A stretch of 64,000 bases of DNA from Adineta ricciae (Eukaryota; Rotifera; Eurotatoria; Adinetida; Adinetidae): NCBI GenBank assembly GCA_905250025.1, contig CAJNOJ010000128.1:62001-126000 (forward strand), written 5' to 3'. Under the pieces are notes generated by a model. It ran no database searches. It had not been told where the DNA came from and saw nothing but the letters and a program-made list of their open reading frames with translations. Below, piece after piece: positions 1-64,000 of this stretch (positions are counted from its first letter, which is position 1; each line of letters starts with the position of its first letter). A program made the translations under genes and the position numbers.

Positions 1-2
1 TT

Positions 3-1098
3 AGTATTGAAGTGAACAAAAGCGAAGAGTCTTTAAAAATTGTCTATAGTATGCCATTTAACAGTAATATTTGGGCTTATCATGATAGTCGTTTGTGGTT
101 ACAAGCTGATCGAGTGACTGAACCAACAAATGATCTGTCGCCAGCAATAACCGAGTAAAACCTTTTTTTTGTTCTTGTATTCTATATCATTGATGACGAA
201 ACTCAATTTTCTTCAATAGTGCGTTCAGTTTGGTGTTACCACTTGATGAGATCGAATACGAATACGGTGAAAATGTTTACGAATATTTACTTTTCCTTAA
301 TAATTAATGCGTAACTAGAAGAAACAGTGGAGAATTATTTGGATTCAATATTAACAATGGACAATCAACAAGAATCAGTGGACCAGCAAACCAGTCAATG
401 GATCGATGATATTCGTAGTGTAATTTTGTAAAAACTTTCCTATGCACTAATATATTCGTTTTAATTAATCTTTCTAGTTTCTCACCTATGCTCGAACGAT
501 GGAAATGCCATTGAGTTACGAAGCTGAACAGCTTCTAAAGAAATACTTTTGTGCATGTCGTCGGACTAAGCGTACTCTTTTTTCCTATACTGAACTTCCA
601 GCAACGACGACTGATGTTTTGTAAATCATTGCAAAAGTTCATTCATCTATACATCGTTCGTTGATTTTAGAACTCAAGTATGCGAAGCAATTGCGAAGTG
701 TAATGCTCATATCGAAGCGACTGATACGGATATGATCCTTGCCATCTATCTATTTGAAATTTCCACAATGACTCGACTGGGTTGGACATTATAGTTAGAC
801 TCGAAGTCGTTTTGATGCATTCCTTCATTTAGGCTGTGAGAATCTCGTTAAAGATCATTATCGATCGCCACCTGTGCTAACTGATCCAATGCTGATCGAT
901 GCAGTGAGTCTCTTCTAACCCTTCTTGAAAATCTGTTCCATTGGTTTTCAGATTGAACAACGTATGATTTTATTTTCGCAAGAACTCATGATCTTCTGTG
1001 ATGAATATACATCATCGACGAATGTACAGTCATGTTCATCCTCGTTTTTCTGACTCTCTCCTCTGTTTAATCAGATCTGTTCGTCGGCGCGTTTTTGA
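3..1098 (+). CDS. MCM-like AAA+ protein, C-terminal part (MCMDC2-like), 5'-truncated by window edge
   Basis: Exons can be chained in frame: 3-154, 220-266, 319-419, 478 to about 618, about 670-779, then three small exons ending at TGA 1096-1098. The first exons cover the end of an AAA core: LQADRVT, then SPAIT followed by DAFSLVLPLDE where MCM proteins have LSRFDL. The next exons look like the MCM C-terminal lid (SYEAEQLLKKYF, CEAIAKCNAHIEATD, MILAIYLFEIS). The arginine-finger position (SRF in active MCMs) reads TDAF, so ATPase function looks degenerate. That fits MCMDC2, a meiosis-associated MCM relative, better than MCM2-9. The N-terminal and Walker A parts lie outside the window. The last exon (from 1075) ends 2 nt before the next gene's ATG. 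Assignment to MCMDC2 rather than another divergent MCM is an inference. Confidence 0.55.
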
Positions 1099-1100
1099 AA

Positions 1101-3568
1101 ATGTCTGAGGACAATCGTTCGGCTGTTTTTCTTCGCGATTTCGAACCGTCTGCTGTTCGACTTAAGCGTAAACTTCGTCTGATTCTTAATAAAAATCTAC
1201 GACAAGAAAAACTCGCTGAGAAGAACGTAACTCTTCTTGAATTCTTTGTCTATTTAAGTAAAACCTATTGCATCTCTTCCAATTAACATTCATTTCAATC
1301 GATATAGTTTTACTCATCATTGCCACGACTATTTGCACCACATATCACCTTTCTCAAGATCTTTTTTACGCTGATAGATGTATACGACGGCTACTGATCA
1401 ATAAACTTCAATTATACAATGTCAAAACTGTCGATGAACTTTGGCACTATCTACTTCGGTTAAACGACGAAATTTATAGTACGAATATTCGACAATTGTC
1501 AAGTTTAAATGTTATTTTTACTTCTCCATCTCTAGATACCATTCTGATCGTAAAAGATACGCAAGAAAGTTCAAGCTCACAGATTCTATTATCCAATGAG
1601 AATTTCATTTTTGGTACTCCTCGTTTGCGTCAGTTGCGTGTAAACAATTCATATTGTCAGCTCATCAGAGATCTCAGTAAACAAGCAGTTCATTGTCATG
1701 CCCCATATCATAAATCAAAAGAATATCGAGCAGATTTCAAGGCCATCAATGGACTCAAATATCTCTACACGTCATCAAACATCATATCTGCGTTTCAACT
1801 AAGGAATAAATATGGCCCGTACGATGCCGGTGGTTTTATATACCAGTTTCAACAAACAAAAGTGATGAATTTCATAAACATGCATATTCTAAAGAAAGGT
1901 GGATGGCTCAATGTCGATACTCGAGCAGTTCTTCTCGAATTCATATATTTCAATCCAAATACAGAGTTATTCACTTCAATCAATATTCTTTTCGAGTTTC
2001 TCACCACTGGTACAGTCTCTGAATGTACTACGAATTGACAAAGACAATCGAATTGACTTTTAGGTCTGATCGAAACGAAAGATTTCTTCTACACTATACC
2101 CATCAGCAGTTATTTCATTGGACGGAAATCATGGCTAGGTGTCTTTCAAATCTTATTCCTTCTATACTACTTTCTCTTTACATTTTATTATGTTGGCAGT
2201 ATTGCTAGATATCGCCTATGGTTCGTCGTCTCTTCGTATTGGAATGTATACGATCTTGCTCTTCTGATTCTTTCGACCATATTGATTGCTTTTGATATTC
2301 GATATTTACTCAATATTGCAAGCGTTTTGACATGTTTATCGAAACCAAAAGATGACGTTTACAAAGAATTAGTTCCATTTTTTGAAATACAGCGAAATCG
2401 CTTGGATTTGCAAGCATATCTAACAGCACTGATTCTCGTACGTTTACTTCGGTTCCTACCACACTTTTCACATTTGATTGCCAACTTACTCAATGTCTTT
2501 TATAAATCGATTCGCAATTCCATCGGTTTTCTTCTCTTGTTCTTCATCATTTTCATGTCCTTCGTCGTCTTTGCAACGTTTTATTATGGCGATGAATTGT
2601 ACGAAGTAAGTTCATTTCTTTCGCATCGTTTCGCCGTTCCCTCGTCTCATTCTTAGTTTCACACATTTACACTAGCTGCGTATACGCTCGTTCGGTGTAC
2701 TCTAGGCCAATTTGAATACGATCGTGCGTATCGTGTTTCTCCAACTTGGACTCCCGTAGGAACATTTGTTCTCCTCGATCTGAGTACGGACTTCATGCTT
2801 TAGATCTTCTACATGTTATATGTCTGCGTCGTCTTTTTTGTCTTAATCAATCTGTTCATCGCAGTTATCAACGAGACTTATGTATTGGGAAAACAAGAAC
2901 AAAAGCAAATCGAAGATGATATTCAGGAAGAATATACTGGAAGGAAAAAAGGTCAACGATTAAATACTTTTCGTCGGTCGAAACGACCAGTTCTTCAATT
3001 CGAAGTAATTCAAATAATTAATCATCTTCTGAAACTGTTCTTCAATAAATCGATTGATCTGAATGATGCGCAGGCTAATGACGATGTTGACGACGATGAT
3101 AATGATGATAACGAGAGCATGTCTTTAGAAGAAAAGCAAACAATTATTACGGAGAAACTACGAAAAAATCTTCTGAAAGAAGGGTATGGACAAGATGTAA
3201 TTGAAGAGTTCTTTCAACGAGTGTTAGGCGAGAACGACGAGGAGGATGGAGATGATAATGATGATTTTTCTATATTAAAAATGGAAGAGAATCAAGCTAT
3301 CAAAGTTTTTTATGATGAATTCAAAATATTTAATGATCAATATGAAAAATTAGCACAGGATTGGCGAAAAACAGCGACAACCGCACGAGAATTAATTCTC
3401 GCCGATTCAATCGATGTTGAACAAGCAATTTTAATGAGAAATCATTTGAATAATCTTGATCAACGTTTCGAAAACTTGAAAACTATCATTCCGAACGTAC
3501 TGAAGAGTATTGTTGATTTTTATGTGAATCGTTTATCAACAAATCAAATAAATAAAAAGGAAAATTAA
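1101..3568 (+). CDS. Polycystin-2-like (TRPP) cation channel
   Basis: Five exons (1101-1257, 1308-2009, 2064-2605, 2657-2755, 2804-3568) join into 754 codons. After a short basic N-terminus comes TM1 (VYLILLIIATTIC), then a large extracellular polycystin (TOP) domain ending in the family signature W-N-V-D-T-R-AV-EF-YFNPNTELF. The voltage-sensor-like helices follow, then a pore helix (FHTFTLAAYTLVRCTLGQF) and S6 (VCVVFFVLINLFIAVINETY). The C-terminal tail is very acidic and helical (about residues 560-750), in the place of the family's EF-hand/coiled coil, but I see no clean EF-hand loop. The selectivity-filter motif, LGD in vertebrate PKD2, is LGQ here. The chosen ATG is the first one after an acceptor at 1074. 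The family forms tetrameric ciliary or ER cation channels. The gene follows the MCM-like gene almost without spacing and converges on TRAPPC2L. Confidence 0.9.
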
Positions 3569-4166
3569 ATTGTCGAAGTACTCATCGGCACTGACGTTGG
3601 CACAGACGATGCCGCTGACGCAGGTAACGTTACTGATGATGCCATAGAATCAGTTTGAACCATTAGACTAGATACAACTTGCTCGAAACGTTTCGATTTC
3701 AATTGAGTAACTGGCTCATAGAACGGATTCGATATACAATCAATGTATGCTTGATGAAGACGCTGGAAAAGTAGTTTAATATCAGCATCTTTCAAAGATA
3801 TCGAAGTTGAATGTTCGAATATTAAGATAAACTTGACACGTGTCGGCGAAACATAGCCATATCTAAATGAATATGTGAGAAGAGACGACAGTTACCGAAG
3901 ATTTGACTTACATCTTGTATTCTTCGACTGGATAGAGTAAACCTAGATAGAAATCTTTCGCATCACGGTCACCACCGGGCTTAGTCAATTGGTTCACCTT
4001 ATCATCCAGTATATCGATCGACGCATGAATTAGGAAAAGAAATTTCAATTCTTCCGTCGATCGTCGAAGGTAAATCAAATTCTATAGAGAAAATCATCTC
4101 GATTATCATTTATGGAACTTCATGATCATTTACTTCTTTAATCAGAACTGCGACACAGCAAGCCAT
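3565..4166 (-). CDS. TRAPPC2L: TRAPPC2L (TRAPP complex subunit 2-like)
   Basis: Three minus-strand exons (4134-4166, 3912-4081, 3565-3862) give exactly 167 codons including the stop. The protein starts MACCVAVLIKE and continues with ELKFLFLIHASIDILDDKV, DFYLGLLYPVEEYKMYGYV, and the terminal block LFQRLHQAYIDCISNPFYEP, which matches the TRAPPC2L ending (small longin-like fold of the TRAPP core). TRAPP acts as a Rab exchange factor and tether in ER-Golgi traffic. A tail of about 25 residues rich in Ser/Ala/Pro/Val/Thr follows the conserved part and is not typical. Its stop codon (3565-3567 on the minus strand) overlaps the polycystin stop codon. It shares a 213-bp upstream region with Chibby, transcribed divergently. 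Confidence 0.9.
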
Positions 4167-4379
4167 TGATAAAAATAGAATTGAACTGAACGAAAGACGA
4201 TAGATAATGTGAGTTGTATTTCTATTGGCTATGAAGATAAACTAGTAGGATAAGAAATGTGTCGCCAGAAGTTAACGACGTGAGTACATAGTAACGGCAT
4301 CGTGACAACGATTTCGTCGATGGTTGATAAATTTTCTTAGCAGAAAGTCTCACATTGCAAGATTTGATTAAGCAATAGA
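4167..4379. promoter_or_regulatory. Divergent intergenic region between TRAPPC2L and Chibby
   Basis: These 213 bp separate the two divergently oriented start codons and so must hold both promoters or one bidirectional promoter. I see no clear TATA box. A tract ending in an acceptor-like AG (attttcttag, ending at 4340) lies 39 nt before the Chibby ATG and could be a 5'UTR intron end or a spliced-leader acceptor. Confidence 0.5.
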
Positions 4380-4786
4380 ATGTCGCTTTTTTCCAATCCA
4401 TTCACTATCAAGAAAACCAAACCGCGAAAGTATGTTTCGCGTAGCCCACTCAAACTACCAGCTGATGAAATGGCTCGTGAATTAGGCCCACGCTACGGAG
4501 AGATTGATGTTAGAGTAGCCGAGAAGAAGATTGTCTTCGATCTTGAAAATGGCGATTGGAATACTGGTAGGTGATCTTTGAGACCATTCACATGATTAGT
4601 TCGATTCTTTTTCGTCTAGCGGGCGCAGAAAGTCTCGGCAGTGGAGCATCGAGTGCTTCGGCACAAAAACTCAACAAACAAGTGACAGTTTTACAAGAAG
4701 AGAATAATATGTTAAAACTAAAAGTTGACGTTTTATTAAATCTTGTTGCCGAATCTATTGCCGAATTATCATCTACACAGAAGTGA
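4380..4786 (+). CDS. CBY1: Chibby homologue (Wnt/beta-catenin antagonist, basal body protein)
   Basis: Two exons (4380-4566 and 4620-4786) encode 117 residues, close to the vertebrate length of about 126. The N-terminus MSLFSNPFTIKKTKPRK matches the Chibby opening (MPFF-N-F-PKKTPPRK). Further family landmarks are LGPRYGEID, FDLENGDW, and a C-terminal coiled coil with EENNMLKLKVDVLLNLVAES. Chibby binds beta-catenin and 14-3-3 and sits at the distal appendages of ciliary basal bodies. The first ATG fits the family start exactly. An AATAAA lies about 100 nt past the stop (4889-4894). Confidence 0.93.
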
Positions 4787-4888
4787 ATGTTCTATTGTGC
4801 GTTTTGCTTTTCTATATGGTTGAAAATCTTTGTGGATAGATAGATCTTTTCGTCTAGTGTTTGTTTATTTCTTAATTTTTTTCTCCGA

Positions 4889-4894
4889 AATAAA
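4889..4894 (+). terminator. Poly(A) signal AATAAA, Chibby
   Basis: An AATAAA hexamer lies about 100 nt after the Chibby stop and upstream of the RTEL1 start. Confidence 0.5.
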
Positions 4895-5074
4895 CAAATC
4901 CCTTTGTTCGAACGCAAACGACCGGTTGGATGAACCAATCATCTTCTTGCCGTTTTTCCATTCGATAAAAGATCTTTTGACAGCTGATGAAATGATTCAT
5001 TCTGTTCGGACATTGTGTTTTATATTTCATTTCTATTTCGATTCAAGTAAAATATACAATTGAGCACTTTTCCG

Positions 5075-8000
5075 ATGCATCCGTATGTACTTGATGGCTT
5101 GACAGTTTTGTTTCCATTTGAAGCTTATCAATGTCAAGTGGATTACATGAAAGCGGTCGTAGCATGTCTAATGAGAGGACAGAATGGTATACTCGAAAGT
5201 CCAACTGGTAAAAGCGACATTTGAGCGATGATTTGTGAAGAAAAATCAAAATTTTAGGTACTGGAAAGACGCTTTCCCTTCTCTGTGCGTCTCTTGCTTG
5301 GCTCGAACAATATAAAATCTTGAATGCAGAATTAAACGGTAGAAATCTATTGAAGAATTTTGTCGTGTTGTAAAAAAACAGTGATGTTTTAGAGGCACCA
5401 GTTCAGATTATTTACGCGTCGCGCACTCATTCTCAGTTGGCACAGGTTGTAAAAGAATTCAAATCAACCGATTACAAGTATTTCGATAATCAAACATGTT
5501 CAATTGTTGAAATTATAAGTGAATTGTCTTTTCTTCTAGTCGGATGAAAATAACTGTCTTAGGTTCACGTGATCAATTATGTATTCATCCCGAAGTGAAA
5601 GCACTGGAAAACTCGTCCGATAAAATATCTGCCTGTCGGGAAAAAGTTCGTCAGAAAACATGTTTATTCCATCGAAATTTCGAAAGTATATTATCAGAAT
5701 TCGAATTCTCACTTTCATCCTATTGAATTCTAGTGACAAAGCCTGAAGTTGTCAAATTACCACCGATGGACATCGAAGATCTCGTCAAAGAAGGCACTCA
5801 GAAAAAGTAGGAGTACTTGTTCGAATAGCATCTTGTATCATCGAGCGTTTTAGATTCTGTCCGTATTTTGCCGCAAGAGAATTGAAAGAAAAAGCTGATA
5901 TTATCTTCATGCCGTACAATTATTTACTCGATGCTAAGGTATATTTCTTCTAGAAGAAAACCTAATGTTGAACAATGATCTGCTTCAGGCTCGGCGTATT
6001 CATAAAATCAACGTTCGAAAGTGTGTGCTGATATTTGATGAGGCACATAACATCGAGCAGCAATGTGAAGACGCTGCTTCGGTAGTTATTAGTTCATTGG
6101 ACTTAGCTGGTTGTCTCGAAGATATTACGAAAGTGATGCAATGGATGATTGACTCTCAATCCGAAACAACAGCACCGGTAGATGAAAATGACGAGAAAAA
6201 TGTTGATGCAAATGGTAATCTATTCACCGATTAACATTCGGATTCTTTTGCACAATTCGTAGAGATTCTTTTCAGCTTTAACAGTGACACAAGACCAAAT
6301 TTGTAATCTGAAATGTAAGTAAATATACATCCGACAAGACAAAGTGATTTGATTCGAATATTTTTAGTAAAAGTCGTCAAGTTGGAAGAATTGTTGGATA
6401 ATATGAAAACAACCAAAGGAAATATTCCATCGCCTGGCGAGTATGTTCAGTTTGAATAAAAAAAGCAAATCAATGATAGAATTTCCGATTAGCACGGCTT
6501 ACAAATGGTTAAAAAGTGCCGAAATCGACTTCAATCCTCAAGGAGATGTTCAACATCTACTAGACATCAACCAGTTTATGGCTGCTCGATGTAAATATCA
6601 GATTCTGGAAAGAAAATGTTAACTTCTCTCTGTATCTGATTTAGCCGGTACAATCTTTCGTTCGAATGGACATTCACTTCTGAAATTATCAGAATTTATC
6701 GAAGTATAACACTTTCTTCAATATATCTAATCGAACTTTCTTCATTTCTACATTAGACTGTCTATCCATTAGATGAAAATGGGCAACCGTTATTCACACT
6801 CGATATGGATGCTCAACGGAGAGGTGTTTTCAAAGTAAATCATTCTTAATTAATGCAATTCATAATCCCTAACGTATGTATAGGTCTATCTTGAAGAAGA
6901 AACATCAAATAATGAACAAAGACCATCCATCATTACTGCAAAACGTTCGTGTTTCGATCTGAAGAGAACTTTCCTGATGATTTCTTATATTTAGGACCAA
7001 AAAAGCTTCACTATTGGTGTTTATCGCCTGGCTTTGCTATGCGACAATTATGCATGCAAAATACACGATCGATTCTTTTAACTAGTGGAACACTTTCGCC
7101 GATTGACTCGTTCAAAGCACAATTAGCAATGTAACTATTTCTCTTCTCGATCGTCATGCGTTTTTATACTGATATAAATACTCATTCTAGTCCATTTGAT
7201 ATTGTTATTCAAAACAACCATATTATCGAGCAGAATCAACTGTTTGCAGGTATTTTACCTCGATCAGCTGGCAACAAACATCTTCTTACATCTGTTTATC
7301 GTACACGGTAATGTTCTTCTCTTTGACGAGAGCCAGAACATATATATTTGTAATATAGACAAAATCCTGAATATCAAGAAGCATTAGGCCAAACTTTACA
7401 TAATGTTATAAAAAATATTCCCGGTGGTGTCCTGGTCTTTTTCCCTTGTTATAAGATGATTGAAGAAGTTGTCGCAACATGGAAGGTAAATTTCGTTGCA
7501 AAGAATCAAATGATGAATCCAGCTGTCTTTAGAATAATGCAACATTCGAAACTATGAATCAACGGAAACGAGTTCTTATCGAACAGCGAAATAAAGCGAA
7601 ATTTGAAAGTCAAATGAAAGAATTCAATACAATAATTGACAACGACGAAAGAGGAGCTATGTTGTTTGCAGTTGCCCGAGGCAAATTGAGCGAAGGCATA
7701 GATTTTAGTGATAAATCTTGTCGAGCAGTAATCATTATTGGCATCCCATTTGCACCACATCAAGATCGACGAGTAGTTGCTAAACGACATTATCTGGACG
7801 AAATCAATCGAGGAAATGTATGTGAAATTGTTTGGATGCACTGTTTCAACGTTTGTGTATAATAGAAAGATGCAATGCCCGGTGATATGTGGTACAGTCA
7901 ACAAGCTTTTCGAGCAATCAATCAATGTGTTGGACGTGTAATTCGACATCGACGTGATTACGGCGCTGTGCTATTTTTTGATCAACGGTTTGAACGAGTT

Positions 8001-9399
8001 TTCATTAATTGACTTGTCACAGAAATATGTTTTTGTGGAATAGGTTCGAGAATAATAGGGATAAACTGTCGAAATGGCTTTGTCCATATGTTCATACAGT
8101 TGATTTTACCGGTATGATGAAAGGTTTAAAAGACTTCTTTGCCCAAGTAAGTTGTCTTCTTGCCTTTATCTTTGAGTCGTTTATTATTAAATTTTCTCTA
8201 GTATCCATCGATCCCCGCTGCTGAACAATCCACACGTCCAATCCAACAAGCATTCTTTGCATCGATAGGACATATAACAACGACATCAAAATCGTCTGTG
8301 CAACCAACAGTTTCGTCGGAAGATATTTTTCGCACAACCATAAAACAATCTAGTAAATACTATTGTTCATCATAGATAAACCGCAAGATCTTTACAGTTT
8401 CAGTTACAGTAAAAAGCACAGATGAAGATACTTCTAACAAATCCAATCTTGTCCATAAGTCTTTATTTGACGCTATATCTTCAACACAACGAGTAAGAGA
8501 GACAGAAAACTTGCAATAGAAATATAGATGTTTCGTTTATTTCTTAGACCGGTCCTACAGCAGCTCTGCAAAACACTGGAACTGATGATGTCGGTACTCA
8601 CACTGAATTTCAAATCAATTCATTTTGATGTATATTCTCTTAGAAACAACGTGATTTCGATGCGATGCTGGAGGTGAAGCGACGAGAAGCAACGCGGGTC
8701 GAATCATTACCTCGGAAATTTTTTCGAACTACAGAAACAGTAAAACAAGCCTATATATACTTCATAAATTCCACTAGTATTGCTTATTTAGTTCGAAGAT
8801 AATTCATCGACTTTGCCAAACAATACTCCGACAACGCCGGTAGCAAATGCAAAAACTTCGGAGTACAGAGAACTGTTGAGTCAAGTAATCACTAACCGAA
8901 ATTTGAACTCAACCTAACGATTTAATTGTAGCTGAAAGCTGCCATGTCACACGGAATTTATCCTCGTTTTACTCATATGCTACAAGATCATAAAACTCAC
9001 AAAACAGATCGAGAAATTTATCTAAAACTACAAACACTTCTAGTTGAGAGTCTCGCAAAACATCATCCGAAACTCTTCATGGGTAATATTTACCATGTAC
9101 ACAATGACAAATAACTACAGAAAAAAAATCTCATTTCAGACATGGCTCGACACATCAGTGCTGAATTTCGACAAGAATATATTCAAGCAGGTCAAATTTA
9201 TTCTTCATCGAATAACGCTCAGCAGACTCTCACAGTTTTGAGTAGCAACAAAAGAAAAGATCTTTCATCATCCAATGATCAAGATATGCCCTCACCAAAA
9301 GTAATTAAAAGTAAGTCGAATCATGATAAAGTGCGAATGCTTCGAAATGATGTGTTTATTCTAGCAGGTCAAAGCATTAATCCATTTCGATGTAAATGA
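5075..9399 (+). CDS. RTEL1: RTEL1, regulator of telomere elongation helicase (XPD-family, Fe-S)
   Basis: Many short exons encode an XPD/FANCJ-type 5'-3' DNA helicase that matches RTEL1 throughout. The N-terminus is [20 protein letters not shown]. Helicase motif I reads SPTGTGKT and motif Ia [11 protein letters not shown]. The Fe-S cluster region follows (cysteines in [23 protein letters not shown] and [11 protein letters not shown]), then MPYNYLLDA, the DEAH box IFDEAHN, motif V ([13 protein letters not shown]) and motif VI ([15 protein letters not shown]). After a linker there is one harmonin-N-like domain ([15 protein letters not shown] to FRQEYI, about 8865-9180); the human protein has two. 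RTEL1 unwinds D-loops, T-loops and G-quadruplexes for telomere and replication-fork integrity. The last residues (QSINPF) loosely recall the human PCNA-binding motif but do not meet its spacing. Putative poly(A) signal at 9710-9715. Confidence 0.93.
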
Positions 9400-9984
9400 T
9401 TCATTCAATTGAATGTATCCGTGTTCATGTTTCAGTTAATATTATCAAAATAAGATGAATTATACATATATATATTTTTTTGTGTTTTTCTATTTTTGTA
9501 TCATGGAAATAGAACTATAATCATATTTGTTGAATCAACTGGTAATTTCAATCGCATCTTGGACTTTCCAAGTACAAAGTCAATCTGCTATGTGGATATT
9601 TTGGAGTACGAATGAAATTACAGTAAAGACGGAGATAATTGATTTCATTTATTGTAATATCATATAGCTTCTAATAGATTGAAATATCTGGAATACTATT
9701 ACATTCTGAAATAAAAAAGCTTTTAAGAACCATAAGCAATAGTAAAGGGTGTGATAGGGATTTTTCTATTGCATCACAGCTAAGTGATTTTCTTATATCT
9801 CGACGTTGACAACTGATGCCCTCTATCTTACCCGTTCTTACGGTTAGGATAGTTAACCAACAGTATAGTCGAGTCCTTGAATGCCGATCCGATGCACATG
9901 TTCTTCTATCATCTGCGCGTCAAAAGAACCTAGTAGAACTTCAAAGTTTCTTTCGATTGCTTCACGTACAATTCCACCTATATC
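9400..9984. other. Intergenic region RTEL1-MEAK7
   Basis: AT-rich RTEL1 3' region with a poly(A)-like AATAAA at 9710-9715. From 9853 upward the minus strand holds an open, coding-like frame that runs into the first exon of the next gene (see findings). Nothing else recognisable. Confidence 0.5.
9710..9715 (+). terminator. Poly(A) signal AATAAA, RTEL1
   Basis: The hexamer lies about 310 nt beyond the RTEL1 stop and is the best downstream candidate. Confidence 0.4.
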
Positions 9985-11648
9985 ATGGGTAACACAGCAT
10001 CACATAGTACGACGACGAATTCCAAAAAGTCAGACAATAAATCTCAACATAAAGATCAAATCTATGAACAAATCATTGGTTCATTATCTAAAGTAATATG
10101 ATTACTTGTGATTTGTTCGTTCGCTCAATGCAGAGATTTTAGATATGCACTGATGATCAATTTCCTTTGAATATATTCCGTCAAAAAGCGGATATATCGA
10201 CGCATCATCGCATTATCGAAATCGTCTTATCTCCACGACTCTCTGATGAATTTTCCAGTCTTATAGTTCAACTCTACTGGAATAATCGTTCAACTATCTC
10301 TCGCGACGGTAAGAAAGTTCACTTCAAATGATCTAAACTGATCTATATCAACAACTAGATGTGACAAAACTAATTCGTGATTGTTGTGTGTTCGATTTAA
10401 AACAAGTCTTATCAGAGCATGGAAGCACAGTTGAATCTAACATGATTGAAAACAATTGTTTCATGGCATTGACAAATAGCATTGGCACAGTAGAAAACAC
10501 ACAGATTGAGCAAGAAGAGTTTTATCGTTGGATACGAGTACAGTTTCCAACATTGTTCTACTGTCTGGAATTGTGGCTTCGAAAGAATGCTACATTAGCA
10601 GAAACGACAAAAGAGTCCGCATCGGTAGGAGAAGCGAGCGGTACGAATTTCTTTCGAATCGTTCGTTTTCGTCTTTTAGAATCGCACATTGATGAAAATG
10701 GATAATATTCTTAATCCAACATGGGTTTGGTTATTAGCTCATCAACTTCCTATTGTATATCTTTCTGCTGACAATACTTGTACGAACTTATTCGATCGAA
10801 TGTCTTCACTCTTAGTAAGAAAATGCAATACTTTGCTGTAGATGCGTTCTTATTCGAAAATATGTTCTTTATCTAGCACGGTCGCATGTGGGATCATCTG
10901 TATAATAGCCATCGTGATGGTGCTAGTTTAAATCGGTATAGAAAGTGTTTTTTTTAACAGGAATGAATTATCTATCGACAATGTGCAACTAGATTTCAAC
11001 ATCATATTTTTGGTTATAAAGCGGCATTAGTTATGCTTTTTGAAATTTCCGACGGTTATTTATTCTGTTTATGTTGTGACGAAGAGTTCAGGTATGAAAG
11101 GAACTAGACGACTGAGATTTTATTTGAAGAGTATTTTCATAGAGAATCGCCGAAGTATTTTGGTGGAATTCAAACGTGTTTATTGCAATTAAAACCTGTT
11201 TTTAAACTTATTCTTGGTGAGAGAAAATTCGAACTGTTTTGCTTTAGTAAGAATTTTTTCGCTTTTCAGAAGGTTCACATATAATTTTCATGAATACAAA
11301 ATTGCGTAGCATTTCAACACTGGGCCTGTGTGTTGGCCGTGATCATGGTCATACATTCTTGAGCATCGACGAGGACTTCTTTAATGTCAAACATATAAAT
11401 GGTGAAGGACGCCTCGTCGCTATTGATGTATGGGGTACTGGAGGAAAGAAGAGTTCCGAAGAACAAAATGATATGCGTCAATGGGAAGAGAGACAGGTGG
11501 AAAAGAGTCGAAAAGTAAAGATGTGAAAAAAGAATTGTCTTCTCTTTCTATGATTTTCGATATGTAGGTGAAACGATCTTATGAAGAAGAAGAAGCTGTT
11601 CTCAACATGGCCGGCATTGAAACACGTCATGCCCAGGACCAATTTTAA
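9985..11648 (+). CDS. TLDc-domain protein, MEAK7-like, probably N-myristoylated
   Basis: Exon 1 (9985-10092) encodes MGNTASHSTTT, an N-myristoylation signature (MGxxxS) like that of human MEAK7/TLDC1. Later exons start at 10143 and continue through about 11560. The middle part is helical (FYRWIRVQFPTLFYCLE). The C-terminal half is a TLDc domain: LYNSHRDGASLNRF, GYKAALVMLFEISDGYLFC, RESPKYFGG, FLSIDEDFF, and a terminal VAIDVWGTGG. TLDc proteins include the V-ATPase/oxidation-resistance family; MEAK7 is linked to mTOR signalling at lysosomes. The C-terminus extends with a charged helical tail ending at 11648. An AATAAA follows, and the Kidins220 ATG comes only 108 nt after the stop. The family is certain; orthology to MEAK7 is likely but not proven. 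Confidence 0.8.
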
Positions 11649-11682
11649 AATTTTTATTTCGTGTATATCCGCAATACAGACT

Positions 11683-11688
11683 AATAAA
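11683..11688 (+). terminator. Poly(A) signal AATAAA in the MEAK7-Kidins220 gap
   Basis: AATAAA lies 34 nt after the TLDc stop and about 70 nt before the next ATG, so cleavage of the upstream mRNA falls almost on the next gene's 5' end. Confidence 0.55.
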
Positions 11689-11756
11689 GAATTTTACAAG
11701 CGGGATTGTGCAAGTATACAAATGAGTTATGTTTGAAATGTTTTAGATAGATCTGA

Positions 11757-14700
11757 ATGGCCAATGTTTTCCGTCAGTTTTTACTCGATGCCGAAAATGG
11801 TGATGTCGATGCAGTCAATCGAAATATCACAAGTGGAATTGATTTAGAAACGCGTGATGAAGTAGGAAGTACTTGTCAATGAGAAATAAGTTAAACGGGA
11901 AAATTTAGGATCAACAAACCGCACTTATTCTAGCTGTACGTTGTAATCATTTGGAGTGTGTCAAAGTACTTATCGAAGCGAACGCTGATGTCAATGCAGA
12001 GGATGTAGTAAGTTGTATTGATAAATGAAATTCCTGTCTAACCGTTTGTTCTTCTCTCATCTAGGATAATTGGACAGCCCTATTAAATGCAGCTCAGAAT
12101 GGAAATCTAAGTATTATTCGACTGCTCATCGAACATGATGCACAGATTGACCATTGTGATTGTGTGAGTATCGGATGACCTTTTTTGACAATCGGAAGTC
12201 GCATGAATTTCGCAGGGACAATTCACCCCGTTAATGTGGGCAGCTTATCAAGGACATGCAAGAGTAGTAGATTATTTATTGAGTTGCGGTGCTAATGTTG
12301 ACGCAGTTGACGAACACGGAATTTCCAGTTTAAGTTGGGCAGCGGGACGAAATCATATTGAAATTGTTGCATCACTACTTCGAGCTGGCGCCTCACCTAG
12401 TTTATGCGATAAGAATAACACAACACCATTGATTTGGGCTAGTCGACGGGGTACGTATTATTGGAAGTGTGCGAATGAAACTGGATCGTATTTATCCATT
12501 AGGTTATACGGATATTGTTGATCTGTTGTTGAAATCGAATGCTAGTGTAAATAATATCGGAATGAAAAATATGACGGCATTACTCATGGCGACGAAAGGC
12601 GGACATACAGAAACAGCTCTTCGTTTACTCGAAAATCGAGTTATTGATATTAAAATTCAAGATAAAGTAAAAATAAGAAGCTTTTTTTCCTCTTATTTTC
12701 AACTAATCATTGAACAGGATGGACAAACACCATTGAGTCATGCATGCGCACAAGGTCTGACAGACGTTGTTGCTGAACTTGTTCGACGTCATGCTTATGT
12801 TAATACAGTCGATAAGGTATGATTGAAAATATGGCTTTCACTTTCAATAAATAGCTGTTTTTTTCTCTCTTCAGAATGGCGATCCTGTTCTTTTCTATGC
12901 TGTCAGAGGTGGAAAAGAAGATTGTGTTGCAATAATTCTAGAGAACCATGCTGATGTCAATGCGATTGGTGCTGTAAGTATTCGTACTTATGATACTTTT
13001 ACTGTATTGTCTGATCAACTATCCAATCAAGGAAAATAAAACAGCCATTTGGTGGGCAGTTGAACGAGGTCGATTAGATGTTGTGAAATATCTTCTTCAA
13101 TTTAACCCTGATGTCGAAGTGGGAGGTGGTGAAGACGATGACACACCACTTTTACTAGCAACAAAACGCAAACGTGTAGCAATAGTCTATGAATTAATCA
13201 AATATGGTGCTAAATTATCTTCTACTGATCGAGTAAGATTTCTGCTTTATCTAAAACATCTTGTTGTAATCTGCACGCGTTTATTTAGTACGGAGACAAT
13301 AGTTTGCATATTGCATTACGTAATCGTAGTCGTGATATCGCAGATATTTTACTTTCGAATCCACGTCATTCGAAATATCTCTATCGACCTAATAAACGTG
13401 GTGAAACTCCGTATAAAATTGATGCTAGCTTACAAAAGAGTATTTTAACGACGATCTTTGGACAACGTATGTGAACATTGGAGAGATTGAATTGATGAGT
13501 TAATGTTTTGCTTCGTTGTACTAGGAACATTAAATTTGAATGATGACTCGATTCTGGGATATGATTTGTATTCATCAGCATTAGCAGAAATTCTAAGCGA
13601 ACCATCGCTTCGAACTCCCATCACTGTGGTAAATAAAATCCGCATTTTTCTTTACCTTCTGAAAACTTTCCATGTCTAGGGTCTCTATGCTAAATGGGGC
13701 AGTGGAAAATCAGCATTACTAACACATTTAAAAGGTAATATTCTGAAGAATTCAATCGTAATTATTCGGGATTTTTTCTTTCAGAGGAGATGTACAGTTT
13801 CGCGCAATTAACAGGTACACATTCCGCACGACAACTTTTCTTTTGCTATGCCTGAAAATGTCTTTAGATTTTCCCACAATGAAATTTTCTCCATTACTTC
13901 TATCAGTCATGATACTATGTGCAATGATTATTGGTCTGATTATTGGTTTTACTGTTCATTTCATTGTCGGCATAACACTTGGTGTAGCGACAATGATTAG
14001 CATTTTGGCATTTCTTTTTCTTATTCGATATCTTCTCCGTCATAAAGACTACATTTGGACTGCGAATGTGGCACAGTTTATTAAAAAGCGTCTGGAAATC
14101 TTACGATTTTTGCTACAAGTACTTTTTATGAATCCATACGCTCATCGGCGCTTAAAAAAAAATGACACGATTGATTGTCAAAAGATGAAGTAGGATAAAC
14201 CGGAAAACACACACTAAATGTGTCATTATTGTTTATGCATTTCGATAGATTTATTTATACCGAATACGGTAAAGTTTCAACAGTTGAAGGTGATAAAGCA
14301 AGTGCTGGAATGATTGCTGAATTAGCTATCAATGTCGAAGAAACGTATGGCGTTGTAGCAACACGTCTTTGTCGAGCGCTTCATTCAAAAGGTTTGTTAC
14401 AGAACGATATATTGATCAATAGAATAATCTGTATATTAGATTTAAGTCGCCATCGATTCCGGCATATTTGCTGTATTCCAGCATTTATTTTTGTTTCTAT
14501 TCAAATTTCACTCGTTGTAGCCCTGAGCATTTTGGCTGTAATCAATGGTAGGCTTGATTAAAATACTCGATGTGTTTATCGAATGTTTATAGGAATACCG
14601 GCAAATAGACGTTCGGTGAATGTCGCTTATATTTCCTTGACAAGTGTCCTTGGTGGTTCGATATTGCTGAGTTTTGCAACATGGGCACGATTGTTATTGG

Positions 14701-17583
14701 CATTGATGAAATCGCCCAAATCGAAGATCATGAAATTTTCGGACAATTCAACACGTTTGAACGATAACTCGATTTATCGACTGAAGAAAGAAGTTCGCAG
14801 TTTTTACTCACGAGATTGATCACTACTTTGTTATTTAGGTCAGTCAACTATCGTACATTATCAAATCTGTCGAAGCTTTTCTTGGAATTAACACTCGTTT
14901 GGTAGTACTTATCGATGGTTTAGATGTTTGTGAACAGCAACGTATTCTTCAAATACTTGATGTAAGTTGTGCAGATTAAGACTACTGAACGAAAACTTGA
15001 ATGATTTCTTTTAGCAAGTACATGTGCTGCTAACAAAAGAAAATGATCCATTCATAACGCTGATTGTTTGCGATCCACACAAAATGATGCAAGATCTATC
15101 TACAAATGCTGCAGCGACAGCAACGATCGCGCAGAATCAGGGTTTCGATACGAATGTCAATGGTCATGATTATCTACGATCAATTATTCAATTACCAATT
15201 TATCTACAATTAAATCTAAGTAAAACAAAACAAATGAAGAAGAACGCCGATGGATTTCCCAAGAAAAGACAAAATGTTTGTGTCCTTGATCATGTTCTTT
15301 TCAAAATATGAACTTATATCGTTTTAGACACTGAACTATGGTGCATCAATTCTCGATGTTAGCAGCAAATCAGCCGCTACGACCACAGCAGCAACAGCAA
15401 ATAAATTACCAAAGAATAAGCGTCGTCGCCAGCGACGAGATACATTACCAAACAATAAACCTGTAAGTTTCTCCTATTTTCTCGTCTACGACTAACATTT
15501 TGTTGGATATCAGGTAACAACATCGGAGTTAACGAATCAATTGCTACAATCCGATTACTTTCTTGATATTAATCCACGCATTCTCCAACGATTGATCAAT
15601 ATCATCGGCATGACTGGTCGATTACTACGTGCTAATCAAATCCTATTCAGTTGGAAACGGCTTGGATGTTGGTCATATTTAGTTGAACAGTGGCCGTATC
15701 GCATTACGTGGATCATCGTATTTTACGAAGATCATGAACAGGAATATCCAGATGATACCATATTGAAAACGCTCTACGATAAGTAGGTCTTTTTATCATA
15801 TGAACGTATGGAACTACATGTGCATTTTTAGAATCAAGCTATTTGTACCGACGGCAAATGATCCTCTTCTGGAACTCGATCGTAACGGGCGTAAATTCGA
15901 ATTATGTCTAGAACGTGGTGAGCCTGTTTTGAATGTCACTGACTTAAAGCAATTTCTTCCATGTACATGTAATCTGGATCCATATTTAAACAAACTTATC
16001 CGAGGTAGGTTCGTTTGGATGAGAATATTGCTATTGAAATCCATCTATTCAATAGATTCTGCTGCTTATTTTTATATGAATAATTCCGATGAGAACGGTT
16101 TTATCAATGGTGATCCGTCACGGTTTTTCCTTCGGCGTGACTCCACGTATGTATATTAGCTGTTAGAGAAATCATTCTACGTTTTCATTCAGAGATTTCT
16201 ATCAGTGCCATTATAATAACGGGTAAAACTGAGAATCAAAAATATCATCATTTTACCAATGCATGAACAAAGTTTTCTTTCTTACGTTTCACAAACTTTT
16301 CTTCCCAGATTTATTTCATCGTACACAGACACCATTACTACTCGTCTTTTCTTTCTAGTTTTTCTGGACGCAGTGGATTCTTTCCACAAGGAGCTATGTC
16401 ACGACGTAAAAGTCAGTTACATCCAAGATTCAACAATAATGGACCTGAATTTCTAGGTATAATATGAGAATTTCATGGAAAATCAGTCGATGTAAATTTC
16501 CATTTTAGCAAATCAACATCGTCCATCGATCGATTTTCTCTCTCAACGTTTATTTTCTCAAGTGTCAATGAAGAAAAATGTTGATGACGAAGAAGAAAGT
16601 CATGTTCGAACATCTTCCATGTCATCAACATCAGCGCCTGTAGTTGCACCCCCACCCTTGATCAATTCCAAAATTATTAGAAACACTGAAACTTCAGCAA
16701 ATGTCAAAGTAAAACGATTTTACAAAGAATTCCTTCACTAAAAATTCTTCGTAGATCGATCTATCCCCACCATTGAGTCAAATGTCTGTTAATGACGTGT
16801 GCGATTGTTTAAAAAATGACATTGTTGGCTTGAAAACAACAATGATATCGGCCTACATTCACGATTTCAACGAATACAATATCAGTGGACGAGTACTAGT
16901 CACATGTGTGCTTGATGAATTGAAACCAGTATGTAGAATGACTTGTCTGAATGTATTTGCATGTGTACGTTGTTTTTTTTTCTCAAGGTTCTTTCTATGA
17001 CATTTGGTGATTGGGTTTTGTTCAGTAATTGGGTTGAAACTAAACGAGAAGAAGAACGGTAAAATTGATGTTTGACTTACTGAATTATTTAAGCTTGTTT
17101 ATTAGACGATCTCGATTTCAACGTCCACCGCAATCAACATCCAACGTCAATCAGAATAATCGTGCTACCGACGTACTGAATGATTATCAATTCTATACTG
17201 AAAATAGTGTGCTCGGTGCCGCACTCAACCGTCTGATGTCATCAACTACAGCCAACAATTCGATGGACGATGCACGTCCGACCGGCAGCGAAGGTGTATC
17301 AATCGTTTCAGCACCAAAAAATGTGAAATTCCTCATCCCGCTCGGTCGATCTGGTATCACATCGAATGAAAGTACCTTCGGAGTCGTTGAGTCAACAACG
17401 CGAACGATTACTCATGTGAAAGACATATTTCCTTTGCAATCTCAGACATCAAATGCTGCCGATGAACCTTTCCAACTTGCGACGCTTTCCTCATCAACTT
17501 TTGAATCGGGCCGTCGTCAAGATGAAAACGATTTGAATAAGAATGATAATGAGCAACAATCGTTACTCCCCAATGACAATTGA
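11757..17583 (+). CDS. KIDINS220: Kidins220/ARMS-like scaffold: ankyrin repeats, KAP P-loop NTPase, transmembrane segments
   Basis: A multi-exon gene with roughly 11-12 N-terminal ankyrin repeats (about 11770-13440; units such as [20 protein letters not shown] and [19 protein letters not shown]). The Kidins220 linker [20 protein letters not shown] and [17 protein letters not shown] follow, leading to a KAP-family P-loop ([14 protein letters not shown]). Paired hydrophobic helices (about 13870-14060) and more near 14460-14560 and 14600-14700 sit within the KAP domain. The Walker-B-like strand [13 protein letters not shown] lies at about 14900. Near 16760-17050 is a SAM-like helical region. The tail is Ser/Thr/Asn-rich and ends [11 protein letters not shown], without the vertebrate PDZ ligand. 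Kidins220 is a membrane scaffold for neurotrophin and Eph receptor signalling. An acceptor-like ttttag ends 10 nt upstream of the ATG. Poly(A) candidate at 17793-17798. Confidence 0.92.
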
Positions 17584-18396
17584 AACTAGGCGAAACGAAT
17601 TTTCGAGATGATTAAATCAAAACATCTACAATGATCTTTTAATTGATTTTCTTTTATCACTACAGATCGAAATTTTTAACGTAGTTCAGTATTTTTTAAT
17701 TCTATCGATCCATTTCTTTTTCTTGCTATGTATTTCACGACAGTCATAAGTTTTGTCAAATGATTCCGGTGAATTTTTAAAAAGATAATATCAATAAACG
17801 AATTTTATTTGAATCACATCACGATTTCCTCAGTAATCGACTGTATATCTATATACGTTTCTTGAACGCAAACAATCTCATCGAAGTCGAGCGACATCTA
17901 TCATTAATTGTTGTTATTTTTCTTTGATGTATTCTTAGACTTTTTACAAAGGTATTAACTAAGTTGACCATAATTGGTTAAAATTTTTCAAAATCTTGAA
18001 TAATTCTTCATATTTGTTATTTTTCAACAATTCTCTGTTGCATTGGCAGATGACAAAGATGATGAGGAGATGATATGTGAGAGAAAGAGAGAGAGAGAGG
18101 GAGAACGAACGAGCGAGGAAAAAAGAGAATAAATAAACAAGTGAGGACGGAAAAGAGAAGAGCTGTTGGTTAGTTCAATCCGTGGGTTCACATAACAAAA
18201 AACAGATGTTTAAAATTACATTTTTAGCATTGAGATTTGTCGGGAGGCGATTTAATAATGTCGATTTGTGTATTTCATCATTATTTTGTTTGTTTTTATT
18301 CAAGTTTTAGAAAAAAATCAATAAATTTTTAACATCAATAACACTTTCTCTCCCTAAAAAAATCAAAATTAACAAAGCAGCACGCAATAAAATAGG
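17584..18396. other. Intergenic region Kidins220-DDX3
   Basis: Holds a Kidins220 poly(A) candidate (AATAAA 17793-17798) and a purine-rich GA tract at about 18070-18160 on the plus strand, likely in the DDX3 promoter or 5'UTR. No reading frame of interest. Confidence 0.5.
17793..17798 (+). terminator. Poly(A) signal AATAAA, Kidins220
   Basis: AATAAA lies about 210 nt after the Kidins220 stop in an AT-rich 3' region. Confidence 0.5.
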
Positions 18397-21737
<3,341 letters not shown>

Positions 21738-22133
21738 AAAGTAACATTAACTTCATAATCAACATCCTTCCCAATGACGCGCAATCTCATTCATCAACAA
21801 TCATATGTTACACACATGATACCATTTTCTCTCTCGCTTCTTTTTTTTGACAAAACAAACTGTTTTTTTTTCGCTCTTTGTTTGATTGTTCAATGTTATG
21901 TTCGTTTCATTTCACATGCATACACCTAAACGGACCGGCGCTGACTCGCTATTTTTCTTCTCTATCTCTCTCGCTCTCTTTTTCTTTTCTTGGCGACAGC
22001 GATGGCCTACCGGTCTTCTATCGATTTTAAACTTAATTTTTTTGTTTATTTCAATGTTTCTCTCGTTCTATCACTGTCTGTCTCTCTCTCTCTCTTTTTC
22101 CTCCTCCGTATATTTTCTCTTCCTCTTCATACA

Positions 22134-22153
22134 GTGTGTGTGTGTGTGTGTGT
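22134..22153. repeat. (GT)n microsatellite
   Basis: Ten GT units in a row in the probable DDX3 3'UTR, preceded by CT-rich sequence. Confidence 0.8.
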
Positions 22154-22403
22154 TTATTTAAAACGATGACGCTCATCTTTTTTTCGAAATTGTACGTTTG
22201 GAAAACGATAATTTCGAAAGAGAGTGTCGTCCTTATATCTATGAAGACGCTTCTAAGGCGTCATTTGAGAAGTTTGGATGTTAAAATTATACGAAACGAA
22301 ATGAATGAGATAAAAAAAAGAATAGGAAACTTGCAAAAAGAACAAATGCTTCTAAGTTAATACAACGACGTACTTAACAAGATAGGTTCATTCACTGTTT
22401 TTC

Positions 22404-22409
22404 AATAAA
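22404..22409 (+). terminator. Poly(A) signal AATAAA, probably DDX3
   Basis: First strong hexamer downstream of DDX3, about 670 nt past the stop. Confidence 0.4.
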
Positions 22410-22819
22410 GTTATGGAAAATCCTCCAGAAAACCGCCCATTCAATTATAATCAGCATGTAGAGATTCCCAAGAAACCAATCTGAACTACCGCTCACACAT
22501 GCTAATGTTGCTTTCTTTCCTTCGTTACAACTGCTCAAGCTAAGTTAACGATAAGTATTTATTCATCGGTTTTACATGAATCATAACTTTCCTTTTGTGA
22601 TTTGGGGTCAGAGATAAAATTTGCCTTTTATTTTCGAGAAAAAATAATCTATCGGATTGGCTATTACTTGTCGCCATTATCATCTGCTTGCTTAAGTCAG
22701 CTGCACTTTGGATAGAAGAAGGTGTCTTGAGACGAAGGGAATATGAGATAAGAGATAACAGTGCTTTCTGTTTTGAATATTTTCTTTTTCATTTCGCATA
22801 ACTATCCACTTGATTCAAC

Positions 22820-23410
22820 ATGGTGTCATCATCGATACTTGTCAGTACAATTCTTCTCGTTTTCTTCTCTTCAACGATATTCTGCTCTGAGCAACGTAAC
22901 GTCACAGCGTTATTACACGATTGTTATGAAAAACAAATTCAAATGGAATTTTTCGCTTCAAATGTCTACTTAACATTTGCTCATCGATTGGCTTACGATG
23001 GTGTTTATCACGGGTTCGCCGACTTCTTTTTCGAATCAGCTGAGGAAGAAAGAGAACACGGAAAGAAGTTCTTAGATTTTCATAACGTGCGCAATCACGT
23101 GTCACATCTTAGAGATATTACAATCAGTGAGGAGTTGGCAAGTGTTACCACTGTCAATGAAATGTTACGAAAAGCGAAAACATTGGAAGACGACGTGTTC
23201 AATAATATGCGCACGTTACATGGATACGCAGTCGAAGCTGGACATTCGGAAACTGTACATTTTATCGAAAAAGTGACGCTCGAAGAGCAAACAATAGCAG
23301 TCAAACAAATGCATGACTTAGTCAAACGTCTCGATCATAATAACAATTCGCCAATTTTGTTGCAAATGATGGATCAAGATTTACGCAAGAAAAAAGTGAA
23401 ACAGCCATAA
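22820..23410 (+). CDS. Secreted ferritin, ferroxidase-competent, intronless
   Basis: A single uninterrupted reading frame of 196 residues. Residues 1-22 are a clear signal peptide (MVSSSILVSTILLVFFSSTIFC), so the protein should enter the secretory path, as in several invertebrate ferritins. The mature part is a ferritin four-helix bundle: QIQMEFFASNVYLTFA (metal ligand Glu and the conserved Tyr), EEEREHGKKF (Glu and His ligands), KTLEDDVF (Glu) and LEEQTIAV (Gln). All ferroxidase-centre ligands of H-type chains are present, so it should oxidise Fe(II) and store iron in a 24-mer. The absence of introns stands out among spliced neighbours. I see no convincing iron-responsive element upstream. 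Poly(A) signal at 23474-23479. Confidence 0.95.
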   Translation: MVSSSILVSTILLVFFSSTIFCSEQRNVTALLHDCYEKQIQMEFFASNVYLTFAHRLAYDGVYHGFADFFFESAEEEREHGKKFLDFHNVRNHVSHLRDITISEELASVTTVNEMLRKAKTLEDDVFNNMRTLHGYAVEAGHSETVHFIEKVTLEEQTIAVKQMHDLVKRLDHNNNSPILLQMMDQDLRKKKVKQP

Positions 23411-23473
23411 GAGAATTTCGCGCGTATTTCTTTTCTTTTTTTTTTGTCTTCGCCATTCTTTACCACTGTCAGT

Positions 23474-23479
23474 AATAAA
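23474..23479 (+). terminator. Poly(A) signal AATAAA, ferritin
   Basis: AATAAA lies 64 nt after the ferritin stop. Confidence 0.65.
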
Positions 23480-23885
23480 ATCTTGCTTAACAAAGAGAAG
23501 AAAAGAAAAGAAAAGAGATTTCACCGACGACACTCCTAATTACAAGTGTTAATCTAAACGAAAAGAAACTGTATGAATAGAATCAAGATGATCAAATAGT
23601 GTTTTGTTAACTATTGTAGGAAGTTACAAGAGATAAGAATAGGGACATCATCGAGTAGTAAACAAACGTCTCTAACGATGGGATACTTTCATCTGTTACT
23701 GCCACCGATACTGTTGCCGATATGATAATAATTCAGTTAGGCAGGCTTCGATAGTTGATGATAGAAAGTATTTTGGGCGATTGGGTAGAACTATACGCAC
23801 TTGAAAAGACATATAATTTCACATTGAAAAGCAAGGTACGTGCAACGATACGTCACGCAAAATTCAATTTCGTTCTAGTGTAATC

Positions 23886-26317
23886 ATGTCGGATAATTAC
23901 GCGTTGTTTATTATCATGATCCCCAATGATTCTGATGCGGACATTGCGATTTCTACAACAAAAGAAGCACTCAGTGTAGCTAAATCTCAACCACGACGGG
24001 TGAGTACTATGTACAATACTAATGTATGGATGTTTTCTTTTTCGATGGTAAGGTATCCATTGATACAATTGCAGCATTGGTGTGTCCAACTGCCTTACCT
24101 CTGACTGCTCAATCTTCAGTTGCTTCGTTAATGAAACGTCGAAGTGAACATGATATACCGTTAAATGTTCAGCCGATATTATCAACATCGATATGGCCAT
24201 TATTGAAGAATTATCTTTCTGAAAGAAGTGATATCGATGCTGTATGGTTACTTTCGGATGATAAGAAAACTTTTCAGATCACATTCTATGTTGAATTCGG
24301 CTTCGTTAGCGATCGTATGCTACAAGATTTAGCTAAACTAGGTATCGGAACACGATCTGGGACAAAAGTCTTTGTTCTTCCGACGACTGTGGTCTTTAAA
24401 GGGCATGATGACAATGAGAAAAACGACTCCAATCCAATATCGATACATTCGAACGACGATAGCACTCGTGCACTGAATGATACTAATCCTATATCATCGA
24501 AGGCTAATAAACGTCTTCATGAATCGAATTTTAAGAAGAGCGTTCGTGCTCGACTAATGGTTCATCAAGTTGTTGCGAGCATTCGTGCTTCGTCGGCATT
24601 GACATTCGATTTCCTCCTTCTTATTTGTCTTGCTTCAATGCTAGCAGCATTCGGTTTATTGGAAAATTCATCGGTTATCATTGTTGCTAGTATGCTTGTT
24701 AGTCCTTTGATGAATCCAATCTTAGGAATTGTCTTTGGTCTATCCGTTCGGGATAATTCGTTATGGCGAAGTGGCCTTCGGAGTGAAATCATTGGATTGA
24801 TCGTTTGTATCACTTGTGGATTTCTACTTGGGTAGTGAAGACACGAGAGGAAAGTGTTGACAAGAGAGAACTTATGTGTTTTGATTCTAGACTGTTGACG
24901 ACGGTTTTTGAAACAAGATGGGGAAGTTCATCAAGTTTTCCAACGTCAGAAATGAAATCACGTGGAGATGGAAAGCACCTATGGGTCGGTGTTCTTATCG
25001 CTTTACCGAGTGGAGCTGGTGTAGCCCTTTCCGTTCTTGGCGGGAATACTGGTAAAAACAGTATTATCTATCCGATTAATAATCCTGTATCTTCTTCCAA
25101 TTAGGTTCACTTGTCGGTGTAGCCATTTCAGGTTAATACAATTTGTTCATGTGCTCCTTTATTGTCATCGAATTTATCTTTTAGCTTCTCTCCTTCCTCC
25201 AGCGGTTAATTGTGGACTCCTTTTTGCTTATTCCGTACTTGGTAATATATTCTCATCCATACTGGCTGTCCAGTCTCCATCTGTTAATCTTACAAATCTA
25301 TATTCATCGTCACCGTTGAACTGTCCCGCATACATTCAGAATGATTATCGACCACTTTACACATGCAATCTTGCTCTGGAAGCCGCAATTTTAGCTGGTT
25401 GTAGTTTATTGTTGACTTTGGTTAATATCGTGTGTATCGTAGTAATGGCATTGATCATTCTGCGTATCAAAGAAGTTGTTCCTTTGCATCAAACTAATCA
25501 AGATATCGCTGACTTCTTTCACTATGTTGTTCCTGTTGCACGTGATTATAATAAAACGATTCATGAAGCCGACTCTAATCACTCGAATCGTCTTGCGCGA
25601 ACAATTGTTGATCGTTGGAGATCATTGAAATCTTCCGCATCGCCACACCATCATGCCGAATCAACTATGACCAGTCTCGACTTAGAATCACCCGACCACG
25701 TCAAGAATCTTGATTCTGATGACGCAGAATCACGACGAATATTATTTTCCTTACAAAAATTTGCCAAAGAGTACGATCTCGATGTATTCAACATGAACGA
25801 TTATGAACTTGTCACTAGCAGCAGTAGAGACAAACTTCAACGTCTTATCAACGATCTGATCGATATGTGTCAAGAAATGCCTTCGGTATTTATTGGACTG
25901 AACCATCTTCAGTCGTTTGGTGCTGGCACATCATCAACAGATAAGGAACATTTGTCTTTCTATCAAGAAATTATTGAACACCTACCACCGAAATGGCATC
26001 AAATGTATGTCTACGAACGACAGCGACGTTTGGTAAAAGTCTGGCCATTACTATTTGATCAATCCTATTCTAAACATTCACGAGCCGTGGAAACATATGC
26101 ACATTCACTGTCAGACGGACCCCATCGTGAATCCTTAAATGAGCAAAATCCACAAGTCTCGTCTCGTTTCACTCGGCTACATTCGGAGCCAGAATCAAAC
26201 AGTTCTTCACAAAAACATCCTCAAAATATCGAACAACCCGTTACGGGAACGCGCTTTCGTATTTCAAAACCATCGATCGTTACTCAAATGCATGGTAATG
26301 AATCCAAACTTATTTGA
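23886..26317 (+). CDS. DUF389 family multi-pass membrane protein
   Basis: Exons join in frame from MSDNYALFIIMIPND across introns at about 24000-24052, 24835-24889, 25052-25105 and 25133-25185. The N-terminal third is soluble with an acidic, Asn/Ser-rich linker. The membrane part carries the DUF389 pattern: FDFLLLICLASMLAAFGLL, then SVIIVASMLVSPLMNPILG, then a TM (EIIGLIVCITCGFLLG), SEMKSRGDGKH, ALPSGAGVALSVLGGNTG and SLVGVAISASLLPPAVNCG, with a further two hydrophobic helices to about 25470. A cytosolic tail of about 270 residues follows. DUF389 is common in bacteria and archaea and patchy in eukaryotes, and its function is unknown. Introns and a poly(A) signal (26343-26348) show it is a resident nuclear gene. 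Family assignment rests on the motifs; a role cannot be given. Confidence 0.82.
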
Positions 26318-26342
26318 CACGACATTTTCTCTGTAAAACTTC

Positions 26343-26348
26343 AATAAA
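26343..26348 (+). terminator. Poly(A) signal AATAAA, DUF389 gene
   Basis: AATAAA lies 26 nt after the stop codon. Confidence 0.6.
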
Positions 26349-26479
26349 AGACCTGATCTCTACCGACCTCTATCATATCTATCATGATTTGTTAAATACA
26401 TCCACCAATTTATCTCGATAATTGACAATCTACTATTTGAATATGTGAAAGTCTATTGCATTTATAGATAAAAACTTTC

Positions 26480-27319
26480 ATGTCATCCACATCAGCACGT
26501 ATAAGATCAACAACTCTAGACCGATCCTTACAGAAAACGAAAGGCGATGTACATTCTTCGTAGACCATCTTCAGATAAATACGAATAACGTTTGTGTATT
26601 TTTGTTTGTTTAGGTTAATTTGAGCACATTCGCTTTGCTATTTTCTGAAATGGTTCAATACTCACACAATCGTGCGGATAGTATCCAGGATCTACAGAAT
26701 AAGTAAGACTTTTGACTGTCGAGCTAAAATCGTTATCTAGAAGCAATAGACTGGCCGATTTTGGAAAACATGTTGGTGTACGTATACTTGATTTATTCTT
26801 TTTACGTAATGGAAAAGATAAACGAGAAGTACGTCTTACTCCTATGCTTGTATTTATTCAAAAAACATTTTGGAAAGTAAGAGATCATCTGAATAAGAAA
26901 ACCAAATGGAGAATTGCTGTTTATAAAATAGTTTTTATTCAATCGTGAAGCTGATCATCTTGAACAACATGCACAAGAAGCGAAAATTTGTATATAAACT
27001 TCCGTATTTTCTTCTATAATTCTTATTCATTTATATTGAAGATTACATCATCGAACGCGAGTGTTTAGTTAACAAATTTATTTCTGTTCCGAAAGACAAA
27101 GGTACTTTAAATTGCGCATCTTTCGTCGCTGGAATTGTCGAAGGTATTCTGTGTACAAGTGGCTTTGTACGTATTTCATCTAAAGAAATTTTTCTCGAAA
27201 ACTATACTCGATTTTAGACATGTAAAGTTCATGCACTTCAAGGCCCACGTGGTACAACCTATGTCATCGATTTTGCTCAATCAGTCATGGATCGCGAAAG
27301 TCGGTTAGATGCCAAGTAA
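26480..27319 (+). CDS. TRAPPC5: TRAPPC5 (TRAPP complex subunit 5, Trs31)
   Basis: Exons: 26480-26548, 26614-26702, one starting about 26751, then exons ending at 27319. Joined, they read [113 protein letters not shown] and a final [20 protein letters not shown]. This matches TRAPPC5 end to end (Bet3-family fold, about 190 residues), including the family's SALLERAL-like N-terminus. It is a core TRAPP subunit for Rab1 exchange and vesicle tethering. The start is only 162 nt downstream of the DUF389 stop. AATAAA follows at 27367-27372. Confidence 0.92.
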
Positions 27320-27366
27320 AGTGTGTATTTTGGAACGATACATGTTCTTCATTCCGATGATGTTTA

Positions 27367-27372
27367 AATAAA
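27367..27372 (+). terminator. Poly(A) signal AATAAA, TRAPPC5
   Basis: AATAAA lies about 48 nt past the TRAPPC5 stop. Confidence 0.55.
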
Positions 27373-29050
27373 TTAAACTTCCTTTTATGCGTGTATATGT
27401 GTTTGTGTGTGTATTCGTAATTAAAATGATTTTCGTCGCATATGGATGCTGGTAAATATAGAGTTAAACTTGATCAGAACAATAGTGAACTGCATCTACT
27501 CCTACTTGAAAATCTGAAATAAGCATTTTTTTTCATAATTATCGTGAGGACCAATCAATTGAACATTTCATTATTCAAGTGTATTTGTGCATGTACAAGA
27601 TACGAACGATATTCTTATAGAAATCGTGTAAATGGTAAAAGAATACGAGTCGATGTACACTCCTTCACTTTCGTTTTCAAAGTCAAGTATCTGTCAAAGT
27701 TGAAAGTGTATCTTCGATATTGTTTCGTTCAGTAAGATTGAGCATTCTTCTTTTTTCTCCGTTTGAAATAATATTTTTCATATGACACTAGGGATTGACG
27801 AAGAGAAATTCTCTGATGAGAAAAAGGAAATATTCGTTTCGATTAATCCAAATCAGATTTGTCACATCAAAGACATTGAATTCTGTTGACCGGTGTTCGC
27901 GCGTGCATATGTCGATGTTCATTTGCGTATTTGAACAATTAAGAAAAGTTAAGACAGATAGTCAAATAAAGACGAAGTCCATCCTAGCCGCACACGCAAA
28001 CTCGACATTCACACTTTGAAGGGAAAACATTCGAATATGAAAACAAATGCCGACAAGAATACAAACGAGCGATAATAGACAGGCAAACATTTATCTCTAT
28101 GGATGACTGATCAACGTCAAGTGGATTTACATGCCATTTTCCTAACGTGCGAAAAGAAAATTCTCAATGAATAAAAACAAAAAAGGAAAGAAATATGCAT
28201 AATCAATTGAGTAGACCGCTATATACTTTGGTGTGATGTGGGAGAGTGCAGTGTGTGCATAATCGAATAGCAATAATCATAGGTTCACTTGTTGTGTGAT
28301 CTGTCGTCTGTGTCCACTATCAATCATCGTGCGTTGCTTTTGTTCATCTCGATTACAATCAATAGATGTGAAGGTTAAGTGCTTGAACTCACCTTCTCGC
28401 TTGCTTGATTGTCTTTTTCTTTTCTCGCCCTCTGATGAGATCATCAAACTGCGACAATGCATACCTGAGCGATAAATTTTCTTAATCATATATCAGAATT
28501 CAATATAGATCTACGTCATCATGAGAACAAAAAGACTCACTCGCGCTGGTCGATTTTCTCTTTTCAATTATGATTAGACTTTGAACACGATATGGTTTAT
28601 CGATGCACAACAAACGGTGATTTAAGAGAGTGTGAGAAATGAAAATTGAAGAGGATCAAAGTATGTGTAAAACGATCAGTGAAAGCAAAAGAAACTTGTG
28701 ACGAGTTGAAAAAGTGTTAAATTCCATTAAGTCAAAGTGTGTGTGAAAAACGATCAGCAACAACGATGATGATGGTGATGATCAACTTAAGTGAGAGATG
28801 TTGCTTTTCCCTTAATTAGTTAAAGTCAGTAGGTATCAATGGTACTTGATTCTGTAGTCAAGAACTCTTGAGAGAGAGAAAAAAAAACAAGCGGAGTAAG
28901 ATGTTTGTACTTGTTTAATAAAATGCATTCTTCGGAATGTTCTATTGATCCGGAACATGTAGTTCGTACAACTGGAATTACTTGTATTGGTCTGGGTATG
29001 AATGTGGAACAAATGAATGATGAACATTCCAAAAAAAAACAAATATGCCG

Positions 29051-29192
29051 CTTGCCATCGTTTCTTTCTTCTTCGTTTTTTTAAGCATACAGATGGAAAT
29101 TGAACAAACGAAGTATGTTAAGCAAAAAAAAAGAAGATTGATAGCTTGAGCGAACTCTCTTGAGAGTACAAACGGCGCCGAACGATGGCAAG
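29051..29192. repeat. Inverted repeat, 12-bp perfect arms
   Basis: CTTGCCATCGTT at 29051-29062 and its exact reverse complement AACGATGGCAAG at 29181-29192. The right arm is preceded by the palindrome GGCGCC, and between the arms lies a smaller palindrome (ACTCTC-TT-GAGAGT, 29154-29167). Confidence 0.75.
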
Positions 29193-30909
29193 AAAAAAGA
29201 CAAAAGTTTCCATTTTCCAGTGTGATTTGAAAAACAATGGATGTTTACAATGCTAGTCAGCAGAAGAAGAGAATTTCTTTCTCATCTCATGTATATCATC
29301 TTTTATTCGACTTGATTGATAGGCCAAGGAAAACTTTCGCGTTATTGCTCTACGTTTTTCTTTCTCATTTCTATTCATAGAGAATCAATTGTTCAGGTCT
29401 TATTCGTATATGATATGAACGCCAAACATGTGCGGTAATGATATTCAGATATATGATTTTCCAATTGAGAAGAAACACGATGAAATCGATGTTGACTTTA
29501 CTTGATAACAATAACTATGTTCGTCATCAAATCATGATTAACGATTATTCGATGACACTATTAAAAAGCTCTTATGTTTTTACAGACAGATTGTCGTGAA
29601 ATCAAATCGAGAAGTAGAAAATAACTATCGATCGGGAAAGATTTTCATGTAGAACGTTGTTGGTAACATAGTTTCGGAAAACTTCCTTTTCAACACGATA
29701 ATAATAAAAATCTATTCGAAGTCGAGTCTTCTTTTTATCCAATACCTCGATGTTCTTGTCTTTTCATTTCTTTTTTTTTTCATGTGTCACACATCACATC
29801 GTCATCTACCAATCAATCTTCGTCTGAATTTTGATTGGATGTGACAATACTTTGCTCCTGCCGATGGCAACGTCAATGCCGTTTTGTTCTCCACCCTTTT
29901 CCGTCCAAGTGCTTGTTCATTTCTTCAGAAACTTTATGCACTCGACTACCAATGTGTGCCGAGGCGTTAATAATCATCTTTTGTTAACATTTTTTACATA
30001 AGAAATCTTTTTTATAGCAGACAGAAATGACAAAAAATTTCTAGCACGACATGATGATGAATGGAAATTATTTTCTTTTCTATTTCTGCCTATGCGACAC
30101 ACTGGCTGCAGTTCTTTTTATCTCGCCCAATCTTAAACCTGCAAACGTTTTCTTTCCATCTCCCTCCCTCCCTCTCTCTCTTTCTGTCTTTGCCTTTTCC
30201 GATGTTTCGTTGTCGACAATACCCGCCAACACTCGCCTTTTTTTGCTTGTTCTCCATACGCGCATACACACGCATCTAATCGCCTACCAGCAGACAAACT
30301 AAAGAAGAAAATCCTCTTTTTTTTCTCTCTCTTTGCCCAAAGAGGAAAAAATAGGGAGAAGGAGAGAAAGAGTAACTCGATTGCTGAATGGTCGAGAGTA
30401 ACCGTTCACATTAAGAGTAATTACAAGTGTTCGCTTGTTTCGTCGTCAGTTTTCTCTCTTTCTGTAAAGAACAGCCTCTGTTTTTCTCTCGTTTTTTTTT
30501 TCTTTCTCCCTCCTACAGAGAAAAGAGAGAGAAAGAGAGAAAGTGCGAAAAGGTGAGACGTTTGCGCTTGCGGATAAAGATTGACATCCAGAAATCTATC
30601 AAATCACACACATCGATCACGTCACATAGTCCTATTAAATTCGACAGATATAAAGCGTATCCATTACATGCTACGATTCGACAACTGAGACGTAAATAGA
30701 CACGAGACAAAACAGACTTTTCTAGATAGATAGATAGAAAGAAGAAAAAAAAGAAGAACAAGAAGAAAAAAAAACGAAGAAAACAACTGCGTTGTCTTGT
30801 TTAATGAATGATGATCCTCATCTATCCATCCATCTATCTTTAGCTGTCTTCGTTTAACCGACAAGTAAATTAGTCATGTCGTCTTGAACACGTCGATTTC
30901 GATAGATCA

Positions 30910-39030
<8,121 letters not shown>

Positions 39031-40251
39031 ATTCAAATTCAATTGAACGCTATACATACATATACATATATAAATATCATTAGATTTTACTTAGAAATTC
39101 TCGAATGTTTCTCTCACTCTCTTTCTCTCTCTCTTTGTGACCGGTGTTCGTATTTCTTCTTCAGTTTTCAATTTCGATGTCGTTGTTTCGTGCGCATTTA
39201 CTGCTCTTCTGTACGTTTGTGCTGTCATTTTTCTTCGATTTATCGAATATTCGCTCAATTTGTATCTGTCTATGAATTCAACAACAAAAGTCACCGTTCA
39301 CCGGTTCCTTATGTTGCCCATTGAGCATATTGTATCTGTGTCTTATGTACTAATTCATCTAGTTGAGTTCATTTTCTTGTCAGTTTTTCTTTGCCACATC
39401 ACTTTTTCTTTGCATGATCAAAACATTTTTCTGTTGTCTTGTGTTTTTCTTTTTCTTCTTCAATGTCCATGACACATGAATTTTTTCTTTTGGATCGTTG
39501 AGTGTTCAACCAGAAACGAGAGATAGAGAGAAGCCCGAAAATTTCAATCGAGAGATGATTTATGTTTTGTTTTGTTTTTTTTTTTTCAAAATATAATATA
39601 CAGCGTCAAAGAAAGTCGTTTGCCTTACAAATCTCAACATACGATCTCGAACGATCGTGTATTTTCATAAGTAAATCGAATCGTTATTACGAATTGAGTC
39701 GTAAAATTTAACATTTATTGATCGATTGACGTAGCGCGATTTTCCATTAAAATTTAGTTAGTCGGTCTAGTCGTTTCGATCGAAGAGGACTGACTGTATG
39801 TGACTGTCCTTTGTTAGTTACGTACGCATCCGATAACCGTCGGTAAGGAAAAAGCAACAGTCGCAACTGTGTACTTTTACGCAGAAAATCGAGACGTTAT
39901 ACCGAATGTATTCGTAACAAGAAAAAGAATGAGAACATCTTTCATGAAAACGTCAAGTTCTATCTGTTACAATTAGAAACGTTTGATGATGTAATGCATT
40001 TCAATAGGATCAAAACATCTGTGTAATCATATGCTAATTGTCGAATTGGAAATGATAAGCAAATCATCAAAAATAGATATCGATTTACCGCAAAACACTC
40101 GATTTTTTTGTTTCTTTTTCTCTTTTTCATTCTGGGTATAATCAGTTGATTTAACACGTGTAATGATCATTGTTCTTACAACAATCTAAATACGACGAGA
40201 GAACGAAAGACGACGAAACGAAAACATCAAATCACCGAACTTATTTGTGTG
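39031..40251. other. Intergenic region Meis-NOX5
   Basis: Contains the Meis 3' flank (CT-rich and T-rich stretches, a T-run about 39575) and the NOX5 upstream region. No coding frame, RNA gene or repeat is recognised. Confidence 0.5.
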
Positions 40252-43200
40252 ATGTCACCGACAAGAATGGTCTCATCGTCGAAAGAAGATCTTATACAAC
40301 GATGGCAGCGTCAATTGATTGGTCGCACGCATATAAATTTTCAAGAATTTCTGCATCTACTCCGACAACATGTATGAATAACCTCTCAAATATCTATTTT
40401 TAATATTCGAGTAATTCGATCTGTTCTCTCTTTATTTTCTTTTTCTCAGCTATTGTTAGAAACGCTCTTTTGCATATTCGATCGTGATTCAAACGGGTCA
40501 CTCTCTGAAGCAGAATGGATCGGATCTGTATATAAAGTGGCCGAGTATGTGTACATAATATTCTCTTCTTTAAATGTGTCTTAACAAACATTTGATCATC
40601 ATTTGTGTATTGACAGGATATCCAATCGCACGAAAGATGTTCGAACACTTGAACCATTCATACGTGCGTATAGACATGTTTCACAAGGCTCGGATTCACT
40701 TACTTTAAATGCATTTTATATTTTATTCGAGGATCAATCTGTAAGATCGAATCTTCTATCTAAAATAGTCATCTTCGCTTGTCTCTTCTCTTAGTTTTGT
40801 CGAGATTTTGCTTTCTTATTTATGAATGAGTTACATCCATTGAACATCATGGAATTAACAGATTTACTTCGATCAGTTTCAAAGTATGTATTCATTGATA
40901 CAGGATGGTGACGTTCTTTTCTTTTGATGTTAGTCTTAAATCTGATACAAAATGGCTTTCGTGGCTTGCGTATCAGTTTCATACAGCTGTTGGCAAACGT
41001 CGTAGTCTAACATCCAATGGCATCCCATTTGATGATAGTATGGATCTCGAAACATTTAAAAATAGTTTTTACTTCAAAGTGGTACGTACTAATTCTTTGA
41101 ATACGATCAAAACTCTATGGCTTTTCCTTTTTAGCCGGAATTAGCTGATTGTCTATTTAATTACCTCGACACAGATAGAACAGGACGGTTAACACTAGAT
41201 AAGTTTATTCGCAAGTTAGAATTTTTGATAGAAGCAACTGACAATGAAAAAGTCGAATTTTTGTTCAAAATTTTCGATCGTGATGGTTTGTAAATTTGTC
41301 TTGACGGAAAAACGGAATGTTCCTCTCGTACGAAATTCTAGGCGATGGAACCATTGATTTTGATGAAATGAAATTATTACTTCGTTGCTTTTTGGAAGAA
41401 TCCCCATCGCTGGATATGGAAGAAACATTAGCGGAATTAACAGCCACTTTATTTCAAGAAACAGACATCGATCAATCAGGAGACATTAGTTTCGAAGAAC
41501 TAGCGGATGCATTAAGACGAAACGAACATCTTTTCAAAGTTCTTTCCTTGAGGTAATATTTGTTTTGTTCATAGATGTTCGAATTAATTAATCATTTTCT
41601 AAACTCTTTCAGTACGAGCAGTTGGATTCGACCAAAACCTGTTTCATTATGTAAATGTCATAAACGCTCATCAACTGTTCGCGCTTGGATACGAAACAAT
41701 ATTGGTTTGATATTCTTCTGGTCGTTATATTCATTTATTTGCACTTGTATTTGTATTGATGTGTTACATGTCTACGTTGGTCAACAACGTGCCCATTTCT
41801 TTATTGTCATAGCACGATTAAATGGTAAAACAAAACAAAACGATTTCCTCTTCTTCTCATTACTGTGTCTTTCAGGTGGAATGTTGAATTTCAATTGCGC
41901 TCTAATGCTCGTACTGATGCTTCGAAAGCATATTACCTGGCTGAGATCCAAAGGTGGAAGCGTCCTGCTTCCCTTGGATAATCATATCGATATTCATAAA
42001 ACAATTGGAATCATCATTATGATCGAAACGGCTTTGCATACAATCGCCCATTTCGCTTATCTATGTTTGTATAATCTGTTTTGCTTTCTTGTTTACAAAA
42101 GATTTCTATTTGCTAGATTATGTCTTTTATATTTGTTCCTTACAAGAAGATAACGGTTTTCTATGTAATGAGAAAACAAATCTGAATCAATCGATGAGTG
42201 ATCAAGCACTCATCCGCAAACTCTATCGATTCGATGTTTCAACAGACCGATGTGTTCCATTTGGATACCTCGGATGTGGAGGAAATTGGAATCAATTCTA
42301 TAATGAAAAATTATGCACTATCCGTTGCAGTAAATAGCGAGTTAATGCTTCCAACAGTTCATTCATTTTGATTCGGAATATTTGTAGAAGCATATCGTGA
42401 TTCGTACCATCGATTTACCGATGCAATATTTACAGCAAAATTAGGATTGGGATACATTACAGGTGTACTGGAATTTTTATTAGGTGCGTTGATTTACATC
42501 ATGTGTTTACCATTCGTACGAAAAAGTGGCCATTTTCAAGTAAAATCAATCACAAACCTGTTGATTAGGTTTAGATTTTAGTTTCTGTTTAGTTATTCTA
42601 CTGGTGTCATATGTTGACACTACCATGGTTAATTATCATGCTTGTTCATGCACCGCGTTTCTGGAAATGGGTATTGCTACCTGGAGTATTGTATATTATT
42701 GAGAAAATTTTACGTTATCGTAAATCACGTTCGAATAAACACGGAGAAACGTTCATAATGGAAGCAATTCTTTTGCCATCTCAGGTGATTTCCTCTGAAT
42801 TGATTAACACAATGCGAAAAGAAAATATCTACTGAGTCCTTTTTTTCTAGGTGATTCATTTAGTGATTAATAAACCGCGCAAATTTACATACAAACCTGG
42901 AGATTATATCTATATCAACATCCCAGCTGTGGCTAGCTTCGAATGGCATCCATTCAGCATAAGCAGTGCTCCGGAACATAAAGGTATGAGACCAGAATTG
43001 AGATATGATGATTATATCTGCTTTCAGATAGTCTCTGGCTTCATGTTCGTGCCAGTGGTCATTGGACCCGACGCGTTTATGAATTGTTTCGTTTGAAACT
43101 AAAACAAGAACATGGAGGTTTCATCAATGATTCCAATGATCTTCGTCTTCGCTTATCAATGCGTTCACGCATGTCAAAGAGTTACATCGATGAACTACGC

Positions 43201-45280
43201 GGTCTACATCAACAAGAAAACACTCTCCTGTACGATCCTGATCAATGTTCGCAAGCGAAAGCTATTTCGGTGTCATTTCCATTGGCTAAACAGCAGACGA
43301 AATCAATCTGTTCGTCATGTCAATCAACATTAAGCTTAAAAGACATTCATAGAAGTTCGATGAATAGAAGCATTCTGATGAATCCGAATGATCTGGAGAA
43401 TTTGACTGTCGAAGAGATCGAGCAACTTGCTTATGAAAAAGATGATCAAATAACAAACGACTTGCAAAGAAAGTTCAGGACAACAGCAAAAATGAACAAT
43501 CAAAATCGTCTGACAGTACCAGCAGTCAGCGATTATTGCATTCGAATGCCTACGCTTTCGTCAGCCGAAGATGAACCTGCAACAATATCCTATCATGAAA
43601 CACGTATTTCCGACGCATTAGGTTATTTACGCATGTATAAAAACCAAAATAGAATACAATTCAATTCTCTTCAATTCAATGATCGTGAAGACTTACAAGT
43701 AAAAGAAGCAATTAGACCAAAAAAAGATTTCTAAAATGAACTGTAGGTGTTAATCGATGGACCATACGGTGCACCGTCTCAACACATATTCGAAGCTGAA
43801 CATGCAGTTTTGATTGCTGCTGGCATCGGCATAACACCGTTTGCATCGATCTTGCAGAGCATTATGTGTCGATTCCGAAATCGTCGACACAAATGTCCCA
43901 GTTGTGACTTCATTTGGGACAATCCTGAAAGCGAAGAGTTGCGCGTAAAAAAAGTAACAGAACACCTGACGAGTTAATTTCATGTTTTGCATTTGATTTC
44001 ATTGAAACTTTTCAGGTGGATTTTATTTGGGTGACACGTGAACAACGTTCGCTTGAATGGTTTATTAGTTTATTAGCTCAGATGGAAATCGAACAGCAAC
44101 GATTAAGACAAAACTCGGATAAAGGTCCATTACTCGAAGTTCATTTATATGTCACCAGTGCACAATCACCGGCTGACTTAAAAGCGCTCAATGTATATCT
44201 GTCATTAGATTTAATTGGTAGGGAGAATTCTGCAAATTGTGATGCTATTGATGGACTTCGGCAAAGAACAAAACATGGGCGACCCAACTGGGAACAAGTA
44301 AATGTCTATTATAATGTTATTCGAACTTATTAGTATTATCGTTGACGTCAGAGTAGTTTTTTCCTTTAATCAATAGAAAATACCGACATGACTGGAATCG
44401 GGAAAAGAACTCGTATGAATAAATAATAGGTTAACGAAAAAAAAAGAATGAGAAAGAAAAGTAGAATATCGTCACGCTCGACTTTGATTAACGTGACCTG
44501 CGCTGTTCGTGAGAGAAAATGGGAAAATGTTTACAAGTCTAATCTGTTTTCCTCTAAAACGTTCCGATGCGGGTTTACTTAATTAAATCTACTTGATGCT
44601 TCGATTAATGAAGTCATTTGTTCATTATTGAGTTTTTCATCAAATAGGATTATAAGAAAATGTAAAGCTTTTCTGCATATAACTTCCTGCGAAAGTCCTG
44701 TTTTAATGCGTAGCGATGCACAGCGACGTTTTTCTGTTACCTCGAAAAGTACATAAAAGAATTCATGCTAATGCTAAACACATCTGTTGCTTTTATTTCT
44801 GCCTGTGATATTACTGTTTCTGAAGCGATTATCCTTATATAATTGACACTCGATGATCAGTACTCGAAATGCATATATTCTTATCTCATTTCCTTACCAG
44901 TCTTAACTTTTTCTTTTTCTCATGTTATTAACAGTTTCTAATCGAGTCTCATCTTCAATTCACTCCTACGCCCTTTTTCATCCGGAGACTTGTTGGGCTA
45001 CATACGTAAAAGCTAATGATAGGTGCGAAGGGTATGCTGACCTCGCCTATCTTAAACTTTGGGTTACTACTAATTGCGCGAGAATAAAAGAAAAGGGCTT
45101 TTAGTTGCACTTCTATTTAACCATTGTTTTTATTTATATCCATTGTAGGTATTCACAGAATTACTATGTCAAAAGAAAGGAAAAATCTCCGTTTTTTATT
45201 GTGGTCCACCATCCTTATCAGCTGAACTAACAACGAAATGTCGTCAATACGGGTTTGCCTTTAAAAAAGAACTATTTTAA
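40252..45280 (+). CDS. NOX5-like Ca2+-dependent NADPH oxidase with an inserted Kunitz domain
   Basis: First exon 40252-40371 (MSPTRMVSSSKEDL). The N-terminal half has four EF-hand loops: DRDSNGSLSEAE, DTDRTGRLTLDK (position 12 is Lys, probably degenerate), DRDGDGTIDFDE and DIDQSGDISFEE. A six-helix ferric-reductase core follows, with the haem His pairs in IHKTIG/LHTIAH (TM3) and WCHML/LVHAP (TM5). Then come the FAD-binding site (FEWHPFSISSAPEH) and NADPH sites (VLIDGPYG, AGIGITPFASILQS, FYCGPPSLS), ending YGFAFKKELF. The order matches NOX5. It moves electrons from cytosolic NADPH to outside O2, making superoxide. Two oddities: a Kunitz domain in the outer TM3-TM4 loop (exon 42117-42329) and an insertion of about 200 residues between the FAD and NADPH parts (43090-43698). 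The last intron (about 44300-45148) is long. The start codon is the first ATG of an exon whose 5' side is unclear. Confidence 0.93.
42117..42329 (+). other. Kunitz/BPTI-domain exon inside the NOX5-like gene
   Basis: This exon is 213 nt, flanked by a donor at 42065 and acceptor ending 42116 on the left, and by a donor at 42330 and acceptor ending 42387 on the right. Both introns are phase 1. It encodes six cysteines with the Kunitz order. Spacing from Cys3 on is canonical: 7 residues (VPFGYLG), 12 residues (GGNWNQFYNEKL), 3 residues (TIR). F-GYLGCGGN-NQF is the Kunitz core signature. Cys1-Cys2 has 9 intervening residues (8 in BPTI) and Cys2-Cys3 has 28 (15 in BPTI), an insertion of 13. The residue after Cys2, the P1 position in inhibitors, is Asn, so classical trypsin inhibition is not predicted. 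Confidence 0.88.
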
Positions 45281-46358
45281 TTTTTCAAATTCTAGATCGT
45301 TCTTTTTTTCCTCGATTGTCTGTTCACACTTTTATTTCTATTTTTGTCCTGTGAATAATTTTCAATTTGCACTGCTTTGTCAATGACAGATATCTGTGTT
45401 TTTTCTTCTTCTTCATTTTGCTTATTAAAAACTGGAATGTACTAAATGACAGTTGTCGATCTATTGCGAATCTCTCCATGACGCACAAAGAACATTGTAC
45501 GTGGGCGGAATTGGATCAAAGCAACACGAAGCTTCATTAGTGTTAGGGTTTTCCTTTGCGGATCAACTGTGGTTTAATGCACTACCGTTTTGTATTCGAA
45601 GTATGTGCAAAGTTTTATGAAGTGTTCTAATGAGATTAGAATAAATCTCATCAAAGACGCTAATGTGTATGTAGGCATGAATAAAACTTTAATTACTTTA
45701 ATCGAGCTATTTATTTGATCTAATGTATTGAAGTAATTGTAAATAAGAAACCGGAAAGAAAAGAAGAAAAATAGAGAAGAACGAAGAGAAAAGCTGGAGA
45801 GAGGAAAAACGAGAAAGAGAAAAATATTATTGTTTAATTCATAGAACAGAATAGCTTTTTTTCTTCCTCGAAGTTCTCGTTGTTAAATATTTTATCTATT
45901 TTGTAATATTCACGCGCACATCTCCCGTATATCCACCATTAACAAGAAACAATTGAATTCATGCACAGGTATGATGCACTTCCATTAGCAAAATCTTTGG
46001 TTTTTTGTTCCTATCAACCGAGATTGAAATACTTTCTACTTCAGTAATTATAATTGTAATTTGTAGTGACAAACAGCACTTTCTGAGAATATCTGCAAAT
46101 GACGCCTACGAATCTGGTTCGATGTATTTTAGTCGCATATTAATTGAGGGATAAATTTGCATTACCTGTCACTTTTTGCAGTTTTTTTTCAAACCTTCAA
46201 CCCTTCCCCCCAACATGAAATCTGTCACGGAGTGTATAAAGAGTTTTAGTCGTTCATTTTTCTACTAAAAAGATAATCGTAAGACGTAGTTGCTCAGCAC
46301 AAACACACGCAAATCACTCGTTCTCTACAATAGCTGTTTGCTCTATCTTCCATTTAGA
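45281..46358. other. Intergenic region NOX5-secreted orphan
   Basis: AT-rich NOX5 3' flank with GA-rich stretches (about 45750-45830), then the promoter region of the next gene with a TATA box at 46235-46240. No gene recognised. Confidence 0.5.
46235..46240 (+). promoter_or_regulatory. TATA box of the small secreted gene
   Basis: TATAAA lies about 120 nt upstream of the chosen ATG, after a C-rich stretch. A start site about 30 nt downstream would leave a 5'UTR of roughly 90 nt. Confidence 0.5.
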
Positions 46359-46820
46359 ATGTTGGTCTTCTCAACTTATCTTATCGTTTTACTAAATATC
46401 TTGGGTCTTGTTTTAACTACTCCTGTTAAACAAATTTCTTTAAATGACAAATCTGAGGACGTTACATTAGAACAAGCGTTCCGCAAAGCAGAAAAAACCC
46501 TCCATCGTTATTATTATTTAATGAATTCCGATATCGACCATCTTGTCCACGGTATGTTACATATCCTAATGAATCATCCAACGTCGTTTCCATTCATTCC
46601 GTATCGCGCTATGGACATAGCGTTTAAAAATGTGGCACAGAAATTAGGCGAAGAAGAAGTGAATACGTTAACCAAACCGCTTCTTTTGGCTCTTGAAGAA
46701 CATCATCAAACGAAGTCGAAACAGCCGATGACGTTTAAGTTAAGCGACGAAACCAAGGAGAAAATCGAAGATGCTCTGGACAAGTTTTTAGATGAAGGTG
46801 AATTTGACGCACATTTGTGA
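46359..46820 (+). CDS. Small secreted protein of unknown family
   Basis: One uninterrupted frame of 153 residues from the chosen ATG. An upstream in-frame ATG at 46290 exists, but starting at 46359 gives a clean signal peptide (MLVFSTYLIVLLNILGLVLT, cut near TTP), so I prefer it. The mature part is about 130 residues, acidic and predicted helical (VTLEQAFRKAEKTLHRYY, HLVHGMLHILMNHP, EKIEDALDKFLDEGEF), with no cysteine and no motif I recognise. It has its own TATA box. The poly(A) hexamer AATAAA begins on the last base of the stop codon. It is probably a real, strongly expressed small gene, but I cannot assign a function. Confidence 0.65.
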   Translation: MLVFSTYLIVLLNILGLVLTTPVKQISLNDKSEDVTLEQAFRKAEKTLHRYYYLMNSDIDHLVHGMLHILMNHPTSFPFIPYRAMDIAFKNVAQKLGEEEVNTLTKPLLLALEEHHQTKSKQPMTFKLSDETKEKIEDALDKFLDEGEFDAHL

Positions 46821-46825
46821 ATAAA
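46820..46825 (+). terminator. Poly(A) signal AATAAA overlapping the stop codon
   Basis: The hexamer uses the final A of TGA as its first base. A second copy lies at 47024-47029, close to the hemicentin stop on the other strand. Confidence 0.4.
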
Positions 46826-47048
46826 AGCATCAAGAGGAAAGCAAAGTATTATTTTGTTTAAAATGAAAAAAAAGAAGAAGAGAAAAAATCAACCGAAAGG
46901 AAATTCGATGCTTTTCTCTTCGCGTGTATGTATTGTTTGTTTACAAAGACGAGTGAAAAGAAGCTCATGTTGAAGAGTATTTAAATTTTGTTGTGTTTAT
47001 ATAGTTCGTCTAATCTTTGTTCGAATAAAAATAACTCTTATTTTCTCT

Positions 47049-48570
47049 TCAAAAATGAAACGGAGAAACATTGATCTGTACAATGTAAATTGTTGATAAA
47101 CGACGACGGTTAAACGGTTCGTTCTTGTACACATGAATTTCCAGTTCATACTCATTGGAATCTATCAGAATTTGGCCGGTTTTCAGATTTGAACCATCCA
47201 ACACGAACGGAAATGATGAATTGAAATGATTTCGATCGACGAGTTTTCTTGACGTCTTGTTCAAATCGAGATTTGGTAAAGTGAATAGAATCTTGTTCGA
47301 GGGTGTTAAGCGTGGCAATGCAATGAATCGATAACGAATATACATCGCGCGACGAGGTGAACACGTGGAACGATGGGCACACTTCGATTGACAATCCGTT
47401 TTATTGTTCCGGAGATAGTTCACAGGACATGGAACATCGATACACTCGTAAGCACCTTGCGTGTTGAAACATGTTCGATCTTGACCGCAATCAATCTGAA
47501 ACTGTTGACATTCGTTGACGTCTAAAAATTTGCGAGAGTTATGGCAGTGTGAGGTGAAAGTGAAGATCAAGCAGAGAAACCTTGACATTGTCCTAGCTCG
47601 TTCATTTTGAATCCGATTGGACAAAAACATCGATAAGATCCGATCTGATTTTCACACATATATTGACAGATATTTGTCTGTTCGTGACATTCATTGATAT
47701 CTAAGAATGGAAACAATATGCTAGACAAGCATACAGAAATATCATAGATAGCCGATCCATTGATGTCAGTTTCCTTTTCAGAAACCGCCACTGTATCAGT
47801 TTTCAAATACCTTCACATAATCCTGATTGATAATTTTTTCGATATCCAATTTCACACTTTTCAGGTAGACAAGTCGAACATTCTGAAAAGAAATAGGTCA
47901 AAAGATGTATTTCACGTTATGTTTGAGGTGACATCATTCCCCGCCCTTGTTTTTTCCTGGTCCCAAATGAATCCCTAATCAAACATATCCAATAGGTGCA
48001 AAATTAGGCTGTAGGTGAATATAGCGGTACGATAAAGATGTGAGCAACACATGCATCTGGAATTGCCCCTTTTATTTCCAAGATTTCCCCATGGGCGTTC
48101 ATTTCACAGACAAATTATATTGGTTTAAATGAACAGCTAAAAATGCAACTGCTCGGAAGCTCTTTTTCTTATGAATGCTTGCCTAATAAATCAGGGAGCC
48201 ATGAGAAAGTGGGGCGATAATTAAGAAAATATTAAGCGCAAAAAAAGTGTATACAAATCATGATTGGACTCTGGCGGAAATTGAAAGATGATTATATTTT
48301 TCAAAAAAATAAAAGGTACCCTAACAAGTCGGGACATTTGCCATGAAAAGGATCAAATTGATCTATTTCAATTAATCCTCTTTCGCAATTAGATTTGATT
48401 GTTTCATGAGAAATAAAAGTTCCTAGTATCTACTAATCCCACCTACCGTGACAAAATGAACTTTGTCGTTCGAAACCGTTAGGACATGTTGGACTACTTT
48501 GGGTTTCTAACAATGGTTCACCAGACCATTCGAGTTTTTCTTCATTTTGATCATAAACTGGCACTGAAAA
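47049..48570 (-). other. Hemicentin EGF modules and fibulin-type C-terminus
   Basis: Exons carry CPNGFERQSSFCHE, CLPEKCEIGYRKNYQSGLC, DINECHEQTNICQYMC and DVNECQQFQIDCGQ, then the C-terminal module SKCAHRSTCSPRRAMYIRYR to QINVSPFHF. The D-I/V-N-E-C starts are calcium-binding EGF signatures. The 560-bp intron 47888-48446 between two of these exons shows no gene. Confidence 0.88.
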
Positions 48571-51500
48571 AACTTGTTTTCATATTTAACAAACACACTT
48601 CATCGGTTTTCTCTCACGTGTATACAACTGTTTCAGATAATGTACCGAAAATTCCAATGATGAAGACGGTGTTTTGTTTGGTGTACAGGAAATTGTCTGA
48701 GTATAGTTAAATTCGAGTTTGTCTTTGCCGATTAGATAGCCAGTTGCATATGTTTGAAAACGATCTAAATGGGGAAGTGCGAATTTTGAACTGATCAGAG
48801 TGAGTAGAGAGAACATTGAGTATTAGGAATTAGAATTTCTGGTTGTTTGTTAGAAAAATTCTTGAAGGTGTTCGTTACTGATCGTAATGAGATAAATCCT
48901 TACTATTTCACAAGATAATCGTTTGATCCGCTTATGAGACAATATGTTATTCTGTTTTTAAGATGCAAAAACTGTCAATCTAAGCATCTACGAACAACAA
49001 CAAACAAGAGAGAAAGAATCTGTCTTGGTTAATAATTCGAGTTCATCAGTTCTTGTCGCTTTCTCGACCATAATGGAATGAATTCAAATCTTAAATGAAG
49101 TCGTTTATGTTGAAGATCTTTTCGAACTGTTTGCTCTCTTTGTGGACTGGCCATTTCATTCAACGCAGACAGTTCATCAGCGGATGTGGGATCAACGGTC
49201 GGTGTATCGATGCTTTTCATCAGAATCTGATGCGATGGTCGTTGGAGCGTCTTTTCTTGACGTAGTAACTGCGAATTGAATTGAAACCAGCAAGGAAAAT
49301 AGTCTTTAATTAGTATGGGTAAACGTGTTAATAATAAACTATCACCAAATCGTGCAGCGAGAAAAAGAAAACGACAAATGAGTGTAAGCGACTCAGGATA
49401 CGCGGGTTGGGCATCGTTTGCGTTATGATTTAGATAATTGTATTTGACTACGTAATCGTAAAATTGTCGAAGATGATATCTCATTTGAATGAAATGCTGA
49501 GGAAATGTTAGGAGAGCGTATTTGAGAAGGAAAAGAAGTAATAAACGATGACATAAATGACATAGCGAGCGGCGTTTTTCAATTTTCATCAATGTTCGTT
49601 GTATAATGGGACTAGTCAGCAACACTCGTTCTTCATTGGACGGTTCATGCGACCGATTGGATCGGGTTGACGGGCAAGGCCTGATAGGTTGATGCACATG
49701 CGATACACTCAGTCGGGCTTGTGTATCGTTGGTCTCATCGGATATAGTGGAAAATTTACGTTTTTCATCGGGCGAAGCAATCGATGGACGTGAACTGGTG
49801 ATGAGATTTTGACTGAAAAATTTCGAATGTAGTGTCGAATACGCGTCGTTATCTTTGAAAAGATTGCGATTCAGTTGGAGAAACTTCGAATAACATTTCA
49901 AACACGAATTTCTCTCCACAATCGAACGAATTTTGTTCGGCGATATTTGCGACGGTTCATTGAATGACCATGCTTGTTTGATTGAATTTTTTAACTGACG
50001 AACGTGAATACAACAACAAGTGAGTATAAATATGAATGTAAGCAGATCGATTGTGGGTAAAAGTATCATGTTTAAGGTGATTAGTGGTAATAAACTGGAT
50101 GTTATAGGCACTTTCGGTGTGTAGAATATGTAATTATAACCAAAAATTAATGCCAACGATCCTGTAAGAATTAACGCAACGTTTGTATGTTTGGTAATGA
50201 GAAGATTCTTTCCATTATAGATATTAAATGAATATTTAGTGTTGGATAAACGATAAGATCGAATGAAATATTGAAGAACACTTATGGAAATGATGAATAA
50301 ATGAAAACCGCTGAAATTAATGAGAATCTGTTGGAGAAGGGTCAATGGCAGAGAGTAGAAGGTTACGGATGATGGATGCACAAGATTCGGATAGTAGTGC
50401 TTAAGAATTAGATTAGGGAAATAGACAAATGAAAGGCATATATTTGAAAAAGAATATGCACGGATCCAATTTCGATGTAAACAATTATGAAGTAAATACT
50501 TTCTTGGAAGAATTACTGAACGGATTTGTTGTGTTTGGCGCGTTTGATGTTCACTAGGAGAAAGAGGATGTCTAGGTATGATGAATGTTTTCGTAAGCAA
50601 AACTCCTACTTCGTATGTAAGAAAAGTTCTTTGGAAGATTTCTTTTGTAATGTTAATAGAAACACAAACGTATGTTCGATCAGTATAAAGCAAAGCATGG
50701 CGATTTCAATGAATTGCGTTGAGGATAAGGATTTGGCTGAGTGATGTTGTTGATGATGATGATTCTGTAGGCGTATCATCGTTTGCTGAAGGGTTTCATT
50801 TCGATTTTGAAAGAGTTTTTGTCCAAGAAGAAAAAATCGGCTGAGAACATTGCTCTCATCCGTGGTATTGCTCGTTGTGATATTCATCTTAGACGATTTC
50901 AAAATCGCATATGCGTCGTTCGTAAAAGATGAAAGAATATGTGTGCATAGAACATGAAATACGCAGAGAAAATAAAATCTTTATCTACAAGATAACTTAG
51001 ATGGAGATTTCTTTTTTAAAATTGTCACAAAGCATGTTTAATTATATAAGGGTTATTATCTAAGTGGCTGTTTGTCGTATCCTATATATATATATATATA
51101 TCGCTTACGATTTAGTATTTCCTCTCCTTTTCTTCTCCATGTCTCTTCTGAACTTCGACGCTGCACGGTGCATCATTATGTTCCACATTCCATTACGATC
51201 ATTAAAAAAACACGAGATGTCATCGAAGAAAAAAACGACTATTTTGCGATGGAAATGACAATAGAAGTATTCCCGCGAGAGGAGAAAAATAGATGGAAGG
51301 ACAAGTCCAAAAGAGTATAGTTAAGTCAAACATAATATTCAGTTTTGATGTTTTCCAAATAAAGAAAAGATACAAAACAAATACGTATGATTGCGCGAGT
51401 TGTCTTGTTGACAAGGCATTCATTTAGCTAAAGATATGCATCTTGTCATGGAAATTAGTCAGAGGAGTGAGAAAAAAAGGCATAGCGAAGAAATGAAAGA

Positions 51501-54500
51501 CTTCTATTAACATAAAAACTTATTCATCTATCTATCAATTCTTTCTCATTGGGTTAGAATGCTTGCATATATAAACGAGAATTTCTGTTTAATAACAACG
51601 TAATGTCACAAGTGTTTATCTACTAGCAACTAGCATACCTCGCCGGGTTTGAACGACTGTTTCAGCGAGAATTATCTCTTGTTCGAACTGATAATCATCG
51701 GGATAGGTACCGTTGAATTGGATAGACTCATCGGATGCTTTTTCAATGATGTGGAGATGTGAACCTAAAACAAATTCGAATAGTCGAAGAAAAGAACTGA
51801 CAGTATGGATCAATAGGATGACTCTTGAAAGAGACAAGTTTACCATCGGCAAAGGAAACTTTGATCTGCCGATGGAAGGCATCATCAATCGAACAATATG
51901 GAAAAGAATTGTTTGTGTTTGTCGTTAAGAAAAACCAAGACGGTGGAAAGAGGAAAAAGGTGTTTGTTTGAAGTATTGACTGAAGTATCAATGGAACTTG
52001 ATAGAATGTTGATTTTTTCAAAATTGAATTCCAATGAAGGACAATATGATCAATATTAATTCTTTTTATTTCACCCTGGAGATGACGGATCGTTGTTGTC
52101 GTTGGCAAAACTAGAAGAACAGCATTACGGATTGATTTTTCAGTCCTCAAACAACAAGAGAGAGACAGGGAGAGAGAGGAAAAACCTAGTAGATCTTATT
52201 TCTATCTGCCTGCTTTCTTTTGCTTAGCATTTTTTTCCTCATCATGTCAGATCATATCTTCTTCGTCGTCATTATTTTATGTCTGTCTCCTATTGAATCA
52301 AATGACAATCTTCATATTTCAGATTGATTTACTCGTAGAATGAAATGCATGCGTCTGCTCATCTTTCAAACCAACGAGTCGAGTTTTCCCGATCGTCATT
52401 TTTCTTTCTCTCTCTCCCTCTTCCTCTGCTCCTTCTTCTTTTTACTACATTCCTCTTCAACTATTCATTTTAACAGAATGCCGATGAAGATTGTCGCCTC
52501 TTTCTCTTCCTTTCTTCTCGCTAGATGACAATGAAGACGTTTTCCGGTCCTCTTGACAACTAACATTAAAACTGTAAAAAGCATCAACACGTGAATATTA
52601 TCGTATTTGAGTATGAAGTATCTCTCTTTCTCTCTGAAAGCAGTCGGGCTTGAGTTCTTCGTAATTCCACTGCTTGAAGGAGTAATATTTGATCAATATG
52701 ATTAATCAATAAGACTTTCTCCTATCATCGTTCAAATATTTGTTCTTAATTCTACAGATTAATCATATTGACAAGAATCATTCGTTTAGATGTAATCTAT
52801 TTAGATTACCTGAATTCCAGGTCGTGGACAAAGACATTTAACTAACATCTGAAGTGTCCTCGACGGCATATGAAACAAAGAGAAGCGTTTCCTTACTATC
52901 GTGAACAATCACATCACACGTTGTTGTTGCGATGCCTAAAGTATTTTCCGCTGAACATGTATAACGCCCAGTGTCAGACAATTCCACCGGGTCGATTCTG
53001 AAAATGATGGATAATTATAGATAACTATGAGGAGAAGTTGATTTTACTTTAATGAATTATTAAAAAGTATTTGCAAGCGAACACCGTCAATTCCTTCAAG
53101 GGCACTTCCATTTTTAGACCATTTTAATACGGGTTCTGGCCATGCGTCAGCAAGACAATTGAGCAAGAGCATTGAACCAGTCACGAGTTGCTGTGCTACT
53201 CGCGGAAGTTTAATGGTAAATGCCGGTCGTGCTAAATATAGACGCAGATAGTCAAGGGAAATGAAAAATAAAGCATGAAGCATGTGAAGTCAGAAAAGAA
53301 AAGAAATGTTCCATGTCTTACTGAAAATATTGATTGAATGATAGGATTCTGTACGCGTACCATTTCCATTTCGAAATAGACATTTATAGACGCCTGAATC
53401 GGATGCCTATTTTAACAGAAACACGAAACAATCGAAGCGAATTTGATCTTATATTGGCCTACTGATGTCTGCTCGATGATTAATGTTCCGTTTCGGTAAT
53501 CAATTCGATTTCGATTCTCGGAATTGACTTTCAATGGTAAACCATTATGAAACCATTCGATAATACCAAGGAAATTGTTATTGATGATCGAATCGATTTC
53601 ACAGGAGAGGATTAGACGATGACCCGCCATTACAGCACGGTTGTGGCTTTGTGGATGAGCTAAACATTAAGTAAACTGTTGTTATGCATAGTCGAATAAC
53701 CGGAAAAGATCATACGTCGAACGGTAACTGTCACAGGCGAAGAAATGATAAATTGTTGATTTGACGAGTTATTCGCAAAACATTGATACACTCCCGTGTG
53801 TTCATCGGCAGCTTTATTAATTCGAAGAACATTTCTATCGTAGAAATGTGTCAAATATTGAATATTATCTATTGAATGACCGTTGTGTAACCATTGAATG
53901 TCTAACGGACTAATGAGATTCGTTTGGCAAATTAATTCCAGCGAGTCTCCATAATCAAGAGTTAAGTTTTTCGGTGATATAACAAGAAAAGGTAGTGGAT
54001 CTACAAATTAAGCTTTATCTTCAATTCAAATAGCAAAAATACGAGAACTCACTCGATTGTATCTCATAGGCGACCGTTGTTGTAACTTGATTATCTAGAA
54101 CACTTAGACTAAATTGTTTTGTTGTTTGTCCGATTGCATTATGGGCGGAACACAGCAGTTCACCTGCATGATTTTTCCTAATTATATGGGGAAAAAAGGG
54201 AGATGCCGTTTTTCTTCCTGTACTTTTTCTCTTCCGTCACTACATACTCTAGTTGATCAATATATAGATTCCCAAATGAATCAACAATAGCTGTTCCCGA
54301 TACATTATATATTCCATGCCAAGTTATTACCGGTATGGGAATACCATTAGCTTGACAAGATAGTTTCACTGATTGCCCAATAATACCTGTATAATGTCGT
54401 TCAATTTGATCAATCGAAGGGGGAACTAATTGATGGAAGATGAGAGTTATCTTTCGAAAGAAGAAAACATCGATACCTTGAACTTCTAAACGAATCTGTG

Positions 54501-57500
54501 CATGTGTTCGGTGAACAAGGTTTTCCGCCCAACATAAATAGTAGCCCGTATGTTGAACTTGTAAATGATGAATCCTTAATGAACCATTATTCAAGATTTG
54601 AAAGCCTAAATGAGTTCGAAAGAAGACATGATAAATAGTTAATGTTGTAATTGGTTTTCTATGTGTGACCTGGTTGTGTATCGATTGAACGACCAGATTT
54701 AGTCCAGTAAATAAATGGAAGAGGGTAACCATCTACGTGACAATTAAGTGTAATAGGTTTGTTGACAATACCAATGATTTCACTGCTTTCAACTGTAACT
54801 ATCGGTGGAACTAGTAGGAAAAGAAATTGTGAAAAGCTAGGCGAAATGAGAAGCAAAAGAATGAAGGTTTTTGTTAATCACGTCTAGAAAACGTGCCGAA
54901 GAATGAAAAGAAATGAGAGGTTTAAAAAAAAAAAGAAAAGATTTAGCCAATCATGTTTACCATTCACATCCAAATGCAGATCGATAAAATCTTGTCCAGC
55001 ATCGTTCATAATCAAACATTGATATTTGCCATGATCGAGTTTCGTCGTATGAAGAAGTAATAAACTATTGAACGAGGTGAGTTTATATTTGAAATCACCG
55101 CTACCTTCGATTATATTCAATTCAATGTTATTATGGAACCATCTACAAAGAAAAGGGACTTGATTACTTCTCTTGAATAAACATTCTGTCTTTTGTTACT
55201 TCACGATAGGAATCGGATGTCCTTGAATTACACGGCAAGGAAGTTCAATAGGTTTTGGAGAAGTAACGAGATAGGATGTATTTTCTCGTTGAATTCGCGG
55301 AGGAACTATAAAACAAAAGCAAATCAAGACTTGACTATATGAAATTTGCCTGTTCAAACCTAAGACTGTCAAACGAAAGTGTTGCTTGGCTTCACCAGCT
55401 TTACTATAGGCTAAACATGTATAAATTCCAGCTTGAGTTGGATCCGCTTGGATAATGAGTAACTGTGAACCACCAGGACCAATTCTAAAGTATATATTAA
55501 CAAGTCCGTAATCATCTTTTTTTCATTCGTCGGTTCATACCTGTATCGCGCGCTAGTTCGGTCGACGGGCAAACCATCTTTTTCCCATGATACTGAAGGC
55601 CATGGATCTCCTGAAAATAATCTTCAATATAAAAGTCGACATTTTTCGATCAATTCTCTCACCGTTAGCTGTGCAGGTCAATGCAATATGATGATGTTGA
55701 ATGACTGTCACATTATCTTCATTTGGTTCACGTTGTATTACCGGTGGAACTAAATATTTCATACAAAAATTAACAGTTCTCTCAAAATGGAGATTTCCTA
55801 CCGAAAATTTGCAATTCAATATGATTGGACAATTCGCCGGCAATATTTGTACCGATACACGTATAACGAGCATGATCATTGACATTAACTGATTGAATAA
55901 CCAAGACACGATTTTCTTCGAGTAATTCGTATCGTTCTAGATTATAGTTTAGTCCTATTTTGCTACTCGCAAGGATAAATTACCATGGTTGGTTTTCATA
56001 TCCCGACCATTCATCAGCCACATTATGTTCGGAGTTGGTTTACCATGCATTGGACATTCCAAACGAGCCGTTTGATTCGATTTTACTTGATAAATCTCTA
56101 CCAAATTTGATCGATCAATGGTCGGTGGTGCTAGAACGAGCATACTTTTCCTATGGTTGAAAGAAGCTCATTTTCCTTACTGAATACATCCACCTGATAA
56201 GTTAAATTCAATTGACCAGCTACATTCGACATATGGCACGTGTAGAAACCTGCGTCGGACAAATGTGCCGAATCAATCTGTAGTTTATCTCCATTTCCTA
56301 ACAATCTATCGATGAGAAAAAACGACGCAAAAGAATTCTACACCATAAGAATAAAAATGAGCAATTTCTTACCTTGCATAAGAGTAGGATTCGACAAGGT
56401 TCTTCTCATCTTTGAACCACTGATAATTTAACTCCGGTACACCAAATCCATGACAAGATAATATAATATTCTTTCCAAGGATGACGTACGGATTTCGATT
56501 AATATTTGCTAATTGAACTTCCGGTGGTGCTAGAATGGAATATTCCTCATTCTAACTGCTTTGATTTGCGCTGTTTTACCGTAAACTTGAATGTCAAATA
56601 TCTGTTGAGAACGACCAGCTAAGTTTTCGGCATGACATTGATACCGACCACGATCGATCAAAGAGATATTTTCGATGTATAACTTCATATTCGAATCTCT
56701 AATTGATATTCTATCATGACAAACAAGAAATGAGCGTTTTCGAAGTTGTTATTGATTTCAAAACCTTTCAAAATCAGATAGAATTTGATCATTTTTCGTC
56801 CAGACTATCGTAGGCAATGGAACAGCATGAAGTAAACAAGTTAAAATTAAAGATTCGCCTTTTAATTTTGTTATTTCATTTATCATTGGCCCATTGTTCA
56901 ATATTGCTGGCGGTACTGAAAATTCAACACTCATTTTCTGATCCATTCTAAGAAGAAGAAAACAACATACGGAGAATATTGATTTCGATATCTTTTTTTG
57001 TTGAACCAATCTTATTTTCTGCCAGACATGTGTATATTCCTGTATCATTCAATGAAGCACGAATGACTTGGTAATACCGATTATGTCCTGATGATAATCG
57101 TTGACTAAAGGAAACAGATAGAACATGATGTAACACAATGGTTGGTGAATTGAATATATTTACTTATTAAAATACCAAGATATCACTGGTTCAGGTATAC
57201 CATTTGCATTACAGTCCAAAGTAAAGTGATTTCCAGCAATGGGCGTTGCCGTTGGAGCAATCGATATCGACTCGATCATCGGCGGTACTAAATTAATACA
57301 TACAATGTTAAAACTATTGAAATCTCAATAGAGAGCAATAATAGTAATTGTACAAATAGCGATGATCTTTCACACATTCATACCTAGTCGATTGATTCGA
57401 TAGTGTTGTTCGATATTTCCTGCCTCATTCGATGCAATGCATGTATAAATCATTCGTCCATCGTTTTGTATAGATGAAAGTGCTACAGGTAGATAATGAC

Positions 57501-60500
57501 TGCCGTACTGCAGATGACGACCTTCTTTCAACCAAACAATCTAGAAAATTTTTATGTTTATAATTTACTTTGTCTAAGACTCGCTTACGATTGGTTTCGG
57601 ATTTCCATACGTTGTACAAGTTAAATTGATTGTCGAATTGAAAATAGCCTCGATATTTGTTTGATCATTTCCGAATCGTGGTGGAACTAGAATCATGTGA
57701 TCTAATGTCGAACTACTCTTAAGAATAACTTACCCAAAACTTGTAATTCTACTCGATGTTTAGCTTTTCCTGCTATATTTTCAGCGATACATGTATAATT
57801 TCCTGCATCACGTTCGTTCACATATCGAATTTCGAGATACTGATCATCTCGAAATAATTCTACTCGTTTGTTCTGAAAACGCCAATTGCATTTCGTTTTT
57901 ACAAACAAAATATAGTTCAATACTCTACTCACATCAATATCAAACTTTTTTCCATTCTTCAACCATTTAATCGTTGGTCTTGGCATACCTTTGACTAAGC
58001 ACGGTAATGTATAGGTACGATTCAATTGAATCTTATGTCGACTTGTGGGAACGTAATCGAATGTTGGTGGAAGAAGTATATCGACTAAAAATTGTTTTTC
58101 ACTTTTGCCAATCGAATTCGATGCTATGCAAGTATACGTTCCACCATCGTGTTCGTTATTGACTGCTACTTGAAGAATTTCTGTGTGATTGATCTTCGTT
58201 CTAAAGTAAAAATTAAATTCTTAAATGGAAAATAAAATATGAGCATTGAAAAGTACATTAAATATTTAGTACGATCGATTGCAAGGCCATTTTTACGCCA
58301 TTCGATAGTGGCTGGTGGATGTGCGAATGTTTGACACGTCAGTTGAACGGTATGATTACTTTCAACTTGAAACAACTCTTCTGTTTCTTCATGAACAATG
58401 TCAGGTGGGACTAAAATCAGATGATTGGTGAACTAGAAACGAAAGAATACTCTGTTTGTACCCAAGACTTCTAATTGAAATTCAAGTGAATCAGAACCAT
58501 ATTCATTCGCAACGATACATTTCCAGATTTGACCATCTTCAATTTGTACGTTGGGTATAATCAATTGATTATCATTTAGTTGTAACAATTGCCGAGTCAA
58601 TTCGTGTTCAGTTTGAAACGAAGGTGGAATCCACGTCGTATTTATAATTGTAATCAGTGATGAACGTTCGGTAGTATAAGGACACGAAAGAGTTATCGAT
58701 GAGCCACGAACAACACTTGGATGAGTGTTGATATGACTGCGGAGAATTTCCGGTGGTCCTATGGTGAAAGAAGTGAAGTTTATTACTTGTCATATATGTC
58801 ACTATTACCAGAAATGATAATGTTAAAATATCGACGATCGGTACCGATATTATTCGAAACTAAGCATGAATAGAGTCCAGCATCTTGCCTGTCAACTGCA
58901 GGAATTATCAATTCTTTCTCAATTCCATACATTTCGATTTCATTCTTAAACCTATTTGTATGATAAACTGAGAAGTTAAATAACATATCACCTTAGTTAA
59001 TCACGAACCAACGAGTAATTGGAATTGGATGTCCACTGGTTGGACATTGAAGATGTAAACTTCCATTGCGACGAATAATCAAACGATTAGTTTCATTGTT
59101 CATATTTATAGACGGTGGTGCTTTAAAAACCGAATAAAGTAGGCGTCAAGTTTACCAACAACCTACCATAAGCTTCTAATAAAAACCGTTTTCGAATTTC
59201 ACCAGCTCTGTTCTTTGCTGTACATTCATAGATGCCTGTATGATTGGCCTGAATAGAGAATTATGGGAACTGAAGTCAAACAAAACATAATCGATCTACT
59301 CACTTGAACATGATCGATAACATATTCCTCTTCACGTTCTGGTTCCAAAACAGTATTAGTTTCGAATGACCATGTGACACTAGGTTTTGGAAAGCCATAT
59401 ACAGAGCAAGGTAATGAAACCGATGAATTAATCAACGCGTGCAATTTCACTTGTGTTAAAGAGTCATTAAATATTGGAGGAACTAGAAAATAATCTTGTT
59501 CATGTTTGATGAACATGTGTATAACACTAGACCATACCTGCGACATCGACATCAATATGATTTTCAGCTCGGCCTGCCGGATTTTCAACAGTACATGTAT
59601 AACGACCAGCATCGTTCAATGTTACATGTTCAATTTCAATATATAGACCATCGTAGACAGTTCTAACAGCGAAAAGTACTGGTCAATTCGTATGTTATGT
59701 AAATGAAGTTTTATTCGTACCGAATACGAGCTAGATCAACAAGACTCCTTCCGTTGAAAAACCATCGTCTCTTAGGAATTGGTTTTCCTTCTGCCGAACA
59801 AGGTAAACGCAAGTACTCGCCAGCTTTATAGAACTGCTCTTTTGCAAATATGCCGTTGTTGTCATGCGTAAACTTCGGAGGAACTATAGAAGAAAAGAGA
59901 ATATTGACTTTGTCTTTCGATCAAAAGACAGTTCTTTCGTTTTTTACCCATCACATTAACATCGTAAACGATATCGATTGATCCAATGGTATTTGTTGCT
60001 TGACAAACATATCGACCTTCGTCTTCCGACTAAATGAATTAAAATTTCTGCTTGTGCTAAGCTGCAGATTCTGTTCGTTTTACTTTGATTCTAGTTATAA
60101 TCAATTTTTTTCCATTGTGTTTCATATAAATATGTTTTTTATTCGATGAAATATCGTGTCCATTATAGAACCATTGGATTTTTGGTTTTGGTAAACCAAT
60201 AGCTGGACATATTAAAACTAATGTATGGTTAATGATAGCAGATTTCTTTTGAAGACGAGTATGATTTTCCGATTGATTTTCAAAATAAGGTGATACTAAA
60301 TTCATCCATCGATTAAGACAAACTCTTACAAAGAAATCTTCTTACGATAAACAGATACATTGAATAGACGTTGAGCTGATCCAGCTTTGTTTGTCGCTAC
60401 ACAACGATACATTCCTTCATCGATTGGTTTGATACTTGGTATGATATATTGATCATTGATATCAAAAATTGGCAGTTGACGACCAGCTTTGAACCATTGA

Positions 60501-63500
60501 ATAGCCGGCTGTGGCGTGCCAATAGTTGGACAAATCAGAGTAATAGACGTATTCACTGGTGCTTGAACGAATGTTTCTTCTTCCGCACCAGTAATTGAAG
60601 GTGGAACTTGAAAAAAAAGAGAAAAATATAATGTGCGCTTTTTCTGATGTAATCCTTACTATTGATGCTTAGCTTAACGTGATGAGTAATCGTTCCAGCT
60701 GGATTTGTGGCTGTGCAATGATATTGATCGTTATAGACCAGTTCGGCTTTTCGAATTTCTAAGGAACCATTTTCATGGAGATACGTATTGATATCATCAT
60801 TGGCTAAGTAGAAGGAAAAGAGAATGGAAGAAATGAGTTTTTAATGAATACACACGATCTATTGGAATGTTTTGACGAAACCAAGTGATGATGGGAGGCG
60901 GATGAGCAGTAACCGAGCAAGGAAGTAGAACTGAGTCGTAAACATTGACGTCGAGTTCACGTTCAGCGAAATCATCTGCTGAACTAGGCGGCTCTATTAA
61001 AAGAAATGAATTCTTTGTAGTAAGAGTAGGATGGAAATGTCATTATGAGTTTAAAGAAAACACGTTTTACTCTTGAGGATTACACCTGCTATCATAATCA
61101 CAAAAGTAGCAAAGGACAATTACAAAGTGCGCGTGGTATCCTAATTGCAGGATGTAGACATCGATGACAAGACCTGATATTTCTGTCATTCTCTTCCGTC
61201 TTCATAATCATTGAATCGGATAGTACAAATTGATCTTGTTAGAATAATATACACAATGTAATAATCATGCATGACATTTTACCTGTCAAATTCGACCTAT
61301 ATTCCCATTTTCTCGATTGCACATTAAATATCAGAACCTATTCTGATAAGACTCTCTCTATCGGAGCGCAGACAACTTTACCGTAAACATCGACTTGATA
61401 CTGCTGTTTTGCATGTCCAATTACATTACTAATCTCACAGATAAATGAACCACGATCTCCGGTATCCAATGAATTGATATTTAATGAACCTGTCGAATCG
61501 ATCATCATTCTATTCTCTTCGACAACTAATTCCTAAACATCGAAATGAGATATAGAGCAATCTTTCATTGTGCTTCTCTGCTACTTGATCATCTTTGAAC
61601 CATTTCACCGTTGGTTTTGGTAAACCAATATGGTTACAAGGTAGCAGCAATGGTTTCGATATTATTCCATTGAGAAATCTTTGCGCTTCGAAAGTGAAAC
61701 GTGGAATCACTAAATACAAGAGAAAAGATTCACTGTAGCACATTTTTCTTTCGAACGAACTTGTCACATTTAAATAAATATCAGCACTCGTGTTGCCAAA
61801 CAAATTCATAGCCAGACATGTATAAACGCCTGCATGATGTTCTTGAGCATTGACAATTAGAACTTCCGTTCGATCATTCTGATCCAATAGACGATGTGTT
61901 TTGTTATGAAACCAGCTAAACAACAAATACGTGAAAACGAAGTGAAAAATCACTGCTAACGTACACTATTTGAGGTTTGGGAACGCCATATATATCGCAG
62001 AAGAGTTCAATTTGTTCTCCGACTTCAACTTGAATGGAGTCTTTGGGAATATTTATTGTTGGTTTAACTAGAAAGAAAATGAATTGGTCGAAGATCGTGA
62101 ATATTGTGCACACTTACGTCCAATGTCGAGCCGAATCGATACTGACGATGATCCGACAGTATTTTGAACCAAACATGAATAATTTCCACTATCTTCGTTC
62201 TCAACAGCATTTCTTATTTCCAAATACCCATTTTCATTGGTTCGATGACGAGTGACCTAGATTACAATCGGCACTGCCAAGGCAAAATACATCTCGATTC
62301 TTCATACCAATTCATTCGATTTAAACCATCTCACATCAGGAAAAGTTTCACCTGGAACATTACATATCAAATCGACATTGTCTCCTGGAGAAATAAGTAT
62401 ATGAGAATTATCTGTTGATACCATCGGTGGGTCTAAAATCCAACATAGAAATGATTGGTTATCTTTCAATGAATTCTTTTACCAGCATAAATCAATTGTG
62501 CTGTTTTAATATCTTCTCCTGCAGTATTACTTCCAATACATTCGTAGAAACCTTTAGAGAATTGAAGTATAGATATAGTCATTGCTGATATCGTTTCTCT
62601 ATACCTTCATCAGCTTTGGTTGCCGTCATAATGTTTAATACACCATTATGACTTCGTATCGTTGATGACTGTTCAATTGGATTCTCATTATTTTGTCGTC
62701 GCCATATCAATAATGGACGAGGTATGCCATTCATAACGATACATGACAATGTAATGTTCCAATGATGTGAATATGTAATCGTTTGAGGATATATATAAAC
62801 GTGTGGAATTTCTATTGATTGAGAGAGAAAGGTGTACAGAGTACAATCGATGGAAAACATACCTTGGACGTGTATTGTAATTCGTTCTTGTGTTTCGCCA
62901 CCTTCATTCTTTACTACGCAGACAAAAACAGATCCATCGTCCGATTTTTGAATATTTCTAAATATTTCTCTATACAAAAAGAAGGAACCATGGAACAAGA
63001 AAGAGTTTACCGGATTTCTAATGTGCCATTTTCATAAATACTCGTTCGATCTTCTCGTAGTTCAACTAATACCGACGAAGATAGATCTTGTTTCCATATT
63101 AGATCATAATCCTTTGTATCTTGTTGCACAAGACAGTCAATCATCACTGTACTATTGATCAATGCAAATAAAGATTTTGACGGTATAGTCTGAACCACCG
63201 GCGGTGCAGCTATATGCAATGAATTCTAATCAGTCATGATTTTTGTACCTATAAAACATACCGAGTACATCAACTTGAATCTCTCCAATATCAAAACCAC
63301 TTGTACTTGTCGCATTACAAAGATACAATCCTTCGTCATCAGTTTCCAATGGTTGATTGATGGGATACTCGACTGTTGTTATATCAGCACTAAAGAATCA
63401 ACAGAACAGATGAAAATAATCATAATCGGCTCAAGAATTTGTCTAAATACGGATGATTGGATGTTAAAATCAATTGTCCGTTCTTGAACCATTTCACTTG

Positions 63501-64000
63501 ATATGAAAGTTGACTTTGAACATGACATCGAAGTTTTGTTGGAATATTCGATGGAATCTGAATAGAATTCATCTCGACGTTAACAACTGGTTTCAATGGG
63601 ACGTAAGATGTTAAAGCTGTTGAGCTCAATCGTTGAAAACGATGACCATCACTGTCAATACCAGTTAACTACAAATGAACAGATTGTTCTCTTTTGTTCA
63701 AATTTAAAAAACAAAATCGATCGTATGTACTCGAATATAGAAGAACGAACTGTGAACAGGTGGTTGGAATTTATTCATCGTAGAATAGAATGTTGGTAGT
63801 TGTGGATTGACTCGGATAGGTTCCTGCACAAGAACATTACCAAATAGATCGACTAATTCAATCTGTTCAGCATGACGGATGTCATCCATATGGTTGACTT
63901 CCACGATTAGATGAGTTAGCGAACCTGAATTGACGGAAATGAGAGATTTTGATGATTAAAATGAAAAATACCTTGAATCGGTTGTCGCCGTGTTCGAATC
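47049..64000 (-). CDS. HMCN: Hemicentin, giant Ig-domain matrix protein (5' end outside the window)
   Basis: Read on the minus strand. The right edge begins with the hemicentin linker after the vWA domain (IELVDLFGNVLVQEPI, FFYIRV, GHRFQRLSSTALTS). About 27 Ig I-set domains follow (63600 to 52890), then a G2F/nidogen-like domain (exons between about 52075 and 48590), two or three EGF modules including calcium-binding DINEC and DVNEC types, and a fibulin-type C-terminal module ending QINVSPFHF at 47049. That order matches hemicentin, except that no thrombospondin type-1 repeats are seen. Hemicentin is a secreted basement-membrane linker organising tissue junctions. The G2F domain is cut by an intron of about 2.8 kb that contains another gene, and the splice there is out of phase by one base. 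Only the vWA and signal peptide are missing, beyond 64000. Confidence 0.9.
49029..50887 (-). CDS. Orphan 7TM receptor (rhodopsin-like GPCR candidate), nested in a hemicentin intron
   Basis: Two exons, 50610-50887 and 49029-50571, with a 38-nt GT-AG intron, give 606 residues. The first ATG gives MNITTSNTTDESN, a short N-glycosylatable N-terminus (NIT, NTT). Seven hydrophobic segments follow: FIEIAMLCFILIEHTFVFLL, SFSNICLSFVYFPNLIL, LINFSGFHLFIISISVLQYF followed by IRSYR at the DRY position, NVALILTGSLALIFGYNYIF, PLITLNMILLPTIDLLTFIF, LLLLFLLKYALLTF and LTLICRFLFLAARFGDSLLL. The third cytosolic loop is long (about 130 residues, basic). The C-terminal tail is about 100 residues. The layout fits a GPCR, but DRY and NPxxY are not canonical and no ligand can be proposed. 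It lies on the same strand as hemicentin, between its exons at 48800 and 51622. Confidence 0.68.
50888..51615. other. Upstream flank of the nested 7TM gene, within the hemicentin intron
   Basis: Low-complexity sequence with a TA repeat (about 51082-51101). No coding frame. It presumably holds the promoter of the nested receptor gene. Confidence 0.45.
52890..63640 (-). other. Array of about 27 Ig I-set domains of hemicentin
   Basis: Each domain begins with a PP-like linker (for example PPSIDQIERH), then L-C, then a tryptophan core such as WFKDD or WLKNG, and closes with D-x-G-x-Y-x-C. Most domains are split over two exons with introns of about 50 nt. I counted 27 from the first Cys-Trp pair at about 63540 to the last at about 53130. 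The exact count could be off by one. An intron of about 370 bp (61010-61380) holds nothing recognisable. Confidence 0.85.

Follow-up and report, generated by a model that had tools for sequence, protein, structure and literature searches.

The window, by which we mean the whole 64,000-nucleotide stretch of DNA analyzed here, carries a gene for a NOX5-like NADPH oxidase (40252..45280, plus strand) in which one exon places a Kunitz domain in loop C, the loop between transmembrane helices TM3 and TM4. We read the product as a NOX5-type EF-hand oxidase with a shuffled loop-C Kunitz domain that serves as a cap or docking site and is probably not a standard inhibitor, and we give this reading a probability of about 0.6. 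We are highly certain of this architecture as a feature of the gene; our certainty about function is moderate to low.

The gene model was built by hand as a single open frame from ATG to TAA. It comprises 17 exons encoding 1,106 amino acids, and all of its introns (16/16) are bounded by GT-AG. Pfam placed EF-hands, Kunitz_BPTI, FAD_binding_8, and NAD_binding_6 in the one protein. Exons 2 to 7 (40450..41552, plus strand) encode the N-terminal EF-hand region (calcium control), which was recognized both by Pfam, with five EF-hand models above their cutoffs and one (EF-hand_9) under, and by a motif search that returned three EF loops, at residues 204, 240, and 284. Exon 9 (41876..42064, plus strand) ends in phase 1 and encodes TM2 and TM3, as placed by hydropathy and the human NOX5 alignment, with heme-ligand-type histidines at 424 and 438. 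By the same two methods, exon 11 (42388..42539, plus strand) begins with a linker of about 20 residues after the last Kunitz cysteine and continues into TM4. The human NOX5 alignment assigned TM5 and TM6 to exon 12 (42593..42784, plus strand), with heme-ligand-type histidines 574 and 587 on TM5; TM6, which fell under the hydropathy threshold, was placed only by the alignment. The two histidine pairs, on TM3 and TM5, have NOX heme-ligand spacing (101/115 and 209/222 in NOX2).

The FAD/NADPH-binding region (42851..45280, plus strand) matched PF08022 at 83.8 bits (cutoff, 22) and PF08030 at 93.6 bits (cutoff, 22.2). In the whole protein PF01794 (Ferric_reduct) scored 26.9 bits, slightly under its cutoff of 28, which may be expected because the insert splits the profile. 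The protein has the features of a NOX5-type enzyme, namely NOX-type FAD/NADPH domains, two histidine pairs in a six-helix heme domain, and N-terminal EF-hands. Membership of the DUOX group was rejected because the oxidase protein has no peroxidase domain; none was found among the 11 Pfam families matching it at E values up to 0.01. As a separate observation, exon 14 (43028-43698) is a long, fast-evolving stretch with indels that separates the FAD and NADPH parts.

The Kunitz domain is encoded by exon 10 (42117..42329, plus strand), a 213-nucleotide exon with GT-AG borders and phase 1-1, whose whole codons correspond to protein residues 448 to 517. Its translation is YVFYICSLQEDNGFLCNEKTNLNQSMSDQALIRKLYRFDVSTDRCVPFGYLGCGGNWNQFYNEKLCTIRC, plus one codon split across each junction, and it is stop-free at 42119-42328 in the frame dictated by exon 9. 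Phase-1 introns lie on the 5' side (42065..42116, plus strand) and, in the gene model, on the 3' side (42330..42387, plus strand). The 5' intron is identical at 49 of 52 bases to its counterpart in a gene copy on contig C173; with that in a copy on contig C210, 22 of the 45 bases that align are identical, and there are 11 gap columns. Both copies are described below. Against a cutoff of 21 bits, PF00014 (Kunitz_BPTI) scored 40.6 bits on exon 10 alone (E value, 3e-10), 33.1 bits at residues 453-518 within the 1,106-residue protein, and 37.1 bits at exon 10 in a six-frame scan of the whole genome. The exon contains six cysteines with spacers 9-28-7-12-3; spacers 3 to 5 are canonical (7-12-3), and spacers 1 and 2 depart from the canonical 8-15. 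By sequence, the nearest solved structures were bikunin (1bik, top) and boophilin. An AlphaFold model of exon 10 alone, made from one sequence, had low confidence (mean pLDDT, 47.5). A preliminary description of the window had called this 213-nucleotide phase 1-1 exon in frame with its neighbors and had noted six cysteines with canonical spacing over the last four. The gene model and splice sites agree with the first point, and with the coordinates given, and the spacers agree with the second, and the Kunitz identity it gave the exon passed the Pfam profile check.

We found that exon 10 sits between heme-binding TM3 and TM4. Among solved structures, human NOX5 (6sz5 and 8u7y) was the closest to the membrane part by sequence. 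The human protein aligned up to query residue 112 and resumed at 193, with 12 human residues versus 80 in the query between the aligned blocks; thus, loop C has gained about 68 residues. The alignment with 5o0t likewise flanked the insert on both sides. Human NOX5 has the same transmembrane core and dehydrogenase domain but a short loop C (12 residues) with no inserted domain. The NOX5 pieces from C. stagnale, 5o0t and 5o0x (named putative ferric reductase in the PDB), are also among the best solved relatives by sequence, but no domain is inserted in their loop C. Human NOX5 shares the EF-hands as well. EF-hands are likewise stated for NOX5 in an excerpt of PMC9568551.

By analogy with the NOX2 and DUOX1 structures (excerpts of PMC9568551 and PMC7794343), loop C would be extracellular, and each of the three NOX copies has sequons in its insert, which is compatible with such a location. 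The earlier proposal that a NOX5-like oxidase bears a Kunitz domain in its extracellular loop between TM3 and TM4 is supported by Pfam, the gene model, and the human NOX5 alignment. The first Kunitz cysteine (453) lies 11 residues past His442, and the residues between them form a hydrophobic continuation of TM3 with no evident flexible linker. His442 presumably aligns with NOX2 His119 of the putative oxygen-reduction center. That role of His119 in NOX2 is described in the excerpt of PMC9568551, which also assigns NOX2 loop C to a glycosylated cap above the outer heme and proposes that loops above the outer heme modulate NOX2 activity. DUOX1 offers a likeness: it too is a NOX under EF-hand control, and an additional extracellular domain, of the peroxidase-homology type, is docked on its loop C and stapled there through a disulfide (excerpt of PMC7794343). 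DUOX differs, however, in having a large N-terminal peroxidase-homology domain and an extra helix, M0, versus the small domain within loop C here.

Genome profile counts gave 37 rows for PF00014 and 10 rows at nine loci for PF08030. The two profiles occurred together at three loci, on C128 (the contig of the window), C173, and C210, and all 17 exons (17/17) with their GT-AG splice sites and phases are preserved in the three copies. The C173 copy is near identical to that of the window, with 1,562 of 1,705 aligned intron bases equal and a protein identity of 97.6%. The C210 copy is diverged, with 734 of 1,519 aligned intron bases equal, a protein identity of 67.8%, and a dS of about 2.1, which is near saturation. 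Searching the genome with the C210 Kunitz exon returned no near-identical partner of that copy (one row at 100% and the next at 42%). From these identities we infer that C173 is an allele-like and C210 a homeologue-like copy, a pattern that would suit a bdelloid rotifer. A count of the repeat TGTGGG, which is telomeric in bdelloids, gave no such signal, with 38 matches versus 44 for the reversed control. It is simplest to suppose that insertion of the Kunitz exon preceded the split between the window and C210 copies.

These copies bear on whether exon 10 could be an annotation artifact, either an exon of a nested gene or a product of assembly error. We found no evidence in favor of this, and it is extremely improbable given that three separate contigs agree in exon order, phases, and splice sites and given the extent to which the window and C210 introns have diverged. 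A separate nested transcript, which the preliminary description had named as a possible objection, is unlikely for the same reason of shared exon order and phases.

We then compared the Kunitz exons of the three copies for signs of selection. Between the window and C173, exon 10 has six synonymous changes and one replacement change (dN/dS, 0.038; Fisher P = 0.0003). Between the window and C210, its dN/dS is 0.378 (P = 0.0045; gene mean, 0.105), and its amino acid identity of 41% is the lowest among the 17 exons, followed by exon 4 (45%) and exon 14 (49%). The two exons differ in length by 18 nucleotides, in frame, and both keep the six core cysteines and a GCGGNWN block. On the C210 Kunitz exon PF00014 scored 53.9 bits (cutoff, 21), and the spacers are 9-34-7-12-3 with a seventh cysteine in the first spacer. 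This seventh cysteine of the C210 exon (C210:69667-69897; L033 5668-5898) could pair outside the domain. Judged by these substitution patterns, exon 10 is coding and constrained, much less so than the catalytic exons, and its long-term constraint is moderate. A pseudogene was rejected, since each of the three copies has open frames and GT-AG sites and since dN/dS is low between the two near copies; this low value also argues against a useless exon.

Because exon 10 is phase 1-1, skipping it would preserve the frame, and alternative splicing would be possible. The exon might then be a dispensable, alternatively spliced cassette that most transcripts skip to give an ordinary NOX5. Its symmetric borders would suit such a cassette, as would its standing as the least conserved exon by amino acid identity between the window and C210. 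However, the splice sites are intact in all three copies, the six core cysteines are kept, the length change is in frame, and dN/dS between the near copies is low, and we consider this explanation unlikely.

Serine protease inhibition is the best-known activity of Kunitz domains, and exon 10 is a good match to the Kunitz_BPTI profile. If translated, it could provide a membrane-tethered protease inhibitor that shields the oxidase or its surroundings from proteolysis. Several features of the primary loop speak against this. At the P1 place, directly behind the second cysteine, the window has Asn and C210 has His; the place is not conserved. The residue after P1 is Glu or Ser in the window and C210 exons, where Kunitz inhibitors usually have a small Ala or Gly. 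The C2-C3 stretch, which holds the primary binding loop, has 28 residues in the window and 34 in C210 versus the canonical 15 (+13 and +19), and it contains N-glycosylation sequons in each of the three copies. Thus, we did not find, by sequence, the short conserved primary loop with a suitable P1 that is the mark of a standard inhibitor. Compared to Kunitz domains of the BPTI, bikunin, and APP type, the domain belongs to the same family and has the same last spacers (7-12-3), but its loop is expanded and sequon bearing and its P1 is nonbasic and not conserved.

The altered P1 together with the longer, sequon-bearing C2-C3 stretch makes a standard mechanism unlikely, and on this basis the domain is probably not a standard-mechanism serine protease inhibitor. 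The argument against trypsin inhibition that had been drawn earlier from the P1 Asn is strengthened by the length of the C2-C3 stretch, its sequons, and the difference between Asn and His. A loop that would be expected to stay fixed in an inhibitor varies between the copies, and the Kunitz protein BLI-5 has been reported to enhance, rather than inhibit, protease activity in vitro (excerpt of PMC11304992). We rate the tethered inhibitor as improbable, slightly more so than the skipped cassette.

The preliminary description had offered, as possible functions, the tethering of a protease, an ion channel, or matrix, or redox control through the disulfides. We consider it most likely that the Kunitz domain is a glycosylated extracellular module, locked by its disulfides, that would act as a cap or docking site close to where oxygen is reduced. 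A disulfide joins the first cysteine of the Kunitz fold to the last, so the domain would close the loop and form a compact cap over the outer heme. The domain would rest on the outer end of TM3, with about 20 residues leading from its last cysteine to TM4. The rigid glycosylated surface could anchor the Ca2+-activated source of superoxide at a partner in the matrix or on the cell surface; alternatively, the cap could shape oxygen entry and superoxide exit. In Caenorhabditis elegans, molting requires two secreted Kunitz proteins, BLI-5 and MLT-11, and cross-linking of cuticle collagen is the role proposed for the dual oxidase BLI-3 (excerpt of PMC11304992). An oxidase acting on the cuticle and Kunitz proteins acting in molting make it plausible that a Kunitz module and a NOX work on the same matrix.

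A more specific version, which we put forward only tentatively, is that a matrix-type Kunitz domain acts as a lid or receptor over the oxygen-reducing site, so that a partner or glycan decides where and when superoxide is released. If true, this would be a second independent animal route, beside the DUOX peroxidase domain, to an extracellular module on NOX loop C. Less probable than any of the alternatives above except the artifact is a redox- or ligand-driven gate, in which the disulfides or a bound partner shift the loop and switch superoxide output. Such a gate would draw on the short distance from Cys453 to His442, the presumed counterpart of the NOX2 oxygen-reduction histidine, and on the modulation proposed for the loops over the NOX2 outer heme (excerpt of PMC9568551). 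However, we saw no sign of switching in the sequence, and the extra cysteine occurs only in the C210 copy. Kunitz disulfides are also normally very stable.

We also examined the other NOX loci of the genome. The Kunitz exon is present at three of the nine NOX loci, and in the genome profile scan the contigs of the other six had no PF00014 row. The loop-C intron, read by eye, is also phase 1 in four Kunitz-free paralogues (L034, L035, L037, and L039), where it lies within 4 to 5 codons of the Kunitz-flanking place in a stretch that cannot be firmly aligned. In L036 and L038, which are NOX2-like in their long later loop, the tblastn match crosses loop C in a single frame and shows no Kunitz domain there. 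When the nine NOX loci were compared in a tree of their NADPH-binding part, in which the L035 row is very long, the three Kunitz-bearing genes joined in one branch (98/96). PF01794 lists seven more rows, on C305, C362, C18, and C605. These were not counted as NOX; the four of the seven that we viewed (L023, L025, L028, and L032) had a weak match or no match to the window protein. No PF00014 row lies on these contigs.

A class 1-1 exon dropped into a phase-1 intron keeps the frame. Exon 10 is a symmetric phase 1-1 exon encoding one domain, and this matches a class 1-1 shuffled module. Exon shuffling is thus supported as the origin of the Kunitz exon, both by its own phases and by the phase-1 loop-C introns of the four paralogues, as the preliminary description had suggested.

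We searched for a possible donor among the Kunitz rows of the genome. The six-cysteine pattern fits 22 of the 37 rows, and the canonical spacers 8-15-7-12-3 occur in 18; the other 15 rows, including the partial C210 row, are partial or lack some cysteines and stand outside this comparison. Noncanonical spacers were found in C9 (9-15-7-12-3), the window and C173 (9-28-7-12-3), and C22:549167-549352 (9-25-7-12-3). Among the comparable rows, only the C22 domain has both oddities of the NOX exons, a 9-residue first spacer and an expanded, sequon-bearing second spacer. Its exon borders, read by eye, are phase 1-1. Seven Kunitz rows stand at C22:547617-549352, this domain being the last, and 3' of these on the same strand lie Antistasin and PLAC stretches, both over their cutoffs, and two Ig-like stretches, one over and one under. 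The combination of Kunitz, Antistasin, Ig, and PLAC is the makeup of papilin, and the order and strand of the C22 exons suggest that they constitute one papilin-like gene. Its last Kunitz domain shares the odd spacers and phase 1-1 with exon 10, but Antistasin, Ig, and PLAC follow it and there is no oxidase. Work on the evolution of GASP/WFIKKN connects papilin with the shuffling of Kunitz-encoding exons (excerpt of PMC3427181).

Similarity scores and trees were used to assess this candidate. With the C210 exon as the query against the whole genome, the best non-NOX match was C22:549167-549352 at 36.1 bits, followed by C96 at 35.5. In pairwise comparisons, the window exon scored 36.5 bits with the C22 domain versus 34.3 with C9, and the C210 exon scored 37.0 bits with the C22 domain, less than with C96 (40.0) and C16 (39.2). 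Kunitz trees were built from 31 domains, with 6 partial rows dropped and the C210 row replaced by the full exon. The papilin-type C22 domain was not sister to the NOX exons in these trees, and their union was not rejected (P = 0.30). A second tree put the NOX exons in a weakly supported group with domains of C22, C26, C34, and C287. We regard the papilin-like C22 domain as a candidate donor by sequence resemblance. Under this model, the phase-1 intron of loop C would have received a Kunitz exon of phase 1-1, perhaps one of the papilin-like last-Kunitz type, before the old duplication that parted the window and C210 copies. Elsewhere in the genome, Kunitz domains without the second and fourth cysteines (one disulfide) occur at C190:184794-184949, C10:175564-175716, C26:359242-359406, C34:61941-62105, and C287:25213-25377.

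NOX enzymes are deeply conserved as a family, and to our knowledge their known extra domains lie at the N terminus or in the cytosol. Our searches of the open-licence literature, judged by titles and the openings of abstracts, found no report of a NOX joined to a Kunitz domain and no paper combining Kunitz with bdelloid, and the portion of a comparative study including Adineta vaga that we could consult has no mention of a Kunitz-bearing NOX (PMC7730656). The architecture is real and conserved and apparently unreported, although automatic annotations of bdelloid proteomes may already contain it without comment. A folded domain in an outer loop would show that the NOX core tolerates, and here keeps under selection, a module near the place of superoxide release. 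It would offer a natural experiment on outer-loop control of oxygen access and superoxide exit and on the targeting of superoxide to matrix. It would also present class 1-1 shuffling into a multipass membrane enzyme in a single genome that offers the matching intron phase, paralogues free of the module, and a candidate donor.

Two further features were seen in the neighborhood of the oxidase gene. Just 3' of it, at 46359-46820, is a 153-amino-acid open frame with a signal peptide-like start, intronless as read. The terminal part of another gene lies at 38681-39028; its coding stretches are rich in Gly, Ala, and His, a makeup resembling that of transcription factors.
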